Virus record (IMG/VR): IMGVR_UViG_3300033144_002959
Location: 29,709-93,708 of that record
DNA: 64,000 bases
Origin: a virus
Strand: one strand, 5' to 3'
The notes under the pieces were generated by a model. That model made no database searches. It saw nothing but the letters and a program-made list of their open reading frames with translations, and was not told where the DNA came from. Positions 1-64,000 of the stretch are shown piece after piece. The translations under genes were made by a program, and so were the position numbers. Positions within the stretch are counted from its first letter, which is position 1, and each line of letters begins with the position of its first letter.

Positions 1-227
1 TCCACGATTCGTTCTTCAATAACAATGGTGCCTTCAGCAGCGTCAACGATAGCTGTCCATTTGACCTTCTCTTCTTCGCGAATCTCTTCTCTGACAGCTT
101 CAATCTCAGCTTCCTGCGAAGTCACCGCAGCGTTCCACCCCGCATCATAAATCGCACCGTGGCCCCATTTCATTCCGGCCAGTAATATAGTAGCCAATGC
201 CACGTATGCCCAAATTTTAAGACCCAT
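1..227 (-). CDS. Rz-like inner-membrane spanin (partial, runs off the window)
   Basis: The 75 visible residues begin MGLKIWAYVALATILLAG, a single N-terminal membrane segment. A charged, glutamate-rich, helix-forming stretch (EAEIEAVREEIREEE) follows and looks like a coiled coil. This is the layout of i-spanins such as lambda Rz, which span the periplasm to fuse inner and outer membranes at the last step of lysis. The ATG overlaps the stop of the holin candidate by one base (TGATG), so the two are translationally coupled. The C-terminus lies outside the window, and any nested o-spanin would be there too. The call rests on topology and lysis-cassette context. Confidence 0.6.
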   Translation of the reverse strand, partial: MGLKIWAYVALATILLAGMKWGHGAIYDAGWNAAVTSQEAEIEAVREEIREEEKVKWTAIVDAAEGTIVIEERIV

Positions 228-532
228 CACCCGTCTCCAGATTGCTTACTCGATGAACCATTCCAATAACTCTGCGTTAATTCCTTCAACACTTTCGTCA
301 AGATACCCAGAATGATAGCGGGAAATCCTGCGGTTGCCGCTGCCGCCACCGACCCAACAATAGGGTCAGTCGGCAAGTCATCCCAGTTAACAGCCATAAA
401 CCACTCAACAACGAAATACCACGCAGCAATAAAAAACGTGTAGTACACAATCAGAATGATACGAGGCACCACCCGATAACAGTTAATCATGTCGGCAAAG
501 AACCGGCACATCTTTTCACGTTCAGGCGTCAT
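227..532 (-). CDS. Holin candidate
   Basis: A 101-residue protein with two hydrophobic segments, about residues 23-47 (IILIVYYTFFIAAWYFVV) and 57-82 (IVGSVAAAATAGFPAIILGIL), a short charged N-terminus and a polar C-terminal tail. It lies 12 bases after the endolysin gene and overlaps the spanin gene, which is the classical position of a holin that permeabilises the inner membrane to release the endolysin. Two-segment holins of about this size are common in phages of Gram-negative bacteria. The topology is seen directly; holin activity is inferred. Confidence 0.6.
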   Translation of the reverse strand: MTPEREKMCRFFADMINCYRVVPRIILIVYYTFFIAAWYFVVEWFMAVNWDDLPTDPIVGSVAAAATAGFPAIILGILTKVLKELTQSYWNGSSSKQSGDG

Positions 533-543
533 CGTCTTTCCCC

Positions 544-1194
544 TTATTTAATGCCACTAGGGCGATCCTCCGGGGGCAAATTATGCAGCTGGTGTTTACG
601 GTCAGCCAACGTGTACATTGCGCTGCAAATGCCTGCACAAGCAGCCTCACGACGAGCTTGTATATTTTCAATCTGTGCAATGAAATCTGGCTCTAGGATC
701 AAACTCGCGCACCGCGTCTTCGCGAGAAAGTAATCGGGATTCTCGTCACCGTCAACATCACCGGGGAAGTCGATCACACCGGGCCTATCCATCTTGTACC
801 AACCTTCTTTGACCCCACGATTCTTTACCTGCATCGCACTGAAGATTTCTTTGTTGACAAACTTACCAGCCTCTCTGCCTGCACTAGAGCCGGGGTAAAA
901 CAAAGTTTCGCAACCGCTAATATTTGGGTCTCCCGCTGCATTGAAGTGCACTTCTATTGCGATATCAACGCCCTTGATCGCGTTAATCTGTTTGACCTTC
1001 TCTCGCAGCGATCCGGTATCAACTCGCTTCGGAATAAAATGGATATTAGGACTGCCCTGATCCCACGAACCAAGCAGCTCAATAATTTTGTCCTGCCACA
1101 ATACCGCCTCATCGTACTCGTTAGCTTCTTTGTACGACGCGCCCTTGGCGTCAGGGTTATGGCCTGCCGAAACCGCTACTGTAAAAGCTGTCAT
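544..1194 (-). CDS. Endolysin, N-acetylmuramoyl-L-alanine amidase (Amidase_3 type)
   Basis: A 216-residue peptidoglycan amidase. Zinc-binding and catalytic positions of the Amidase_3 family are visible: H12 in VSAGHNPD, an acidic ligand near E26-E29, H83 in EVHFNA, and the catalytic-type E168 in LILEPDF. The enzyme would cleave the bond between N-acetylmuramate and the stem peptide. There is no signal peptide, so export depends on the holin encoded next. Its ATG overlaps the stop of the preceding small gene (ATGA). No separate wall-binding domain is seen; the last 30 residues are polar. Confidence 0.9.
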   Translation of the reverse strand: MTAFTVAVSAGHNPDAKGASYKEANEYDEAVLWQDKIIELLGSWDQGSPNIHFIPKRVDTGSLREKVKQINAIKGVDIAIEVHFNAAGDPNISGCETLFYPGSSAGREAGKFVNKEIFSAMQVKNRGVKEGWYKMDRPGVIDFPGDVDGDENPDYFLAKTRCASLILEPDFIAQIENIQARREAACAGICSAMYTLADRKHQLHNLPPEDRPSGIK

Positions 1195-1400
1195 CGTCTT
1201 AACAATTTCCTCAAGTTCACCAGCTCAGTATCGTGCCGGTGACAACAAGAATTCATGTACTCCAACTCCCACGATTGAGCATCTTTACCGCTTTCATCTT
1301 CGAACGCAAACGTGTTGGTTTCATTCTGCACAGATTGCAACTCGCCTCCGTGCATTTTAATGAACGCAGCCAACCCCAACTTTCTCGTCTCTACAATCAT
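1191..1400 (-). CDS. Small phage protein, DUF5659-like
   Basis: A 69-residue protein containing LGLAAFIKMHGGELQSV near the N-terminus and ending LVNLRKLLRR. This pattern of a hydrophobic 'aaFl...G' segment, an aromatic beta strand and a C-terminal 'LR.LL' resembles the DUF5659 family of small phage proteins, whose function is unknown. It sits between the last fibre gene and the endolysin and overlaps the latter by four bases. Confidence 0.5.
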   Translation of the reverse strand: MIVETRKLGLAAFIKMHGGELQSVQNETNTFAFEDESGKDAQSWELEYMNSCCHRHDTELVNLRKLLRR

Positions 1401-1408
1401 GTCTCAAC

Positions 1409-2788
1409 TCACTTTAATCCCAAGAATTTCGCTATCGTCAACAGCTTCGAAGGCTGTATCAACGCACTCGTATCAACCGTTGATCCCGTACTGTTATTCG
1501 TGAACTGCGAGTTACCCCGCACACTGATCGAGCCATCCGTACACGTTGCATCAAGCGTAACTTTGCCCTCCGATATATCCAGCGCCACCTTATCATCGGC
1601 ATGATCACAGTTGGTCAGCACAATCTCACCGCTGTACCCCCGCATATTCATAGTCGCCCCGATGCTCGATGCGTTCATACTAAATATCGGACTCTCTGCT
1701 CCAGAACCTTCCGCGTGCGGATTGTTGTCAAACATCACATCGCCAGCTACCGCAATTTCCAACGTGCCGTCTAAGTCACAGTTATGAAAATGCCCATCAA
1801 GACCAGTTACCGAAAGTAACGTGCAGCGATTTGCATCTATTCGCCCAGACATAGCCCCAGTCAGATCACAAGACTGAAACTCTGACTTATCGACATTCTG
1901 CCCGTTCAGGTCAATAACCGGCCCCCCAATCCCCAGAATCACAAAGTTCTTAATCAGCCTATCAACGGTCGCATCGGCCAGCACCACGAGCGATTTGATA
2001 TTGTTTGCTTCGGCATCGTCAATCGCATCTGACCAATTGTTGTACGGGGTTTGCTGATATCCATCACCGACCGGGATTGCTTCGGTATCGATAAATATCG
2101 ACCGCTGAACCTGACCATGAATGTCTTCGATCAGTGTCTGAACCGCGCCGGGGAATCCTACCAACGTTGAACCGGATGCTTTCTCCAATGTCAGATATGT
2201 GCCCACGCTTGGCACCGCCGGTTCAATAGTCACCGGTACAGCATCCACCGCCGTTGCATTTCCGCCGCCCAGAAAAACTGGCGTTACGTTGAACACCGAG
2301 TAATTATCGAGCACGTCATACGTATTTCCCAACCCACTCGTAGGTACTTTTACCAGCAACGTATTCAGGTCAACAACAGAATCGATTGAGACGATACTTC
2401 GATCATCCCAATTGATTATGAAACTGCCCCGCTTCACCAATGTAGCAACGAAATCCGCAGCCGTATCGATTACCTGAATCTTGCCACCAATCGGCGCAAC
2501 TGATCCGGTCGTAATCGCCCCAGTCTCCGCTGGAGTTTGCCGGTCTTCGAATTGCGCCTGATTATTTTGGAACTGGTACGTGATACCAACTAAAGCACCG
2601 CCACCCAAATCCTCTTTACCGGAAGCATTGATTAACTTGGATTCCGACATACCCCGGAAACCATCTTCGACTTTGCGAATCGTATCGACCATGTCTTGCG
2701 CATCAAATCTCGTACGCAAGTTTTTAATCACAGTTACCCGAGGATCGGCGTTAAAGTCTTGCTCGACGTCTTCCAGTGCGGTAGTCAT
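1409..2788 (-). CDS. Tail or fibre-associated structural protein
   Basis: A 459-residue protein with a helical N-terminus (residues 1-50, rich in charged residues), followed by beta-rich sequence with many G, T, D and V repeats. The C-terminal third (about 310-440) has regularly spaced N/D/G-containing strands such as SEFQSCDLTG and FHNCDLDGT, typical of a parallel beta-helix fibre. The position after the other fibre genes and before lysis suggests a tail appendage. No specific family was recognised. Confidence 0.6.
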   Translation of the reverse strand: MTTALEDVEQDFNADPRVTVIKNLRTRFDAQDMVDTIRKVEDGFRGMSESKLINASGKEDLGGGALVGITYQFQNNQAQFEDRQTPAETGAITTGSVAPIGGKIQVIDTAADFVATLVKRGSFIINWDDRSIVSIDSVVDLNTLLVKVPTSGLGNTYDVLDNYSVFNVTPVFLGGGNATAVDAVPVTIEPAVPSVGTYLTLEKASGSTLVGFPGAVQTLIEDIHGQVQRSIFIDTEAIPVGDGYQQTPYNNWSDAIDDAEANNIKSLVVLADATVDRLIKNFVILGIGGPVIDLNGQNVDKSEFQSCDLTGAMSGRIDANRCTLLSVTGLDGHFHNCDLDGTLEIAVAGDVMFDNNPHAEGSGAESPIFSMNASSIGATMNMRGYSGEIVLTNCDHADDKVALDISEGKVTLDATCTDGSISVRGNSQFTNNSTGSTVDTSALIQPSKLLTIAKFLGLK

Positions 2789-3456
2789 TAGGCTTGCCCG
2801 ATTTTGACCCCCAGTCCACGCAGCTCATTGTCACGTTGTATGCACAGCGAAGCCACGCCATTTAATTCAGCAATCGATTCGAACTCTTGCTTGATAATTT
2901 TATCAGCGGCATCGATAGCCTCACGAAACTTCTCGATCTGAACTTTCATCTGCTCCATATCGTAAGGCGGGAAATTGATGCGTACCGATTTGATCTGCTC
3001 GTACTGAGCAATCTGAGCTTCGCTTACTTCCGTCAGTACCGGCTCACGGTTTTGTTCTTTAGCCCGGATACGCTCAGCCCCGTTCGCACCCATGAGTTTG
3101 CAAAGCGAGCCATCGGGATCGAGCACTTTCAATTGTGCGTCACGATAACCGTCCATCGAAATCTTGCCTTGATAGTCCTGAATCTTCAGGCCCATTTCGC
3201 CTTTGAATTTCGTTTGCTGATCGACGTTAAGCTGACACTCTTGCATTCGGCTCTGCAAATAATCGACCTTTTGCTTCGGGTACTTGGCAATCAAGTCCTC
3301 GATTTTATTTTGCCGAATCGTATCGTGTACTAACGGCATCTGCGCCTTTACATCCGCAGCATTTTGCAAAGGCAAGTCTTCGATTTTCATCCCGCCAATG
3401 CGGATCGAAGCAATACCCTCTTCACCAATGTTCGACGTTACTTGTCCTACCGACAT
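2788..3456 (-). CDS. Predicted helical tail-region protein, unknown function
   Basis: A 222-residue protein dominated by charged helical segments (about 40-110 and 140-210) that look like coiled coils. The N-terminus, about 35 residues, is likely beta-rich. It lies between two large fibre-like proteins and its stop overlaps the start of the next gene (TAATG), so it may be a fibre chaperone or an adaptor, but no family was recognised. A 7-bp hairpin with a UUCG loop lies immediately upstream. Confidence 0.6.
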   Translation of the reverse strand: MSVGQVTSNIGEEGIASIRIGGMKIEDLPLQNAADVKAQMPLVHDTIRQNKIEDLIAKYPKQKVDYLQSRMQECQLNVDQQTKFKGEMGLKIQDYQGKISMDGYRDAQLKVLDPDGSLCKLMGANGAERIRAKEQNREPVLTEVSEAQIAQYEQIKSVRINFPPYDMEQMKVQIEKFREAIDAADKIIKQEFESIAELNGVASLCIQRDNELRGLGVKIGQA

Positions 3457-3479
3457 ATCTCTACTCCCTCTTAGGGACC

Positions 3480-3497
3480 GTGGCCCCGAAGGGCCAC
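3480..3497 (-). other. Intergenic stem-loop with UUCG tetraloop
   Basis: On the minus strand this reads GTGGCCC-TTCG-GGGCCAC, a perfect 7-bp stem closed by the very stable UUCG tetraloop. TAGGG and CCCTA flank it and can extend the stem across small internal loops. No run of U follows, so it is a poor intrinsic terminator. It lies in the 55-base gap between two tail genes and may instead stabilise mRNA ends or mark a processing site. Confidence 0.6.
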
Positions 3498-3511
3498 TAA
3501 TACCCTAGCTC

Positions 3512-6133
3512 TTAGACTGCAATTGTGTCTGCTGTACGTACGACCGTAATCGATGCGCCGCCGTCTCCAACAAGCTGATTGATATCGAATGGCAGAATGA
3601 CTTTGCCCTGCCGCACGTTACAAACTGTTGTGAAATCAGACGCCAATGTTTTGACAAAAGTATTCGACGTTGGATCACCAACTGCTTCAACATCCAGAAT
3701 CAAATCGTGAATGTTGTCAGCCGCCGCGTACGTCTGAATCAGCTTATTGATTTCATACGTGTTGCCAACATCGAAGTCATCCGGCGTACCGTAAAGCGGA
3801 CTGATATCCAGAGTTATATCGTCAAATACATTCGTGACTTCCCAAACGTGTGTCGTTTTGCCACCGAAAGTATTGCGAACCAGATCACCACGAACAACCG
3901 GCGTACCGCCTGTCGAGAACAACTGTCCTGTATCGATCAACTGAGTTGTGCTCGCACTTGTCACCGTTCCGGTATCGGAAGTTGGCACCACCAAATCAAA
4001 CTCTTCATCGGTGAAGTCCGTTGCAGCATATCGGTACCTGTGCTCTTCCAGCAAAGTCGTTTCAATGATTCTAATCCACGCTACAGGCGGAACCTCAACA
4101 TCCAACGTGCCCGCTACTCTTACGCGAACATCGCCTTGGTTGTTATAGCCGACCGCAGGCGCAGCCAAACCGCCATGCTGATCCTTATCAACAACGCCCA
4201 ACACCCCGGTATCCCGAGCTGCATACACCCGATCAAGTGCCAGCGTATTGCCAACCGAGTATGTAACCGTATTCGGCGGCGTCCGCAGTACACCCAGATC
4301 ATCCGTCAGAATGTAATTCTGCGTGTCATTGTCGTGGAACCCAGTGTAGTTAATGCAACGAGCACCGAACAACACCGTGCCTGTAAACGTGCCAAACGGC
4401 GCACCCTTGGGCGACGTGAACGTTTGAATGCCACCGCCCGCACCGGCAAAGAACAACGTTGCGCCAGCGCCATTTTCAACAATAACATCCGCCGCACCTT
4501 CATCGACAAGAATCGAGTTGTCAACCACAGCATCCAGTGAAGTCTGTTGATCCGTCAGTACGACATGCGCAGGTGTACGAGTATCGTGATTTGACATCGC
4601 TCGCGAGCCATAATTAGGCTGAGCCGCGATGATAATGTCCTCGCCTTCATCCACGTTGAACGTCGCATCCGAATCAACTTCGTACACAGCATCTGCACCA
4701 CGATAAACTTCACCATCGATATTGACACCAACACCAAACAGATCGGTCGAATTGCCACCTCGTCGAGTAACGTATTTCAGTCGCTCATAAGTCTTAGCTG
4801 CGGTTACACCGTTAGCACCCGGACCCTGCGAATCAATCTGGGCCGAATATGGCTCAACACCACCGACACCATCGTGATCAACTTCAATGTCGCCCAGCAC
4901 AATCGTTACCGATCCGCCTTCGCCAACTCCAGCATCAGTAGGCCCGCCCGTGTTAGACGCTGGCGCACCCGCTGTACCTGAAGCATCGCCATCCGCGCCT
5001 GTCGCGAAATCATATTCGGTAACTGCCGCCGCTGACAGATCGGTCAAATCACCGACGATGTAATACTCAAGCGTTGGCGTCGCACCTGATCCGCCGACTG
5101 TGATAATGCCTCGCGCTGTCGCCGCAGCCCACGATGCACCAACGTAAATACCATTACCCACTTCCCACGTATTCGAAGCGCCTGACAATGTCGTGCGTCG
5201 ATACCCAGTCGTGTTGTTAATATCTGGAGCTGAAGCGAGCGGGAGCGCTGAGAATCCACCTGCGATTACATTCAATCGGAAGTTGTCATATAGGGATGTG
5301 TATCTGCGTGAGAATACCTCCACGTCCCCACTCGCAATCGTTACGCCAGCGTCAATCACCTTAACGAGAATCGAAATAATTCCCAGAGAGACTGCTGCGT
5401 CAGTAGCCCACCACTGGAAATTGCCTTCCCAGTCTGTCAGCTTGATTCGATCCTGCACCATGTAAACTTCGGTGCCATTCGGGACACTACCAATCGCCTG
5501 AATCGCGGACCACTGGTTATTGCCGTCAAGGCCAATTTCGGTACTTACCAAATCAACCGTGCCCGCGCCGCCGTCAGTCGTGCACTCCAACGTGCCGGTA
5601 TCCAAATTAAAAATATCCCCCGTTACCGGCGTCGAATCATTCGGTCGAATCCAAACAATCGTGTCACCGTTCTGGGCAATTTCGAAATCCAGCAACGTAC
5701 CTTGATCGGTACCGTCTGTGATCTGCCTGCCAATATCGCCTGTTATAAAATTCGTACCAAGCCCCTGCGAGTACACCTTACGGAGTACACCATGACCATC
5801 GATATCAGTTTCGGGAGTCGAGAGTGACCAATCAGCTGTGATCGCACCCTCTTTGAGATATTCGGTTGAACTCTTCGGCATGAAAAAGTGATTGATCAGC
5901 GTAAATGAATTCGGCGTTACCGGAATCATCGGATTCGTAAAGCCCATCGCGATAAAGTCATCGGTCACTTCAGCGATTGCTGAGTAAAGCGTACGAGTAG
6001 AAATGACATTCTCTGTCGCTGGTGTCGCAGTCCTTCTCACCGTGCGCAGCCCTGTGTTTAATGTGGCTGGCACCGTTATTTCATCCTGAAATAAGATTTC
6101 CCAGTCGCCGCCTAAAATCGTGATAGTGGTCAT
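3512..6133 (-). CDS. Large beta-rich tail fibre or virion protein
   Basis: An 873-residue protein made almost entirely of short beta-strand-like segments rich in T, G, D, V and N. The N-terminal 120 residues (TLYSAIAEVTDDF, then NHFFMPKSSTEYL) look like a separate folded module that could attach to the virion. A glycine-, alanine- and serine-rich linker lies near residues 375-405. Length and composition fit a tail fibre or large virion appendage. The start has a GGAG ribosome site seven bases upstream. Confidence 0.6.
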   Translation of the reverse strand: MTTITILGGDWEILFQDEITVPATLNTGLRTVRRTATPATENVISTRTLYSAIAEVTDDFIAMGFTNPMIPVTPNSFTLINHFFMPKSSTEYLKEGAITADWSLSTPETDIDGHGVLRKVYSQGLGTNFITGDIGRQITDGTDQGTLLDFEIAQNGDTIVWIRPNDSTPVTGDIFNLDTGTLECTTDGGAGTVDLVSTEIGLDGNNQWSAIQAIGSVPNGTEVYMVQDRIKLTDWEGNFQWWATDAAVSLGIISILVKVIDAGVTIASGDVEVFSRRYTSLYDNFRLNVIAGGFSALPLASAPDINNTTGYRRTTLSGASNTWEVGNGIYVGASWAAATARGIITVGGSGATPTLEYYIVGDLTDLSAAAVTEYDFATGADGDASGTAGAPASNTGGPTDAGVGEGGSVTIVLGDIEVDHDGVGGVEPYSAQIDSQGPGANGVTAAKTYERLKYVTRRGGNSTDLFGVGVNIDGEVYRGADAVYEVDSDATFNVDEGEDIIIAAQPNYGSRAMSNHDTRTPAHVVLTDQQTSLDAVVDNSILVDEGAADVIVENGAGATLFFAGAGGGIQTFTSPKGAPFGTFTGTVLFGARCINYTGFHDNDTQNYILTDDLGVLRTPPNTVTYSVGNTLALDRVYAARDTGVLGVVDKDQHGGLAAPAVGYNNQGDVRVRVAGTLDVEVPPVAWIRIIETTLLEEHRYRYAATDFTDEEFDLVVPTSDTGTVTSASTTQLIDTGQLFSTGGTPVVRGDLVRNTFGGKTTHVWEVTNVFDDITLDISPLYGTPDDFDVGNTYEINKLIQTYAAADNIHDLILDVEAVGDPTSNTFVKTLASDFTTVCNVRQGKVILPFDINQLVGDGGASITVVRTADTIAV

Positions 6134-6209
6134 TCAAATCTCCAATTCAAAATACCACCCAAGCGGCGGCAAGGCTATTCTACGTGGCAGTGTAAAACCG
6201 CCACCCTGT

Positions 6210-8408
6210 TTAGTCATTAGCTGGATCGAATAATGCCAGCGAGTTGATATTCCAAGGCACCGTCGTTGTCAACCCCGCTGGCAGTACCTCCCTCTTCAAG
6301 TCCTGTCGAAAATACTTCGTCACGTCCAGCGTCGCAAAGCGGCCAGCAGCACCAAGGGTCGATGTACCGGCAACAGATACTCGTGCTCGTACGTAATAAA
6401 ACGGACCTTGGCTGTTGATTGTCGTGACTATCCATCCCGCCTCCGCGTCAAACTCATATATAAATTCACCAACTGATCCAAAATTCGGATTCGGGTCTGC
6501 ATCTGTAAACGTCAGCGCAACCCACGCACCATTCCAAAACTCCCAGACAATCGTCGGCTCGCCCGCCGTATGCGCCACCGACACTTCCAACTTGAACCGG
6601 ATCGTGCCATTAGGGCCATTTATAAATTGTTCACTATGGCCCAAGTAGTACGCATCATTGACGTCCTGCGGGTTATCCGGGGTCAGAGTCATGTCATCGT
6701 CGGTCGAGCTGTTTGCTTCCATTGTCTCGTCGGTTAGAACCGCGCCATCATCAGCAACCGCTGCATTCGGCAAACCGTTCTGAGCCGCCCGCACGATAAT
6801 ATCGACACCCGCACCAAACGCACCTTCGTAGTTGAACGTGGTCAGAGCAGCCACGCCATTTGAGTCAGCAAGAATTTCCGCGATCACATCCCCGACAGTC
6901 AGCGACCCAACCGTTTCGTTGGCTATGAACTTGACCGCCGCGCCTTCGGTCATTCCGTTCGCTTCGATGGTCTGCGCATTGGTGATCGTCAGATTCGACG
7001 GGCTAGACAGCGACGTAGTATCCGTCGTAATCGTGCCCGCCCCGTTTTGTAAATTGATTGTAATAAGAGCTGTGCTCGTAACCGGATCAACATCAATAAA
7101 AGCATCGGCAGTATCATCAGCGCCATAGCCACTGTTCTGCCAATTGTCGAAGTTGTACACGAACGGCCCTGCTCCAGTAGGACGCAACCTCACGCCGTAG
7201 CCTGAACCATCACTGTTGAACGTCAGATCGGTCAGGTCACTCCTGTTGTGCTGGGTTTCGTCAAGCAGCAGCGCCCCGGTGGCATCGTTCGATCCATTGA
7301 ACGTAACCTGATCCATGTTTACGAGGCCGGGGTCAACCTGATCGCAATTAACCAGAATCGTAGCAACCCAAAACTTATCCACGTCGTTTGCTACGTTGCA
7401 ATTGATTGCGCCAATATCAACCAACGTACAGCTATTCATCTGCACGAAATCCATATCGGCATCAGACATATCAAACTGTGCTCGCGTACTGACCCCCACG
7501 ATAACAACGCGAGTTATAACCCAAGAATTTATGCCGGTCGAATTACCTACCAACCTAAATGGGAAGTGCGTGTCGGCCACAATATGACCGCCCTGATTGT
7601 CTCCAATCCAAAACCACTGAGTATCTGTCGAAGTGAAATAGCTATCTGACGTCCCTGCCGGTGGATTCCCCCATTGAGTCGGCGCGAAAAATCCATACTC
7701 AGTACCCTTCGGGTTGTTAACCATTCCCAGACCAGCGGTAATATCATCAGCAGCCACATCGACCATCGTTTCAGGGGTGCCGACTGTGCCACCCTCAATC
7801 GTCAACGCATAACCAGTAACAGACGAGACACTGTTCAGGATGTAATAGATGCCATCGCACCAAGCATTTTTCGCCGTCGATACAGCTTTCACCAACCCAA
7901 ACGAGCCATACCCGATTTGCAGAACAGCGGTGTGATCCAGTCCCGCTTCTGTGCCGTTATAAACGAAGTGATCAGTGCCCGCTGACCCCGGCGCTGCCAC
8001 AATCACAGACACATCGAGCTTCATAACGCCAAATCGAAACTCGTAGGGGAACCCTGCGATATCAGCACCATTAACGGCATACCCTACGATGTCACCGCCA
8101 GCACCATCGGCCCCATCGCCAAACGCGATCAGCCCACCGACGTTCCCAAAAAGCTCTCCGAGGTTGTACTTGATAATCATGTAGATAGTCATGTCCGACA
8201 TATCTACGTTGAACGTACTTCCGGCCTGATCTTGGTCGAACAATAAAACCTCTTGTGCGTCAGCTACCTGAAACTCAATAGAGTTCGAGCCTTGAACAAC
8301 GGTACCAACAATGTTGCTCGTTCCTGTAGGCGCAGCGGACGTATCGCCACTGACATCAGCAGCAGCTTCGCAGTCCTGAAGTCGAGTTCTGTTGTCAACC
8401 AGACTCAT
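6210..8408 (-). CDS. Tail fibre or adhesion protein
   Basis: A 732-residue, beta-rich protein. Residues 1-250 resemble a lectin-like jelly roll (long strands with G-F-x-F and I-Y-Y patterns). Residues 330-480 contain spaced N/D/C strands such as NSCTLVDIGAINCNV, suggestive of a beta-helix. The C-terminus contains FYYVRARVSVAG, common in fibre domains. It belongs to the row of fibre genes; its stop overlaps nothing, and its ATG overlaps the upstream stop (TAATG). Confidence 0.6.
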   Translation of the reverse strand: MSLVDNRTRLQDCEAAADVSGDTSAAPTGTSNIVGTVVQGSNSIEFQVADAQEVLLFDQDQAGSTFNVDMSDMTIYMIIKYNLGELFGNVGGLIAFGDGADGAGGDIVGYAVNGADIAGFPYEFRFGVMKLDVSVIVAAPGSAGTDHFVYNGTEAGLDHTAVLQIGYGSFGLVKAVSTAKNAWCDGIYYILNSVSSVTGYALTIEGGTVGTPETMVDVAADDITAGLGMVNNPKGTEYGFFAPTQWGNPPAGTSDSYFTSTDTQWFWIGDNQGGHIVADTHFPFRLVGNSTGINSWVITRVVIVGVSTRAQFDMSDADMDFVQMNSCTLVDIGAINCNVANDVDKFWVATILVNCDQVDPGLVNMDQVTFNGSNDATGALLLDETQHNRSDLTDLTFNSDGSGYGVRLRPTGAGPFVYNFDNWQNSGYGADDTADAFIDVDPVTSTALITINLQNGAGTITTDTTSLSSPSNLTITNAQTIEANGMTEGAAVKFIANETVGSLTVGDVIAEILADSNGVAALTTFNYEGAFGAGVDIIVRAAQNGLPNAAVADDGAVLTDETMEANSSTDDDMTLTPDNPQDVNDAYYLGHSEQFINGPNGTIRFKLEVSVAHTAGEPTIVWEFWNGAWVALTFTDADPNPNFGSVGEFIYEFDAEAGWIVTTINSQGPFYYVRARVSVAGTSTLGAAGRFATLDVTKYFRQDLKREVLPAGLTTTVPWNINSLALFDPAND

Positions 8409-8806
8409 TACTGACCATGCCTAATCGCCAGCGCAATCGCTGCCGCTTCTGACGGATACAAATGCGTTTTCGCAACCGACTTGATTTTGTAAGTCTCTCC
8501 AGCTTCAGCATGTTCCATGTTGGAGTAGTCGGTGCTGCCAGTAATCAAAACGATGTCGCCCTGCGGAATATCGGCCATGCCTTTGGTACCGGTTGGTTCA
8601 AGGAATACTCGCGCACCATCGCCAGCAGCCGCCAGAGCTTCTTCCATCGTAGCGTGTTGCTCAAGCTGGAAGGCATCCAAACCGGGTATGAAAGGCACGA
8701 ACATAATCCGTTGAACCTCAAACGCACCCTTGATCTGTCGCCACAACTGGTACTCCGCCACTGACGGTAGCTGTGTCTGTTCCCATCTTGCGATTATCGT
8801 GATCAA
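8408..8806 (-). CDS. Conserved-looking phage protein of unknown function
   Basis: A 132-residue protein with alternating helices and strands: WRQIKGAFEVQRIMFVP, then a conserved-looking GDIVLITGSTDYSNM and a C-terminal HLYPSEAAAIALAIR. The last two motifs faintly resemble the cofactor-binding end of SPOUT RNA methyltransferases, but the protein is too short and the match too weak for a call. It overlaps the 2OG-oxygenase-like gene upstream by four bases and is probably co-expressed with it. Confidence 0.55.
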   Translation of the reverse strand: MITIIARWEQTQLPSVAEYQLWRQIKGAFEVQRIMFVPFIPGLDAFQLEQHATMEEALAAAGDGARVFLEPTGTKGMADIPQGDIVLITGSTDYSNMEHAEAGETYKIKSVAKTHLYPSEAAAIALAIRHGQ

Positions 8807-9354
8807 CTGGTCACCTTCGGTATCAAATGCTTATCCGGGCACCGACATTTTGCTTCCTTTACCGGGTACGGATAGGCCCCAGCAAGCATCGTCACCCGGT
8901 TTGTGTCCCCGTGAATCGCCTTGATACCGTGGATTGCGTGATCCTTCATGACCGCCGCCCAACCAACCTTCGGTTGAAAACAATCAATCTCATTCATGTC
9001 AGGATCGAGTATCGCCAACCCACCGCCAGACTCCGGCACTTGCAAATACAGGATCATCGTACGGCCATCCCACTGGTGCGTATGTGGCATTTTCAATTGC
9101 CACTCGGGATCATGCTTTGGCGGAGTGTGTTCGCATTTCTCCAGAGCTTGAATATCGGAAACCCAGTACAACCAGTGATCGACCTCATAGCCCATTTCGT
9201 CTTCGATAATTGACTTTGCGTAATCCTTAAAAACTTGCGGTACGTTATTCGTCTCACAGGTCTTATGCGCCCCAGACACGTTTGCTAGAACGTGCTCCCG
9301 CAGCATGTCCACCGGGCAATCCTTCCATTCAAAAACTTCGAATACGTTTTCCAT
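8803..9354 (-). CDS. 2OG-Fe(II) oxygenase-like protein, copy 1
   Basis: A 183-residue protein with the pattern of small double-stranded beta-helix oxygenases: PHTHQWDG (candidate iron ligands H91/H93 and D96), the strand ILYLQVPESGGGL, then DHAIHGI (H142) and a downstream R153 in TNRVTML that could bind 2-oxoglutarate. It is a diverged paralogue of the next gene upstream, which has the same motifs in the same order, and overlaps it by one base (TAATG). A cysteine-containing tail (KCRCPDKH) is unique to this copy. The substrate is unknown; the position suggests a virion protein or the host surface. Confidence 0.7.
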   Translation of the reverse strand: MENVFEVFEWKDCPVDMLREHVLANVSGAHKTCETNNVPQVFKDYAKSIIEDEMGYEVDHWLYWVSDIQALEKCEHTPPKHDPEWQLKMPHTHQWDGRTMILYLQVPESGGGLAILDPDMNEIDCFQPKVGWAAVMKDHAIHGIKAIHGDTNRVTMLAGAYPYPVKEAKCRCPDKHLIPKVTS

Positions 9355-9890
9355 TACCTATACCCCGTTGCAATAATCGTCATACGATCTGTTTCACCGA
9401 ACACTTCCTCAACGCCGTGCTCGCACCAACCATCCAGTACAACTGTCGTTCCCAACTCTGGCGTAACTCGACCTTTCTCGGTAACTGCATCGTCCTCAAA
9501 GACCACCGTATCGCCACCAGAATCAGGCAGCTGTACGTAATGCACGCACGTCAAACCATCCCACTGGTGATTGTGTGGAAAGCCTTTGGCCCAGCCCACT
9601 CGATTACTCACGTGGCCGGGGTGCACCATGCCAGTCCAGTACCGCCATTTCGCTTCGTCGTATTTGTAATCGACTGCATCCAAACAATCCCGGTAATGTT
9701 GCTTCAACTCTTCCGGTAATTTATTTCTATCAACGTCTCTCGCCGACGTGTTGTTGTCCACCGCATTGTCACGAACTACTTCCCGCAACAACTCAAGCGG
9801 AGACTCAGAGAAATCAAATACTTCCAGTACCGGAAAACAATCATCCGGTCTCCTGTGCCCAGTACCCATCGCAACTATTTCGTTCACCAT
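9354..9890 (-). CDS. 2OG-Fe(II) oxygenase-like protein, copy 2
   Basis: A 178-residue paralogue of the downstream gene. It carries FPHNHQWDG, the strand VQLPDSGGDTVVF, WCEHGVEEV and the arginine of TDRMTIIATGY, which are the expected iron and 2-oxoglutarate positions. The reading frame is open to 10043, but that upstream part would overlap another gene. The ATG at 9890 follows a GAGAG ribosome site eight bases upstream and lies just after the upstream stop, so it is preferred. Tandem oxygenases inside a fibre cluster are unusual. Confidence 0.7.
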   Translation of the reverse strand: MVNEIVAMGTGHRRPDDCFPVLEVFDFSESPLELLREVVRDNAVDNNTSARDVDRNKLPEELKQHYRDCLDAVDYKYDEAKWRYWTGMVHPGHVSNRVGWAKGFPHNHQWDGLTCVHYVQLPDSGGDTVVFEDDAVTEKGRVTPELGTTVVLDGWCEHGVEEVFGETDRMTIIATGYR

Positions 9891-9900
9891 CCAAGCTCTC

Positions 9901-10341
9901 TCACGTGTACGTAAAGCCCAAGCGGTCATCCCAGACTTTGTCAAAATCCGAAGTACCTCCGGCCCAGCGAAATTCAAAATCATCTTGACCGTCACCACCA
10001 GTAATGACATCGATCTTTTGAATGCGCCATGCGTTCGTGGCATCTAATGTCCCCGGCTGAGCCTGACCCTTGTAGATCACTGCTTCACCAACAAAATCAA
10101 CTCTCGTTGCAAATGGCACATCACTCTCCGCTGCGGGGCCTTGAACACCAACGTCGGATATAATAACGCTTCCGTCCTCGGCCTCGATAACCGTAGTCGT
10201 TTGTTCAACAGAAATTACTTCGGAATCATCCGGCTGGACAACTACCGTGGTCTCATCAACCTGCGTAATAACATCAGCAGCATCAACGTCATTGACGACA
10301 ACACTGCCATCGTCGTTGACAATTACTTGAAACTGAGCCAT
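9901..10341 (-). CDS. Small tail-fibre-type protein
   Basis: A 146-residue protein. The first 75 residues are a regular, acidic, valine-rich strand repeat (DDGSVVVNDVDAADVI, DDSEVISVEQTTTVI). The last 70 contain ATRVDFVGEAVIYKGQA, AWRIQKIDV and WAGGTSDFDKVWDDR, a pattern seen in short fibre-associated proteins of many phages. It probably contributes a repeated or trimeric strand module to the tail tip. The stop lies 10 bases before the start of the oxygenase-like gene. Confidence 0.6.
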   Translation of the reverse strand: MAQFQVIVNDDGSVVVNDVDAADVITQVDETTVVVQPDDSEVISVEQTTTVIEAEDGSVIISDVGVQGPAAESDVPFATRVDFVGEAVIYKGQAQPGTLDATNAWRIQKIDVITGGDGQDDFEFRWAGGTSDFDKVWDDRLGFTYT

Positions 10342-10344
10342 GAC

Positions 10345-10719
10345 CTATGGCCTCGTGACGTTAGCGACTGACTTAACTTTTCCCTCAAGCAATCGAATCA
10401 CGCAGGTAACGTCGGAAATCAAAGTCATTTCCAAATCGTAAACGCCAGCAGCCCACGTAATGTCATCGGTTACATCCGCCCCAACCTCCAGTAGAATCCC
10501 ACCGTCAACACCGGATAACGTAATCGATCCTTCGTCAACGGCGGGAGCGGTGCTACGGAGCGCCAGAAGTATTGCGGTCGCGGCTGCACTTTCCCGAATG
10601 TGCATTTCTGCCGTGTAGTCACTGGTATCGATTGGATTGCCATCCGAATCATTCCACGTCAGCTGCTTGGAGAACTTGGCCCCGACTTCAAATGTTAAAG
10701 CTAACTTTCCAGCTGACAT
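10345..10719 (-). CDS. Tail or baseplate beta-sandwich protein
   Basis: A 124-residue protein with the layout of small phage beta-sandwich proteins: FSKQLTWNDSDGNPID, MHIRESAAATAILLALRS, a GSITL strand, WAAGVYDLEM and a C-terminal IRLLEGKV. Proteins of this pattern sit among tail and fibre genes and resemble the N-terminal domain of baseplate upper proteins. The 16-bp palindrome lies 12 bases upstream of the ATG, directly before an AGGGG ribosome site. Confidence 0.6.
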   Translation of the reverse strand: MSAGKLALTFEVGAKFSKQLTWNDSDGNPIDTSDYTAEMHIRESAAATAILLALRSTAPAVDEGSITLSGVDGGILLEVGADVTDDITWAAGVYDLEMTLISDVTCVIRLLEGKVKSVANVTRP

Positions 10720-10730
10720 GAGCTACCCCT

Positions 10731-10746
10731 GTCCAATTGATTGGAC
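10731..10746. repeat. 16-bp interrupted palindrome, copy A
   Basis: GTCCAATTGATTGGAC: two perfect 7-bp arms (GTCCAAT/ATTGGAC) around TG. It fills most of the 28-base gap between two tail genes, just upstream of the ribosome site of the 10345-10719 gene. It is one of eight good copies in the window. Confidence 0.85.
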
Positions 10747-10747
10747 G

Positions 10748-11158
10748 CTAGTCCAGATAGTTTACTGCCAGTGTGTAAGTGATCGAATCCGTGTCCCCGT
10801 GCGTCAACACCACCCTCCACAAATAAGGCAGACCATCTTTCGCGACAAGATTCGCAACCGCTGTCAGGTCAGGGTGAACTTTGTAAATATTGAACACCGC
10901 TGTCGTCACCGCTACACCGGTCAAAATGTTGTACCACGTATCCGAGCCGTAATCGTACCCGTCGATGGTCGCTACAACAGACGGAGTTGACGTGATAGAC
11001 GTAGCATCCAACAGGATATGAGCACCACGAAACCGCTGATGATTCGTCAGGAACGGGTACTCCGGTGCCGGAGTGGCATTAGGTACATCGGTTACTGGCG
11101 TCTCTGTTCGTGCTGCGCTTGTTAGCAGAACAATTGATTGCTGTACTGGTCCGCTCAT
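10748..11158 (-). CDS. Tail structural protein, paralogue of the adjacent C-terminal domain
   Basis: A 136-residue protein whose C-terminal 80 residues (TIDGYDYGSDTWYNILTG ... LPYLWRVVLTHGD) match the C-terminal domain of the next gene upstream (IEGYDFGSGTWYLILAG ... LPYMWRVRVEHGD). This appears to be a duplicated beta-sandwich module. A GGAGG ribosome site precedes the ATG. Proteins of this kind are found in tail and capsid-associated positions; the function is unknown. Confidence 0.6.
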   Translation of the reverse strand: MSGPVQQSIVLLTSAARTETPVTDVPNATPAPEYPFLTNHQRFRGAHILLDATSITSTPSVVATIDGYDYGSDTWYNILTGVAVTTAVFNIYKVHPDLTAVANLVAKDGLPYLWRVVLTHGDTDSITYTLAVNYLD

Positions 11159-11208
11159 TTCAATCCTCCGTCATTGGTAGCCATTAAACAACTACCACGT
11201 TAATTCCA

Positions 11209-12105
11209 CTAGAGCTTATATTCCACTGAATAAGTTACAAGAGTTGCATCCCCGTGCTCTACTCTCACCCGCCACATATATGGCAGGACATCATTAGCCG
11301 ACAAATTGGCCACGTCATTGAGATACGATCCCACTTTCAACCGCTGCTTAGTGTTTTTCGCCGTAATATTTGCGCCAGCCAGAATAAGATACCAAGTACC
11401 TGACCCAAAATCGTAGCCCTCTATAAAACAAGTCAGATCAAATGGTCCGCCAGCCTGCTCGGGTAAGTCAATAATTACGTCTGTCGGAGGCCCACCGCCC
11501 CCTCCTTTGCCTTTGCCGCCAGAGCCAGCACCGCCCTGCTTCGTCGCTGGCTGTGTAACTACCGCCGTCTGCGTCTCATCATATTCCGCCTCGGGAATAG
11601 GCACCCCTCCACCGGGATTCTTTGGATTCTTAATCTTAGTGCCTTGATCGTAAGGCGGCAGTGGTGGTGGTGGAGCAGGCTCACCCTCAAACGTTGCTAC
11701 CCATTCGTTGCCCGCTTCAGACCCCCAATAACTGTCCTTACTTGGAAACCAGTAATATGTCCCCGCCGTTGAACTGCCCTGATCCAAATCACCACCAGCG
11801 CCAACATCAGCAAAATCAAACACGACATCAGCCTCGCCACTCCGAGACAAAGTCAAAGTCAGAATTGAATCAAAATCCCACTCCGTAGGAGATTCATCAC
11901 CCGGATCAAACCACATTTCCGTGCCGCCACTGGAAGTGCGATCACTGATTTCCATCCACTCGATATTGCCCGGTGGTGTATCATCTTGTAGGTAAGCCGG
12001 ATCAGGGACAATGGACCCAGTAGGCAGGCTAATTTTTGTGTACCCGTAAGTCGTACCGGAGAAAAACGCTACCGTAATCGTGTATGCCTGTGTCTCAATG
12101 GCCAT
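11209..12105 (-). CDS. Modular tail protein with proline- and glycine-rich linkers
   Basis: A 298-residue protein. The N-terminal module (1-150) is beta-rich. A linker region contains PAPPPPLPPYDQ and GGAGSGGKGKGGGGGPP (about 147-210). The C-terminal module (about 215-298) is paralogous to the neighbouring 10748-11158 protein. Flexible linkers joining two folded modules suit an extended appendage. A GGAGG ribosome site lies just upstream of the ATG. Confidence 0.6.
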   Translation of the reverse strand: MAIETQAYTITVAFFSGTTYGYTKISLPTGSIVPDPAYLQDDTPPGNIEWMEISDRTSSGGTEMWFDPGDESPTEWDFDSILTLTLSRSGEADVVFDFADVGAGGDLDQGSSTAGTYYWFPSKDSYWGSEAGNEWVATFEGEPAPPPPLPPYDQGTKIKNPKNPGGGVPIPEAEYDETQTAVVTQPATKQGGAGSGGKGKGGGGGPPTDVIIDLPEQAGGPFDLTCFIEGYDFGSGTWYLILAGANITAKNTKQRLKVGSYLNDVANLSANDVLPYMWRVRVEHGDATLVTYSVEYKL

Positions 12106-12114
12106 GCCTGCCTC

Positions 12115-13047
12115 CTAAGTCGTAACGATCAATTGGCCGCTAACATCAGTTGAAACCGGCGGAACACGTTGATGCAGTACCTGAACCCAACACGTTGTTA
12201 CCTGAACATTAGGATTTGTAGCCCGCCCTAGAACTTCAGTGACAATATTAGTCAATTGTGTGTCCGGGTTCGCCTCGGTACCAGCGATCTCTGCCCATAA
12301 TCGAGTCATACGCACGGTCGTATTCGTGCTTGCATTGATCAGTGCCGTATCACCATTGGTACCGACCCCGAAATAGTCAATATCAAGAACACCCCCGTGA
12401 GCGGTCCCCGAGCCTACCCCGGTCCATCCTGCCGCCGTGATTCGACTACCACTCGTATCCTCGAAATCAATCTCCCACCACGGAGGTTCGTTGAGGCCGT
12501 TAATACCGTCAATCCAATGCTTTGCTTGCACCGTAACCGTCGCGCCCGTACCGTTGACTCTGAATCGCATGTACTGCCAAACATCAGAAACCGCATCATT
12601 CCAGTACGGGAGCCTCATGGTGTACATATAGCGGGGCGCTTGCTGATTACCAGAAACATATCCATCGAGAAGTTCTGTTTGAACACCAGCGGCCCACCGA
12701 TTGATTTCCAACTGGCCGAACTGATCGACCATTAAATCGTAGCCTGCTTCGTTTCCACCAGAGCCACTGGCCCGAAGGAATAGATTTGGGCGAGTATGTT
12801 GGTCGGCTGAATTTCTGTAACGACAAATGATTTCAGAGTTCGCCCGGTTGGCGTCGCCGTCTATGTCATCCCACGAGGCGAGCTGAAGACCTGTCCCTGA
12901 CGCTGCCGCTTGAAACACCCGATCATCTTCAGCATCTGTCGGTGCTTCTATAGTCCACTCAGACATCGCCGCGAACCTTGCCGTGAAATCGGTTGCAAAG
13001 ATTCCCGTAGTACCTTCGTCGCTAAAGTCTTTTGCGTAAGTCGTCAT
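12115..13047 (-). CDS. LamG/ConA-like jelly-roll tail protein
   Basis: A 310-residue protein with an N-terminal lectin-like jelly roll: LASWDDIDGDANRANSE, NLFLRASGSGGNEAGYD, WQYMRFRVNG, WEIDFEDTSG and GVLDIDYFGVGT. The same strand order occurs in the 22940-23839 protein (DRLDLQVHQSADTD, GARASGAGGSENGYA, DIEVDFVAVGTDG), so the two share a domain. The C-terminal 70 residues form a separate small module. It probably binds a glycan or acts as a fibre domain. The ATG overlaps the stop of the preceding gene. Confidence 0.6.
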   Translation of the reverse strand: MTTYAKDFSDEGTTGIFATDFTARFAAMSEWTIEAPTDAEDDRVFQAAASGTGLQLASWDDIDGDANRANSEIICRYRNSADQHTRPNLFLRASGSGGNEAGYDLMVDQFGQLEINRWAAGVQTELLDGYVSGNQQAPRYMYTMRLPYWNDAVSDVWQYMRFRVNGTGATVTVQAKHWIDGINGLNEPPWWEIDFEDTSGSRITAAGWTGVGSGTAHGGVLDIDYFGVGTNGDTALINASTNTTVRMTRLWAEIAGTEANPDTQLTNIVTEVLGRATNPNVQVTTCWVQVLHQRVPPVSTDVSGQLIVTT

Positions 13048-14126
13048 GTCTCTAACGTAATCCCAAATTCTGCTGCGTCAATAGTAGTGTCAGACCAGTT
13101 CGCTGGCCCATTAGGATTCTGCTCAAATATCCCCGACACCATACGATACCTGTCTTGGTTAAAATGCGTTACATCCCCGTTAGACTCAGAAGTGCTGCTG
13201 CGACACAAAGCACTAATATCACGTCGCCCCGCATCCTCATTCCTGCCCAACATCTTAACCTGCACCCCATAAACTGTCGTGAAATTAGAAACAAGATTTG
13301 AGAACGTGTACAAATCGTCATCAAGTGCCGTGGCACTGCTAACGTACGAGGTTTCTTCATCCTGCTCCGCCTCATCTACCATTTCATAGTTGGTCAACCC
13401 AGAGAGTTGCGTGAAATCATTGCGGTTACCATCGCCATCAGGGTCCAACACTTCAATATGAATATCACCGAGAAAATCATTCCACGGAGAACCGCCCGTG
13501 GTGTCGAGGACATACAAATCAGCAAACTGAAACTCCACCGCTGCTTCAGGATAAAGTTCCAAATTAGTAGCCCACGCATTTACCGTAAACTGAGTATCCA
13601 CCGTGCTACCTGACATGATGTTTACGCCATCCAATCTAAGTTCATACGACCCGGCACTAGCGTCTATCGTCGTCTTGTATTCGATGTAGTGCCAACGACG
13701 ATCCAGATGAATGTCAGCCCGTACGCGATCAATCTCGTCATTAGCAGAATCCCCAGCATACAAAACAAATTCCTGATTGCCATTCAGATAAACACTCTGC
13801 TGCCATTCAGCGTTTCCGCTAGTTATACCATCCACGTCTATGAGTCCGAAAATCATAACAGGCAAAAACGGAATGAGGTTTGGGGTCTCATCTATTCGAA
13901 ACCTAAAGCCTAAAACTATCGATGTCATCCGGTCAGGTAATTGATATCCGGCATAAATATTCGTTGATGCCTCAGATAAAAAGCGCCCAGTCAACGGGTG
14001 CACATTATTAAGATCAGGCCCTGCGGTACCGCTCGACCACCGCAACCACATCTGCGTATTGAGCCGCCCATTAGCTTCAGACGATGCGTCAAATGTAGAC
14101 ATGCTATCCAGTAAAATTAGTGCCAT
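13044..14126 (-). CDS. Jelly-roll tail protein, tandem paralogue 1
   Basis: A 360-residue protein. It and the next two genes upstream share one plan: a jelly-roll N-terminal half, a central block with VLDTTGGSPWNDFLGD and DPDGDGNRNDFT, then GLTNYEMVDE, DEETSYV, LYTFSNL, YGVQVK and a C-terminal WSDTTIDAAEFGITLET. The shared block suggests recent duplication of a host-recognition or surface protein. The genes are nearly contiguous, so all three should be made together. Confidence 0.65.
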   Translation of the reverse strand: MALILLDSMSTFDASSEANGRLNTQMWLRWSSGTAGPDLNNVHPLTGRFLSEASTNIYAGYQLPDRMTSIVLGFRFRIDETPNLIPFLPVMIFGLIDVDGITSGNAEWQQSVYLNGNQEFVLYAGDSANDEIDRVRADIHLDRRWHYIEYKTTIDASAGSYELRLDGVNIMSGSTVDTQFTVNAWATNLELYPEAAVEFQFADLYVLDTTGGSPWNDFLGDIHIEVLDPDGDGNRNDFTQLSGLTNYEMVDEAEQDEETSYVSSATALDDDLYTFSNLVSNFTTVYGVQVKMLGRNEDAGRRDISALCRSSTSESNGDVTHFNQDRYRMVSGIFEQNPNGPANWSDTTIDAAEFGITLET

Positions 14127-14129
14127 CAG

Positions 14130-15170
14130 TTAACTCTCAATTGTGAATCCAAATTCTGCGGCATTTATCGCCGCTTCGTCCCATGCTGCCCCGCCATTAG
14201 GATCAACTTCATAAACTCCCTTTCCATCCGTAGGCATCATCCAACTAATCGACGCAGACTGAGAAGTTCCCTCAACTTCCGTGACATTACTCCGCGATAA
14301 AGTGCGCGCCATACGCACCCCAGCATCCGTCGTACGAAACATGGGCTTGACGTTGGCACAATAAATCGTATCCATCGTTAAAGTCAGATTGTCAAACGTG
14401 TACAGCTCGTCATCGCCTACTACTGACGACCACACATACGTCGTGTCGTCATCAGGATTGTTCCCGTCATCCACGGCTTCATAATTATTCAACCCACCCC
14501 CGACTCGCGTGAAGTTATTACGATTACCGTCACCATCGGGGTACAAGGTTTCTATGTAGCACGGCCCAAGCAAGTCATTATTAGTCAGCCCTGTCCCATC
14601 CAAGACATAAGCAAATGCACATCGGTATCCAGACTGCGCGTCGTTAATTGAACGAACTAATCCACATGACGCAACCGACCCTGCCTGTGTGTCTTGGCCA
14701 GTCAAGCTAATCCACGACTCACCATTCACCTCAAGATCAATCGTGCCAGTTGAAGCATGGACTAAAACCTTTGCTTCGATAAAATAATACACCCCATGAA
14801 TAAAAGTCTGTGGGTACACCGACCGACCGACTTCCGTACCGGTACCATCCCGTGCCGACACTGAGCCATCTTGATTTAACCGAAATTCAACGTGCGGACT
14901 TTCACCCTCATTAAACGAAAGAAAAATCCCGTTCACTGAAAAAGGCAGAAGATCGAACATTCGCAAATGACCAAAAATCACAGTCGTAGATAACGGGATA
15001 TAAAAATTTATTGATGTATTAGCCCCAGCCAAATCAAGCGAATTATTACTGGGCAGCACTGGGTCCGAACTCGCGACAACAGTGTACGAAGTTGCATCTA
15101 TCATTTCACTACGCTGCAATTGTGCTTTCGTTGAGCAGTAATCAAATGCCGTTGTTCTTAAAACTGCCAT
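14130..15170 (-). CDS. Jelly-roll tail protein, tandem paralogue 2
   Basis: A 346-residue member of the triplicated family. It shows YVLDGTGLTNNDLLGP, YPDGDGNRNNFT, GLNNYEAVDD, DTTYVWS, LYTFDNL, RTTDAGVRMARTLSRS and the shared end WDEAAINAAEFGFTIES. The N-terminal jelly roll (about 30-190) is more diverged than the C-terminal block, which is the pattern expected if the N-terminal half carries variable binding specificity. Confidence 0.65.
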   Translation of the reverse strand: MAVLRTTAFDYCSTKAQLQRSEMIDATSYTVVASSDPVLPSNNSLDLAGANTSINFYIPLSTTVIFGHLRMFDLLPFSVNGIFLSFNEGESPHVEFRLNQDGSVSARDGTGTEVGRSVYPQTFIHGVYYFIEAKVLVHASTGTIDLEVNGESWISLTGQDTQAGSVASCGLVRSINDAQSGYRCAFAYVLDGTGLTNNDLLGPCYIETLYPDGDGNRNNFTRVGGGLNNYEAVDDGNNPDDDTTYVWSSVVGDDELYTFDNLTLTMDTIYCANVKPMFRTTDAGVRMARTLSRSNVTEVEGTSQSASISWMMPTDGKGVYEVDPNGGAAWDEAAINAAEFGFTIES

Positions 15171-15173
15171 AGT

Positions 15174-16202
15174 TTAGCTCTCTATCGTTACACCAAACTG
15201 AGCGCTGAGCAGACCGCCCTCAATCCACGCTGCTACGGTATCGGGGTCTTGCTCCCATACCTCATAGTACGTCCGCCACGACGGCCCTAGATACCAGTTA
15301 ATCGATCCCTCGTACGTTACCCCACCACTGCGAACCGCTGAACGCATAACACGAGTACCAAGACCCCCAGCAATTCTGCACTTATACCCGACCTTCACCC
15401 CGTAAATCGTGTCAACAGTCTGAACCGGGGCAGGGTAATCGTACAAATCGGTGTGGCCCACCGTGGAAGACTCTACGTAACTGGTATCCTCATCCGGTGG
15501 TGTTTCATCAATCATTTCATAATTCGTAAGGCCAGACAAAGGCGAGAAGTCATTGGAGAATCCGTCACCGTCAGCAAACAATGTCTCGACCCAGCAATCT
15601 CCTAGATAATCATTATTCTCTGTCCCGTTACCGTCGAGCACATACAGATCATCCCACCAGTTATCAAGATGTGCCGAGCTGCCAACCAACTGAAAATAGT
15701 CTACGTTTACAGGGGACGCACCATTGTTTGTGTCTTGGCCCGTTGCCGACAACGACGTAGTCACTTCGTCAACCCTAACTTCATAAGTTCCAAGCGTATC
15801 GTGCACTCGAAACTTAAACTCAAAGTAATACCACTGGTCTTGAACCAGCCCTAATCCACTCGTAACAGCTAACTGCGTTGTGCCACGATCAACTGCCAGC
15901 TCTCCCCCAGTCACATAGCGAAAAACCAAATGCTCAGTAATACCCTGCAACACCCGGATAAGATCATGACTTGGATCATTTTGCCATCGATGAGCGAACC
16001 CAACTATGATTGTTTCACTGTTATCTAACTGGGGCAACGGATACCCCACATCCAAAGAACTTGACGTCAACTCCAACGCCTTCCCAGACCCAGATCGACC
16101 AGTCACATATACCGTAGTGGACGTGCTGCCACCAAGCATTTCGTTACGTATGTCATCGAAGCTATCGCCCTCATCGAACCCATCCATAAACAGCAAAGTC
16201 AT
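15174..16202 (-). CDS. Jelly-roll tail protein, tandem paralogue 3
   Basis: A 342-residue member of the triplicated family. It shows YVLDGNGTENNDYLGD, ADGDGFSNDFSPLSG, LTNYEMIDE, DEDTSYVESS, TVDTIYGVKV and the end IEGGLLSAQFGVTIES. The N-terminus (MTLLFMDGFDEG) begins the lectin-like half. The start ATG lies three bases from the stop of the upstream fibre gene. Three adjacent homologues of similar length are unlikely to be shadows or artefacts. Confidence 0.65.
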   Translation of the reverse strand: MTLLFMDGFDEGDSFDDIRNEMLGGSTSTTVYVTGRSGSGKALELTSSSLDVGYPLPQLDNSETIIVGFAHRWQNDPSHDLIRVLQGITEHLVFRYVTGGELAVDRGTTQLAVTSGLGLVQDQWYYFEFKFRVHDTLGTYEVRVDEVTTSLSATGQDTNNGASPVNVDYFQLVGSSAHLDNWWDDLYVLDGNGTENNDYLGDCWVETLFADGDGFSNDFSPLSGLTNYEMIDETPPDEDTSYVESSTVGHTDLYDYPAPVQTVDTIYGVKVGYKCRIAGGLGTRVMRSAVRSGGVTYEGSINWYLGPSWRTYYEVWEQDPDTVAAWIEGGLLSAQFGVTIES

Positions 16203-17405
16203 CTAAGCATCCCGTGTCAAGGCCAGCGTGAAATACACGTTAGCAAGAGTTGCATCTGGAGTAACAGGGGCCTGAATCTCCAACAAGTCCCCACCTACAA
16301 AAGTCGTCTCAGATATGCCCACAAAAGTTGCCACCGTTCCCGAGATTGCAAACCGCAGAGTGCCGATGCTGCCACCATTTTTCTGCAAATCAAAATCGGT
16401 CTGCGCCGTAGCTGCGGTCTCTGCCTCAACTGATGAATTCGTTGCACCAGCCGGTAACGTAAGACTCGTAATACCAGACGGCATCGAAAAGCCAAGGCAA
16501 CGTTCACTCACTCCCGGTGCACCATTTTTCCAAGACCCCACAACAAATGGTTGCGTTCCGCCTGCAACCGCTCCTGCTAGGGAAAGCGCAAGCACATTCG
16601 TGCCATCACAAACCACCAGTGCGACCGACCCTTGAGTAACGACCACGCCAGTACCCGCTGCCGTCTTCACAGTGACATCGAATGATCCTGTCGTGTTATT
16701 GATAATGATGTACGGCTTCTCAAAATCAGGCACTTCCAAATCACGATCACCGGTCAACGTACCAGTCAATAAGAATACAGCGTGCTCCATGCCCTCAGCC
16801 GTCGTGAGCGTCACGTTAGCGCCCGAAATCGTTACCGGATGGATCAGGGTATGCCCACCTTCTCCAGCCTCTAAGCGTTGATCTAATTCTAGGTACGTTT
16901 GACTTCCCAAAACAGCACTGAGTTGAGCATTCTGATTTACCGTATCGCCCCAGACAACCGGGGGCTGGGTGATTGTGGTAAACGTGCTCGGAGACGTAAA
17001 CGCAATTGTATGAACAGCATCAGACGCTGTCGTATCAAAACTCCACGTGCCGAATGAATCGATGTGCGTGTAAAACGTGTCTGTCGCCTGCCCGGTAAAA
17101 TCCAAAGTGATGCCGGGACTGAATGTTGTGACCGTGGCATTACTTGGTCTCCATACTGACCCAGCCGTAACATCCAGCACCGCACCGCCAGCGTCAGTCG
17201 CAAGGACTCCGCCAGCCGACAATCTACCAACCGAAGCTCCAAATACAGCAGTCGCAAATCCGGGGTAATTAACTACCGCTCCAGCAGACCCAACAAGAGA
17301 CGCCTGAAGACTATCAATCGCCGACTTGATTATGGCGTAATTCGAATTGTGCTTTGAAATATAGTTGACGTCGCCAATCGCAAGAGTGTCAAGTGTAATG
17401 GTCAT
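16203..17405 (-). CDS. Tail fibre or tail-tip protein
   Basis: A 400-residue protein. The N-terminal 45 residues (DVNYISKHNSNYAIIKSAIDSLQ) look like a virion-attachment helix. A strand-rich shaft and a C-terminal domain with LTLTGDRDLEVP and GVSERCLGFSMPSG follow. It is encoded directly after the proteins taken to form the tail tip (17402-19901), fitting a central or side fibre. The ATG overlaps the preceding stop (ATGA). Confidence 0.6.
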   Translation of the reverse strand: MTITLDTLAIGDVNYISKHNSNYAIIKSAIDSLQASLVGSAGAVVNYPGFATAVFGASVGRLSAGGVLATDAGGAVLDVTAGSVWRPSNATVTTFSPGITLDFTGQATDTFYTHIDSFGTWSFDTTASDAVHTIAFTSPSTFTTITQPPVVWGDTVNQNAQLSAVLGSQTYLELDQRLEAGEGGHTLIHPVTISGANVTLTTAEGMEHAVFLLTGTLTGDRDLEVPDFEKPYIIINNTTGSFDVTVKTAAGTGVVVTQGSVALVVCDGTNVLALSLAGAVAGGTQPFVVGSWKNGAPGVSERCLGFSMPSGITSLTLPAGATNSSVEAETAATAQTDFDLQKNGGSIGTLRFAISGTVATFVGISETTFVGGDLLEIQAPVTPDATLANVYFTLALTRDA

Positions 17406-17887
17406 GCAAATATCTCCAACAAAACTCCGCCCTCAAATCGACCCATTGACCCGTAAGCTGTATATCCATAACCGTCGCCGAGTGTTGACAGCTCACCGTA
17501 ATTCAAGGCCCGAATATAAAATGTTCGATCAATCGGTGTGTCGCTTGTGTACGTAGGCAACCCAAACTCAAAGTCTGGCACCGTCACTCCTACTTCAGTA
17601 CGAGTACCCGGCATTACTTTTGAAAATCCAGACACCGTCCATCGCTGCGCCGTACGTGTGAGCGTGACTGGTTGCCCTATTTGAGCGTACCGCAAATCAT
17701 TATTGCCTTGTGCTATAGCGACATCGTGCATCAAAAAATCTTCGCCGACATCTACATTGCACACGTATATTGAATTGCCTGCCTCATCCCCAAGCCACAG
17801 AACAGGGCGAGACGCAACCTTCCCTTCTATTGTGGTTTTTGCCCGATCAATATCGGCATCAATTATATTTGTAAGAATGCTGCCCAT
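17402..17887 (-). CDS. Tail-tip or baseplate protein of unknown family
   Basis: A 161-residue protein with a mixed, mostly strand composition (PVLWLGDEAGNSIYVCNVDV, IGQPVTLTRTAQRWTVSGF, DRTFYIRALNYGELS). It sits between the hub-like protein and the fibre 16203-17405, overlapping the latter by four bases. The position suggests an adaptor that connects hub and fibre. No family was recognised. Confidence 0.55.
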   Translation of the reverse strand: MGSILTNIIDADIDRAKTTIEGKVASRPVLWLGDEAGNSIYVCNVDVGEDFLMHDVAIAQGNNDLRYAQIGQPVTLTRTAQRWTVSGFSKVMPGTRTEVGVTVPDFEFGLPTYTSDTPIDRTFYIRALNYGELSTLGDGYGYTAYGSMGRFEGGVLLEIFA

Positions 17888-19362
17888 TACGATCTAAATC
17901 CTTTAAGGGTCAACGTCGCTGGTGAACCTCGGGTGAGATTCCTTTCGTAATCTGTAACGAATACCCGCGAGGTGTCAGGCAGCTCCACGATATCTCCCGG
18001 CTCAATACGTGGGTCATCAATAATTTGAGCATCCCAACTATTCTCCGACGCTATCCGGTACAACAATTCTCGAATCGCAACCTGCTGTGCGTGAGGCTCA
18101 TCAAAAATCAAATCGTTCTCATCGGTCTGCTGAGCTTCCATCCAATTCGGTGCCGCGTTGTCAAAAGCAATCGTCGCATTCTGCGTATGCACGAAGTCAA
18201 ACGGCTCACCAAAAATCTCATATTCCCCGGTACCAATGCTCATCATAATGAGCAGCAAAATACCCTCGGCTAGACCGCGAATAACTCGACCAACCGGAAC
18301 TGTGACGCCGCCACTAGCAATAAAGCCCACCACGACTACCAAATCAGGATACCAATCAAGGATCAACATAACCGCCAATGCAATCGTAGCCAACGTAGGC
18401 ACCCAATTATCGGTGACTACTAATATTTTCCCCTTAAACAAATCAAGCTGAGTGTAACTTTCCTCCGCAATATTCAACAGCGCATCATTCACCGACTGAT
18501 GAATAACCATTCGTGTATTCTTAGCTCGTTGCTTTTCGTCCTCAGACCAAGACACTATTTCTCGCTGCTGCAACTGATAAAACCCTGCCGTAATTCCGGT
18601 CCTGTCTAATGACGTTTCTGCCTGTACGACTTCAGTCAGATTTCGATCAAGCCATTTAATCCGGTATCGCGAAATTGCTGGACGTGACTTGCCACCGAGA
18701 ATGCGCTTCACTCTCTCTTGGGTCATTGCAATTGTTGCAATTCGATCTACTCTCCGATCATAAAATGTGATCTGCCCTTTCGCATTGGTGTAGGGCCAAC
18801 GACCCATCGCCATACCAACCTTCTCAAGAATTGACCACGGTTGTTGCTCAACAAACTGGACATTCGAATGAGGAACTGCTTCACCACCCAACGGGATTAC
18901 AAATTCATTCTCAGTAAGTCCTAGCTGCCGCAACACATCCTCGGCAACAGCGTTCAGCAACGTACCTTGTGGGTACCGACGTGTGGCTACTCTACCCTTA
19001 CGCCAAATACCAACACCGTCACGACTACGCGCCGTAATACTGATCGTCCGATTTCCCCTTTCTTCATTGAAATTGTTTATCTCGTCAACGAAACCAATCC
19101 AAAGAATTGCACTGTGCTCAGAAATTCTAATCGAATCACCGACCTTTGGCTGGCTTGCAGTGAACATGCCAGTCCCGTCCCACGTCATAGTGACTCTACA
19201 CTCAAACGCGCTATGTCTTGCTTGGGAAACAAAAGGTGTCAAGTCAAACGATGTACCCGTATCTTTGAGAACATCTATATAATCAACGGACTTATTATAA
19301 GTTTTGATCGTCACATTACGAGTAACGCTCGGGGCCGGTATTCTGGAAATATCTGTTCTCAC
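17887..19362 (-). CDS. Tail hub-like protein with a hydrophobic hairpin
   Basis: A 491-residue protein. Residues 40-120 (FECRVTMTWDG ... ISITARSRDGVGIW) and the C-terminus (DIVELPDTSRVFVTDYERN) follow the pattern of phage tail hub proteins of the gpD/gp27 type. Unusually, residues 322-350 (TLATIALAVMLILDWYPDLVVV) and 357-378 (GLAEGILLLIMMSIG) form two strongly hydrophobic segments that could cross a membrane. The start is GTG, overlapping the upstream stop (GTGA). The hub call is from position and strand pattern. Confidence 0.55.
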   Translation of the reverse strand: MRTDISRIPAPSVTRNVTIKTYNKSVDYIDVLKDTGTSFDLTPFVSQARHSAFECRVTMTWDGTGMFTASQPKVGDSIRISEHSAILWIGFVDEINNFNEERGNRTISITARSRDGVGIWRKGRVATRRYPQGTLLNAVAEDVLRQLGLTENEFVIPLGGEAVPHSNVQFVEQQPWSILEKVGMAMGRWPYTNAKGQITFYDRRVDRIATIAMTQERVKRILGGKSRPAISRYRIKWLDRNLTEVVQAETSLDRTGITAGFYQLQQREIVSWSEDEKQRAKNTRMVIHQSVNDALLNIAEESYTQLDLFKGKILVVTDNWVPTLATIALAVMLILDWYPDLVVVVGFIASGGVTVPVGRVIRGLAEGILLLIMMSIGTGEYEIFGEPFDFVHTQNATIAFDNAAPNWMEAQQTDENDLIFDEPHAQQVAIRELLYRIASENSWDAQIIDDPRIEPGDIVELPDTSRVFVTDYERNLTRGSPATLTLKGFRS

Positions 19363-19901
19363 GAGGCTGGCCCAACTATCTGGTAAACCATTGTCACTGG
19401 TAGATCAATCCAACCTTGAAGGCTTATATCAGTAAACATAAATCCACGTTGACCACCTACCTGCATATCTTTGATCACTACATCGAATCCATTCGCTGTC
19501 ACGTAACTTGGCCACCACTGAATATAGTCCACTGTAGGGTCAGGGGGATTCTGGAAAAAACTGATCAAAACACGAAGCTGCGACATCGACATTGCAAGCC
19601 CACCCGGTGCAGTCCATATCTCTTTGCATTCCACGTCCTTGATGTTCCCCGCCCACAACGTGTTCTGACCAGAGCTAAGCGTTTTTGTGTTCTGCCAATC
19701 CGGCACAATAATCGCCTCACCATCCATATTGATCCACTGCTCTGGCAGGTAATCATAATCAAACGTGCCCAGCGTCGGGTGAATTAACCGACCTCTACCC
19801 TCTCCAGAAACCGCATTAGGAATTACTGCCACAGTAACTTCTGCTGTAGCCGAACTCTGGGCAGCGATTATGAACGCTGTGCTATTTGTGATGACTGCCA
19901 C
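19359..19901 (-). CDS. Distal-tail-like protein
   Basis: A 180-residue protein with the strand pattern GRLIHPTLGTFDYDYLPEQWIN, in which residues 30-60 resemble the 'hP.lG.f.y....w' motif common in distal tail and baseplate components. It lies directly before the hub-like gene in the order expected for a siphophage tail tip. Overlaps of one and four bases bind it to both neighbours. Confidence 0.55.
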   Translation of the reverse strand: MAVITNSTAFIIAAQSSATAEVTVAVIPNAVSGEGRGRLIHPTLGTFDYDYLPEQWINMDGEAIIVPDWQNTKTLSSGQNTLWAGNIKDVECKEIWTAPGGLAMSMSQLRVLISFFQNPPDPTVDYIQWWPSYVTANGFDVVIKDMQVGGQRGFMFTDISLQGWIDLPVTMVYQIVGPAS

Positions 19902-21931
19902 TACAAGTTCTCCTGCTGAGTCGTATCGATATACGTGTTGCCCTCTGAATCAACACCCAACAAATCATCCGGGTCAAGAGTCCACACTACCGTTTGACAG
20001 TATAGAACTTGCGATGCTGGAGCACCGCCCTCCCAATTATTGAATACCTTCAATTCATCGAATTTATTGGTCCCTGTCGTCGCTGTCGGTATTGCTTCAT
20101 TCGCTGTGAAATCCACCAAGGCCCCAGCCCCTGCTGTTTCCAAATGCCGTGCCTGATCATCAACCAATTCCCAAAGCAGAATGCCATCAATCCAAAATCG
20201 TTGTGCTGCACTTGCCCCAACATCTGTGTTGTTCGAATAAAACTGAAAGAAATGCCACGTGTCTGCCGAGATTAACCCCGAGCTATCCGCTGTAAAATTA
20301 TGGCGAGCGTCAGTCACCGTCTCATCAGGCCACGTCAACTCGTAACCTGTATGCGTAGAACCTGCACTATGCTTGAGCTTGATCGTTACGTAATTCGCCG
20401 TCTGATCGTTACCTAATCGAAACAACATCAAACCATTTGACGTTGTACTGAAATCGAATCCAGTCGGAAAATAGAACCAACCACCAAACCAGACTTGCCC
20501 GCCGAACAGCGTCTGAGCCGAAGTAGTTGGAACGATGTCTCCACCAAACGTACCGTCAGTCGGATTATCTGGCGTACCTGTCGTGCCCGAGGCAATGCCA
20601 ATTTCGCATGACCTAACCTTGCCAATTTTTAGAATCGTGACGTCCGAATTGCACCCACGCGGCTGAGTCGTTCCCTGTTCCCAATCTACCTGCTCAGCGA
20701 TAATTGTATTGACAGGTAGATTGGGTAGTGTGGGAAATTGATTAAAGTCCAAATCAATCTCTGGCGTCCAGACAGGAGGGCCATACCCACCTCCCGATCC
20801 CTCGCTCGGCTCAAACAAATCATCCGGTACAACTGCCGACACCGTAATCGTCTCGGCCCCGCCCGTAGCCAAGCCATCGTAAAATGCCTCAGCCCAACCG
20901 TCCACATCCGTGACCACCGTAACTGGAGCAACATCGCCCACACCTTCATCTGAGAACGTCACCTCTACGCCCGCCACGCCCTCTCCAGAGCTTCCAATCG
21001 CTTTGGTGAACACCTTGGTTACCGCGTTGACTCGCGGCTCTCTGACGGCCACTGGTTGCTGTAGGTGATGAACAATGGGCACTGGGCTAAACCCACGGAT
21101 GTAAGTCTGCTCAACTCCGCCTGACTGTGGCTGCAAATCACAAATCAATAATCGATGGTTGTGCCGGTCATAGCCATACAGCCTTGACGTATCCACCGAT
21201 CCCGCCAACTGAGGCCGATGCTTCGTCACGTGGACTATCTGATTGTTCAAATAGTTAAACGTAACTGCAACCCCAGTGCGATTGACAACCACGGCATACG
21301 GATTACCAATATCAAAAATTGATTGTGCTAGTCCACACGCATGTGTCGTTTCCCCAATCCGTGTCCAAGGATTATCGTTGTCATACGTCCTAACTTTGCC
21401 TTGCTGGGAATTACCATCAGGCGAAGTCACGTGTGAACATATCAATCGAGAAATCGGATCATAAAAAGATTCCGGCCCGCCCCCGTCACGATAGAACGCA
21501 GTAAATGGGTCGGTATCGTCATAGGCGGAAAATTTGAAAAGCGGTAAAGTGTCTGTAACCTGACCGCCCGGTTGGGTGCCGAACCGCAACCACACCGCCA
21601 AAAGATTAGTCCATATATATAAATTTCCGTCTCTGAATTCCCTTATAGCCGTAGTGTGGAGATACAAGCCAGAGGCACCTGTAACCGGCCCCTGCGATAT
21701 CTGCTCACCAGTAGTACCGTCCCACCGAAACATATGCCACGTAATACTGCCACCGGCACTAGCACGAACTCGGCTAAACAAAGCCACAGCCACACCGCTG
21801 GGAGCATCATTCGTCTTATACGAAAAAATGCTGTACGTATTATCAGCCAGCTCACCGTTCACAAGATTGTCCAGTAAAGCAGGGGCACTAATAGGAACCG
21901 GCGTCGTATTGTATGTCTCTCGATAGCCCAT
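19901..21931 (-). CDS. Tail-tip adhesin with Ig-like and ConA-like modules
   Basis: A 676-residue protein. Residues 1-290 contain repeats suggestive of a beta-propeller (YIWTNLLAVWLRFG, GYDRHNHRLLICDL). Residues 300-390 look like a bacterial Ig-like domain (GEGVAGVEVTFSDEGVG ... VVTDVDGWAEAFYDG). Residues 410-650 look like a lectin or polysaccharide-lyase-type jelly roll (GGQVWFGGWFYFPTGFDF, HFFQFYSNN, KFDELKVFNN). The last region could bind or cut a surface glycan, but no catalytic residues could be identified. Confidence 0.6.
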   Translation of the reverse strand: MGYRETYNTTPVPISAPALLDNLVNGELADNTYSIFSYKTNDAPSGVAVALFSRVRASAGGSITWHMFRWDGTTGEQISQGPVTGASGLYLHTTAIREFRDGNLYIWTNLLAVWLRFGTQPGGQVTDTLPLFKFSAYDDTDPFTAFYRDGGGPESFYDPISRLICSHVTSPDGNSQQGKVRTYDNDNPWTRIGETTHACGLAQSIFDIGNPYAVVVNRTGVAVTFNYLNNQIVHVTKHRPQLAGSVDTSRLYGYDRHNHRLLICDLQPQSGGVEQTYIRGFSPVPIVHHLQQPVAVREPRVNAVTKVFTKAIGSSGEGVAGVEVTFSDEGVGDVAPVTVVTDVDGWAEAFYDGLATGGAETITVSAVVPDDLFEPSEGSGGGYGPPVWTPEIDLDFNQFPTLPNLPVNTIIAEQVDWEQGTTQPRGCNSDVTILKIGKVRSCEIGIASGTTGTPDNPTDGTFGGDIVPTTSAQTLFGGQVWFGGWFYFPTGFDFSTTSNGLMLFRLGNDQTANYVTIKLKHSAGSTHTGYELTWPDETVTDARHNFTADSSGLISADTWHFFQFYSNNTDVGASAAQRFWIDGILLWELVDDQARHLETAGAGALVDFTANEAIPTATTGTNKFDELKVFNNWEGGAPASQVLYCQTVVWTLDPDDLLGVDSEGNTYIDTTQQENL

Positions 21932-22950
21932 CAGTACGTCACGCTCGCTTGAATCGTCGGGTTCACCCCACCCGTGAGCAATGTCCGGTATTGAATTTCA
22001 GCAACACCATCTTCGTCAGTCGTACTCTGCGGAGCTGTAGGCCCCAACAAATCCCCGTTGCCAACCGTAATACTCCAATCAACCAACCGGTCTGGTACCC
22101 CAGTACCAGCGTCATCCAGTAAAGTAGTCTGAATCGTGCTCACCCGCCCTTGCGTAATGGGGGTCAAAGCAATCGGTGCCGACAACGAATCAACTTCATT
22201 CTCATTCGACCAAATTCTCATTTCCTGATTGCCAGTGTTATCGTGCAACGAAATAAAAATATCGAACTTCGGTGAGTACAACACTGTCTCTGATGCTATT
22301 CCCAGAGTCTTACGGGGAAGTATCTCGGTCCTTCTCTGCCAATCGTAAGTTGCAATCGTACTAACCGAGTCATCGGTAGACAGATATATCAACCCATCCC
22401 GCCCCGGTATCATGCGATTCCAGATTCCAAGAGTGCCGAAGCCCGGATCAAATACGTACTCCGACACTAGATCGGCCTGTACTTCATCAAGAGCGCAAGA
22501 CGCCATTTCTGCCTGTGAAAAAGTAGGCGCTGCCCACGTAAGCCATCGATCAGGCAACCTAAATAGACCCACGTACGACCAGTCATTCGCAACCGTAAAC
22601 GCCTGCGCCTCTATCCACGATCCAGTCCACGGCTCCAAAGGGTACTCAGGTGTAGTCAAACCAAAACAAGCAATCGCGTTTTGAGTAATGTAATCGTAAC
22701 CCATCTTGCCTAAGCCGGGAGTGTTCGCCTTCTTATTCCTTACGTAAAAAACACCGTCAAGATTGACCACAATCATCGACCCCGGCCCCGCCCGTGCACC
22801 ATACCCAGAGACATTTGCAGCACCGATAATGCCATGATCATCCAGCCATATTGACGAAGCCTCTGTCAGCAACACGTCAAACCCAGCAGTATCATCATCA
22901 TTTGGGTCAGCTGTGCAAACGATTGGCCCTTGCAAAAGTTTAAGTACCAT
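21931..22950 (-). CDS. Tail-tip protein with propeller-like and Ig-like modules
   Basis: A 339-residue protein. Residues 1-240 carry repeating W/Y/G strands resembling a beta-propeller. Residues 250-339 (STIQTTLLDDAGTGVPDRLVDW, TTDEDGVAEIQYRT) form an Ig-like module also present in its two neighbours. A TTG further upstream is in frame, but the ATG at 22950 has a GAGGT ribosome site six bases before it and is preferred. It overlaps the upstream stop by 11 bases. Confidence 0.6.
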   Translation of the reverse strand: MVLKLLQGPIVCTADPNDDDTAGFDVLLTEASSIWLDDHGIIGAANVSGYGARAGPGSMIVVNLDGVFYVRNKKANTPGLGKMGYDYITQNAIACFGLTTPEYPLEPWTGSWIEAQAFTVANDWSYVGLFRLPDRWLTWAAPTFSQAEMASCALDEVQADLVSEYVFDPGFGTLGIWNRMIPGRDGLIYLSTDDSVSTIATYDWQRRTEILPRKTLGIASETVLYSPKFDIFISLHDNTGNQEMRIWSNENEVDSLSAPIALTPITQGRVSTIQTTLLDDAGTGVPDRLVDWSITVGNGDLLGPTAPQSTTDEDGVAEIQYRTLLTGGVNPTIQASVTY

Positions 22951-23839
22951 ACGTGACCTCAATCGTCTTCACGCCTTCCGTACCGGGAAAATATGTGTTG
23001 TAGGCTCGACCAAGAGAATCCGTCTGATTGCTGGCAACATCTAACGAACCGTCACCAACTGTTATGGCCCAACCCAAAGACTTATTAGGTTCTCCCACAA
23101 ATACCAAATGCGAAGACGCGCTCAACTGCACCCGAGCCGGTGTCGCTGTCACCTCCGTAGCCCCAGCAGGTAAAACCTTGGGTAGCTGCGCCGGGGCACC
23201 GTCAGTACCAACTGCAACAAAATCAACTTCAATATCGTTAGAAAACCCAGCCCCAAATCCAGTCCACCCAACAGCCGTATGCGTGCCGTCAGTAGCTTCA
23301 AGGTTCCACGTACCGGGATTCTGATCGCCATAGGCCCACATCCGCCCTTTAATCGAGGTACCTTCCACCCGCAGCTGTGCCCAGTACCACGTGTTGATTA
23401 CCAGTGTCGGCCCAGTCCACGTATCAATAATGGTTTCAACCCCAGCACTCCATTCAGAAAGCTCCCACTCAGTCCCCAATTGTGCGTCTCGGAGTGCGTA
23501 GCCATTCTCACTGCCACCAGCACCGCTGGCACGAGCACCCATAATAAAATTGTCATCGACATCAGGGCCTTCAATGTACTGAAACAATACAAGCATGTCC
23601 GTGTCCGCAGACTGATGCACCTGCAAATCAAGCCTGTCCCACGCAAGCAGTAGCCCAATCCCAGTGGCCACTTTACCTTCAACATACAACACATTTGGCC
23701 CGATATTATTCGTCGTCGATGTATCGAAATAAGCAAGCTGTGGCGTACCGTGTACCGCCCAACGTGGCGTCCAATCTGGTATTGCCCCATTTACTGACGC
23801 CAAAAGCGGGTCCGTCATTGTTTGTGCTAAATGTCCCAT
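22940..23839 (-). CDS. Tail-tip protein, LamG-like plus Ig-like
   Basis: A 299-residue protein. Residues 40-225 form a jelly roll related to the 12115-13047 protein (GARASGAGGSENGYA, WYWAQLRVEGTSIKGRMWAYG, DIEVDFVAVGTDG). Residues 230-299 (PARVQLSASSHLVFVGEPNKS, TDSLGRAYNTYFPG) form an Ig-like module shared with its neighbours. It is encoded immediately after the tape measure gene and overlaps its stop by one base. Confidence 0.6.
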   Translation of the reverse strand: MGHLAQTMTDPLLASVNGAIPDWTPRWAVHGTPQLAYFDTSTTNNIGPNVLYVEGKVATGIGLLLAWDRLDLQVHQSADTDMLVLFQYIEGPDVDDNFIMGARASGAGGSENGYALRDAQLGTEWELSEWSAGVETIIDTWTGPTLVINTWYWAQLRVEGTSIKGRMWAYGDQNPGTWNLEATDGTHTAVGWTGFGAGFSNDIEVDFVAVGTDGAPAQLPKVLPAGATEVTATPARVQLSASSHLVFVGEPNKSLGWAITVGDGSLDVASNQTDSLGRAYNTYFPGTEGVKTIEVTYGT

Positions 23840-26800
23840 TATCTCGTCGCCAGTATCCTTCCAAATTCACGTTCCAGAACATCACGCATCATGGAATTTA
23901 ACGCATCGTCACTTACATTCAAGACAAGTTCTGTCGGTTGCTGTGTTGCTGCCCGCTGTTGACCCGATGCACTCGCACCCGCCCTAAGTTGAGCCTGCGT
24001 TGGTGAAGTACCAACTGAACCGCCATCCGCAAACCGTCGTTTCGGAGGTTTCGTAATTGATAGTCGCCTAGATACATCCACGGGTTCTGCAATGCCACGG
24101 TTAATTGCCTCCATCATTTGTACGCCGTACTGCCTAACCGACGCAGCTTTCATCACATATTCACCATCAGAAAGCATTGCCGGAATCGAATCACTGGTGC
24201 TAGTTCCCGGCCCACGTACACTGCCCCCCGGCCCGCCTCTAGCCAACTCGGGCACGCTGTCCTCCAGCTCGGGCACACTACCCACCGGCCCGCCTCTAGC
24301 TAAGTGAGGCACGCTGCCCCCCGGTTCATGTGCACTACCCTCCGGTCTATCGCCTACCAGCTTGGATACACCGTCTTCCGCCAGTCCTGCGGCTCCTGCG
24401 GCTCCTGCGGCTTTCACCGGTACACCGTCTTCCAACTTGGGTACGCTGCCCCCACGAGCACGAGTATGAGTATGAGTATGAGTATGGGTACTGCTTACCG
24501 GCCCGCCGCTCGCCAGCTCACGTATTCTGCTTACCAGCCCACCGCTCGCCAGCTGGGCCACATTGCGGCTCGGTCCACCGCTTGCCAACTTCAATACCCC
24601 ACCATCAGCCGCCTTAATAAATCCCCCTGTCGAGGGGGACGATATAAGACCGCCCTCAGAACTGCCCAAGAAACTAAACAACGAATCGACCAACCGCTTA
24701 GCCAACCGCTCTGCGATCAATCGCAGAATTGCTTTGCGTACACCCTGCACAAACTTTTCGAAGGCATCACTTAAACTACCGAAATTGTTCAATAAATCTT
24801 CGAAAAAGTCAGCAAGATTTGCTTCCAATAAAGTCTTAACACCCTGTTGAAATTCGGTCAGTTCGACCGTAGTGTTATCAAGAGTTAATTGCAATTCCTC
24901 CAAAAATCTCAGTAGCGCCGGGTCACCGGGGTCCAGTAACAACAATGCTTCAACTGCCGGAATCAATTCATCCCTAAGTGCACTGGCAGTAACGCGAGCA
25001 GCATCTGCAATTTTCTCCTGAGCCACAGCCTGCGAAATTGCACCGGCCTCAAGCCGTGCCGTCACCAAAGCAACCTGAGCGTCTTGATTAGCAATCAACC
25101 GCTCAAACGCTCTCTCGATCCCCTCGATACTGCCCTCGGCAATATCATCCGCGATTGCTTTGACCTGTGCTTCTGTTCGTATGCCAAGAGCCGTAAGCCG
25201 CCCAGTGATCGTTGTTTCTAACGTGTCAAACTCAAGCTCAAGTTGCTGTTTTCGAGCATCAGCCAAATTCAATGTTGCCTGCGAACTCGTTGCCGTCTCA
25301 CTGCTAGACGCCGCATCTTGTGCAAGTTTCACTCGATCAATACCGGCTTCGATTACAGCGAGCTTTGCATCAGTAAGTTTACGGGCATTCTCAAGCTGCA
25401 ACGCTGCAAGCTGTTTATCCGCCTCTAGTTGCCCGAGAACAATTCTTGATCGCGCATCCGCAAATTCCTGCTCATTGATTTCTCGCGCATCGAGCTGGCG
25501 TTGCAAGTCATCAGTAAGGGCTTCGTCCCCTGCCCGAATAGCATCAACATCCGCACGCGCCTGCGCCTCAGCCAACCTATTCTCAGCACCCGTTATCGAT
25601 ACCCTTGTTTTTGCCGCCGCTAATTTTTCTGCCGCAGACAGCTCAGCTGCTGCCGCCGACTCTTTATCCTTGGTTACCAAATCCTCAGCAAATAATGCTT
25701 GCTGTGCAACCGTCAATTTCTGGGCAAGAACCTGAATAATTTCCTTTTCTGTTTCAAGTTCTTTTACTTTGTTCTCTATCAAAATATTTTGTACACCGCC
25801 TATCACACTTCTCGCCGCAGACGCTGCCTTACTTATCACGCTCTCGTCGCCAAACACTGACTCTATCTGGAATCCAGTAACAGGCTCTTCTAGTTCTGCT
25901 CGCATATTCGCAATCGAACCAGTAAGCGCAACCACTTTTATTTCGGCCTCGTCCAGCTGTTCAAAATAAGATCGAATTCCTTCGATAGATACATCAACGT
26001 TTCCGATATTTATTTCAGATTTTTCTTTAAGTATGTCGAACTTATCTCCGACCTCTATGATCCGCGCTTCAAGCTCATCAACCTCGGCCTGCGCATCTTC
26101 AATATCAGACTCGGTCGTGAAAAGTTTCTGTAGAGGATTACCGACATCCTCCCTCAAAGTCAGCTGTTCTAATTTGTCTTTTGCCTCGTCCAGTTCTTTG
26201 TTTAATTGGTCAACGGCCCCCTCGGCAAGATCAAGAGCCTTAACTTTATCCAGCTCAGATAACGCTTCAAACGATTCGATAGAATCATCAACCGCTTCCG
26301 TCACTTCATCCATATCCGAAGCGAACGCAACCGCTGTTGAACTCAGCAACAGCAAACCAGTTACGATAAATCCAACCGGCCCCAGCATCGCCCTAGACGC
26401 GACAGTGAACACCCGCACAGCGGTTGTGGCCCTAGCCAAATTGATTCTTGCTAATCTCAAGCCACGATTAAAACCTGTGAGTGCCAGCTTTAAGACAGTG
26501 AACCCTTTACCCGCAACCAAAATCGTCGTAAACAATGCGGTCAACGCCACACCAAGCGCCGTGAGTGCCAACGTAACCTGTGCAATAGTTTGCGCCACTT
26601 CCGAAGTGGCTAGTAATTGCTGAAACGCAACAGCAAGATTTCCGATACCCACCACCATTGGTTCCAATATCGGAATAACCGCCTGACCAAGCTCAGTGAA
26701 TGCGTTACTTATTCGCGTAAGCGCCGTTTCAAGTTGCACACCAAACGACTGTTGAACGATATCAGCCGCTCTTGCTGCCGCACCAGCCGCCTCTTCCTGA

Positions 26801-27831
26801 TCCTTCAACGCCTGCGTAAATCTCTCAGCGGGTCCACCGCCAGCAGTGGTCAATTGTAGGATCGCTTGTACACCCTCAATTGATCCCAGCATCTTGATCA
26901 TTTGGGCTTCGCTGCCCTTCGCTGCTTTCCTTATTTGATCAAATGTCTTTTGCAGACCCTGTTTAGCAATAGCCTCTGAGACGCTACCAAACTCACCAAG
27001 AGCCTCGGTTACTTCCGGGGTATCTCGGGCAAGGCCCTGCAACGCTGCACGAATCTGAGTGGTTGCCACGGATGTCGGCGTACCTGAAAGAGTGATCGTT
27101 TGGATCGCCGCATTCAGCTCGGTGAAGTCAACGCTTAATGCGTTTGCCAACGGAGCAGCTTGGAATAGGAAATTAGACAACTCATCGATAGTTGTCGCGC
27201 CGCCTTTAACCGTCGTGAACAGAGAATCCGCAACCCGAGCTGCTTCCGTCCCTTCCAGATTAAACGCATTCAATACAGACGCCAAACCTTTGGTCACTGT
27301 CTCGACATCCGCAACGCCTGCACGGGCCAACGTAAGAGCTATGGCGAGACGTTCGTTTGCATCGGCACCAGCCTCCGCTCCGGTCGATATAGTTTGATAC
27401 AGGGCAGCTGCGACACGCGCACGGTCAACTCCGAACTCGTTTGACAGAGCAACTACTGACTTGCGTAACTCTTCGTTCGCTCTCGCAGACGGTGCAACCA
27501 ACGTTTCAATCTCAGCAATCTGGGTTTGGAATTCCCCAGCCGCTTTTGCCGCCGCCAGAAACGGGGCTGCGATTGCCGTACCGATAGCAGCAAGTGCAAG
27601 GCCCGAACTTCTCAGCTCATTGAATTCTATCGCCGCATCAGCGGCTTGGTCTTCGGTATTTTTAAGTTCTCGGTTGAGACCTTTGACGCCCTTTTCAGTT
27701 TCCCCAACATCAACGTCTTCCAGCTCTTCGCCTGCCTTAGCAGCAGCCGAAAAGTTTTTCTTGAGCTTAGTGATTCCAGCCTGCGTTAGATCACGCAGTT
27801 TGATCAGAATGTTTAAGGTCGAGTCAGCCAT
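23839..27831 (-). CDS. Tail tape measure protein
   Basis: A 1330-residue protein. Residues 50-400 match the TP901-type tape measure core (QTQIAEIETLVAP, LSNEFGVDRARVAAALYQTIS, GVADVETVTKGLASVLNAF). Hydrophobic segments lie near 420-460 and 490-515. Long helical heptad-rich stretches fill 530-1050. The C-terminus carries the frequent tape-measure motif SIPAMLSDGEYVMK. About 1.5 angstroms per residue would predict a tail near 200 nm. Residues about 1115-1215 are a low-complexity GGSVPxLxxG and histidine-threonine repeat tract. The start overlaps the end of the frameshifted chaperone. Confidence 0.92.
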   Translation of the reverse strand: MADSTLNILIKLRDLTQAGITKLKKNFSAAAKAGEELEDVDVGETEKGVKGLNRELKNTEDQAADAAIEFNELRSSGLALAAIGTAIAAPFLAAAKAAGEFQTQIAEIETLVAPSARANEELRKSVVALSNEFGVDRARVAAALYQTISTGAEAGADANERLAIALTLARAGVADVETVTKGLASVLNAFNLEGTEAARVADSLFTTVKGGATTIDELSNFLFQAAPLANALSVDFTELNAAIQTITLSGTPTSVATTQIRAALQGLARDTPEVTEALGEFGSVSEAIAKQGLQKTFDQIRKAAKGSEAQMIKMLGSIEGVQAILQLTTAGGGPAERFTQALKDQEEAAGAAARAADIVQQSFGVQLETALTRISNAFTELGQAVIPILEPMVVGIGNLAVAFQQLLATSEVAQTIAQVTLALTALGVALTALFTTILVAGKGFTVLKLALTGFNRGLRLARINLARATTAVRVFTVASRAMLGPVGFIVTGLLLLSSTAVAFASDMDEVTEAVDDSIESFEALSELDKVKALDLAEGAVDQLNKELDEAKDKLEQLTLREDVGNPLQKLFTTESDIEDAQAEVDELEARIIEVGDKFDILKEKSEINIGNVDVSIEGIRSYFEQLDEAEIKVVALTGSIANMRAELEEPVTGFQIESVFGDESVISKAASAARSVIGGVQNILIENKVKELETEKEIIQVLAQKLTVAQQALFAEDLVTKDKESAAAAELSAAEKLAAAKTRVSITGAENRLAEAQARADVDAIRAGDEALTDDLQRQLDAREINEQEFADARSRIVLGQLEADKQLAALQLENARKLTDAKLAVIEAGIDRVKLAQDAASSSETATSSQATLNLADARKQQLELEFDTLETTITGRLTALGIRTEAQVKAIADDIAEGSIEGIERAFERLIANQDAQVALVTARLEAGAISQAVAQEKIADAARVTASALRDELIPAVEALLLLDPGDPALLRFLEELQLTLDNTTVELTEFQQGVKTLLEANLADFFEDLLNNFGSLSDAFEKFVQGVRKAILRLIAERLAKRLVDSLFSFLGSSEGGLISSPSTGGFIKAADGGVLKLASGGPSRNVAQLASGGLVSRIRELASGGPVSSTHTHTHTHTRARGGSVPKLEDGVPVKAAGAAGAAGLAEDGVSKLVGDRPEGSAHEPGGSVPHLARGGPVGSVPELEDSVPELARGGPGGSVRGPGTSTSDSIPAMLSDGEYVMKAASVRQYGVQMMEAINRGIAEPVDVSRRLSITKPPKRRFADGGSVGTSPTQAQLRAGASASGQQRAATQQPTELVLNVSDDALNSMMRDVLEREFGRILATR
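24456..24488 (-). repeat. CATACT hexanucleotide repeat in the tape measure gene
   Basis: On the minus strand the codons CAT ACT repeat in tandem at least four times, giving alternating His-Thr in the tape measure protein. Imperfect GCAGGAGCC repeats and GGSVPxL units lie close by. Such short tandem repeats are prone to length change by slippage. Confidence 0.8.
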
Positions 27832-28452
27832 TCGTCAGTTCCTTAATGTAAGCCTTGAAGCCTTTCTTGTCAGCCCAAGCAGCGGCTCTGACATTTATGG
27901 CGAACGCAGCCCGCTCAGCATCTACACGTATTCTTGCCAACTCGACTAAACTGATTAACCTCCTGATCGGATATCGGAGCACTTTTTCATAATCGTGACC
28001 ATTGGCGATCAGGAATTCTGCTCCGGCTGCAAGTCCTTTAATCCACCGATCAAGGGATTCTGCACCTCGGCCAGACCCGTGTCGTTCAGCTTCCCGATGC
28101 TTTTGAGGATGCTTCCGGCCAGTTTTCCCAACGTCTCAATGTCCAGTGAAGACAAGTCCCATACCTCCTGAATGGCACGGAGCTGCACGCCTACCGGTAA
28201 TTTTCTGACCTGTTCCTCAAGATCATGCTCGTCAGCAGCGTACGCTATAGCTGCCGCCACAAATTGCGGGAACTCTTTCAATAAAATTTCAAAATCCGCC
28301 CCCGCTTCCGCACCAAACATTGCCTTCAATGCGTCCGTGTGGTTTTCCAGTAGCAACACAACATCCTCTAGTGAAAGCCCGCGCACCTGAAAATTCTGGT
28401 CCCCCGGACATTCAATCTCAACCTTTCGATCTACAAGGTCTCTTAAACTCAT
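27824..28452 (-). CDS. Tail assembly chaperone, -1 frameshift fusion (gpGT-like)
   Basis: The frame from 28452 to 28009 encodes a 147-residue gpG-like protein. The -1 frame is open from just upstream of 28123 to a stop at 27826-27824, overlapping the tape measure start. A slippery heptamer G GGA AAA lies at 28129-28123. Slipping there joins residues 1-110 to 99 residues ending RYPIRRLISLVELARIRV ... GFKAYIKELTNG, giving a 209-residue fusion. This layout before the tape measure gene is a known conserved feature of long-tailed phages; the pair of products guides tail tube assembly. Confidence 0.85.
28009..28452 (-). CDS. Tail assembly chaperone, unshifted product (gpG-like)
   Basis: The 147-residue product of normal termination. 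It is helical, with VVLLLENHTDALKAMFG, a segment FPQFVAAAIAYAADEHDLEE and the end LIGGLKDLQPEQNS. It shares its first 110 residues with the frameshift fusion. The gene lies between the major tail protein and the tape measure, exactly where gpG-type chaperones occur. Confidence 0.85.
   Translation of the reverse strand: MSLRDLVDRKVEIECPGDQNFQVRGLSLEDVVLLLENHTDALKAMFGAEAGADFEILLKEFPQFVAAAIAYAADEHDLEEQVRKLPVGVQLRAIQEVWDLSSLDIETLGKLAGSILKSIGKLNDTGLAEVQNPLIGGLKDLQPEQNS
28123..28129 (-). promoter_or_regulatory. Programmed -1 ribosomal frameshift site
   Basis: The minus strand reads GGGAAAA in the phase G GGA AAA of the gpG frame (codons 109-110). Both tRNAs can re-pair after slipping back one base (GGG, AAA). 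It matches the X XXY YYZ rule and resembles the lambda G-T site GGGAAAG. Confidence 0.8.
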
Positions 28453-28473
28453 TTCTCAACTCCCGTCTCTATT

Positions 28474-28512
28474 AAAACTAGGGGGACGTCCAATTGATTG
28501 GACAATCCCCCC
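28474..28512 (-). terminator. Intrinsic terminator built on the 16-bp palindrome
   Basis: On the minus strand GGGGGA pairs with TCCCCC outside the palindrome arms GTCCAAT/ATTGGAC, giving a long hairpin followed by TAGTTTTAA. It lies just after the major tail protein stop. The T-run is short, so termination may be partial, which would lower expression of the chaperone and tape measure relative to the tail tube. Confidence 0.55.
28488..28503. repeat. 16-bp interrupted palindrome, copy B
   Basis: GTCCAATTGATTGGAC, identical to copy A. It forms the inner stem of the terminator-like hairpin between the major tail protein and chaperone genes. Confidence 0.85.
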
Positions 28513-28526
28513 AATCAATCACCCGC

Positions 28527-29303
28527 TTACGTTATTGTCGGGGCTTGCGTGATCTGGAAAAACTTCGATCCAACTGCCCGCGTTGCATCCGATAGCGCGT
28601 TACCCTCAACGGCCATCTGTGCAATCTCGTCATTGATCAAAGCCAGCTCGGCCAACGGTGTGATTTCCATCTTAAAGATATCAACCGTAACCGGGTTATC
28701 CAAGTCCGCCGTGTTCAACCCGTGGAACCGTGCCCAGCGAGTCGGATTCGCCGACACTGTCAAAGCGTCAACGGTCTCCTGAGCCACGTACGTGTAATCC
28801 GCCAACAGAGCCTGACCCTCGGTGATCGTACCCGTGCCTATGGGCCTGAACGCGCCTGCCGAAGCATCGAGTTCATAGTCGGTGTCGAGTACATACGTCA
28901 CAATTGCGCCGACATTTGTCAGCACAAAAGCCGCAACCTGAATGAAATCAAGCGGCGTCCACAGATCGATATAACCAGTTACCGCTTCGTCAGTCACGGT
29001 GCCTGCTATCACGTCAGCAGACGTACCCTTCAGGGAAATGGCCAAGTTCTCGGACTCAATCGATTCCATCGTCATGTTGACTGCGACACTAATCTCGGTG
29101 ATCAGCGTCAAGTCAACGGCTCGCTGGCCTGACTGGGATTCTTTGTGCTCAAACTCTGATATTTCATTACCGATAGTCAACGCGCTAACGTTTCCCACAG
29201 CTCTGAAACCCGAATTCGGCTCACCGGTCGTACCGTCTTTTGTTGCCAGCAACAGCACACCCTGACCGGAGAGGTAATTACTGGATTTTTCAGCAGTAGT
29301 CAT
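28527..29303 (-). CDS. Major tail tube protein
   Basis: A 258-residue, strand-rich protein: GNVSALTIGNEISEFEHKES and QRAVDLTLITEISVAVNMTMESI form the early strands typical of tail tube proteins ('G.. ... l.i......ei....G'). It is the only gene of suitable size between the tail completion genes and the chaperone, which is the conserved position. An AGGAGAA ribosome site precedes the ATG, consistent with high expression. Confidence 0.8.
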   Translation of the reverse strand: MTTAEKSSNYLSGQGVLLLATKDGTTGEPNSGFRAVGNVSALTIGNEISEFEHKESQSGQRAVDLTLITEISVAVNMTMESIESENLAISLKGTSADVIAGTVTDEAVTGYIDLWTPLDFIQVAAFVLTNVGAIVTYVLDTDYELDASAGAFRPIGTGTITEGQALLADYTYVAQETVDALTVSANPTRWARFHGLNTADLDNPVTVDIFKMEITPLAELALINDEIAQMAVEGNALSDATRAVGSKFFQITQAPTIT

Positions 29304-29316
29304 TTGCTTCTCCTAA

Positions 29317-29345
29317 AAGTTTTGACTCCAAGTCAGGCCACATGG
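29317..29345 (-). other. Intergenic hairpin upstream of the major tail protein
   Basis: The minus strand contains GTCGGCC-ATGT-GGCC-T-GAC, a short GC-rich stem with one bulge, in the 53-base gap after the 29357-29620 gene. It is followed by AAAACTTTTAGG and then the ribosome site. It may be a weak terminator or an mRNA-stabilising 5' hairpin. Confidence 0.4.
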
Positions 29346-29356
29346 CCGACCGGGTG

Positions 29357-29620
29357 TTAATCATCGTCCACTTCGGACGACGTTTCTTCATCAGCCTCAA
29401 CGGCTTCCTCTTCGGATTCAGTCTCTTCAACTGACCCCAACTCAACCGGCGTTTCTTCCGGGTTCTCTCTGTCAATGACGCCAACTTTCTTGGCGGCACC
29501 TCTTCGAATCAATTTATCAGCTCGCGATACCTGAGCGGCGAACCTGTCGCCCTTCGTGTAGTGCACGCCTCCCGCAGTCAAACTCTCAACCACGCATTCC
29601 ATTTCAACGTCTAACGACAT
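29357..29620 (-). CDS. Small head-tail region protein with acidic tail
   Basis: An 87-residue protein. Residues 1-45 form a small strand-helix unit (AGGVHYTKGDRFAAQVSRADKLI). Residues 50-87 are almost entirely acidic (EETESEEEAVEADEE). The ATG at 29620 has GGAG eight bases upstream and is preferred over an earlier in-frame start. It has the same design as the 31273-31644 protein. The function is unknown; acidic tails can mimic DNA or mediate assembly. Confidence 0.6.
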   Translation of the reverse strand: MSLDVEMECVVESLTAGGVHYTKGDRFAAQVSRADKLIRRGAAKKVGVIDRENPEETPVELGSVEETESEEEAVEADEETSSEVDDD

Positions 29621-29663
29621 TTTAATTCTCCGCTTTGGTCGGTATCTTACCGCCACCAGTTCG

Positions 29664-30152
29664 TCACGTCAGCAACACAGTGGTTTCCCACCGCTGCACG
29701 TACGCAATTACACCCTCACTAAGTTGAGCCGGGGTCTCCATCACAAAAACCCAGAATCTATTCGCCTGCACTACCGGAACCTGATTAGCCCCTGTCCCTG
29801 TTAATGGTTTCGTCAGCTTGATTGCGTCCCGAATCTGTTCCAAAAATTCGGTTGTGTTCATTTTCACACCAGTTGCCTTGCTGATTTTTTCAACGCATTG
29901 CTGCCCGCCGATAATATAAATATCGATAGTCACAGTCGCAGCCAAGCCATGATGTCCTTGCTTACGCTCGCCTGCCCCGTGGCCCTTCATGTTGTTGTAC
30001 ACGACACCAATAGCAGGTACGCCGATCTTCGACTGCTCAGAAAGCAAATCATCGCCATCAAACATATAGATAATTTTATCTTTGATCGCAGTGATAGTCT
30101 GCATTTTCACAGTCAGATCAGTAATCAATTCGCTGATAATATCGTGAGCCAT
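29664..30152 (-). CDS. Tail terminator or tail completion protein
   Basis: A 162-residue alpha/beta protein: MAHDIISELITDLTVKMQ, VPAIGVVYNNMKG, ATVTIDIYIIGG, and the strand VYVQRWETTVLL near the end. The size, fold pattern and position between the virion morphogenesis protein and the major tail protein match tail terminators that cap the tube. The ATG at 30152 lies just after the upstream stop (TGATATG), so the longer in-frame extension is unlikely. Confidence 0.6.
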   Translation of the reverse strand: MAHDIISELITDLTVKMQTITAIKDKIIYMFDGDDLLSEQSKIGVPAIGVVYNNMKGHGAGERKQGHHGLAATVTIDIYIIGGQQCVEKISKATGVKMNTTEFLEQIRDAIKLTKPLTGTGANQVPVVQANRFWVFVMETPAQLSEGVIAYVQRWETTVLLT

Positions 30153-30153
30153 A

Positions 30154-30600
30154 TCAATTCTTTTTCGCAATGCGCTCCAGAATAGCTGCCGCAATAATCG
30201 AAGCAGTGTCAGCGTCGTCTCGGGTCACACCCATAAACGGCCTCTCGATTTCGCCGCCTTCACCAAAATGATGCTTAGCAGCATACGGAACATCAGTCGC
30301 AATCTCACCAACAGTGTCTGTCTTGCGAGCAAATTGAATTGAGTGGAATAGGGCACCCGTGTCAAACAAAGTACCACCACCTTCGCCAGATTCTTTTCTT
30401 CGTAGGCCGAACGTTGATGGAATCCACGGCTTGCCTTCCGGGTCTTGCTCGTCAAGGAAGTGTTTGCGTATGCGATCAAGAGTCGAAGCGCCGACCGCAT
30501 CCGTAATAGTCTGTTTAGTACGCTGAGAGTCAGTCATCAAATCGAGTTTTTTGAATAGATCAGTCAGACCAACAAACGTAATTTCTATATCACGTGCCAT
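30154..30600 (-). CDS. Phage virion morphogenesis (tail completion) protein
   Basis: A 148-residue member of the Phage_tail_S family (P2 gpS type). Visible motifs are PEGKPWIPS, GGTLFDTGALFHSI, VPYAAKHHFG and a basic/proline PFMGVTRDD near the end, all in family order. Such proteins complete the tail or head-tail joining. It overlaps the connector gene stop by one base. Confidence 0.8.
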   Translation of the reverse strand: MARDIEITFVGLTDLFKKLDLMTDSQRTKQTITDAVGASTLDRIRKHFLDEQDPEGKPWIPSTFGLRRKESGEGGGTLFDTGALFHSIQFARKTDTVGEIATDVPYAAKHHFGEGGEIERPFMGVTRDDADTASIIAAAILERIAKKN

Positions 30601-31265
30601 TAGCTCATCGGCTTCAGTGCAGACGGCAAATACCGGATGTATCGATTCACCAAACCTTCAATAGAAATACAACAACCGAGCGCATTTTTATCGGAGTCAT
30701 CGCACGGCACACCATTATCGAAAATGGCTTTCGAAATAATCTGTGCAGCTTCCGTCAGCCAGTCTGGTGTGTTTTCGTAGATAGTGCCGAACGAATCAGC
30801 TACCGCAGTGAACCCGGCATCATAGGTCACCGACAGAAAATACCTGTCGCCGGAAACTATCTGCAACGTGCCACTCAATACCTGATCAGTTCCGGTAATC
30901 AAGACCGTACCCTTGCTCTGATCGAGCACAACGAAATCATTATTGATAGCAGTAGCCGCAGCAAGATCACCGAGCTGTGTTGCATTTTTGATTGATAGAG
31001 CCGCAGTTGCCGTGATGACAAACCCCTGACTCAAATAGAAGCGCGGGAATTCCCCGACGAAAGGGAACTCCCCGGTGTCCACGTAGTACGTGTCCGTGAT
31101 TGCTAGATTTTGATCAAACTCCGTACGGATGATCGAAATAAGATGCAGCGTTGCCGCTTCAATAGACGCCTGAGCCTTTGCGGTTACTTCATCCGCAAGG
31201 TTCTCAACATCCCCTAGACCTGCGCGAATCGCGAAGTCTTCAACTGATACCAACTTAGCGACCAT
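30600..31265 (-). CDS. Head-tail connector (adaptor) protein
   Basis: A 221-residue protein. The N-terminus (LVSVEDFAIRAGLGDVENLADEVT ... ASIEAATLHLISI) resembles the helical start of HK97 gp6-like adaptors. The middle is a strand insertion (VLITGTDQVLSGTLQIVSGDRY), and the C-terminus is helical with a CC pair. The order capsid, small protein, adaptor, completion protein supports the call. Confidence 0.6.
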   Translation of the reverse strand: MVAKLVSVEDFAIRAGLGDVENLADEVTAKAQASIEAATLHLISIIRTEFDQNLAITDTYYVDTGEFPFVGEFPRFYLSQGFVITATAALSIKNATQLGDLAAATAINNDFVVLDQSKGTVLITGTDQVLSGTLQIVSGDRYFLSVTYDAGFTAVADSFGTIYENTPDWLTEAAQIISKAIFDNGVPCDDSDKNALGCCISIEGLVNRYIRYLPSALKPMS

Positions 31266-31272
31266 GCTGCCC

Positions 31273-31644
31273 TCATACGGTTACTGCTTCCTCATCCTCG
31301 TCGGCGTCATCATTCTCACCGTCGTCTTCCTCACCGTCTTCATTCACAGCCGAGGGACTATCGTCATCGTCTGCCGGATCGGGATCAGTATCGGGACCGT
31401 CAACCTTGTTATCGTCATCTTCGACAACAGGAGTCGGCACGCCGCCCTTATTGATAGATTTTTTCGGAGCCTCAAACGCCGGAGCGTTATCGTCGGCAGC
31501 ACGTCGGAAGTAAAACACGTTCCGTTCGTTGTTCTGCGCCAGCAAATGCTTTGCAGCTTTTTTAGAGACTTCGTAAACAACGCCCCGGTTGTACACCTTG
31601 CCGCTGTGTACATAAGTCTTCGACAACATAAGTTCGATCTTCAC
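31273..31644 (-). CDS. Small head-region protein with acidic tail
   Basis: A 123-residue protein. Residues 1-50 form a small strand-helix unit (TYVHSGKVYNRGVVYEVSKKAAKHLL). Residues 72-118 are acidic (DDDDSPSAV, EEDDGENDDADEDEE). The fold and acidic tail parallel the 29357-29620 protein, so both may descend from one gene. The function is unknown. Confidence 0.6.
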   Translation of the reverse strand: MKIELMLSKTYVHSGKVYNRGVVYEVSKKAAKHLLAQNNERNVFYFRRAADDNAPAFEAPKKSINKGGVPTPVVEDDDNKVDGPDTDPDPADDDDSPSAVNEDGEEDDGENDDADEDEEAVTV

Positions 31645-31668
31645 CGCTTTCTCCCGTTATTAACGCAA

Positions 31669-31686
31669 GGGGGGACTACGCCCCCC
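31669..31686 (-). terminator. GC-rich intergenic hairpin after the 31701-32750 gene
   Basis: The minus strand reads GGGGGG-CGTAGT-CCCCCC, a 6-bp all-GC stem that sits in the 56-base gap before the 31273-31644 gene. Only weak T-richness follows (TTGCGTTAAT), so it may be a leaky terminator or an mRNA end protector. Confidence 0.45.
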
Positions 31687-31700
31687 ACTCACGTTGGATA

Positions 31701-32750
31701 CTAGCCGATGACGGCAGCGTCCGCCACATCCACGTTGCCGTGGACAACGATACTGACCGTACTGGTCGCAGCCCAGTCCACCAGACCCGCGTTGTCGAGC
31801 AGTACCAGATTGTTCACCCGGTCCAGCGTTATCACGCCATCCCATGCTTCAACCAGACCGTCAGCCGTTGTGGTCACGTAAACCGAGGCACCTGTCGGTT
31901 CGAAGTTAAGATGCACAACCAGCAGACCAGCCGTTACTTCCTCAGCAGTCGGGACTCGCCCTTCATGCAGGCTAATGTTCGCGTTTGCATTTCGACCGTT
32001 GTACGTCGGCGTCGCGCTCCACGTATGGTTCGCATGGGCCTCTGCAAGCGTTACCGCACGAGAGCCACCCACCGTCGAGAACAGATACCCTGTCGTAGCG
32101 TTAACAGCAACAAAGCGCCAGCTCGGATTCTTGATTTTCGGTTGCCCGACAACCACGTTGCCGAAAGCGTTCGACGGAATGTCCAAATGCAAAGGACCGC
32201 GACCCACCAGAGTGTTCTGACCAACAATCGCTGCCAGTGCTGCCAAACCTGCAACAGCTGTTACCGCAACACTCGGAACAACGATGTGACCGGCTACCAG
32301 AGCCGTCGCTTCCTGAATCTCAATCGGATCAGTGCCTGTAGCGTGAGCCACAATGGTTGTACCAGCAACACCGCGATAGAACCCAACCGTATCGGTTGCC
32401 CCGGTTACCACGCTCGTCACGAGCGCAATTTCCAGTTCGACGGCAACGTAATCACCAACCGTCAACAGGCCAGTCGTGATACCTGTCTGCACAACTTCCT
32501 GATCGGTGTTATTCCAGAACGTCAGGATGTCATCGAGGGAGTCGGTGGACAAATCGACAATCGCGTAAATGTCGTCATCACCAGCCGCAGCTGTGCCAAT
32601 AGTGAAAAACTCGCGATCAACGAATACGCCGGTCGATACAAATGCGGCCATGTCAGGTTGCCCCTGCCCCATAGCCATACCAGCGAGCATGTGTGCTGCA
32701 CCTTTATTGGTGTGCACGTCGAGAAAATTAAATGGATTTTTCGTAGGCAT
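31701..32750 (-). CDS. Abundant virion protein candidate (capsid decoration or head fibre)
   Basis: A 349-residue, glycine-, alanine- and threonine-rich, strand-dominated protein directly after the major capsid gene. It contains YAIVDLSTDSLDDILTFWNN, GVAGTTIVAHATG and a C-terminal NLVLLDNAGLVDW. A GGAGACC ribosome site and GC-rich hairpins on both sides suggest a separately expressed, abundant product. Position suggests capsid decoration; no family was recognised. Confidence 0.5.
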   Translation of the reverse strand: MPTKNPFNFLDVHTNKGAAHMLAGMAMGQGQPDMAAFVSTGVFVDREFFTIGTAAAGDDDIYAIVDLSTDSLDDILTFWNNTDQEVVQTGITTGLLTVGDYVAVELEIALVTSVVTGATDTVGFYRGVAGTTIVAHATGTDPIEIQEATALVAGHIVVPSVAVTAVAGLAALAAIVGQNTLVGRGPLHLDIPSNAFGNVVVGQPKIKNPSWRFVAVNATTGYLFSTVGGSRAVTLAEAHANHTWSATPTYNGRNANANISLHEGRVPTAEEVTAGLLVVHLNFEPTGASVYVTTTADGLVEAWDGVITLDRVNNLVLLDNAGLVDWAATSTVSIVVHGNVDVADAAVIG

Positions 32751-32806
32751 ATCGGTCTCCTATTACGCCCCTTCACTTATCAGGCACCACGCCCAATACA
32801 TTTTTT

Positions 32807-32822
32807 GTCCAACCAATTGGAC
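32807..32822. repeat. 16-bp palindrome, variant copy C
   Basis: GTCCAACCAATTGGAC. One arm base and the centre differ from the consensus, but the ends and ATTGGAC arm are intact. It lies in the 137-base gap between the major capsid gene and the next gene. Confidence 0.75.
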
Positions 32823-32838
32823 AGGACTGAAACTAAGA

Positions 32839-32872
32839 GCCTCGGGGGCGAGGGTGAACAAACCCCCAAGGC
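32839..32872 (-). terminator. Terminator-like hairpin after the major capsid gene
   Basis: The minus strand forms GCCTTGGGGG / CCCCCGAGGC, ten pairs including one G-U, around a 14-base loop, 16 bases after the capsid stop. The following TCTTAGTTTC is only partly T-rich. It likely ends or protects the capsid message. Confidence 0.6.
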
Positions 32873-32887
32873 AACTCAGGTTACTGC

Positions 32888-33832
32888 TTAGCCGATGTTC
32901 GTGTACTTAACAGTGGCTTCCTCTTCCTCGTACTTGAAGTCCATCCGCATCGTCAAGACAATGATATACACACGAGCACTGATGTCTTTATCAGTCTCAA
33001 TATGGATGTCCCTCTGGATGCCGAAAATCATATTCAGCGGATTGGTCGTTAAACCATTCGACGCTGGCATGAGGCTGGCAGGATCGACCGCGACGCCGAA
33101 CCCGAACACTGGTGATGTGCCCTGAATCTGCGCGTCTCCCAAAGCCGTCTCACGATTCGCAAGCGAGTCGCGATAAGCAATTTCGTTATCCACTGAACAG
33201 AAGTGGCGCATCGCAGCACGGTTGCGAAGGTACTGATCAGGCATCGCCTGAAGACCTTGCTTCCATGTGTCCTTACTGATTTCAGCACCAGCAACGTCCA
33301 CAACATTGGTAGTGGACTGAATCAGCCAGCCATCGAGCAATGCAAGGAACGGATCGCCTGATCCGACGTCTCCGAGCAACGCCAGCTCTTCAAGGTCAAG
33401 CGCAGCACGCTCGGCAATGAGAGTCATGATCGTGTCACGGATACCGCCAGACGTCGGCGTACCATTCGTGTCGGTGTGCATACCGATATTGCCGCGCTCG
33501 ATATTGTCTTCGATAACGTCATACGGCAACCGCACTTCTGCGATTACTTCAGACGTTGCCAGCAAGACCTGCTCGGTCGTCGGGGCTGATCGATCACCCA
33601 CCACGAGAGGTGTGTTCGAAACAGCAGGGTGCAAGATTCGACTGGAAAACTGAATCTTGTTGATCTGCCGCTGCGGACTCGACATCGTCACGACACGCGA
33701 TTGATTGAGGATTGTAGGCTGAACGAGCAGCTTACGAATAAACTGGTTCGACTGTTCGTCGTTCAGTAGGCCACCGCTTGATAGATCGCCAACCGACCAG
33801 TCCGCTTTTTGCATCAAGTCTTTGTTGTCCAT
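32888..33832 (-). CDS. Major capsid protein
   Basis: A 314-residue protein with HK97-fold-like features: a short N-terminal arm, SRVVTMSSPQRQINKIQF, a backbone-helix region with RDTIMTLIAERAALDLEELAL, a variable middle with RNRAAMRHFCSVDNEIAYRDS, and a C-terminal strand with MRMDFKYEEEEATVKY. It follows the protease and scaffold-like genes, as expected. It lacks a long N-terminal delta domain, in line with a separate scaffold. Only position and pattern support the fold. Confidence 0.8.
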   Translation of the reverse strand: MDNKDLMQKADWSVGDLSSGGLLNDEQSNQFIRKLLVQPTILNQSRVVTMSSPQRQINKIQFSSRILHPAVSNTPLVVGDRSAPTTEQVLLATSEVIAEVRLPYDVIEDNIERGNIGMHTDTNGTPTSGGIRDTIMTLIAERAALDLEELALLGDVGSGDPFLALLDGWLIQSTTNVVDVAGAEISKDTWKQGLQAMPDQYLRNRAAMRHFCSVDNEIAYRDSLANRETALGDAQIQGTSPVFGFGVAVDPASLMPASNGLTTNPLNMIFGIQRDIHIETDKDISARVYIIVLTMRMDFKYEEEEATVKYTNIG

Positions 33833-33876
33833 TTCAACTCCAAGTTTTCTGAGAATATAACCGTTGGTCGGAAGAA

Positions 33877-35259
33877 TTACGCAGCGCTTTCGATATCGCC
33901 TGCAATCCTATCCAGCGAAGTTCCGCCCCAGAACTTTTCGTCCGAGGCTTCGCCTTTTGAACGATGGGTGCCAAGACTCTGGTCGGCGTTATCGCCGCCA
34001 TCACTATTTGACGGAACAGTACCCTTAACAGCTTTAGTCGCTTTCTCCGCAGCCTCCGCAGTCGCATCAACCTTCTCGGTCAACTTGTCCTGCTTCGATT
34101 TTAGATCGGCAACTTCAGTCCGTACTCCGCTTACAGCCTCCAGAACTGGGGCCAGTGCTGCTTTGATAATCGCAGCAATGTCCTGTTCACTCTCATCACT
34201 CTTCTCAGTTGACTTATCGTCATCCGATGCACTTTCGTCTTTCTTGTCGTCTGACTTCGAAGCGGTATCGCCTGCTTTGTCGTCAATGTCCAAATCCTCG
34301 ATGTGGACGCTCTTCAATTTCTTGCGGTCCTCATCGGTTAGTCCGCCGTCTTTCTGGACCGCCTCACCAGCGTCGTCGCCTGCGGCTGCGTCGCCCGCAC
34401 CGCCTGCGTCCGCGTCACCGGCATCAGCGTCCGCGTCACCGGCAGCATCGGCGTCATCAGCCGCCGCGCTGTCTCCGGCGTCATCGGCACCATCGTCTGC
34501 TCCGGCGTCAGCATCATCTTTACCAGCTTCGTCGTCCCCGGCATCAGCGTCTCCAGCGTCATCGCCTGCATCTGCCTGCGAATCAGCTTCGCCGGGTGCA
34601 GGAGTTTCCAGTTCCATTTCGTCAATCTTAAATGCCACTTCCGGCAAACCATCAACGAAGCTGAGGACATGATTGGTGTACGCATTTAACAACGTACCGA
34701 TACCATTACGTGCAGCCGTCTGATCCTCGGCAGTACGCAGTACATTCCGCATCGTCTCCATCATTACATCCGTCGCCACATGGACACCCGGAAGGAATGC
34801 CCCTTGGCTAAAATTCTCAGCAAAATCAGTACCTTCGGGAAAAGGATCGAACTGTTTCTTAACCTGCTCAGAGGCATTCAGAAACAACCCACCCATTTCG
34901 TTGAGCTTGATCAGAACCACCTGATCTTCCTCAAAGTCGCACTGCTTCAGGATAACCACGTCATCTTTCTCAACGCGATCATCAATCTTCAGGCCCAACT
35001 CTTTTAGCTTGGGGCCAAACTCTGCTTCGTGTTTCTGTTGAACCACGATGCCCGCGAGTACGCAGCCGGTAGCCTTTGACTCGGCACCGTCCTGCTTAAA
35101 CATTCTTGTCAAATTGATCATCAAGCTGCCCTCCACTGGGTCATCTGCTTTCATTACTCGAAACGGAATCCTACTGGCTGGTCGAGTGACCAACGAAATG
35201 AAATTGACATCTGCGTCTTCCATCGCGTTTGCCTTCACTTTGATGCGTCGTGTTGTCAT
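33877..35259 (-). CDS. Scaffold-like head protein with Asp/Ala-rich tract
   Basis: A 460-residue protein. The start (VNFISLVTRPASRIPFRVMK) is similar to the opening of XkdF-type head proteins. Residues about 228-300 are nearly pure D, A and G (for example DDAGDADAGDD). Residues 320-425 are charged helices ending with a coiled coil (LAPVLEAVSGVRTEVADLKSKQDKL). The C-terminus (GGTSLDRIAGDIESAA) is short. It lies between the protease-like and capsid genes, the usual scaffold position. Confidence 0.6.
   Translation of the reverse strand: MTTRRIKVKANAMEDADVNFISLVTRPASRIPFRVMKADDPVEGSLMINLTRMFKQDGAESKATGCVLAGIVVQQKHEAEFGPKLKELGLKIDDRVEKDDVVILKQCDFEEDQVVLIKLNEMGGLFLNASEQVKKQFDPFPEGTDFAENFSQGAFLPGVHVATDVMMETMRNVLRTAEDQTAARNGIGTLLNAYTNHVLSFVDGLPEVAFKIDEMELETPAPGEADSQADAGDDAGDADAGDDEAGKDDADAGADDGADDAGDSAAADDADAAGDADADAGDADAGGAGDAAAGDDAGEAVQKDGGLTDEDRKKLKSVHIEDLDIDDKAGDTASKSDDKKDESASDDDKSTEKSDESEQDIAAIIKAALAPVLEAVSGVRTEVADLKSKQDKLTEKVDATAEAAEKATKAVKGTVPSNSDGGDNADQSLGTHRSKGEASDEKFWGGTSLDRIAGDIESAA
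34360..34578 (-). repeat. Asp/Ala-rich low-complexity coding tract
   Basis: Codons GAC/GAT and GCC/GCG/GCT alternate for about 73 residues of the scaffold-like protein. The stretch is made of imperfect GACGCCGGAGAC-type units and is expected to be disordered and highly acidic. Confidence 0.8.
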
Positions 35260-35849
35260 GCTGCCCTTTCACTTACCACGTTCACTTCCTCAGCAATGCT
35301 ATATCGGTGCGTGTGCCCGTCCGCCGCTTCAGTCACGGTGCCTCGTTGAATCTTGTGGCTATGCCCAGCATTCGTCGCCGTACTGCCTCCGAGAAAATTA
35401 CCCTCATCGTCAAACTTCACCGTGTACCGGTGTGTATGACCATCGGCTTCGACGGTAACACCTCCGAGAACGTCTGGCACCTCAATCTCGATGACTTTTT
35501 CTTTCATGTGTACAAGGGCTTCCATCGAGAAACCGTTAATCTCGCCCGACTTGATAGCCTCCCACATGCCAGCATCAGGCACGTGCATCCCAATAACCCA
35601 CGCCTCGGGAATGTAGATAACGTCATCTTCGCGAGCAATAAACGACTCCACGACAGTAGACCCATTCAGATTATTGTCATGGTTTGTATCGCATTGATCA
35701 AGAATTTGCTTGGTCATAAAGAGGTGAGCCATCTTGCGAACCTCAACCGGAGTCATAAATTCGCCGTGGACATCGGGGACATTCGGAGCGTACACCTCGC
35801 CATAAACGATTTGCAGCTCGTCGTCCGTTTTGCGGATCAAGCATTCCAT
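35256..35849 (-). CDS. Prohead protease candidate, XkdF-like, with His-rich repeats
   Basis: The first half follows the XkdF (putative phage serine protease) pattern: IVYGEVYAPNVPDVHGEFMT, the CDTNHDNN histidine, NGSTVVESFI with a possible catalytic serine, and GEINGFSMEA. The C-terminal part has three histidine motifs, DGHTHRY, GHSHKI and DGHTHRY. It lies between the MuF-type and scaffold-like genes, where proteases occur. The start is uncertain: the ATG at 35849 is given; a TTG at 35873 is also in frame. Protease activity is inferred. Confidence 0.65.
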   Translation of the reverse strand: MECLIRKTDDELQIVYGEVYAPNVPDVHGEFMTPVEVRKMAHLFMTKQILDQCDTNHDNNLNGSTVVESFIAREDDVIYIPEAWVIGMHVPDAGMWEAIKSGEINGFSMEALVHMKEKVIEIEVPDVLGGVTVEADGHTHRYTVKFDDEGNFLGGSTATNAGHSHKIQRGTVTEAADGHTHRYSIAEEVNVVSERAA

Positions 35850-35880
35850 GAGACTGGATGCTAAGACCTCCAACTACTCT

Positions 35881-35896
35881 TTGCAAATAATTGGAC
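35881..35896. repeat. Degenerate palindrome-like site
   Basis: TTGCAAATAATTGGAC matches 12 of 16 positions of the dispersed palindrome and keeps the ATTGGAC arm. It lies in the short gap before the protease-like gene. It may be a decayed copy or chance. Confidence 0.3.
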
Positions 35897-35900
35897 TAGA

Positions 35901-36197
35901 TTATTCGAATCGTTTTGCTCGCCAACCAACGGTTGCCAGCTCGATTGCCTCTTCATCCGTGGGCACGGGATCGATGGTTTTCAGATCGAATTTGTAGCCC
36001 ATGAAATTATCCCGAATGAAATCGTTGTCGTGAATCACCCACTCTCCCGCTTCAGGATCGAAGCGCCGGAACTCATTGACAGGGGGCTTCGCCGCAGTAT
36101 CGTACTCCCAGCGGAACAACAGGAACGGGGCCTCGGAATGCTTCGACAGCATGTACCGTACCTGCTTGATTCTCTTTTTTGTGACTATGTCTGTCAT
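35901..36197 (-). CDS. Small head-module protein, unknown function
   Basis: A 98-residue protein: a basic N-terminal helix (TKKRIKQVRYMLSKHSE), the strand FLLFRWEYD, then FRRFDPEAGEWVIHDNDFI and a helical end (DEEAIELATVGWRAKRFE). It overlaps the MuF-type gene by four bases, so it is probably co-translated with it. If the MuF C-terminal domain is toxic, a small adjacent protein such as this is a candidate partner, but nothing in the sequence shows that. Confidence 0.55.
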   Translation of the reverse strand: MTDIVTKKRIKQVRYMLSKHSEAPFLLFRWEYDTAAKPPVNEFRRFDPEAGEWVIHDNDFIRDNFMGYKFDLKTIDPVPTDEEAIELATVGWRAKRFE

Positions 36198-37786
36198 CCG
36201 CTCGGTCCATTAAATTCCGCAATTAGCCCATCCATGAATTCCATAAAGTCTGGTCTCGTAATCCCCTCGGCGTTTTCGACCATTTCAGCAAACATCGCTT
36301 TAGCTGTGGGATCGTTTGGATTCATTTCCCGCCACACTACGTAAATGTCATGATTGATTTTCTTTACTTCTATAGAGATTGGGGTGTGAAACTGGACTTC
36401 AATCTGCAACCCTTGCGGCGTTATCAGGTTGACATTTACGCCCTTATACTCCGGGCGCGAATCCCACGTGGATTCGAAGGAAGCGTTTTTGTAGCCCAAG
36501 TTTCTGAACCTTTCCATCACAGCCCGAATATCATTTACGTAATCCTCCGGCTCAGCCAGAAACGTGTACCGCAATGAGTCCGATATTCTCGCTGCCGCTT
36601 GCTCTTCAGTGACCCCGTACTTTTCCATCTGATTGCGAATCTTGCGCCTCGTGGACTTCAAATCCTTCAAGCGGTTATAGATCAACGTTCCGTCTTCAAT
36701 CGTTACAAGCCCATCGATACCGGGAAACTGCATTTCTTTAGAAGGAAAATCCATATCCAGTTCATCAGCCAGTCGAACCACGTCTCCAGTAACCGTGCTA
36801 TCAGACTCCCTCGCCAGTGCGACCATATCCCTTGCCAATGCAGCGACTAATTTTTCCTGCTCTGCGGGGGTAAACTCTTCACCCGGCAGCTCTACTATAT
36901 TTTCATTGATCGGTGTGACGTCGGCTGGCTGAGTCACCGTAACCGTTCCCGCTTTCACAATCACGCCCCGACACAATGGGTGAAATGGTGGCGTATCCCA
37001 ACCCTTATCCTGAACCTGAGATTTCGTCATCTGAGCAAGCTGGGCAACAGACTTCTCATCCTGCTTCGGCCAAGGAGCCACAGATTTCATGTCATCAGGA
37101 TTCGTTGTGGACATCCAGTTTTCCAGCTTGGCCTGCGCCTGCGGAACATCGAACGTGCGCCCGTGCATAGTCCGACATACTGGACAGGTCCGCCCATCGA
37201 GACGTTCATTGATCTGGAATTTACTGATACCTCTTGAAGTCGCCTCTACGGTGTACCCCCAGCTGGCCAGTCGTGACGTATGCAAACTTGAACCGATATC
37301 AATAAACGACTTCCCATTTTGGTTAACGCTACTGACAAACTCTTGCGGAAACCCCGGCGTTGCATCTTTTTTAACCGTCGCATCTTGCTGATCCGCCCGC
37401 TCACGTCCCAACATTTCAACAGCCAACCGGCACACAGACTGGGTCGCGTTTTCTTCCATCATAATGACCAGATTATTCGCCGCCAGCTTTATCTCTTCCG
37501 GCCTGCCAGTCTCCATGAATATAGATTTTCTCGGGTCACGGCTTAACCGGCTGGCCCCAAACAACACCGCTTGCATACCAATAAATTCAGCAAACCTACG
37601 GTTGTCTTCCGCCGCTTTGGCCAGACTAAACCCTTCACACAGATCAACAGCCGCAGCGAAATCGCCTGCGTTTACCAGCTCAAGCACTTCTCGGGTAAGG
37701 GTGGCAATATCACCGCGCCACGAATTTTGGATTCGGTTGCTGAGTGATTGTTCTAAGACTAAAAAACTTTTAATGCTGACAGTCAT
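36194..37786 (-). CDS. MuF-type minor head protein with a RelA/SpoT-like C-terminal domain
   Basis: A 530-residue protein. Residues 1-280 carry the minor head (Mu gpF-like) pattern with its metal-type motif: CPVCRTMHG (C201, C204, H208) and PPFHPLCRG (H269, C272). Residues 365-490 form an added domain with KSTRRKIRNQMEKYG, DSLRYTF, YKGVNVNL, IEVQFHTP and a final HDIYVVWRE. This order resembles RelA/SpoT-type nucleotidyltransferases (R-K segment, D-x-x-G-x-R-like, GYxSxH-like, E-x-Q-x-R-T-like, H..Y). MuF proteins elsewhere carry toxin domains at this end. The activity is inferred. Confidence 0.7.
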   Translation of the reverse strand: MTVSIKSFLVLEQSLSNRIQNSWRGDIATLTREVLELVNAGDFAAAVDLCEGFSLAKAAEDNRRFAEFIGMQAVLFGASRLSRDPRKSIFMETGRPEEIKLAANNLVIMMEENATQSVCRLAVEMLGRERADQQDATVKKDATPGFPQEFVSSVNQNGKSFIDIGSSLHTSRLASWGYTVEATSRGISKFQINERLDGRTCPVCRTMHGRTFDVPQAQAKLENWMSTTNPDDMKSVAPWPKQDEKSVAQLAQMTKSQVQDKGWDTPPFHPLCRGVIVKAGTVTVTQPADVTPINENIVELPGEEFTPAEQEKLVAALARDMVALARESDSTVTGDVVRLADELDMDFPSKEMQFPGIDGLVTIEDGTLIYNRLKDLKSTRRKIRNQMEKYGVTEEQAAARISDSLRYTFLAEPEDYVNDIRAVMERFRNLGYKNASFESTWDSRPEYKGVNVNLITPQGLQIEVQFHTPISIEVKKINHDIYVVWREMNPNDPTAKAMFAEMVENAEGITRPDFMEFMDGLIAEFNGPSG

Positions 37787-39629
37787 CGGGACGCTCAGCT
37801 ATAGAACTGGCAGCTCCGACAAGTTCAACAGCCCCGATCATGTCATGATCCACAGCGGACATCATTTTCAGAGTGCAATACCCATCAAACCGTTGTCGCG
37901 TAACTGCATCCATCCGTTCAATAGTGGTCCGCATTAACTCAGTTTCGGTTGCGGATACTTCGTTAGTCAACTGTGCTCGGCACCATTGGCCAACCAAGTC
38001 CATCATATCGAACGTATCCATCGCTTCCTTGCGCGACGGGGGGGTCGCTGGCTGCGAGGTGTTAGGCGGATTCTCAACGCCTGCCGTGAGTGCTGGCGCT
38101 GGCTCACCGACCGGTGCCACTATAACCGGAGGTTCAGGCTCTTCCGGCTCGCTGTCATCTGGTACCAGTGTCATACCAACAATCTCATTGACTGCTCCGA
38201 CTCTGGTCTCTCTCGACAAGTCTTCGGCCACGATACCCAGCGCTTCCAACTTGGTCTGCACGTCATCAACCGTCAACGGTAGTGACCTGAAAATAAACTC
38301 ACCTTCAGGGTCCAGTTCGCGCATGATCGTGTTGTTGATTATCTCATCGAACTCATCGCGCTCTGGTTGAAACACTTGCGCCTCGGTCACCGTGTAACTG
38401 GCAAACGCAGTTGCGAAACTGTAGTCCTGCGCTTTGCCCACAAAGATAGGGGGCAAGCGGAATGACGAACGCACACGCTCTTCACATCGAGCATCGTAAT
38501 TCTCAAACATCGAATCCTGAATACGCTCAGAACCAAAACGCTCTACCGTCACACGCACGGTACCGGGCTTATCCAATGAGCCTCCCGACGCAGCCACTTC
38601 GACAATGCCTGCCCGGTGATAGCTCGATCCCTTGCCCGACATATATTGCTGCAACTGCTTACGCACTTCGGGGGTCAACTCACCGCCCTGAATGATAATC
38701 AGCGCCGGAGGCAAGCCGCCGCTATTAAAGAAATCCAGATTCAACTCTTCGGCTTTACGGCTACCCAGTACGCTCGGAATCTGATTGATCCAACGTGGCA
38801 CACCGTAAGGAGTTTTCGCATCCTCATACACTGTGAAATACAGCACTTCGGTTGCCCGGTCTTTTATGTCCAGCTTTTCCTCACTCCATTCCCCGGTGAG
38901 TCTATTCAGCTCGCGGCTCGCGCCGTACTCTTTGAAGTAAATCACCCGCTTGCTAATGATCTGAGCGAACCGCCGCTCTCGAACATTCATCACAACTTCC
39001 ATTTCCTGACCGTCGCGCTGCACTTTCTGCTCAACCAATACGGGTTCATCCAGCTTCACCAGCCGCATTTGATGCGCCGGGATATGCTTCAGAAACATCA
39101 GCTCACCATCGATTGAACGCAGCACTTCCATGAATGCGTAGCCGACCTGCTCCAGATCGCGCCGGGTCTCGCGCCTCAATGTGGTGAATGACGTGCGGGG
39201 AAACGGTTCCTTGAACCAGTCTTCCAGCTTTTCTTTCTCTGGATCATTTTTAGGTTCGTCGTTCTCTTCGGCTTCATCATCCCTTTCTATTTCCCAGCCG
39301 GTGCCATCGATATTGACTTCCATTGCAGCAATCATCTGGCCCAGCGTATTATTGCGCTGGCACAGCATGGTCAATTGCTGGGGCTGAAACGGGGGGCGCA
39401 GCACTTGCGCCTCGGGATCATTCTTACGGGGGTCGAAAAAGAATGCTTCAAACGCATCGTCTTTTTCCAACTGACTACCAGCCAGCACTGCCTTATCCTG
39501 CTTCGACACGGTACCGGTTTTTACAACGGTCATGTGCGATGCAGGATCGCCCTGCACACCCATCGCGTTACCGAGAGACACGACTTTAGTACTCGGCCCC
39601 TCTCCATCACCCTTGTATATGATTGACAT
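37770..39629 (-). CDS. Portal protein
   Basis: A 619-residue portal of the PBSX-like type: FQPQQLTMLCQRNNTLGQMI near the start, a central KHIPAHQMRLVK, VIYFKEYG, DIKDRATEVLYF, YGVPRWINQIPSVLGSRKAEELN, FFNSGGLPP, and FRLPPIFVGKAQDYSFATAFAS. The portal forms the dodecameric ring through which DNA is packaged. The C-terminus (after about 470) is a variable proline-rich tail. An in-frame TTG lies upstream, but the ATG at 39629 follows the palindrome and is preferred. It overlaps the MuF-type gene by 17 bases. Confidence 0.9.
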   Translation of the reverse strand: MSIIYKGDGEGPSTKVVSLGNAMGVQGDPASHMTVVKTGTVSKQDKAVLAGSQLEKDDAFEAFFFDPRKNDPEAQVLRPPFQPQQLTMLCQRNNTLGQMIAAMEVNIDGTGWEIERDDEAEENDEPKNDPEKEKLEDWFKEPFPRTSFTTLRRETRRDLEQVGYAFMEVLRSIDGELMFLKHIPAHQMRLVKLDEPVLVEQKVQRDGQEMEVVMNVRERRFAQIISKRVIYFKEYGASRELNRLTGEWSEEKLDIKDRATEVLYFTVYEDAKTPYGVPRWINQIPSVLGSRKAEELNLDFFNSGGLPPALIIIQGGELTPEVRKQLQQYMSGKGSSYHRAGIVEVAASGGSLDKPGTVRVTVERFGSERIQDSMFENYDARCEERVRSSFRLPPIFVGKAQDYSFATAFASYTVTEAQVFQPERDEFDEIINNTIMRELDPEGEFIFRSLPLTVDDVQTKLEALGIVAEDLSRETRVGAVNEIVGMTLVPDDSEPEEPEPPVIVAPVGEPAPALTAGVENPPNTSQPATPPSRKEAMDTFDMMDLVGQWCRAQLTNEVSATETELMRTTIERMDAVTRQRFDGYCTLKMMSAVDHDMIGAVELVGAASSIAERPDDCQH

Positions 39630-39635
39630 GCGTCC

Positions 39636-39650
39636 GTCCAATTGATTGGA
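39636..39650. repeat. 16-bp palindrome, copy D, at the portal promoter
   Basis: GTCCAATTGATTGGA, followed by T instead of C, so 15 of 16 bases match. It occupies the interval between the predicted -10 element and the portal ATG, where a bound protein would block initiation or early elongation. Confidence 0.8.
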
Positions 39651-39658
39651 TAGAGCGC

Positions 39659-39688
39659 ATCATACAACGTTCATTCAAAAACGTGCAA
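39659..39688 (-). promoter_or_regulatory. Predicted promoter of the head operon
   Basis: The minus strand reads TTGCAC, 18 bases, TATGAT. The -10 matches the sigma70 consensus at five of six positions; the -35 matches at three. It lies in the 62-base gap before the portal gene. Transcription would begin about where the palindrome starts. Confidence 0.5.
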
Positions 39689-39691
39689 TTT

Positions 39692-40192
39692 TTAGAACTT
39701 ATTGGGTTCTTTTGCCGTTTTTTGATTCAATTCGGATGCTAATGACAACGCCATGAATTGCTTACTCAGCTCGGTGACCTCCTTTTTGAGCACTTCGAAC
39801 GGGGATGGTCCGAGCAATTCAGTGTCCTCAACTCCCGCTTCGGCAAGCGTCATACCGGCTTCCATAAAGTACCTGCACATTTCTTGCAGCGAGTGAATGT
39901 GTTCCCTCATCGAATCAACATGGGCCTCACCAGTCTGAACTCCCTTCGGCCTCATCCCGGCGCTCCACATTTCCTGCATCAACGTATCGGCCTGATCGTA
40001 ATCCAGACTCAACGTTGGATCACCGGGGCTGTACATCGCGCCCGCCTCAACCGTAATTTCCTCGACCTCCTTAAAGCGCCGATGAAACGATTCACCATTG
40101 ACGCCCTCGCCCATCCAGTAAAAATCAATTTGCTGCGACATGATGTTTCGATTTACGAACCATCGCCACGTTTTGTTGTGTTGAAACTTCAT
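39692..40192 (-). CDS. Hypothetical phage protein upstream of the portal
   Basis: A 166-residue, mostly helical protein with a central MREHIHSLQEMCRYFMEAGMTLAEAG and a charged C-terminus ending EPNKF. A GAGAG ribosome site seven bases before the ATG at 40192 supports this start. It has no terminase motifs, although it sits where a terminase would often be. Function unknown. Confidence 0.55.
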   Translation of the reverse strand: MKFQHNKTWRWFVNRNIMSQQIDFYWMGEGVNGESFHRRFKEVEEITVEAGAMYSPGDPTLSLDYDQADTLMQEMWSAGMRPKGVQTGEAHVDSMREHIHSLQEMCRYFMEAGMTLAEAGVEDTELLGPSPFEVLKKEVTELSKQFMALSLASELNQKTAKEPNKF

Positions 40193-40234
40193 ATAGATTC
40201 TCTCAAATCAGGGGATACCAAGGGTAGGGGTACT

Positions 40235-40504
40235 TCATTTTAACGCAGGAGGCGCGCTCTCAGTGCCCCGTTTCAGGGCCAACCCCGTGTAATTACTAGG
40301 ATTTTGGCGATATCGTTCACAATCCTCTTTGAACGCTTCGAAGTGCGGCAACGCCTCTTTACGATTCTCCACCCAAATACTTGCCTTGTGAAACGGGTAA
40401 TCGTGATTCGAATAAAACGTCACTTTCATTTTCGTGTCCGACTGCCTGCGCATTACCATCCTGCCAATAAAATACATCGGCAACTTTTTCTTGCGCTTAC
40501 TCAT
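40235..40504 (-). CDS. Small basic protein, unknown function
   Basis: An 89-residue protein with a lysine-rich start (SKRKKKLPMYF) and a compact middle (VTFYSNHDYPFHKASIWVENRKEALPHF). It overlaps the next upstream gene by eight bases. It belongs to a row of three small genes after the polymerase and probably shares its transcript. No family recognised. Confidence 0.5.
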   Translation of the reverse strand: MSKRKKKLPMYFIGRMVMRRQSDTKMKVTFYSNHDYPFHKASIWVENRKEALPHFEAFKEDCERYRQNPSNYTGLALKRGTESAPPALK

Positions 40505-40751
40505 TCAGAGTTTCGTGAGCTGTCCTCAAATGAACCAACGTAACTTCGTGTAACGGTGCGCCACTGGTATGTGCCAACGCAAACGGCAACAGCGCCTGAC
40601 TCAATTCCTGATTACGAGAAATAAGGTCAGCCATTTTGTTCACCGCGTTTGCTGCTTGACTCTCCAGCTCGCCACGTAACATAGTGATTTCACCCTCCAG
40701 TATCTTTTTTGTTCCGAGTGGGTGCGTTTCAAAATCCAGATCGCCGCTCAT
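40497..40751 (-). CDS. Small helical protein, unknown function
   Basis: An 84-residue protein with a heptad-like helix from about residue 17 to 60 (KILEGEITMLRGELESQ ... LISRNQELSQALL), which would form a coiled coil. It overlaps both neighbours by four to eight bases, which indicates co-translation. No function can be inferred. Confidence 0.5.
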   Translation of the reverse strand: MSGDLDFETHPLGTKKILEGEITMLRGELESQAANAVNKMADLISRNQELSQALLPFALAHTSGAPLHEVTLVHLRTAHETLNE

Positions 40752-40936
40752 ATAAACCCCTTTTCTGTTGCCACACTATCGTACAACTCAATCTTCGCAC
40801 TGCATCCCGGCTCCAGATCATCCTCCTGATCCAACACCTGACTCAACGGAATCCAGACCCGCTCGGTTTCAAACTCGACCAGCACCGCTTTCTCAGTCCG
40901 GTGCACCACGTGTATATCAATCCAGTGCGTCATCAT
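40748..40936 (-). CDS. Small protein downstream of DNA polymerase
   Basis: A 62-residue protein with a strand-rich layout (IDIHVVHRTEKAVLVEFETERVWIP, CSAKIELYDSVA) suggestive of a small beta barrel such as an OB or SH3 fold. It overlaps the polymerase stop by four bases. A role in replication is possible from position only. Confidence 0.5.
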   Translation of the reverse strand: MMTHWIDIHVVHRTEKAVLVEFETERVWIPLSQVLDQEDDLEPGCSAKIELYDSVATEKGFI

Positions 40937-43251
40937 AATGGTAACTTCACAGTCTCTGCCAAATTGTTTAATCCGAACTCTACATCAACCGGGAAATCCA
41001 ACTGCGGTTTCCAACCGAATGCCCCCAACGGTAAATTCTCCATGACCTCTTTGATACGCCCAGCCCATTCCATATACTCATCCTCGGGCACGTAAAAACT
41101 CAAGCTGTCATGCGTGAACCCAAACATCCAAAGGTCTGGGTAACGCTTGTCCAGCTCTGCCATTGCCAGCAAACCCATGTCTGTCAACGTGGCCTGCACT
41201 CCAGTGTTCACTGCCTGCCGTTCACTCTGTGCCCGGATATCCTGCGCCCATGATTTGATCAATGGCAAATGTCTGATTCGACCCAGCGGAGACTCAATGT
41301 ATTTATGCTTACGGGCAAACGCTTTGGTCTCGTCATGCCACGGATGCAGCCGATCATACAGCCCAAAAAACGATTCTATGAATGCGTATGCTTCTTTGAG
41401 AGTCAGCGTCACCCCAAAAGATTTCTGTGCATAGTCCACAAAACCTTCCGCGCCCATCGTATAAATCAATCCGAAGTTTCCAGCTTTGCCCCCCTGCCTG
41501 ATATCAGCAATTGCCGGGTGTTTGATCGAAACCATTTCCATTGCTTCGGCCAGCTCCAGCCCATTCAACTGGGCACCGGTTTTCAAATGTAGATCGACGC
41601 CATCCTTGTACGATTGAATCATCGTCGGCTCATCAGCAATGCAGGCCACGATCCGTAACTCGCCCTGAGAGAAATCGACGTCCAGAATCACATAGCCTTC
41701 AGGCGGCACGTACACGCTTCTAAGCGGCTTTGCCCAGTCGGTATGCTTGGGTATCGTTTGGTACGCAGGTTCCTTTACAGACGTTCTCCCGGTACGTCCG
41801 CCGCTGTCATCAGCCTTTGTATCGTCGCCATGAAACAATCCACGAAAAAGCATATAGCTCGGGTGGAAACGGTCATCTGATCGCACGTGTTTCATGAACC
41901 CATCGATGTACGTGCTCTTAGTTTTGCTCGCCTTACTAAATTCCAGTAGCGCCGCAATGAATGGCCCAGCTGTTTTGTGTGTCTTGAACAATTCGAAGTG
42001 CGCCGCAGCTGTGCTCGGCTTGCCGGTCTTCGGCGTCATTATCTTTGGGGTGAGATTCAATCCCTGCCGAGTGAACAGAAAATCGGATACGATCTTTGGG
42101 CGACTGGGTCTCAGGTCTCGATAATGTTTATGCCGCAACGTGTACGGCAACATTTCAATCATAGCTTCCTGATTCGTTTCCAGAACCTGACTCACTTCCT
42201 CATCAAGTTCGTGGTACCGCTTCATGTCCACTACCATGCCGCGTTGTTCCATCTTGCGCACCGCATGTTGTGCCGGGTGCAGCAGCTTCTGATAGAACCG
42301 CAACAGCCGTGGTTGCTTGATCAACTGGCCACGCATCTTTTGTGCTACCTGAAGGCCAGCATCGGTATCGCCCCCAGCGTATTGAATGATGTCCGACTTC
42401 GGCACCAAATCCATTCGCGACTTATCGTACTTACGATTGAATTCGTCGTCATACCCGCCCATGCCCGTGTAAACTTTCGTGTGCAGGTTCAGGCTGTTGC
42501 TGCGGTTCTCTTGCAGCAACGATCCGACCAGTGTGGTGTCCAGTTTGAACGCACTGAAATCGTGAATGTCCCACTTACGCTCCAACCATAACGCATCGTA
42601 TTTGAAATTCGCGCCGTACAATTTAACCTCATTGCTAGAGCACAAGTAATCCAGCCACACCAATTCCTGCGCATCAGGCCAGCCAGCCTTATCGAAATAC
42701 ATGACGTAAGATTCACTCGGTGTAATCGTCAAACTCACTGCGACTATGTAAGCATCCGGGTCCATGTAATCCGTACCGACTGTTTCCAAATCAAGCGATA
42801 TCGGTACTGCCTTACCAGACAATTTGTAAGCTGCCTGAATCGTCTTCACGGGTTCCGCGAAACTCGTAACCTCTTTGTACACTCCGACAACCGGGTTCAA
42901 TGTTCCCTCGGTCATCAAGCGCATCGCGAGTTTCATATCCCAGAAGATTTCAGGACGTCTGGCGTAATCAAAAAAGGCCAGACTCGCGTCCCACGTCACG
43001 AGATACTGACCTGTATCTTTGCCAAGAATCACCCCACGCATACTGGTGATCGCTCGATTCTTCGGGGCGAACCCACGGGTCGCGAGTTCCTTGAGATTGT
43101 CTTTTCCGAATGCGAGACACACGTCTTTCGTCCCCATCTTTGTCGGAAACTTAGACACGCATTTATAAATGACCCCGGATTTTATAAGCCGGGGCCTGAC
43201 TAATTCTTTGAACGATTTGTCGTCGTAGTTAGCCCACGCTATTAGGGTCAA
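40933..43251 (-). CDS. Family A DNA polymerase with 3'-5' exonuclease domain
   Basis: A 772-residue polymerase. Proofreading motifs are intact: LDLETVG (Exo I), NFKYDALW (Exo II) and YAGGDTDAG (Exo III). Polymerase motif A is DVDFSQGELRIV, motif B is RQGGKAGNFGLIYTMG, and motif C reads THDSLSF, with Ser where family A usually has Glu. No 5'-3' exonuclease domain is present. The frame is open to 43284 (GTG), but a TTG at 43251 follows GGAGG by seven bases and is the better start. It overlaps the upstream gene by 23 bases. Confidence 0.93.
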   Translation of the reverse strand: MTLIAWANYDDKSFKELVRPRLIKSGVIYKCVSKFPTKMGTKDVCLAFGKDNLKELATRGFAPKNRAITSMRGVILGKDTGQYLVTWDASLAFFDYARRPEIFWDMKLAMRLMTEGTLNPVVGVYKEVTSFAEPVKTIQAAYKLSGKAVPISLDLETVGTDYMDPDAYIVAVSLTITPSESYVMYFDKAGWPDAQELVWLDYLCSSNEVKLYGANFKYDALWLERKWDIHDFSAFKLDTTLVGSLLQENRSNSLNLHTKVYTGMGGYDDEFNRKYDKSRMDLVPKSDIIQYAGGDTDAGLQVAQKMRGQLIKQPRLLRFYQKLLHPAQHAVRKMEQRGMVVDMKRYHELDEEVSQVLETNQEAMIEMLPYTLRHKHYRDLRPSRPKIVSDFLFTRQGLNLTPKIMTPKTGKPSTAAAHFELFKTHKTAGPFIAALLEFSKASKTKSTYIDGFMKHVRSDDRFHPSYMLFRGLFHGDDTKADDSGGRTGRTSVKEPAYQTIPKHTDWAKPLRSVYVPPEGYVILDVDFSQGELRIVACIADEPTMIQSYKDGVDLHLKTGAQLNGLELAEAMEMVSIKHPAIADIRQGGKAGNFGLIYTMGAEGFVDYAQKSFGVTLTLKEAYAFIESFFGLYDRLHPWHDETKAFARKHKYIESPLGRIRHLPLIKSWAQDIRAQSERQAVNTGVQATLTDMGLLAMAELDKRYPDLWMFGFTHDSLSFYVPEDEYMEWAGRIKEVMENLPLGAFGWKPQLDFPVDVEFGLNNLAETVKLPL

Positions 43252-43660
43252 CGACCTTCCTCCATGTTGCCTCAGCGGGATCACATTCCCACTTTCGGAC
43301 TACTCCTGAGTGTACCCGACTCGACGCTTGTAGAAAAGTTTTCACTGACTTAAATATCTCCGGCATTTTATAGTCCACTTTCGATCCATCGATCAGCATG
43401 ATATACGCCGGAACGTCCAGTCCGAAAAACACCAACATCAGATACAGGTCTCCGCGCACGTGCACGACCAGTGCAGATTGATTGCCTTTCTTTTTGTGCA
43501 TTGCTGCCACAATTTCCATCGGGCAACTCATTCGCATTGTCGGCACCATCGGTACCGACAGAGTGCCTTTACCTTTGACCGTACGCGCAGTCACACGTAA
43601 GTGCATTTTCAGCGCGTCCGCCATCCAGTACGAATGTTCTTTTGGTAACAGTTGATTCAT
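43229..43660 (-). CDS. Hypothetical protein upstream of DNA polymerase
   Basis: A 143-residue alpha/beta protein with PMEIVAAMHKKKGNQSALVVHV and DLYLMLVFFGLDVPAYIMLIDGSKV. The ATG at 43660 overlaps the upstream stop (ATGA), has GGAAGG seven bases before it and is preferred over an earlier start. It is co-transcribed with the polymerase and may be a replication accessory protein, but no motif shows this. Confidence 0.55.
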   Translation of the reverse strand: MNQLLPKEHSYWMADALKMHLRVTARTVKGKGTLSVPMVPTMRMSCPMEIVAAMHKKKGNQSALVVHVRGDLYLMLVFFGLDVPAYIMLIDGSKVDYKMPEIFKSVKTFLQASSRVHSGVVRKWECDPAEATWRKVVDPNSVG

Positions 43661-43950
43661 GTGATCGCCTTCCATTCGACTTTGTTTTTGTTTAGTTCAG
43701 TGGCACGAATCCGGCCCATCAAAACTCCGAGGTACGTCAGATCAAAATCAACCACCGCGAATTCTGTCCTGACCCCTTTACCCGTGTCCCCTTCCAGCCT
43801 AATGCCAGTAATCGCATTCGTTGCAGTCCAAACAATTTCCTCATTTTCGTCCAGACCGGGAAACGGATTACCGGTTGTTATCTGGTCGCCCTTTTCGAAT
43901 TTCCTAAGTGCAGTTGCATCCATGTCAAATACCTTACGTCCCTTCGCCAT
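43657..43950 (-). CDS. Hypothetical protein, unknown function
   Basis: A 97-residue protein, likely a small beta barrel (EEIVWTATNAITGIRLEGD, TEFAVVDFDLTYLGVLMGRI). It overlaps the preceding gene by 17 bases and the following by four. It forms an apparent unit with the polymerase and its two neighbours. Confidence 0.5.
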   Translation of the reverse strand: MAKGRKVFDMDATALRKFEKGDQITTGNPFPGLDENEEIVWTATNAITGIRLEGDTGKGVRTEFAVVDFDLTYLGVLMGRIRATELNKNKVEWKAIT

Positions 43951-44929
43951 TGATCACCCCAAGGTCAGGCATCGGAGTTTCAAATTCCAACCCTGTGCCC
44001 ATCAGTACCGCGCCCAGTGCTCGCTTCGCAATCAGCTCTTCAATGCCATTGAAGTGCACCGACGTGTACCCTTTTTGTATGTAGTCTTCATTGAATCCTG
44101 CCGCGACCAGCGGGTCTTTATGTTTGCCAACCGGCCCCTCGACTCGGATACTCAAATTCGAATTGCTCACCCATCGGGCAGCGAACTTTAGTTTCCCGGC
44201 AATGCCAATGCAGTGATACGTACTGGAATCACTCGTGGCTTTAACCGGCTGATACATCGTTGTCGCCTGCGACAGTTTCACCTTATCCATTTTCAGCGCA
44301 ACGTCTTTGTCCGTTGGAAATACTTCACTCACTTTCGGGCCGTGCACAATCTCATCTTTATCAGGGAACACGGTCACTTCATCGGACTGGTTGAACTGAG
44401 TGTCAACCAAATTTCCTAATTCAACCTGTCCCTTAATAAACGCAGTCCCCTCCATGCTCTCTTCGGCCTCAACGTCATCCAGCATTGCCGATGCCATGTG
44501 CTCTTTGAATACTTTGCCCTCGACAAATTCGCTTGAACTGATCGTGCCAATCTTGGGGCCGGTCTTCTCACCTTCCGCAGCCAACTGGTCAAGGTCTTTC
44601 CAGACTGCCGCTACTGACCCGGTTTTCTTCAGAGGCTTTTTCTTCAACTGTTTCAAGCAAATCGAAAGGGCACCGTTTATTTTCTTCGCCACTTCCTCTT
44701 GTGCAGCAACAGGCAAAATACCTTCCTTTGCCATTTTCAATATGCCGGATTTGATCGGCATATCTTTGACGATGCCATACTCGTGGTTACCGAACTCCAG
44801 CTTGGTGCCTGCGACATTAGCCTTACAGATAACGTCGTAATTTTTCAGTGACGATACCTGTTCAATAGACAACCCGAGACCGAACCATGCGTCCAGTTTC
44901 TCGGGGGTGTATTTGAAACTCAGTGCCAT
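43934..44929 (-). CDS. Hypothetical protein, first gene of the polymerase unit
   Basis: A 331-residue protein. The N-terminal third is helical with a lysine-rich stretch (LKQLKKKPLKKTGS). The C-terminal third carries a strand-rich segment (YHCIGIAGKLKFAARWVSNSNLSIRVEG) ending GAVLMGTGLEF. The ATG at 44929 lies after GGAGGCAATTG, and a TTGACA promoter is centred about 40 bases upstream. No family recognised. Confidence 0.55.
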   Translation of the reverse strand: MALSFKYTPEKLDAWFGLGLSIEQVSSLKNYDVICKANVAGTKLEFGNHEYGIVKDMPIKSGILKMAKEGILPVAAQEEVAKKINGALSICLKQLKKKPLKKTGSVAAVWKDLDQLAAEGEKTGPKIGTISSSEFVEGKVFKEHMASAMLDDVEAEESMEGTAFIKGQVELGNLVDTQFNQSDEVTVFPDKDEIVHGPKVSEVFPTDKDVALKMDKVKLSQATTMYQPVKATSDSSTYHCIGIAGKLKFAARWVSNSNLSIRVEGPVGKHKDPLVAAGFNEDYIQKGYTSVHFNGIEELIAKRALGAVLMGTGLEFETPMPDLGVINGEGT

Positions 44930-44956
44930 CAATTGCCTCCATGTCTGTATATAATC

Positions 44957-44985
44957 ATTGTGCCTGATTGATGCACGTCTGTCAA
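44957..44985 (-). promoter_or_regulatory. Promoter of the polymerase unit
   Basis: The minus strand reads TTGACA, 17 bases, CACAAT, then a leader containing GACATGGAGGC. The -35 is perfect and the -10 matches four of six. It is one of a set of similar promoters in this half of the window. Confidence 0.65.
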
Positions 44986-44989
44986 ACTC

Positions 44990-45685
44990 TCACTTGACAT
45001 CAAGATCACCGAAAATACAGTGCTTCGCATTAACCGGATTGATCATTGCTTGCATCGCTTTGGTTGTTGTCCCAATCTTTTTTTTGCTGCCGAAAACCTT
45101 CGCGCCCTTGACTTCTTTACAGGCAAAATATTTCATTAAGAATTTGACCTGCGTCGTGGACTCGACCGCTTTCTTACAATAGTTTTTGCGTACATACGTG
45201 ATCGCATCAGGCTCATCAGTCATCACCGCGACCAATGCACTGAGCACAATCCCGGTTCTGCCGTGGCCTCCAATGCAACCAATGTGCACCTTCTGACCGT
45301 CACGAATCTGATCGGCCAACCAAGCAATCAACTCTATAAATTCATCGGAGTCTTTCGGCACCGACATATCTTTGATTTCATAATGAATAGCATGACCGTG
45401 CGCCCACGGAAACCGCTGCTTATGCTGCTTCATGCCGTAATCAAGACCAACGTAAATGTCAGCGTCATTGTGGATTGGGTATGAGCACGATCCGCCAAAC
45501 ACGAACCGGGTTCCACCTTCTGACAAATTCAATTCCAATGGTGGGTGACTTTCATAACAGCGTTTGAATTCGCCCCACTTGGTTTTTGATTTCGATTTCT
45601 GTGACTCCCACGTGGACGCAGCAGTCGAATCCCAATCGGGAGTCGAACTAATCGCCACAACTTTTCCTGATTTTTTAGTAGTCAC
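44990..45685 (-). CDS. Dual-specificity or tyrosine phosphatase-like protein, copy 1
   Basis: A 231-residue protein with the CX5R signature of cysteine phosphatases, VHIGCIGGHGRTGIV (nucleophile C137, R143), preceded at D106 by IKDMSVP, matching the general-acid loop of dual-specificity phosphatases. Residues 60-90 contain FVFGGSCSYP and VGLDYGM. The C-terminus is basic and lysine-rich. The substrate could be a phosphoprotein or an RNA 5' end. Its end overlaps the 45675-46730 gene by 11 bases, so they are co-translated. Confidence 0.8.
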   Translation of the reverse strand: MTTKKSGKVVAISSTPDWDSTAASTWESQKSKSKTKWGEFKRCYESHPPLELNLSEGGTRFVFGGSCSYPIHNDADIYVGLDYGMKQHKQRFPWAHGHAIHYEIKDMSVPKDSDEFIELIAWLADQIRDGQKVHIGCIGGHGRTGIVLSALVAVMTDEPDAITYVRKNYCKKAVESTTQVKFLMKYFACKEVKGAKVFGSKKKIGTTTKAMQAMINPVNAKHCIFGDLDVK

Positions 45686-46730
45686 GTGCCTTCACCGCCT
45701 TTTTAATTTTCACTCCGGGCATCACTTCGAAATACAACTTCTCGTGTGCCGCCTTTTTCGCCGCCGCTGCATCCTTCGCCGCCGCAACTTTCTCCAGCAC
45801 CGCTGCATTGGCAGCTTTGAATTTTGGATCGTTACCGAACTTTTGCATGTTCGCTGACTTATACTGATCGTATGTTTGAACCGCACCCAACGCTTCAACA
45901 ACGTCCCAGTCAACCCAACTGTCGTACTCTGTTTTTAGCAATGTCTCCATCGAGAACAGATCGCCCGAATGCGTATTTTGCACGTGTGTGCAAAACGGTG
46001 ACCCGGACTTAATGAGGTTTGGAATTTGCCCAGCTCTTTGGCAATCCAAAATCGTGTACAACTGGAATGCGTCATAGTGCGTGAACTGAAATCCTTTGTT
46101 AAAAATTGGCCCATTGTTATGCGCCAATGCGTAACCAATATCGAGCATCATTTCAACGCTGATTTTTCCGTTCACAGTATCGCGTATCGCTTCGGTGACA
46201 CTGCCCCACGGCTTGCCGCCATAACTCGATGACCAGCTCAACGTGTTAAATACGTCAACCAAATAATCCAGATACGGTCCCAACTTCAGATCACCACTGT
46301 AATTAAACAGAGCCTTCTGAGCACCGGACTTCACTTTTTTCGTAAAGTCCGCACACTGCGAACCATGTTTTTGGATCAACTGGTCTTCTTGCACATTCGT
46401 CAAATGCCGTGACTCACGAGTTGTCGTGATCAGAATGTACTGGAACAATCGCGACCCAGCGGAATTCAAAACTTCGTGGAATCGTTCAACCAATGGCAGC
46501 TTACTGCCCAATGGTTCATCGGGATCGTGCGCAGCTTCAATCTCACCCATCGCGTGCTGCAACAGATAAAATTCAAGCGCCTCGCTCTCAGGGCTTTTCT
46601 GCCCTGCCGAGTTAAGGTTCGCTTTCGCAGTCTTCCCGGCAACCGATAAAGGTACCTGCGACAAATCACGCGCCATCGTACCGGGGCGCTCACTCTTGTG
46701 GTATGCAATTGTGTCGTAATCGTGAATCAT
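45675..46730 (-). CDS. Hypothetical protein between two phosphatase-like genes
   Basis: A 351-residue, largely helical protein. Visible segments are EALEFYLLQHAMGEIEAAHD, SRLFQYILITTTRESRHLT, TLSWSSSYGGKPWGS and a C-terminal Ala/Lys-rich helix (EKVAAAKDAAAAKKAAHEK). It may be a substrate, adaptor or partner of the two flanking phosphatase-like enzymes. The ATG at 46730 follows GGAGGCTTG, just downstream of a TTGACA promoter; the longer frame would begin inside the promoter. Confidence 0.6.
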   Translation of the reverse strand: MIHDYDTIAYHKSERPGTMARDLSQVPLSVAGKTAKANLNSAGQKSPESEALEFYLLQHAMGEIEAAHDPDEPLGSKLPLVERFHEVLNSAGSRLFQYILITTTRESRHLTNVQEDQLIQKHGSQCADFTKKVKSGAQKALFNYSGDLKLGPYLDYLVDVFNTLSWSSSYGGKPWGSVTEAIRDTVNGKISVEMMLDIGYALAHNNGPIFNKGFQFTHYDAFQLYTILDCQRAGQIPNLIKSGSPFCTHVQNTHSGDLFSMETLLKTEYDSWVDWDVVEALGAVQTYDQYKSANMQKFGNDPKFKAANAAVLEKVAAAKDAAAAKKAAHEKLYFEVMPGVKIKKAVKARDY

Positions 46731-46752
46731 CAAGCCTCCATGTCTTACCTTT

Positions 46753-46781
46753 AGTATGCCTGCGTGAACCGCGTTTGTCAA
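46753..46781 (-). promoter_or_regulatory. Promoter upstream of the 45675-46730 gene
   Basis: TTGACA, 17 bases including TCACGCAGG, then CATACT on the minus strand, with leader GACATGGAGGC. It matches the promoter upstream of the copy 2 phosphatase in the spacer as well (TCACGCAGGCA). Confidence 0.65.
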
Positions 46782-46783
46782 AT

Positions 46784-47338
46784 CTACTTATACGATCTGA
46801 CTATTTTCGCTAACCGTTTGACATCGAAATCTCGCACAAACTCTTCCTGTGCTTTTGTCTCGACAGCTTCCGGGCGATACATTGCACGGGCCTTACTAAC
46901 GTAATCGACCGTTCGAAAATCCCACCATCGCCGGGTCGATTCGTGCGCCACCTTAATCAGCAGTGCCACAAATAATCCTGTCCTGCCTCTGCCCCAACCG
47001 CAGCCCACAAACGGAATCAAACCGCCCTTCATCAGCACAATCGTGCTCAGCAAAGCGCTCTCAACCAGCTTCGTATTAGGGATGCCGAAATCTTTGATCG
47101 GACAATCGACCATGTACTTTGCTTTCATTTCCGCAGCCAACTTAATGCCGGGACTATCCTTCGGCTTCTCACTGTACGGCCCAGCCATAACCGGGGACAC
47201 ACCCCACGGAAATAGAATACCAAACGCTATTGTCTCAACCGCTGGGTGTCCAATTGATTGGACGCCTGCAAAATCGAACACGTCATCGTCTTCGATTTGG
47301 TATTCGATATCCACGTTATAGTTTTTCTTTTCTGACAC
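46784..47338 (-). CDS. Dual-specificity or tyrosine phosphatase-like protein, copy 2
   Basis: A 184-residue protein with the CX5R loop VGCGWGRGRTGLF (C113, R119) and the general-acid loop CPIKDFGIP (D83), in the same order as copy 1. The N-terminus is acidic. The GTG at 47338 lies six bases after GGAGGT and downstream of a promoter, so the longer upstream frame is rejected. Copy E of the palindrome lies inside the coding sequence (codons for V-Q-S-I-G). The enzyme is more basic around the active site than copy 1. Confidence 0.75.
   Translation of the reverse strand: MSEKKNYNVDIEYQIEDDDVFDFAGVQSIGHPAVETIAFGILFPWGVSPVMAGPYSEKPKDSPGIKLAAEMKAKYMVDCPIKDFGIPNTKLVESALLSTIVLMKGGLIPFVGCGWGRGRTGLFVALLIKVAHESTRRWWDFRTVDYVSKARAMYRPEAVETKAQEEFVRDFDVKRLAKIVRSYK
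47248..47263. repeat. 16-bp interrupted palindrome, copy E (inside a gene)
   Basis: GTCCAATTGATTGGAC, identical to copies A and B, but located within the phosphatase-like coding sequence about 75 bases after its start codon. Confidence 0.8.
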
Positions 47339-47342
47339 TGCG

Positions 47343-47777
47343 CTACCTCCGTGCTTTGTGTCTGTTATTCGTATTTCCATTTTGCCTGCGTGACGCACGT
47401 TTGTCAACGCCGCTACAATCGGGGCATGGCCACTCACGCCTGTGTGAATTCTCGCACTCCGAAAGTTCGCAGTGCCCGTTGCAACTTACGCAAGCCTCAT
47501 ACACGACAAATTTCCGCGTATCGTCACAGCTCACACAATCCGGCTCATAAAAACTCAGGGACTCAAGCCTATTACGGTTCACCGTCAACAGCAGGTCGCC
47601 ATAGCGACGATTGCCCTCTGGGTGGGTGATGGGAGCGCTTAAATACACGGCCTCCCTGAGCCACGTCAGAGCGTCTGAGCCATCCTGCAAATCCATGTCT
47701 CGGACCCAGCCCAACAAACTCAACGGGATACTAATCCCCTGATTTTGCTGCTTTCTTTTTCCGATATACAACGCCAC
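47343..47777 (-). CDS. Zinc-binding small protein
   Basis: A 144-residue protein. The C-terminal half has paired cysteines CVSC, CVSC-N-GHC, C-E and CPDC, consistent with a DnaJ-like or double zinc ribbon. The N-terminus has SALTWLREAVYLSAP. The GTG start at 47777 is uncertain because GGAGG lies 13 bases upstream; the gene overlaps its neighbour by 47 bases. The promoter of the next gene lies in its last 25 codons. Confidence 0.5.
   Translation of the reverse strand: MALYIGKRKQQNQGISIPLSLLGWVRDMDLQDGSDALTWLREAVYLSAPITHPEGNRRYGDLLLTVNRNRLESLSFYEPDCVSCDDTRKFVVYEACVSCNGHCELSECENSHRREWPCPDCSGVDKRASRRQNGNTNNRHKARR
47379..47407 (-). promoter_or_regulatory. Promoter of the copy 2 phosphatase-like gene
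   Basis: TTGACA, 17 bases ending TCACGCAGG, then CAAAAT on the minus strand. The leader ends with CACGGAGGT before the GTG start. The spacer is nearly the same as that of the promoter at 46753-46781. Confidence 0.65.
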
Positions 47778-48045
47778 GATCTACTTTTATCCTCCGTGGT
47801 GCTTCGACAACCACCTTGACTCCATGCCGTTTAATATCTGCACCTGTTCCGGCACTCACCCTGACCTGCGGCAAAATTTCCGACGCACGTCGATCAGTAA
47901 CTTCATGCACCGTATGCAGGGCTGGCTGAAAAACTTTCAGATGGAAATTAAATTCGTGCCGAATATCGTGCAAAACCACGCGCACGTCGTCAACATAAAA
48001 ATCGTTGTACGGTTCATCGGGGTAAAGTTCCAATACCAATCCCAT
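47731..48045 (-). CDS. CsrA-like RNA-binding regulator candidate
   Basis: A 104-residue protein. The start MGLVLELYPDE ... DDVRVVLHDI and the end VKVVVEAPRRIKVDRGVVYRKK align with the first and last strands of CsrA (compare 'rIGvnAPkev.VhReEiy'). About 45 extra residues lie between, rich in H, E and V. CsrA dimers bind GGA in mRNA leaders to block translation; the phage leaders here are GGA-rich. A GGAGG ribosome site lies six bases before the ATG. The insertion makes the call tentative. Confidence 0.5.
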   Translation of the reverse strand: MGLVLELYPDEPYNDFYVDDVRVVLHDIRHEFNFHLKVFQPALHTVHEVTDRRASEILPQVRVSAGTGADIKRHGVKVVVEAPRRIKVDRGVVYRKKKAAKSGD

Positions 48046-48505
48046 CGTCTTCCTCCGTGTTCACGCTGATACTCAGCGCTGTTAATGCTCGCCGGGTTAC
48101 TCTCCATATGGAGCCACCCTTTGTACCGGGCCGAGCCTCTACCCGTTCGATCAAACCTTTGTGCATCAATACGATCAACTGACTACTCACGTCCGACGTA
48201 TTCTGGCCACTCACCCCGCACAAGTCCCGAGTCGTTACAGTCTTCGGGTACAACGATGCGACATGCCCTAAGCACTTTTTGAGTTTCGTACCCTGTTCAG
48301 GCATTCGAAACTCTTCCTTTTTCTGAGTGTGTATGCGGAAACCACCATCAGTAGTTTTCGCATAAACATAACGATGCAGTCCGCAAATGCAACGCTGAAT
48401 AATATCCATGTCCGTGATTTCGTACCAAGCATTGCCATGACATTTCGGGCACTCATCCCGTTCGTTCATCACTCGCGGTTGCTTTCGTACGATCCGTACA
48501 GCCAT
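48014..48505 (-). CDS. Zinc-ribbon winged-helix DNA-binding protein
   Basis: A 163-residue protein. Residues 19-42 form a zinc ribbon (ECPKCHG and QRCICG). Residues 75-145 look like a winged helix: VASLYPKTVTTRDLCGVSG as a helix-turn-helix, then QLIVLMHKGLIERVE and GSIWRVTRRA as the wing. It is a good candidate for a phage transcription regulator and hence a candidate reader of the palindrome. It overlaps the CsrA-like gene by 32 bases. Confidence 0.6.
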   Translation of the reverse strand: MAVRIVRKQPRVMNERDECPKCHGNAWYEITDMDIIQRCICGLHRYVYAKTTDGGFRIHTQKKEEFRMPEQGTKLKKCLGHVASLYPKTVTTRDLCGVSGQNTSDVSSQLIVLMHKGLIERVEARPGTKGGSIWRVTRRALTALSISVNTEEDDGIGIGTLPR

Positions 48506-48511
48506 ATACCC

Positions 48512-50650
48512 TCACTTGAACACGTCAAATACCAAGCGATTTTTGGATACAGCCTTTGGCTTTACCCGCACCGGAGTACCGGCTTTCTCCATCATTTCGA
48601 ACAGCTTAGTCGCGACGTGCTCGCCTCCGATTTCTTTGGCGAACCCTTCATCAATCTCGACTATACCATCGCTTTCAAGTAATTCCTCAATTGTTTCAAC
48701 ACGTGACACCACCTTCCAACCCGCATCACGTAATTTGTTGACCTGATCTGGCGTCGAAAAACTAGACGGAACTATGATCACTTTTTCTTTCAGTTTCTGC
48801 CAATTCAAATTCATCAACGCCTTTATTCGATCATGCGTTTCCGCTTCATTGACCGAATTGTTAGGTGGCCCAACCAGATTCCAAAGCATCTTGTCGGCAT
48901 CCAACCTGTTCTCTCCGGGCAACGTCAAATCAATGTAGCACTCAACAATATCGGTGTCGGCTTCCGCCTTCATCAGAAATTGTGTGAACTGTCCAAGGTC
49001 TGATCCCCCGGTCGCAATGTATCGATTGTCCAGCACCTTGCTATCGTGCGACGTCTTGACCATAACCTTATCGGTCGCATCAATCGCCCAACCTAAAACA
49101 GTTTTCGCGTAATCGTCAACGTCGCCTTTCGTAAGCACCAACGGTTGTAACCAGACTTTACCGCTGGCACCGTCAATCGTAATCTTTGGCCAACCAGATA
49201 TCTCCGGCAAGTCTATGCAACCAACAACACAATGTTTTTCAAGTGATCGCCCGACAACCGCTGCATGACTGGTCGCTCCCCCGGTTCGTGTCAGGATGCC
49301 GACACTCGCTGCCATGCCCCCAAAATCTTCTGGCGTCGTTTCATCCGTGACCAGTATCACCGGCTTATCCGCACCGAGCATCTTAGCTTCCTCAGCACTG
49401 GTAACAACGCTACCAACAACCAGACCACCACCAGCGGCGATACCCTGATAATCCGGCTCAGGAACTTCGCCCTTGATCCGAACTTTTTTCATTGCCATGT
49501 ACTGCTTGGCGCTAACTCGACTGACCGCTTCCTCTTTGGAAATCAATCCGCCCTTCGCCATGTCATGTGCAATTCTGAATGCTGCCTTGCCGCTTCGCTT
49601 GCCAACTCTGCACTGGAGCATCCAAAGTTTACCGTCTTCAACAGTGAACTCGATATCCATCATTTCTTTGTAATGCTTCTCAAGCGTCATGGCGATATCA
49701 TCCAGTTCTTTCGCAATGTCCGCATTCCAAACAGCCATGCCCGTTAAATCGAGCGGAGTAGTAGTGCCAGCAACAACGTCTTCGCCCTGAGCGTTCACAA
49801 GGAACTCACCCATCATTGCGTTTTTGCCTGTTGCTGGGTCGCGAGTAAACGCAACACCGGAACATGACTCATCGTTCATGTTGCCATACACCATCATTTG
49901 AATGTTGACCGCAGTACCCAAGTCATTATCCATGTCGTGCAACTCCCGGTATTCTTTCGCTCGCTTGCTGTCCCACGAGTTGAACACCGCAGTAATCGAT
50001 CCGATCAACTGATCACGCAAGGTGTCGGGAAAGTCGGTGCCAAATCGTTTCGCGTAATGCGTCTCAAACTTAATAACCGCTTTGGTCAAATGCTTGACAC
50101 TCTTCACCGTCTCCGCATCGGAACTCGGTGACGATTTCAAATTATATTTGTAGCCCTTGATGAAATCCCACAACTGACCGAACCCATGCAAGCCCTTAAC
50201 CGTTGTGGCGTACTGAGAAATCTGACGACGTCTGCAATCAAGCGCTGAGCATTCGCCCAGTCGCGATTTCCAGTCATCAAGATTGTCGGACGTCAGCCCG
50301 ATATTCAACAGGGTATCCATCATACCCGGCATCGAAAACTTACCGCCAGATCGCACAGAAAACAGCGGCTCATAGCCAACCGTCTTCGTGATTTTTTCCA
50401 GCGCCGGAAGCACATACTTATCAACTAACATTTCGACATACTTATTTTTTTCAAAGTTGCCGGTCATGTCGTTTCGATATGAATTACATGCCAGTGTCGG
50501 AATCGTGATCCCGTAAGGTACAGGCATACCCAGCTTGGCCATTTCAGCAAGGTTCGCGCCCTTGCCACCAAGCAGGTCTGACATTGAAGCATCGCCTTCG
50601 GTGAAACCATTCACCGAACCGAATTGATAAATTACTTGACCTTCTGCCAT
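48512..50650 (-). CDS. Pyruvate phosphate dikinase-like phosphotransferase lacking the PEP barrel
   Basis: A 712-residue protein. Residues 1-350 follow the PPDK/PEP synthase nucleotide-binding domain: GGKGANLAEMAKLGMPVP, FSVRSGGKFSMPGMMDT, SGVAFTRDPATGKN, NAQGEDVVAGTTTP and LWMLQCRVGKR. Residues 405-505 are the swivelling phosphohistidine domain with GGATSHAAVVGRS (H462). PPDK then has a C-terminal PEP/pyruvate barrel of about 350 residues; here it is replaced by about 205 unrelated residues. It may phosphorylate a different acceptor, as rifampin phosphotransferases do with the same modules. It has its own promoter. Confidence 0.82.
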   Translation of the reverse strand: MAEGQVIYQFGSVNGFTEGDASMSDLLGGKGANLAEMAKLGMPVPYGITIPTLACNSYRNDMTGNFEKNKYVEMLVDKYVLPALEKITKTVGYEPLFSVRSGGKFSMPGMMDTLLNIGLTSDNLDDWKSRLGECSALDCRRRQISQYATTVKGLHGFGQLWDFIKGYKYNLKSSPSSDAETVKSVKHLTKAVIKFETHYAKRFGTDFPDTLRDQLIGSITAVFNSWDSKRAKEYRELHDMDNDLGTAVNIQMMVYGNMNDESCSGVAFTRDPATGKNAMMGEFLVNAQGEDVVAGTTTPLDLTGMAVWNADIAKELDDIAMTLEKHYKEMMDIEFTVEDGKLWMLQCRVGKRSGKAAFRIAHDMAKGGLISKEEAVSRVSAKQYMAMKKVRIKGEVPEPDYQGIAAGGGLVVGSVVTSAEEAKMLGADKPVILVTDETTPEDFGGMAASVGILTRTGGATSHAAVVGRSLEKHCVVGCIDLPEISGWPKITIDGASGKVWLQPLVLTKGDVDDYAKTVLGWAIDATDKVMVKTSHDSKVLDNRYIATGGSDLGQFTQFLMKAEADTDIVECYIDLTLPGENRLDADKMLWNLVGPPNNSVNEAETHDRIKALMNLNWQKLKEKVIIVPSSFSTPDQVNKLRDAGWKVVSRVETIEELLESDGIVEIDEGFAKEIGGEHVATKLFEMMEKAGTPVRVKPKAVSKNRLVFDVFK

Positions 50651-50677
50651 TTATGCCTCCCTGTCTTTGGTACCCTC

Positions 50678-50706
50678 ATTGTCTCAAACGTGGGTACGTT
50701 TGTCAA
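50678..50706 (-). promoter_or_regulatory. Promoter of the PPDK-like gene
   Basis: TTGACA, 17 bases, GACAAT on the minus strand, followed by a leader with GACAGGGAGGC. The -35 is perfect; the -10 matches four of six. Confidence 0.65.
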
Positions 50707-50894
50707 ATTCTATTGATCGTCGCACCCAGCCCCTCGGCTACCTCGACCAGTGTAGAAATTTCCAACTCACTGAAACCATCAATCTCAACATGCACCTGAC
50801 TGTCTTCAGTCCACCAAATGTATTTGTCGAGTACAGCTTCCTCAATGAACAGCGCCTCATTCGTGTTACTCGGAAAGAAGATATTCAGTTGCAT
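50703..50894 (-). CDS. Small acidic protein, unknown function
   Basis: A 63-residue protein with the pattern MQLNIFFPSNTNEALFIEEAVLDKYIWW then DGFSELEISTLVEVAEGLG, an acidic alpha/beta unit. It starts within the last codons of the upstream gene (overlap of 29 bases). It ends at the -35 element of the PPDK-like promoter. No family recognised. Confidence 0.5.
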   Translation of the reverse strand: MQLNIFFPSNTNEALFIEEAVLDKYIWWTEDSQVHVEIDGFSELEISTLVEVAEGLGATINRI

Positions 50895-51417
50895 ACCCAG
50901 CGTACCCCGCAAAGTTATCCAACGTCACGATGTCCAGTTTGAAATGCGTGTCCGTCTTATTCAAAACCTCGCGCCATTTTGTTGTGCGAAGTATATTCAA
51001 TCGTTTCGTCGGTGCCGGAATTTCATACGGCGTCGTGCCTTGGATACCGTAGCGCAAAACATCGTACGCCTCAACCGATCCTTCGCCCTGCTCAAGCGCA
51101 ATGAACACCGTCCGATAGTGCGGAAATACTCGGATGATTGACGTCCAGTCTCCGGCCCTCTCGCTGAAACCCACAGCTGCCTGATATGTCGAGTGCAAGT
51201 AGTTGAATGCGTCCCGCAATTTTACTTCGTGCCGACTACTCACGTTCATATGTTTTCGAATCGCTTCCTGAGTGGTCGTATCGATCACCATTGCGTTCAC
51301 AACTTCACGGATTTTCTCGCGGTTAAATTGCACCAGCTGATCGTGATAATAAATCAGCCCGTTCCACGTGCTCGCGGAATTCGGTGCTTTCAATGCTTGG
51401 GTCAAATCGTATTTCAA
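50866..51417 (-). CDS. Hypothetical protein, TTG start
   Basis: A 183-residue, mainly helical protein (QFNREKIREVVNAMVIDTTTQEAIRKHMN) with an alpha/beta middle (WTSIIRVFPHYRTVFIALEQGEG). The TTG start at 51417 has GGAGG five bases upstream and a TTGACA promoter beyond it, both strong. No function is recognised. Confidence 0.55.
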   Translation of the reverse strand: MKYDLTQALKAPNSASTWNGLIYYHDQLVQFNREKIREVVNAMVIDTTTQEAIRKHMNVSSRHEVKLRDAFNYLHSTYQAAVGFSERAGDWTSIIRVFPHYRTVFIALEQGEGSVEAYDVLRYGIQGTTPYEIPAPTKRLNILRTTKWREVLNKTDTHFKLDIVTLDNFAGYAGYATEYLLSE

Positions 51418-51434
51418 TCTAGCCTCCGTGACTA

Positions 51435-52040
51435 TTACTCTACTATTGCATAGTGAAACCGCTTTGTCAAATAGACTTTATGCTCATTTGAATCCAGCGC
51501 CATCCACAGCTTGTAATCCCTATCGAAATATCGGTGCACTGCTTGCAACAACTCAGTGTCGTAAAAATCAGGCCAGTGATAATAACCATGCTGCGGTTTG
51601 TAAGGCATTTTCATCGACACCCCGAGCCAGTCCGACAAAGCCCCTTTCGCCAACCACTGCATACGCTCAAGCTGCCCGACCCATATCAGACCATCGGCAC
51701 CACTCAAATGCCCAGCAAGTTCGTTCGTCTGTGGCCGGATATGAGCATTAAAGCTGTCAGGGTCTTGGGCCAATACCCACCGGCACCACTCTGGGAAATC
51801 GACGTGCGGCCCAAACTTCGATATACCGTCGAGAGTAGATGTCTCAATCTTTGGCCTAACAAGATGATTCCAACACGACACCAACCTGTGTGCTGGGTTA
51901 CGGACCACGGTCACATAACGATGTTCAGGAAACTGGTGTGGCCCCCAATGCTTTCCTGCGAACGCCTTTCGAATATTCGATGACCCGCACTTCATCAATC
52001 CAATAGCTGTGACTGCTCCGCATTCTATGGGGACTGACAC
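51435..52040 (-). CDS. Sulfotransferase-like protein
   Basis: A 201-residue protein with features of the Sulfotransfer_2/3 families: a P-loop-like IGLMKCGSSNIRKAF (residues 13-27, PAPS 5'-phosphosulfate site) and VVRNPAHRLVSCWNH (45-59, matching the R-x-P..R..S 3'-phosphate site). The C-terminus has RYFDRDYKLWM, similar to the ends of these enzymes. It could add sulfate to a surface or virion glycan. The start is a GTG 2 bases after the upstream stop; an ATG further in would cut the P-loop. Confidence 0.7.
   Translation of the reverse strand: MSVPIECGAVTAIGLMKCGSSNIRKAFAGKHWGPHQFPEHRYVTVVRNPAHRLVSCWNHLVRPKIETSTLDGISKFGPHVDFPEWCRWVLAQDPDSFNAHIRPQTNELAGHLSGADGLIWVGQLERMQWLAKGALSDWLGVSMKMPYKPQHGYYHWPDFYDTELLQAVHRYFDRDYKLWMALDSNEHKVYLTKRFHYAIVE
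51442..51470 (-). promoter_or_regulatory. Promoter of the 50866-51417 gene
   Basis: TTGACA, 17 bases, AATAGT on the minus strand, followed by leader GTCACGGAGGC. It lies in the last codons of the sulfotransferase-like gene. Confidence 0.6.
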
Positions 52041-52041
52041 T

Positions 52042-52467
52042 TCACACGCTGCACTCTTCGACTGGATTGCCGGATTCTATGCAGCGCAAATACCTGAGTC
52101 GCTTCTGTAAATCAGCCCGGTATTCAATCAACACTTCCAGCTCTAAGTCTTGATCGGCATTACGTTCTGACAAATTATTCAGATACCTAATCTGCAAATT
52201 CAACCGGCTCAAATCAATTTCAGCATCTGCAATTTCCCGGTGTCGCCGCTCGTCAACAAGGTCTTCGCCGTATTCCTTGAGCACCTGTAATTGCGCCTCT
52301 TGCGTTTCAGACGCCTCGGCCTCAGTGACAACCCACTCGTCAACCGCTTCCCACATTCCAGCGATTGCAAAGTACGCAGCAATAATCGCCGCCGCTCCAG
52401 TCGATACCGACGTCAGCCATTTCCATGTTTCACTGAGACTGCCCCAGTGCTGCTTAACTGATTTCAT
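52042..52467 (-). CDS. Membrane-anchored coiled-coil protein
   Basis: A 141-residue protein with one membrane segment (VSTGAAAIIAAYFAIAGMW, about 21-39) followed by about 100 residues of charged heptad-like helix (QLQVLKEYGEDLVDERRHREIADAE). The end has two cysteines. Topology resembles spanins or superinfection exclusion proteins, but the lysis cassette lies elsewhere. The ATG at 52467 is preferred over an in-frame TTG that lies inside the palindrome. Confidence 0.55.
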   Translation of the reverse strand: MKSVKQHWGSLSETWKWLTSVSTGAAAIIAAYFAIAGMWEAVDEWVVTEAEASETQEAQLQVLKEYGEDLVDERRHREIADAEIDLSRLNLQIRYLNNLSERNADQDLELEVLIEYRADLQKRLRYLRCIESGNPVEECSV

Positions 52468-52476
52468 CGTGCCCCC

Positions 52477-52492
52477 GTCCAATCAATTGGAC
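52477..52492. repeat. 16-bp interrupted palindrome, copy F
   Basis: GTCCAATCAATTGGAC, the reverse complement of copies A, B and E. It fills the gap between the FN3-like gene and the coiled-coil gene, just before the ribosome site. Confidence 0.85.
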
Positions 52493-52496
52493 TCGA

Positions 52497-52805
52497 CTAC
52501 TCAATCGTAACGGATAAATCTGCCACGGCTTCAGGAGCTGACAAAATCTGCTCCGACGTTACTTCAGCAGTATCCGAGCGCCGAGCCTCGGTATCCACAA
52601 CAACAGCCCGAAAGATATACGTGCCCGGTGCTAGATCAGCCACCACATGCTCAACATCAGGCGGAGGTACCTGAGCCAGACCAGAAAAATTCTCGCCGCC
52701 ATCAGCACTCATGCTGATTTCAAGATGCTCAATTTGTGCCTCGGGTAATGCCTCGCCGAGAACTCGTTTTGTTGGCCATGTCCACGCTAATCTTGCTGTG
52801 CTCAT
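52497..52805 (-). CDS. Fibronectin type III-like protein
   Basis: A 102-residue protein with an FN3-like strand order: ARLAWTWPTKRV, IEHLEISMSADGGENF, LAPGTYIFRAVVVDTEA and the end ADLSVTIE. Such single modules often decorate virions or bind glycans. It overlaps the small basic gene upstream by four bases and lies downstream of the signal-peptide protein, which also has an FN3-like region. Confidence 0.55.
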   Translation of the reverse strand: MSTARLAWTWPTKRVLGEALPEAQIEHLEISMSADGGENFSGLAQVPPPDVEHVVADLAPGTYIFRAVVVDTEARRSDTAEVTSEQILSAPEAVADLSVTIE

Positions 52806-52951
52806 TGCTCTATCTCCACTGTAAAGTTCGTGACCGGCATTGGAGTCTTATCCCGCGAATGTGGCGGACGATTCCGTTGCCTGACTACCTGTTCGCGAAT
52901 CCAGTCGCGTACTCTTTTCAAGAATCCCTTCAGTCGATTGATCAGTGACAT
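52802..52951 (-). CDS. Small basic protein (49 residues)
   Basis: Starts ATG at 52951 and encodes MSLINRLKGFLKRVRDWIRE, followed by an arginine-rich stretch (VVRQRNRPPHSRDK). The N-terminal half would form an amphipathic helix that could bind a membrane or nucleic acid. It overlaps the upstream gene by 10 bases and the downstream gene by four (ATGA), which argues that it is a real gene. Confidence 0.55.
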   Translation of the reverse strand: MSLINRLKGFLKRVRDWIREQVVRQRNRPPHSRDKTPMPVTNFTVEIEQ

Positions 52952-54072
52952 ACTGCCACAACCATCACGGGTTCTGTGTTTCCCGTGATCGTAACGTCAG
53001 CCACAGGAACGCTGTAGCCGGTGAATGGAAGAAAATTAAACAGCCCTTTCACCATACTGTTTTCGTCGCACTCCGTGCCAACCGGTACCGTGCCAATAAT
53101 AAACGCCACGAAGTTACCGCCTGATTGCGCCACTGTGTAAGCCTTATCATCCGACACTTCCAGCGGACCAATTACTTGAAACGCATCATTAGAAAATACC
53201 GATTCGACACCCTCGGTGTTATACGCCGTTGACACGTAGCGATACTCACCCGGAGGCAACCAGTCACCCGTCCACGATGTAACCGTTGGGTCTTCGGTGT
53301 CGTGCACCTGACGAAAAATACGCACCCCTGCAAGATTCTCCAGCGGAGTACCGTCTTCATTTTCAATCGGCAGCGTCCAACTTATCGTCGGTGGATTATT
53401 CGTGCCCGGAGGCACAGTAGGATTTTCACAAGCAGGGTCAATGCCCTGATCCCAGCTCCCCGTATTATCTAACGGCACGTTCGCATTGATAGTGCCAACA
53501 ACATCAACTGAACAGCCATTGTATGACTGAGACAAATCATAAGTTCGCAGCTTGAAGGTGCCATTAGAAGGCTGGCTTCCATCAACCTGTGCGCCGTACA
53601 CTCCGTTGACTATGTCCGGGTCAGGGAAAACAGTTGTCGGGGTTGTCTGCCAATCGTGAATCCTGACCACGCCATCAACGAGTACAGCGTAACCTGACTG
53701 GTCCCACGTGATTACAATTTTAACTTCGACGCCGTTCGCTGGCAGACCCCACCGTGTTCTGTATAACCTGCGTTCGTCAGCGTCGTTGTACCACTCGCCG
53801 TGTATGCCATCGTCCCAAACCCAAACACCCAAATGATTCGGTATGTCCAGTATTCTCAGGGAGTCACCCGTGGTATGCAGCTGCCCCGGCGTAAAATCAA
53901 TCTCAAGCCTACCGACTGACTGCCCGAACGTTTCAAGGTCCGATGCGGATAACGCGACAACGCCATCGCCTTCATTCCACACGCGCTCAAAATAAGGTAG
54001 CAATTCCTCTTGTGCTTGTGCCCCAAACGCTAGGCCGCACAGCGCAACAATGACCCAGTATCTATTCATCAT
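52942..54072 (-). CDS. Secreted or periplasmic jelly-roll/FN3 protein with signal peptide
   Basis: A 376-residue protein. It begins with a Sec signal peptide (MNRYWVIVALCGLAFGAQA, cleavage likely before QEELL). Residues 30-185 look like a lectin-type jelly roll (RVWNEGDGVV, LRILDIPNHLGVWVWDDG, VKIVITWDQSGYAVLVDG). Residues 225-300 are FN3-like (NPPTISWTLPIENEDG ... GEYRYVSTAYNTEG). Cysteines near 193, 213 and 346 could form disulfides after export. A phage protein destined for the envelope is unusual outside lysis genes. Confidence 0.65.
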   Translation of the reverse strand: MMNRYWVIVALCGLAFGAQAQEELLPYFERVWNEGDGVVALSASDLETFGQSVGRLEIDFTPGQLHTTGDSLRILDIPNHLGVWVWDDGIHGEWYNDADERRLYRTRWGLPANGVEVKIVITWDQSGYAVLVDGVVRIHDWQTTPTTVFPDPDIVNGVYGAQVDGSQPSNGTFKLRTYDLSQSYNGCSVDVVGTINANVPLDNTGSWDQGIDPACENPTVPPGTNNPPTISWTLPIENEDGTPLENLAGVRIFRQVHDTEDPTVTSWTGDWLPPGEYRYVSTAYNTEGVESVFSNDAFQVIGPLEVSDDKAYTVAQSGGNFVAFIIGTVPVGTECDENSMVKGLFNFLPFTGYSVPVADVTITGNTEPVMVVAVCH

Positions 54073-54400
54073 TATCCCCGAATCTTGATTGTACCTCTTC
54101 GCTTTCTACGCTGACTTTCGCGTAGCTCTCTGCCGAACTGTGGAAGGATATTTCCGTGACCTTTGGTTTTGTTACCGTAACCGGGGCCACACCCTTGTTG
54201 AAAGCCACGACTATCGCGTCCTCGATTGCCGCCTTGCTCAACTTCAGCAGCACTCCGCCCTTCATGTGCAGCGTCATCACGTGTTCTGCTTGAATGCTGT
54301 GGAACGAGACTTCCTCGATCTGAGACACCGGATTCCACCCTTCCTCCAGTGCGTTTTCGATCATTGATGTTACTTCTTTTTTTGAAAATGGAATTTTCAT
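54062..54400 (-). CDS. Hypothetical protein, 112 residues
   Basis: Starts ATG at 54400 with AGGGG six bases upstream. It contains IPFSKKEVTSMIENALEEGW, a repeat-like pair EEVSFHSIQAEHVMTLHM and TEISFHSSAESYAKVSV, and an acidic end. The two ISFHS-type strands suggest an internal duplication. It overlaps the C-terminal half of the longer frame 54072-54698, and the regular amino-acid content here suggests that this frame is the real one. Confidence 0.55.
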   Translation of the reverse strand: MKIPFSKKEVTSMIENALEEGWNPVSQIEEVSFHSIQAEHVMTLHMKGGVLLKLSKAAIEDAIVVAFNKGVAPVTVTKPKVTEISFHSSAESYAKVSVESEEVQSRFGDNDE

Positions 54401-54698
54401 TAAGACCCCTGCTCTCCAAATCAGCAACCATCAGCTGCTTCAACTCTTTCCACTGATCCTCAGACCTGCACCCCGGCCTCGATGGATGCCACTTCGCTGC
54501 TACAAAATCCGCATCAACATCTGGCTTCGGCGACTCAACCGCTTGAAAATATCGTAAACAATACGACCGTATAAGCCCATACGTTCGATGGCCTTCACGC
54601 GCTTCCGCAACCCGCTGTTGCATTCGCTCTTGCAAATCTCTCGGACAATGCCTGCCATTTACTCGGTCGTCATTACCGGAGTTAGTGTCATCTGGCAT
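54072..54698 (-). CDS. Hypothetical protein whose C-terminal half overlaps another gene
   Basis: The frame is 208 codons. Residues 1-105 look like a normal helical protein (DLQERMQQRVAEAREGHRTYG, KWHPSRPGCRSEDQWKELKQL). From about residue 106 the sequence becomes R/G/S-rich (RTGGRVESGVSDRG, RGRDSRGFQQGCG), typical of an overlapping shadow frame of the 54062-54400 gene. Either the original stop was lost or both frames are translated. Confidence in the second half is low. Confidence 0.4.
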   Translation of the reverse strand: MPDDTNSGNDDRVNGRHCPRDLQERMQQRVAEAREGHRTYGLIRSYCLRYFQAVESPKPDVDADFVAAKWHPSRPGCRSEDQWKELKQLMVADLESRGLNENSIFKKRSNINDRKRTGGRVESGVSDRGSLVPQHSSRTRDDAAHEGRSAAEVEQGGNRGRDSRGFQQGCGPGYGNKTKGHGNILPQFGRELRESQRRKRRGTIKIRG

Positions 54699-54719
54699 CC
54701 CGCCCTTTACGACCTGTCG

Positions 54720-54914
54720 TCAACAGGTTATTGGATCAACGTCAAACTCTCCACTCTGGGGCGCTGAGCAATCTTCTCTTGGCGGTCCCGTTCCTGTCTT
54801 GCAATAGAACGTGACTTCATCTGGCGGCTCACCGCAAATGTAAGCGTCGGCTTCCTGCTTGGCACATCCCGATAGGGCACTCAGCGAAATTACAATCAGT
54901 AAGTACTTGAACAT
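54720..54914 (-). CDS. Small lipoprotein
   Basis: A 64-residue protein with a lipoprotein signal MFKYLLIVISLSALSGC; the lipobox LSGC puts the lipid on C17. The mature part (AKQEADAYICGEPPDE ...) is proline- and cysteine-containing. AGGAGG five bases before the ATG gives a very strong start. Size would fit an o-spanin or an exclusion lipoprotein; it is far from the i-spanin in this window. Confidence 0.65.
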   Translation of the reverse strand: MFKYLLIVISLSALSGCAKQEADAYICGEPPDEVTFYCKTGTGPPREDCSAPQSGEFDVDPITC

Positions 54915-54937
54915 AACCCCCTCCTGTGCAGACCACC

Positions 54938-55270
54938 TTAATCGAACCACGTTTCCCACTCAACCTTGTGGTAAATATCGTACAGGCTCGCACCCATCCG
55001 ACGCATGTAAATTTTAGCGGCACACTTGCGACCCATATCTTCGAACCGAAAAAATTGGTGGTGCCCGTTGCCCCAGTAAAATTCGTCTTTGTGATATCTA
55101 CCAACAGCTATGACGTCGCCCGGTGTGACCATTGGGGACGGTGGCATAAGCGTCTGTCCGTTTTTGCCGGTGACTGTAAACTGGTACGGATCGATATTGA
55201 CCTGCACGTAAACAATCGTGTTGTCGAGTGGACCCCCAACCAACATTCGATGCACATGCTCCCAGCTCAT
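54938..55270 (-). CDS. Hypothetical beta-rich protein
   Basis: A 110-residue protein with DNTIVYVQVNIDPYQFTVTG, a strand-rich core, and KCAAKIYMRRMGASLYDIYHKVEWE at the end. The start ATG at 55270 overlaps the upstream stop (ATGA). No family recognised. Confidence 0.5.
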   Translation of the reverse strand: MSWEHVHRMLVGGPLDNTIVYVQVNIDPYQFTVTGKNGQTLMPPSPMVTPGDVIAVGRYHKDEFYWGNGHHQFFRFEDMGRKCAAKIYMRRMGASLYDIYHKVEWETWFD

Positions 55271-55953
55271 GCAGTCTTCGCGAGGTACTGATCCATGTGA
55301 GCAGTGCTGCAAAACAGCACCCCAGCCTGCCTACGATGCTCTGTAATGAACTGACCACAGCACCGGCACCTGTCGTTACGGATCGGTGTCACGTTGCTTG
55401 GAAGCGCTTTCAGGCCCTCTGGTGCGTCGTGACCGTCTTCCTCTGCGGCCTTGCAAACCAGCCAATTGATGAACAGCTCAATCGGGATATTCAGAATGTC
55501 ACCTTCCTTGGCCCCCAGCTTGCCGACGTCAGCGATAAACGCCTCCAACAGATCACTGGCAGTCAGGTACTTATTCAGGATTCTCGGATCGAGTCTCGGA
55601 TTCTGTGGCGGTGGTGAACTACCGAAGCCAGCATTGCCACCACTGGTTCCGCCGTATATCGTAATGCCAGTATTCGTGGTCGTCTGCGGAGTGCCTGTAG
55701 AAATCAAAAATGTATTGTCATCAAGCTGACTCACCGCAGCTGTCTGCCCGGTGTCGTTTCCAATCGACAGCATATGCTGCGTCGCTGTCGCCATCGTCGC
55801 ATTCGTGCCTGCGTGTATAAACGCTGCCATGTCAGGTTGCTCCATCCATTGAAATCTTTTTGTTTGGCCATTCGGCACATTCATACAAAACCGGGGCTTC
55901 GGCGGCGGCGGTTGCGGACGTTGCGGGGCATTGCATGAATAGCAATTGGTCAC
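55267..55953 (-). CDS. Zinc-finger-containing protein with a proline-rich linker
   Basis: A 228-residue protein. The N-terminus has CYSCNAPQRPQPPPPKP. The middle is strand-rich with a glycine/serine linker (GGTSGGNAGFGSSPPP). The C-terminus has CRCCGQFITEHRRQAGVLFCSTAHMD, consistent with a small zinc finger. It starts with GTG overlapping the upstream stop (GTGA). Function unknown; QPDMAAF also occurs in the 31701-32750 protein. Confidence 0.55.
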   Translation of the reverse strand: MTNCYSCNAPQRPQPPPPKPRFCMNVPNGQTKRFQWMEQPDMAAFIHAGTNATMATATQHMLSIGNDTGQTAAVSQLDDNTFLISTGTPQTTTNTGITIYGGTSGGNAGFGSSPPPQNPRLDPRILNKYLTASDLLEAFIADVGKLGAKEGDILNIPIELFINWLVCKAAEEDGHDAPEGLKALPSNVTPIRNDRCRCCGQFITEHRRQAGVLFCSTAHMDQYLAKTA

Positions 55954-56294
55954 GTATATTTATCCAGAAACCGCTCGCGAATATGCTGGTGTGCCGACGT
56001 CGTTTTTATGTTCTCAGTCTCAGCAGACCACATCGTTTCAGTCGGGGCGTCAATCCATTCGGTTTCCCCCTTACGATCTGTATGCGACCAACGGTCCCCG
56101 GTCATCACTCCATCCTTCACAACTCGGAAATGAATATGCCCACAGTGCGGACAAATAATCCTGTGGTTACCGTTCACATCGAAATTGATTTTCGCAACGA
56201 TTACCTTGTGGCACTCGCTGCATTTTTCCTCCGTACGAACAATGCCTTTCCCCTTCAGGTTAAAACCGTCTAACTCTAGCTCACCGTCTTTCAT
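55950..56294 (-). CDS. Zinc-ribbon protein
   Basis: A 114-residue protein with KCSECHK and CPHCGHIHF spaced as in a zinc ribbon. It has ELELDGFNLKGKGIV at the start and a polar, histidine-containing end. The ATG at 56294 overlaps the stop of a tiny membrane protein gene (ATGA), which supports this start over the longer frame. Confidence 0.6.
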   Translation of the reverse strand: MKDGELELDGFNLKGKGIVRTEEKCSECHKVIVAKINFDVNGNHRIICPHCGHIHFRVVKDGVMTGDRWSHTDRKGETEWIDAPTETMWSAETENIKTTSAHQHIRERFLDKYT

Positions 56295-56401
56295 GTCCAG
56301 AACACCCAATACGTTACGGCCCAAAATACGATACCAACTGCAAAACCTACCAAGCAACCACTACCGGGCGGAAATTTATCGTCATCAAAATCGTCATACA
56401 T
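56291..56401 (-). CDS. Small membrane protein (36 residues)
   Basis: Begins MYDDFDDDKFPPGSG, then one membrane helix (CLVGFAVGIVFWAVTYWVFW). GGAG lies seven bases before the ATG at 56401. It overlaps both neighbours by four to eight bases. The acidic outer part and single helix are typical of small phage membrane proteins with unknown targets. Confidence 0.55.
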   Translation of the reverse strand: MYDDFDDDKFPPGSGCLVGFAVGIVFWAVTYWVFWT

Positions 56402-56726
56402 CGGCAAACTCCATTACTGCGATGTGCGTTCCTTCTGGGTCAACCACTTCCGTCTTATGAATCTGGAACAATCCTCCGAGCGTCCAGTCACAGCCGCGCC
56501 CCTCCACGTAGCGACCGATGCACGAGAAGAAAAACTTATCCCTCCCATTCTCAACTCGGTTATCAACAAACTCACGAAATGTCTGAACCTCTTCACACAC
56601 CGGGCACTGAAATTTCCAGTGGTGCATGTCTTCGCCGAATTTCTCCGTACCCTCGGCCTGCCACTCGGCAAAGCTAATCGTTCGCCGCTCGACCTTGCTG
56701 GGTTTTGCCTTTCCGTTCCCTGTCAT
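56394..56726 (-). CDS. VVA0879-like phage protein with zinc ribbon
   Basis: A 110-residue protein. It contains ISFAEWQAEGTEKFGED, WKFQCPVCEEVQTFREF and FSCIGRYVEGRGCDWTLGGLF, the order seen in the VVA0879 family of phage and plasmid proteins. The CPVC and later cysteines may bind zinc. Function is unknown. GAGGCGG precedes the ATG. Confidence 0.6.
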   Translation of the reverse strand: MTGNGKAKPSKVERRTISFAEWQAEGTEKFGEDMHHWKFQCPVCEEVQTFREFVDNRVENGRDKFFFSCIGRYVEGRGCDWTLGGLFQIHKTEVVDPEGTHIAVMEFADV

Positions 56727-56804
56727 TGAATACCGCCTCGTAAAAAATCATGGCCACTGCCCCGACTGACAACAGCCCCAACAAAATTGCGACCACGATC
56801 CAGA

Positions 56805-57266
56805 TCAGAAATCTGCCAGTGTGACGACCATCATCTTCAGCTCGCGAATACGAACCGGCTCCAGATACTCGGTACGGTCTTTGACCTCTTTATCCACAAC
56901 CTCCGCACGATACGCATTGTGTTTCGTAATCAATTCCTTGATTTCGATTTCAAAAAACAATTCCTGATCATCCTGATCCGTCAGAATCTCTTTGCTGTCG
57001 TAAAGCAAACTCTGCTCAATGTCGATCCGGTCATCGGGATCAACCACAAACACACGCACTAATCTCTTGCCACTCATACCCTCTTCCTCAAAGTCATCGT
57101 CAACAGCCTGTTTCAAATGCTGATCAACTTTCTGAAAAATATCCGCGCCCACCGGGGCCGGATTATTAAATTGCAGTCGCCTGACATGCCCTTCCGGGTC
57201 TGCGGTCTGCGCCGTTGTCGTTACGTACGCCGTGTGAGAACTAATCTCTGGCATTTCTTGGTTCAT
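56805..57266 (-). CDS. Hypothetical acidic protein
   Basis: A 153-residue protein with a strand-rich start (EISSHTAYVTTTAQTADPEGH), then acidic helical segments (QAVDDDFEEEG) and FFEIEIKELITKHNAYRAEVV. The ATG at 57266 overlaps the upstream stop (ATGA). No family recognised. Confidence 0.5.
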   Translation of the reverse strand: MNQEMPEISSHTAYVTTTAQTADPEGHVRRLQFNNPAPVGADIFQKVDQHLKQAVDDDFEEEGMSGKRLVRVFVVDPDDRIDIEQSLLYDSKEILTDQDDQELFFEIEIKELITKHNAYRAEVVDKEVKDRTEYLEPVRIRELKMMVVTLADF

Positions 57267-57841
57267 GATGCGTCTTGCTCCCTGTAGCACTCACCCGGTT
57301 CACAGTCATAACTGCACTTCTGCCCATCGTGTGCACAATGCGTCTGTCGATATCGTGTTACTTTTTCAGCCGGAGTCTTCGCCAACACTTGCTTGAGCTG
57401 TTTGCTAATAGCCTCGAAATCCATGTCTGCCCCAGCCGGTTGCTGTAAAAACCCCATCACAAATTTCTGAATATCGGTCATGTCTTTTGCCTTACTAAGT
57501 TGCTCTACTGTCGAAGCAAAATCCCGACCAGCCATCTGTGCGCCAAGAGCATCCATAAACATAGGCAAAAATTCCCCAATAGAACCGGCGTCAACCGGCA
57601 CTAACTCACCGTCTGTGGTTTTACGCATAAGCCGTGGCTGATTCTTTCGGAAGGTCTCGACCTGAGCCTTGAACATATCGCGTTCTTTTTTCAACCGTGC
57701 AATCACCGCGTCCAGCTCTCTGGTCTGATCCTTTAACAATGCGTTTTCCTGAATCGTTCCGGCAGGATCAGCATTCGTTTCCAGATCGTGAATGTACTGC
57801 CGCACCCGTTCCGGCAACGCATTGATTTCATCAGGTGTCAT
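57263..57841 (-). CDS. Helical, coiled-coil protein with Cys-rich end
   Basis: A 192-residue protein. Residues 30-70 form a coiled coil (ENALLKDQTRELDAVIARLKKERD). Residues 85-155 are helical. The end CAHDGQKCSYDCEPGEC has five cysteines that may bind a metal. It is in an overlapping unit with its downstream neighbour. No family recognised. Confidence 0.5.
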   Translation of the reverse strand: MTPDEINALPERVRQYIHDLETNADPAGTIQENALLKDQTRELDAVIARLKKERDMFKAQVETFRKNQPRLMRKTTDGELVPVDAGSIGEFLPMFMDALGAQMAGRDFASTVEQLSKAKDMTDIQKFVMGFLQQPAGADMDFEAISKQLKQVLAKTPAEKVTRYRQTHCAHDGQKCSYDCEPGECYREQDAS

Positions 57842-57847
57842 GTCGTC

Positions 57848-58345
57848 TTATTTCCCCAATTCGCTAATAGCTCGCTTCATCTTGTCGAGAATCATACGCC
57901 CAACAGTGCCAGCTTTCGCGATTGGTTCGACGCGCTCAAATGGGCGTCTGTGCATACTACGATGTTTAGCAACCTTCTCAGCCGCCGACATGATGTGCTC
58001 TGCGGATGCGTGTCTGGCACCGTCTCTGGCACCAACAGCGATCACTGCATCCCACGGGAACGGCGTCTTGTCATGCCACACCCACGGCGTTTGGAAATCA
58101 TCGTCTTTAACCCCGTGGAAACTGAAGGCTTTTTTGAAACCCAGTTCACGCATGGTGTCACGATATTCAAAAACCGTTTCACCCGACAAATCGAAAACGG
58201 AATATACAACTCGACCATCTTCGGTTGATTCCACAAAAAGCATTGAACCGTCTTCATGCTCGGCCCAACAACCCATCGCCAGCTCATCGTTATTTTTTGA
58301 TTTGCCCGACTTGTCTTTAAGTCCCGGTACGTCTCGTGTTGACAC
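57848..58345 (-). CDS. Hypothetical protein, GTG start
   Basis: A 165-residue protein with FVESTEDGRVVYSVFDLSGE, WVWHDKTPFPWDAVIA and a basic helical end (AKAGTVGRMILDKMKRAI). The start is GTG, five bases after GGAGG, downstream of a good promoter. It begins a transcription unit that covers the small genes down to about 54700. Confidence 0.55.
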   Translation of the reverse strand: MSTRDVPGLKDKSGKSKNNDELAMGCWAEHEDGSMLFVESTEDGRVVYSVFDLSGETVFEYRDTMRELGFKKAFSFHGVKDDDFQTPWVWHDKTPFPWDAVIAVGARDGARHASAEHIMSAAEKVAKHRSMHRRPFERVEPIAKAGTVGRMILDKMKRAISELGK

Positions 58346-58375
58346 AGCTTCCTCCGTGATTTTATTTGGTCAGAC

Positions 58376-58404
58376 ACCATAGCCTGACTGTTCTAATTTG
58401 TCAA
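58376..58404 (-). promoter_or_regulatory. Promoter of the 57848-58345 gene
   Basis: TTGACA, 17 bases, TATGGT on the minus strand, in the gap before the gene; the leader carries CACGGAGG. A palindrome copy lies about 27 bases upstream of the -35 element. Confidence 0.65.
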
Positions 58405-58616
58405 ATGCCACGGCGAAACGTACCCATACTATCCAATTGATTGGACGGATGCGGTTCCCCGAATCCCTTACACGCTCCACACCTGTGCCGCTCTTTGTAT
58501 CGGCCTGCACGAATATTGAAGACGTCTTCGGCCCCACGTTGTTTCGGGTTCGCCATGCCTGAGCCTTTGCAATATTGACAAACGACTACGTCACCTGTTG
58601 TCGTGTACGTTGTCAT
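58401..58616 (-). CDS. DnaJ-type zinc finger protein
   Basis: A 71-residue protein with two CxxCxGxG motifs, CQYCKGSG and CGACKGFG, separated as in the DnaJ cysteine-rich domain but with only two of the usual four repeats. Such small phage proteins may bind zinc and act as chaperone adaptors. Copy G of the palindrome lies in its codons for S-N-Q-L-D. Confidence 0.6.
   Translation of the reverse strand: MTTYTTTGDVVVCQYCKGSGMANPKQRGAEDVFNIRAGRYKERHRCGACKGFGEPHPSNQLDSMGTFRRGI
58431..58446. repeat. 16-bp palindrome, copy G
   Basis: ATCCAATTGATTGGAC, 15 of 16 bases of the consensus. It lies within the end of the DnaJ-type gene and just upstream of the promoter at 58376-58404. Confidence 0.75.
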
Positions 58617-59634
58617 CGTGCATCGTCATTTCGAAATCTTTTTTCACCACGCCCAGCTTACGGTCACCACGCCAATGTGGCTTCACCCAAATGACTTTAC
58701 CTGACTGTAAATGCCGTGGGAATCCTCGTACTTGGTGCAATCGTTTTCTCGGTTGCTCGGCGTGATACCCAACCTGTTGCGGAGCTGGCAAATCAATCTC
58801 CAACTCACAAACAAAATGTTCGAACATCGGGCGCTCCCATCTTTTCTTTTTATGCAGCGGCTTAGTTCGCATCCCGACCTTGTGCGCTATACCGTGCTGA
58901 CGCCGCCTGAGCATCCCTGCAAGTCCGAAACTCGCCAGCCAGTTCACTATGCACACCCTGACCAATTCGATCACGTTAGCGCCCTTCTGCGTGACCTCGA
59001 CATTCGATGCCATCGCATTCAAAAATGTGGTCTCGGATAACAGCGCCCCTTTGTTGAAATGAATCTCAACCGGGCACATGCTCAGCCGTTCGTTCGCCCT
59101 GATTTTTCCGTTTTCCATTTCGACGCCGACCGGCCTGTAAAAACACATCGATACCGATATGAATTTCTCGCCTTCCTCGACGCCAAGTTCCGGGTACGCC
59201 TTCAACTTATCGGGTGACCTCGGGTCATCGTCTTCTGCCGTGGTCTCCATCAGGCTGATCACAACGTCATCATCGCCTAACCCAGTCAGCACCAACGTGC
59301 ACCACTCGTATGGCAAATGCAGCGGTCGCGTATTCAACAGATAGTTGATTTCATCGTCATACTGAATTTGCATTTCACGAATGGTGTCTATGTCCAATGA
59401 GAACTTCACCGAGCTGCGTACCACTGTTGCCAGCCACGCATCCACCACCGCCATTTCTCGGATCGTTGTATTCGCATCCCCGGTCTGTTTGAACAACGTG
59501 TTGTTGAACAAATAGTGCGGTGGCTTCGGCATGTACTTTTCAGTCGTGATCAATTTCTCGACACGCTCCAAGTGCATCAGCCACTCGTAAAATGCCGGGG
59601 GTAAATACCCCGGCTTAGCTCGCTTCCGCTTCAA
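58591..59634 (-). CDS. Hypothetical protein, TTG start
   Basis: A 347-residue protein. Residues 40-130 are helical (TIREMAVVDAWLATVVRSSVK). The middle contains GEKFISVSMCFYRPVGVEMENG. The end has HLQSGKVIWVKPHWRGDRKLG, a pattern often seen at the C-terminus of unrecognised phage proteins. AGGGGG lies six bases before the TTG at 59634; a later ATG at 59577 is an alternative. A hairpin overlaps the first codons. Confidence 0.55.
   Translation of the reverse strand: MKRKRAKPGYLPPAFYEWLMHLERVEKLITTEKYMPKPPHYLFNNTLFKQTGDANTTIREMAVVDAWLATVVRSSVKFSLDIDTIREMQIQYDDEINYLLNTRPLHLPYEWCTLVLTGLGDDDVVISLMETTAEDDDPRSPDKLKAYPELGVEEGEKFISVSMCFYRPVGVEMENGKIRANERLSMCPVEIHFNKGALLSETTFLNAMASNVEVTQKGANVIELVRVCIVNWLASFGLAGMLRRRQHGIAHKVGMRTKPLHKKKRWERPMFEHFVCELEIDLPAPQQVGYHAEQPRKRLHQVRGFPRHLQSGKVIWVKPHWRGDRKLGVVKKDFEMTMHDDNVHDNR
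59589..59614 (-). terminator. Hairpin with short T-run after the 59615-60007 gene
   Basis: The minus strand reads GCCGGGG-loop-CCCCGGC-ATTTT, a 7-bp GC stem with a four-T run, starting right at the stop of the upstream gene. It looks like a weak terminator but falls inside the first codons of the next gene if that gene starts at TTG 59634, so it may control its translation. Confidence 0.35.
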
Positions 59635-60007
59635 CGATTGCCCCCTGTTTCAGAAATCCTGCGATCAACGTAGTCGATTGAGTATCGCTGTACCCGAAGT
59701 TTCTCAACTCCTGCACCCAGCCTCGACGTGTCGCCTCGGAAGCATTACCGAGCAACAACTTCTCAATAGCCTTGCCTCGCATACTGCCCACCTGAAACCT
59801 TGGTGCTACCTCGGGGACCAATACCAACATCGCATTCTGGTCACGCCGTGGTGGCGCGAGTTTCCTCTTTTTCTTGGCCTTCGGTTTAGCGAGCGGTGAA
59901 TCACTCTCACCGTATTCCATAATCGCTGCACCCGATGCGAGTGCGAATTGGACTATCTCAGTCCCGACCTTTATGTCCTGCGCGAGCAGGGTGATTTTCG
60001 TAGCCAT
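59615..60007 (-). CDS. Hypothetical protein with basic linker
   Basis: A 130-residue protein: a helical N-terminus (ITLLAQDIKVGTEIVQFALASGAA), a basic proline-containing linker (KPKAKKKRKLAPPRRD) and a C-terminal helical domain (GKAIEKLLLGNASEATRRGWVQELRNFGYSD). The linker could contact nucleic acid. A GGAGG ribosome site precedes the ATG. No family recognised. Confidence 0.5.
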   Translation of the reverse strand: MATKITLLAQDIKVGTEIVQFALASGAAIMEYGESDSPLAKPKAKKKRKLAPPRRDQNAMLVLVPEVAPRFQVGSMRGKAIEKLLLGNASEATRRGWVQELRNFGYSDTQSTTLIAGFLKQGAIVEAEAS

Positions 60008-60022
60008 AATTACCTCCTGATT

Positions 60023-60439
60023 TCATGGCATTAAAATTCGTACTCTCCCTCCGATACGCTTCGCGTACCTGACTGATGCCCACGTGCCCGACCGCTGAAT
60101 TTCTTTCGGCTGAGCTGGGGCAGCAATTAAAAAATCTGACTCTTTTACAATCATGTGATTGCGATCCAAATATGGCAACGGCGAACGTACCTGCTTTACC
60201 GGCAACTCCAACAGCATGTCCGCCATCAATCGTTTGTCTGTCGGCGGATGCGCGATTATTCGATGTATGCCTAACAACCATTTCGCGAAGTCATGAAACT
60301 CACGGTCTGCACCAACACAACAACCGTGGTGCACTTCCTCAATGCCCTCATGCTCGTGAAATGACAGCATCGTCTTAATAAGCCCAACCTTCTGCCGATC
60401 AGACAAGCCATCGCGAGTACCGGTAAAGCCTAAGATCAT
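60023..60439 (-). CDS. SLOG-fold nucleotide-binding-like protein
   Basis: A 138-residue Rossmann-like protein with ILGFTGTRDGLSDRQ at the start, VHHGCCVGADREFHDFA in the middle, then IIAHPP, RNHMIVKESDFLIAAPA and SGTWASVRYAKRIG. This is the pattern of the SLOG superfamily (DprA, YspA, LOG relatives), which bind nucleotides or their derivatives. Phage members are common and have no firm role. The ATG overlaps the upstream stop (ATGA). Confidence 0.7.
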   Translation of the reverse strand: MILGFTGTRDGLSDRQKVGLIKTMLSFHEHEGIEEVHHGCCVGADREFHDFAKWLLGIHRIIAHPPTDKRLMADMLLELPVKQVRSPLPYLDRNHMIVKESDFLIAAPAQPKEIQRSGTWASVRYAKRIGGRVRILMP

Positions 60440-60675
60440 TCGCCTTTCCTCACTTCGAATAACCAGTTGAGCCTATCAGACCAGAACATCAAACGCTTCT
60501 GTCGTTCCAGTACCGCTCGCGGATTTTCCCGGCGTCTCTTGCGCCAGTAATACCGTGACGAACTGCATCGGCTACATAGCCCACGCATCTGATTTCCTTT
60601 TGGATACTCACCGTCCAGTGGAACAATAAGCCGCCCACACTTAGGGGTATCGCAAAGATTTTTTCTTCGTGCCAT
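60436..60675 (-). CDS. Small zinc-binding protein
   Basis: A 79-residue protein with LCDTPKCG and LCSRCSSS cysteine pairs, consistent with a small zinc finger, and an arginine-rich stretch (YYWRKRRRENPRA). It may bind nucleic acid. It starts after GGAGG downstream of a TTGACA promoter. Confidence 0.55.
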   Translation of the reverse strand: MARRKNLCDTPKCGRLIVPLDGEYPKGNQMRGLCSRCSSSRYYWRKRRRENPRAVLERQKRLMFWSDRLNWLFEVRKGE

Positions 60676-60707
60676 CGTCTAGCCTCCTTGTCGAAACTGG
60701 TCGTGAC

Positions 60708-60736
60708 ACCTTAATGTGTTTGGTCTGGTTTGTCAA
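60708..60736 (-). promoter_or_regulatory. Promoter of the 60023-60675 pair
   Basis: TTGACA, 17 bases, TAAGGT on the minus strand. The -35 is perfect; the -10 matches three positions, so it is the weakest of the set. The leader ends ACAAGGAGGC. Confidence 0.45.
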
Positions 60737-61145
60737 ATGGAGGATCGATCATTTCCAGAGCGATCTTGTACTTCGCAGCCAGCTTCGGTGGCGGAGCATT
60801 CCCAAGGTTCACCATCAGATCGGCGCTCTTCACGAACACGGCCAAATCGTTTTTCCTGACCCTGTCTATATATTCGAAATACGTCTCGTCTTCCCTTTTG
60901 GTAATCGCGTCAACTGCCTCAACGATCACATCGTCAAAGAACAATCTCAGGCCATCAAGGGTGACTTCCGTATCCTCAACCACATCATGCAAATAGGCCA
61001 CAGTCACTTGTGCGTCCGTTGCCCCGGTAGCCTTAACCAGCGTAGCAACCTCTTCGACATGCCTCTCAAAATAAGGCTTGCCCTTATAAAGTTTCCCGGT
61101 CCCATCATGCGCCAGCTTGGCAATAAATGCCGCTTTCAATTTCAT
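60711..61145 (-). CDS. HD-domain phosphohydrolase, SpoT/MESH1-like
   Basis: A 144-residue protein whose metal and catalytic residues follow the (p)ppGpp hydrolase subset of HD proteins: H29 (FERHVEEV), H53-D54 with E57-D58 (YLHDVVEDT), D109 and N113 (KSADLMVNL). The ED pair after HD is typical of SpoT and MESH1. Size is close to a single hydrolase domain with no synthetase. It would remove pyrophosphate from (p)ppGpp or a related nucleotide. GAGG precedes the ATG. Confidence 0.8.
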   Translation of the reverse strand: MKLKAAFIAKLAHDGTGKLYKGKPYFERHVEEVATLVKATGATDAQVTVAYLHDVVEDTEVTLDGLRLFFDDVIVEAVDAITKREDETYFEYIDRVRKNDLAVFVKSADLMVNLGNAPPPKLAAKYKIALEMIDPPFDKPDQTH

Positions 61146-61147
61146 TG

Positions 61148-61330
61148 TTACCTCTCTTCGTTGCCGAACGTCTCCATCCAGTACAACACAACTTCCTTGG
61201 CTTCCGCCTTGTCAACGTCGAACTCGCTCTCGACGTACGCGCCAGCACCAAACATATTCGTGGCACCGGACTCCCTCAGTCCATCCAGATAAACCAATCG
61301 TTCATCGGTCACACTCTCTGGTCTCGTCAT
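61148..61330 (-). CDS. Small acidic protein
   Basis: A 60-residue protein (MTRPESVTDERLVYLDGLRES ... EVVLYWMETFGNEER), helical and acidic. The ATG at 61330 follows the leader ACATGGAGGCAGAAA, which is shared with several genes here; the longer frame lacks such a site. Its stop lies two bases from the HD gene start. Confidence 0.55.
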   Translation of the reverse strand: MTRPESVTDERLVYLDGLRESGATNMFGAGAYVESEFDVDKAEAKEVVLYWMETFGNEER

Positions 61331-61353
61331 TTTTCTGCCTCCATGTCTTCTGA

Positions 61354-61593
61354 TTAAACGTACACCGGCATCTTCGCAACGGTGCACACCACAACAGGCT
61401 TCAGCTTGTACAGGAATTCTTTCCCGCACTCTTCGCAGTCCACCTTGCCTTCACCCTTCAGTCCCGCACCATCTTCGTTTTTGTACGGGGACTCATTCGC
61501 CATTGCCGAAAACGGGGCATACGATATTTCCATTCCGTCTCCAGTGTGGTCGCAGTACGGGCATGTCATCGTAACTTCATTTTTCCCAGTCAT
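61354..61593 (-). CDS. Zinc-ribbon protein
   Basis: A 79-residue protein with CPYCDHTGDG near the start and CEECGKEFLYKL near the end, forming a zinc ribbon. A leader with GACATGGAGGCAGGT precedes the ATG at 61593. Function unknown. Confidence 0.6.
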   Translation of the reverse strand: MTGKNEVTMTCPYCDHTGDGMEISYAPFSAMANESPYKNEDGAGLKGEGKVDCEECGKEFLYKLKPVVVCTVAKMPVYV

Positions 61594-61607
61594 ACCTGCC
61601 TCCATGT

Positions 61608-62438
61608 CTAACTCAAAACTGCAACTCGGTTAACCATTGTTTCGTTAACCCCCTTGTAATCTCCGTGCTTTTTGACAGTGGCCTTGAACCGGATTTCGTC
61701 ACCGGCTTTCGGCTCCCACTTGTATCCAGAATAAAACGTGGCAAGTCTGTGCCCGCCTGAATCAATCATCTTGACCAACGTGCTGCCACCGTAATCGCTA
61801 TCGATCAACATGGTGGAAACAATCGTGGCTTCGAACTCATAACGCTTTTTCAATTCCCCGAAGTGATCATCAACTGAAACCAGCACCGCTCCGTGGTTTT
61901 CCAAGAAAGTATTCAACGCCAGATTTCGTAATTCGTCGGACGGAAAGGTGAAGTTCTCACGAGTTGCCATCCACTCCAGATAGCCCCGGTCAAACTTGTT
62001 AACCTCGACCCATGTCTTGCCAGCATACTTGCCGCCACCAAAAGTACCCAGCGGGTACCGGGTCAAATTGATCATCGTCCAGTAATCGTTATTCTCCGTG
62101 CGTTCGTTGGACTCGATTGCCAGCGCGTATGTGCGTTCCGCCATTTCCTCAGCGCTCGCTCGCGTCAGCTTTCTCATTTCCTCTTCCATGCCTTCGCGCT
62201 CGGTGATCATCGGAATGCCCATCGCCTTGCCAGCTTCGTTGGCTTTTTCCCACGCCAGATCAGCTGTGTTCGCGAGGTTCCTGTGATGAAAAGACCGAAC
62301 GGTCTTGTCCATGTATCCGCCTGCACCGCCAACCCAGCGTTCGTGCAGGTAGGTTTCACGCAGGGTCCAGAACCCAAACGTGGCACCGATGCCTATGAAT
62401 AGCACCGGAGAAAAAGAATTTGCAGAGCCGTTTTTCAT
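61608..62438 (-). CDS. Membrane-anchored protein with ExoX-C-like and OB-like regions
   Basis: A 276-residue protein. Residues 10-27 (FSPVLFIGIGATFGFWTL) are hydrophobic and may anchor it in the membrane. Residues 130-180 (LGTFGGGKYAGKTWVEV ... YLEWMATREN) resemble the small domain found at the end of exonuclease X-like proteins. Residues 200-276 (YEFEATIVSTMLIDSDYG ... FKATVKKHGDYKGVNET) resemble an OB-type fold. The start has GACATGGAGGC and a promoter. The role is unknown. Confidence 0.55.
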   Translation of the reverse strand: MKNGSANSFSPVLFIGIGATFGFWTLRETYLHERWVGGAGGYMDKTVRSFHHRNLANTADLAWEKANEAGKAMGIPMITEREGMEEEMRKLTRASAEEMAERTYALAIESNERTENNDYWTMINLTRYPLGTFGGGKYAGKTWVEVNKFDRGYLEWMATRENFTFPSDELRNLALNTFLENHGAVLVSVDDHFGELKKRYEFEATIVSTMLIDSDYGGSTLVKMIDSGGHRLATFYSGYKWEPKAGDEIRFKATVKKHGDYKGVNETMVNRVAVLS

Positions 62439-62465
62439 ACTGCCTCCATGTCAATCTACACCCCA

Positions 62466-62494
62466 ATTATCGCACAATGGGTACGTATTGTCCA
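62466..62494 (-). promoter_or_regulatory. Promoter of the 61608-62438 gene, next to palindrome H
   Basis: TGGACA, 17 bases, GATAAT on the minus strand; both boxes match the consensus at five of six. A half-palindrome (GTCCAAT) overlaps the -35, and a full copy lies 7 bases further upstream, so a bound protein could directly affect polymerase access. Confidence 0.6.
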
Positions 62495-62501
62495 ATGATT
62501 T

Positions 62502-62517
62502 GTCCAATCAATTGGAC
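62502..62517. repeat. 16-bp interrupted palindrome, copy H
   Basis: GTCCAATCAATTGGAC, identical to copy F. It lies just upstream of the promoter at 62466-62494, with an extra half-site at 62490-62496. Confidence 0.85.
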
Positions 62518-62603
62518 AGTAAAATCGACCCTCGCTCCCCGCCGTACCGCTCTAGGTTTCGGGCTATGCTTCTCAGGTCGATCCATCCGGGCAAGTAGTC
62601 CAT
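62508..62603 (-). CDS. Possible 31-residue protein
   Basis: An ATG at 62603 opens a short frame (MDYLPGWIDLRSIARNLERYG) that ends inside palindrome H. There is no ribosome site, so it is doubtful. It fills the gap between two better genes, and nothing else coding is seen there. Confidence 0.25.
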   Translation of the reverse strand: MDYLPGWIDLRSIARNLERYGGERGSILLSN

Positions 62604-62625
62604 TACGGGGGTCGCCCGGTTCGTG

Positions 62626-62823
62626 CTATGTCTCTTCGTAACCGTCAAACCAGTCACCACGCTCGTTGGTAATCCGCACTCGGTCTGCTCTGGTGCAGGT
62701 ATTGGAGCTGGTCTCTGGGTCACTACAATGGGCCTGCGCCTCTTCCAGCGTTAGCCCGGACTTGATCGTCCGGTTGAAATGCCGCGACTCTTCGCGAGCG
62801 TACATTCTTATGACTTTGTACAT
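62626..62823 (-). CDS. Small protein, unknown function
   Basis: A 65-residue protein (MYKVIRMYAREESRHFNR, then LTLEEAQAHCSDPETSS and ITNERGDWFDGYEE). The layout, with a strand, a short helix EEAQAHC and a strand, resembles small phage and plasmid proteins with unknown roles. Its ATG overlaps the upstream stop (TAATG). Confidence 0.6.
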   Translation of the reverse strand: MYKVIRMYAREESRHFNRTIKSGLTLEEAQAHCSDPETSSNTCTRADRVRITNERGDWFDGYEET

Positions 62824-63203
62824 TACGCTGCCGCCTTGGTTTCGGCCATCACTTCCTTCAGGCTTCCGCCGCTGTAATACAAATCCCGCTCGATGCCTAA
62901 CCCAAGCGGCCCCTTGTATGCCTCAAGTTCTGAGAGCAAAACGTAACCCAGCTCAGCACACACCGGATCGCCAAGATTGGCGAAACCAAACATATGCCAG
63001 TCAGCAGGATTCTCGGTTTCGTAATCCGGCTCACCATTCACTGTTGCCAGCGGGGTGGCCCGTGTCACGTACCAAGTCGCAGCACCAACCGGATTGAAAT
63101 ACTTGACTGCTATCTCATCGGTCGTGTTGCCATCCTCCGACTCAAGAAACGCCAGATCAGCTACCTTCAGCTTTTTGGCAATTGCCTTAGTCATTAGCTT
63201 CAT
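62823..63203 (-). CDS. DUF2958 family protein
   Basis: A 126-residue protein that follows DUF2958 closely: MTKAIAKKLKVAD, VKYFNPVGAATWYVTRA, WHMFGFANLGDPVCAELGYVLLSELEAYKGPLGLGIERDLYY. The family is common on plasmids and mobile elements; its function is unknown. GGAGG lies before the ATG. Confidence 0.85.
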   Translation of the reverse strand: MKLMTKAIAKKLKVADLAFLESEDGNTTDEIAVKYFNPVGAATWYVTRATPLATVNGEPDYETENPADWHMFGFANLGDPVCAELGYVLLSELEAYKGPLGLGIERDLYYSGGSLKEVMAETKAAA

Positions 63204-63211
63204 GCTTCCTC

Positions 63212-63481
63212 CTACAGATAATTTTCGTCGCCATCAAATTTGATGTGGACAGCCCCGGCGTTGGGCATCCCATAATCATCGACCGGCTCAAAGCCTTCAT
63301 AATCTCCGTACAGCCAGCCGTGATAATAGGCATTGTCATCGTCATCGTAGAGCGTGAAGCCCTTCGGATTGGCGCTGACATTTTCGTCCAGATCACGTGG
63401 ACCCTCGACACCAACAGCAGAATATTTGTTGCCACCGTCAAGGTAGTCTTTATCGATTTTCCATCGATAGGTAGCGGTCAT
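63212..63481 (-). CDS. Small acidic protein, unknown function
   Basis: An 89-residue protein rich in D, Y and G (KGFTLYDDDDNAYYHGWLYGDYEGFEP). It lies eight bases upstream of the DUF2958 gene and overlaps the next gene by one base (TAATG). No family recognised. Confidence 0.6.
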   Translation of the reverse strand: MTATYRWKIDKDYLDGGNKYSAVGVEGPRDLDENVSANPKGFTLYDDDDNAYYHGWLYGDYEGFEPVDDYGMPNAGAVHIKFDGDENYL

Positions 63482-63678
63482 TACGCTGCCACCGGGAACG
63501 GCCCAGCCGCCTCATCCAGATCAACTACCGCAGTCAACTCCAGCACGTTGTCTCGTGCATAACGTGCCGCAACTGCGTTAGCTCGCGCACTGCCGAATGC
63601 TTCAAACTCAACCACTGGGCGCGGCGTCTCTGGCGCAACAGGCGTAACGTATTCGTAAAACGCTGTGTATTTGCTCAT
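63481..63678 (-). CDS. Small protein, unknown function
   Basis: A 65-residue protein (SKYTAFYEYVTPVAPETPRP, then FGSARANAVAARYARDNVLELTAVV) with a strand-helix-strand layout. It is translationally coupled to the next small gene. GAGGTAAT precedes the ATG. Confidence 0.55.
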   Translation of the reverse strand: MSKYTAFYEYVTPVAPETPRPVVEFEAFGSARANAVAARYARDNVLELTAVVDLDEAAGPFPVAA

Positions 63679-63689
63679 GATTACCTCCC

Positions 63690-63812
63690 CTAAAAAACGA
63701 ACGTGTTTGTGACAGCCGATGCGATTGCTAAAACCGCAACCGTAAGCGGGAGCGCGGCCATCGTTAGCGCTATCACCGCCAGCTTAAATCTCAGTAGAAA
63801 TGAAATACTCAT
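63690..63812 (-). CDS. Small membrane protein (40 residues)
   Basis: MSISFLLRFKLAVIALTMAA followed by LPLTVAVLAIASAVTN: one or two hydrophobic helices with a basic residue pair. The leader GACATGGAGGCAAGT, shared with other genes here, precedes the ATG at 63812. It is too short for routine gene finding but has a very strong ribosome site. Confidence 0.6.
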   Translation of the reverse strand: MSISFLLRFKLAVIALTMAALPLTVAVLAIASAVTNTFVF

Positions 63813-63826
63813 ACTTGCCTCCATGT

Positions 63827-63991
63827 CTAACTAACGAAAAATGCAATAACCGGTATCACGGCTATCGTCGCCGCAACAAATCCAACAATCATCGCGACCT
63901 CAAAATTGGACACCGCGAACTCAACGCCCTCAGCCGCAGCAGCAGCATTAACAGCGTCATTCGCCAACCAGTATTCATAAGGATTATTCAT
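63827..63991 (-). CDS. Small membrane protein (54 residues)
   Basis: MNNPYEYWLANDAVNAAAAA is a polar, alanine-rich start, followed by one membrane segment (AMIVGFVAATIAVIPVIAFF). GGAGG at the window edge lies four bases before the ATG. It is probably an early small membrane protein like its neighbour. Confidence 0.6.
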   Translation of the reverse strand: MNNPYEYWLANDAVNAAAAAEGVEFAVSNFEVAMIVGFVAATIAVIPVIAFFVS

Positions 63992-64000
63992 TTTGCCTCC

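Follow-up and report, generated by a model that had tools for sequence, protein, structure and literature searches.

The window, a stretch of 64,000 nucleotides taken from a 93,708-base IMG/VR virus record, encodes a 712-residue protein which, judged by sequence comparison, is a member of a widespread family of pyruvate phosphate dikinase (PPDK) derivatives that are devoid of the PEP/pyruvate barrel and are misannotated as PPDK in phages. The corresponding gene is part of a conserved block also encoding PTP-type phosphatases and a helical protein (P368), and this block suggests a phage phospho-transfer pathway mislabelled as metabolism. Since genes for portal, head, tape-measure and DNA polymerase proteins are present in the record, the window was assigned to a tailed phage.

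The ATP-to-histidine half of the kinase

The following features were assigned to the kinase gene and its immediate upstream region:

48512..50650, minus strand: predicted barrel-less PPDK-like phosphotransferase, 712 aa, ATG start, SD GGGAGG
49586..50650, minus strand: ATP-grasp half, aa 1-355 (Pfam, alignment to PPDKs, residue conservation)
49151..49453, minus strand: phosphohistidine swivelling domain, aa 400-500 (Pfam and alignment to PPDKs)
49265..49267, minus strand: codon of His462, the predicted catalytic residue within GGATSHAAVV, conserved in relatives
48515..49150, minus strand: C-terminal replacement domain, approximately aa 501-712 (212 aa), fast-evolving, AF2 model weakly TIM-barrel-like
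50678..50706, minus strand: sigma70-type promoter-like site, TTGACA-N17-GACAAT with extended -10 (TG), consensus match only

Coordinates, strand and start of the gene were given correctly in an earlier sequence-only reading of this DNA. Its description of an intact ATP-grasp half and phosphohistidine domain is likewise in agreement with Pfam, phmmer and residues invariant in 71/71 sequences. Pfam matches were obtained for PPDK_N (1.2e-48) and PEP-utilizers (1.9e-19), and solved PPDKs were aligned by phmmer from residue 8 or 15 to residues 482-553 with E-values down to 6.7e-105. Furthermore, the HMM of PHROG 18609 matched the N-terminal two thirds of the protein (residues 7-527; 1.3e-152). The residues K30, R100, D332, E334, Q346, R348, T460 and H462 were constant in all 71 distinct phage-type kinases. 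Among these, K30, R100, D332, E334, Q346 and R348 presumably represent the ATP-grasp set of PPDK and H462 the catalytic histidine; both the K, R, D/E, Q/R set and the histidine of the swivelling domain are present in the window kinase. Its ATP-to-histidine half looks catalytically intact with respect to these conserved positions.

Absence of the PEP/pyruvate barrel

Neither PEP-utilizers_C (PF02896) nor any other Pfam family was matched past residue 497 of the kinase, and PF02896 was found in 0/54 kinase C-terminal regions. Five PPDK barrel motifs, including RTEHMF, RFLDPP, GTND and CGE, were missing from all of the 76 kinase relatives, and the same searches recovered barrel motifs in 9-10 of 10 full-length PPDKs serving as controls. 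Moreover, comparison of the kinase C-terminus with the PPDK barrel profile by hhalign yielded a probability of 1.3%. Against TIGR01828, the NCBIfam PPDK equivalog, the kinase scored 478 bits, i.e., below the cut-off of 843, and the control PPDK (L050) reached 1386. In phage kinases, approximately 170-210 residues are located where PPDK has approximately 360. The loss of the barrel proposed in the sequence-only reading is thus confirmed, and the enzyme as it stands is not an ordinary PPDK, the barrel being absent. A barrel supplied in trans was considered and rejected, as a PF02896 protein was encoded in 0/32 phage records carrying the module, the controls being positive in 14/14 genomes. Because PF02896 and the barrel motifs are missing in cis and no PF02896 protein was found elsewhere, a complete PPDK is impossible, either alone or with a phage-encoded partner domain.

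The C-terminal replacement domain

Based on sequence clustering, residues 501-712 are a real domain common to the family, with homologous C-termini. Grouped by BLAST, 56 of the 71 kinase C-termini joined one cluster, and two further clusters matched by hhalign (95.7% and 80.7%). Identity to the window kinase ranged from 8-24% in this domain as compared to 37-52% in the N-terminal part when the close relative L001 (52% and 66%, respectively) was left out. Domain length among relatives varied between approximately 100 and 230 aa, and C-terminal columns averaged 18-34%, with D574 as the one near-invariant polar residue.

For the C-terminus, a confident structure was predicted by AF2 (pLDDT 86.9, pTM 0.78), in which strands and helices alternate. 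Many TIM barrels, including transaldolases and designed barrels, were among its top PDB matches, all of them weak (TM <= 0.39, E >= 0.011). The structure prediction for this region recommended in the sequence-only reading therefore returned barrels without a significant match among them. No Pfam family and no PDB sequence better than E 0.11 were matched by the domain, and its best match in a viral structure library was an unnamed 685-aa protein (TM 0.42), perhaps a family member itself. Concerning the boundary, HMMER alignments pass the His domain and reach residue 553, the profile-profile match to PPDK stops at residue 528, and alignment to T. brucei PPDK pairs the 'WA/WC' helix and the first strand of the PPDK barrel with the kinase. 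Of the earlier statement that about 205 unrelated residues replace the barrel, the replacement holds, and the unrelatedness is put in doubt by these alignments and by the weakly TIM-barrel-like model. A collapsed barrel, which would now serve docking, is the most likely interpretation of this domain; the domain may also be unrelated to the PPDK barrel.

Distribution of the family and previous annotations

Relatives of the kinase were detected by tblastn in 58 phage records, a few of which represent full-length PPDKs. In IMG/VR, 147 stretches with relatives were found, of which 80 were kept. Members include Vibrio phages SIO-2, J26 and PG28, Stenotrophomonas phages DLP3 and DLP5, Rhizobium phage RHph_TM16 and Rhodobacter phage RcZahn; databases label them PPDK, kinase or hypothetical, with PHROG 18609 named 'kinase'. 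The gene was reported as a PPDK auxiliary metabolic gene in several studies (PMC12038007, PMC9229204, PMC10272388, PMC10141217, PMC10671443), in one of which PEP was docked into a modelled 'TIM barrel' of J26 ORF98, residues 524-691 (PMC12038007). In J26 ORF98 itself, PF02896 and all of the barrel motifs tested (0/4) are absent. In a phylogenetic tree, phage-type proteins together with the phage G protein were separated from nine cellular PPDKs, a small cellular sample that did not comprise mycobacterial VadK.

The family is hence already known, and VadK represents one studied precedent for this type of enzyme. The idea of a lone, new phosphotransferase gene put forward in the sequence-only reading was not borne out as stated, since the family occurs in dozens of phages and a barrel-less PPDK histidine kinase has been described (VadK, PMC13400623). 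The gene block as a unit is new; no earlier account of it was found in the accessible literature. This block, which was missed in the earlier reading, is the best clue to function.

Composition and conservation of the gene block

Downstream of the kinase, the block comprises, in an order kept among the phages, genes for a CsrA-like protein, PTP1, P368, usually PTP2, and p332, followed by DNA polymerase I and portal protein:

48014..48505, minus strand: Zn-ribbon (CxxC...CxC) and winged-helix-like regulator, 163 aa, in 21/58 testable loci
47731..48045, minus strand: CsrA-like protein with an insertion, 104 aa, in 56/58 testable loci
47343..47777, minus strand: p144, small variable block member, in 35/58 testable loci
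46784..47338, minus strand: PTP1, DSP/PTP-type phosphatase, 184 aa, SD-preceded GTG start (ORF listed from 47437)
45675..46730, minus strand: P368, all-helical protein, 351 aa, start ATG 46730
44990..45685, minus strand: PTP2, second phosphatase (HIGCIGGHGRTG), missing in SIO-2/J26-like Vibrio phages
43934..44932, minus strand: p332 with conserved C-terminal domain, in 57/58 testable loci
40933..43284, minus strand: DNA polymerase I, boundary of the block
37770..39641, minus strand: portal protein, next landmark after DNA polymerase I
44957-44985, 46753-46781, 47379-47407 and 51442-51470, minus strand: further TTGACA-N17 promoter-like sites before block genes

Distinct phage-type loci extending at least 4.6 kb downstream of the kinase were regarded as testable (n=58). 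As deduced from gene content, the kinase is strictly co-inherited with PTP1 and P368 (58/58 each) and nearly always with the CsrA-like protein, p332 and PTP2 (two PTPs in 57/58). In the window, the kinase is followed by PTP1, P368 and p332 in this order. Block members were found in 0/6 testable full-length PPDK loci. Among relatives of the CsrA-like protein, the best match to CsrA (8.7e-6) narrowly missed the Pfam cut-off, and the J26 homologue is annotated as CsrA. The Cys-x5-Arg signature is kept in both PTP1 and PTP2; among PTP1 relatives, the catalytic Cys is constant and the Arg is present in 98%.

A promoter of its own had been postulated for the kinase gene, and a promoter-like site (TTGACA-17-GACAAT with extended TG) is indeed located just upstream of it. 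For each of the genes encoding the kinase, P368 and p332, an upstream site of the TTGACA type is present in 42-49% of relatives versus approximately 5% background. Within the window, the sites ahead of PTP1, P368 and p332 are nearly identical to each other, and the kinase site is similar.

Several annotations of block genes deviate from the domain content observed here. PHROG 17568, labelled 'thymidylate synthase', matches at 44990-45685 and 46784-47437 (minus strand), which encode PTP-type phosphatases; this label may stem from DLP5/DLP3 records calling PTP2 thymidylate synthase. In J26 (L113:4127-6005), the p332 homologue is annotated as 'pyruvate decarboxylase' and the P368 homologue as 'putative membrane protein', neither of which is supported by Pfam.

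The P368 protein

P368 possesses approximately 20 invariant residues (columns) among its relatives and was modelled with confidence as a nearly all-helical protein (pLDDT 92.5, pTM 0.87). No PDB sequence match and no fold match to solved structures (best probability 0.08) were obtained, and there is no Pfam family common to its members. The groups of isolates in which P368 was found coincide with those of the kinase (33 Vibrio, 4 Stenotrophomonas, 2 Rhizobium and 1 Rhodobacter), and 7/7 P368 matches on genome contigs are located beside the kinase and phosphatases. Outside the block, P368 was not found in the annotated phage collection or in the genome contigs.

Comparison with known systems

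Mycobacterium tuberculosis VadK (Rv1127c) presumably belongs to NCBIfam NF004531, the PRK05878-type truncated PPDKs. Against this model, the window kinase (374.8 bits) and the RHph_TM16 protein (434.2 bits) remained below the cut-off of 456 bits. VadK and the phage kinase share the PPDK ATP-grasp and His domains with the catalytic His kept, and the pyruvate barrel is missing in both; however, VadK has no domains besides the ATP-binding and the His domain, whereas the phage kinase adds approximately 200 residues and, unlike VadK, resides in a phage gene block with phosphatases. Autophosphorylation of VadK at His422 was detected by mass spectrometry and was abolished by H422A (PMC13400623). VadK function requires His422, and the protein interacts with partner enzymes (PMC13400623).

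PPDK (TIGR01828) and the phage kinase correspond in domain order and catalytic residues over the first ~500 residues of the latter, but the PEP/pyruvate barrel and all of its motifs are confined to PPDK. The PHROG 18609 members from SIO-2, J26, PG28, DLP3, DLP5, RHph_TM16 and RcZahn share gene family and block with the window, whereas the window's C-terminus is only ~12-18% identical to those of these 'PPDK' phages. Rifampin phosphotransferase, PEP synthase and glucan water dikinase also combine a domain for ATP binding with a swivelling phosphohistidine domain in order to phosphorylate other acceptors; however, domain order or acceptor domains differ, and the match is limited to the ATP and His domains. 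The analogy to rifampin phosphotransferase drawn in the sequence-only reading proved to be loose, because the order there is ATP domain, rifampin domain and, last, His domain. The kinase scored 36.6 bits against the curated rifampin phosphotransferase model (cut-off 999), and the last ~100 residues of that enzyme match kinase residues 393-498 (NCBIfam). In glucan water dikinase, the His domain is situated ahead of the nucleotide domain, and carbohydrate-binding modules are added; by this description, the domain order of the window kinase is the reverse. Bacillus phage G gp139 (L007:4983-6080; ~350-365 aa) is a further barrel-less PPDK-like protein and ends after the His domain; it lacks the central ATP-grasp region (approximately residues 118-212 of the window kinase), the C-terminal domain and the block.

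Proposed function and alternative explanations

With somewhat better than even confidence, the kinase is considered to be a phage-specific barrel-less PPDK derivative acting as an ATP-dependent histidine phosphotransferase within the conserved block. As in the chemistry of PPDK and VadK, ATP would phosphorylate His462 with departure of AMP, and the His domain would swivel to an acceptor site other than the pyruvate pocket. The PTP-type phosphatases might then remove or process the transferred phosphate. P368, or something that it binds or holds, is a tentative candidate for the acceptor, because P368 has invariant polar residues, which are absent from the kinase C-terminal domain. A more speculative version, for which the expectation is lower still, regards the kinase, the PTP-type phosphatase(s), P368 and p332 as an undescribed phage phospho-transfer pathway, in which P368, with a fold not represented in the PDB, would receive or use the phosphate, possibly for building an unusual DNA or nucleotide modification. 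Conservation of the block may partly result from shared ancestry of one phage group instead of a pathway, host proteins could be the targets of the PTPs, and the occurrence of the kinase in phage G without any block gene counts against the block reading. The sub-threshold NF004531 score and the ~200 residues without counterpart in VadK likewise count against the proposed function. If the proposed function is true, the phage kinase would be a second PPDK stripped to a histidine kinase beside VadK, making PPDK a recurrent source of phospho-signalling proteins; the strictly conserved block supplies concrete, testable partners, namely the phosphatases and the helical P368.

That the block as a whole serves nucleotide or DNA hypermodification, the kinase (pyro)phosphorylating a base or nucleotide, P368 acting on it and the phosphatases finishing or editing the product, is rather unlikely. 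The block adjoins DNA polymerase I and is located downstream of the large terminase gene in several phages, and 15/15 restriction enzymes failed to cut the DNA of phage DLP3, which carries the block (PMC7326821). However, this resistance could be explained by a sugar and glycosyltransferase cassette of DLP3 next to ParB and terminase genes. The DLP3 glycosyltransferase has relatives in 14/32 module records, the record of the window not being among them; the link between DLP3 resistance and the block is therefore only suggestive. Classical thymidylate synthase-type enzymes and QueC occur in 1/32 module records each, so that any modification would need other enzymes. A search for Tet_JBP gave no match in module records, and none in controls either; digestion data for other block phages were not found in the accessible literature. 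Similar cassettes near ParB and terminase genes, comprising deacetylase, epimerase, aminotransferase, methyltransferase and glycosyltransferase genes, were noted in DLP3 (L105:14670-20095) and RcZahn (L112:44793-49584).

Less probable again is a small-molecule phosphotransferase or ligase whose C-terminal domain, a shrunken barrel, accommodates a new small acceptor much as rifampin phosphotransferase or the PigC/RedH ligases do. The homology of the kinase C-termini, the alternating strands and helices of their model and its weak matches to transaldolases and designed barrels are compatible with such a role, but almost no polar residues are conserved in the domain, its identity among relatives is low and its length variable as given above, and the phage G relative lacks it. 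A non-catalytic leftover with a structural or regulatory role would fit the decay of the C-terminus and an enzyme activity deduced from sequence; it is very improbable given the constancy of all six ATP-grasp residues and of the catalytic His in sequences otherwise only ~40-50% identical. An ordinary PPDK feeding host glycolysis, the role assigned to it in publications on vibriophages J26, Virtus, LV6, R18L and R21Y, can practically be dismissed: the PPDK match over the N-terminal two thirds (E 1e-105), the annotations and the docked J26 model are outweighed by the missing barrel in the window kinase, its relatives and J26 ORF98, the absence of a PF02896 protein elsewhere in the 32 module phages, the sub-threshold equivalog score and the shortened C-terminus. 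The name given to the gene in several publications and in dozens of phage records thus implies a glycolysis-boosting function that is very unlikely by sequence.

A defence system was also considered and rejected, the only two PADLOC matches being weak (E about 0.008). Two genes upstream of the kinase, at 51435-52040 (minus strand), a sulfotransferase-like protein is encoded (Sulfotransfer_2, 5.8e-7, above the Pfam cut-off).
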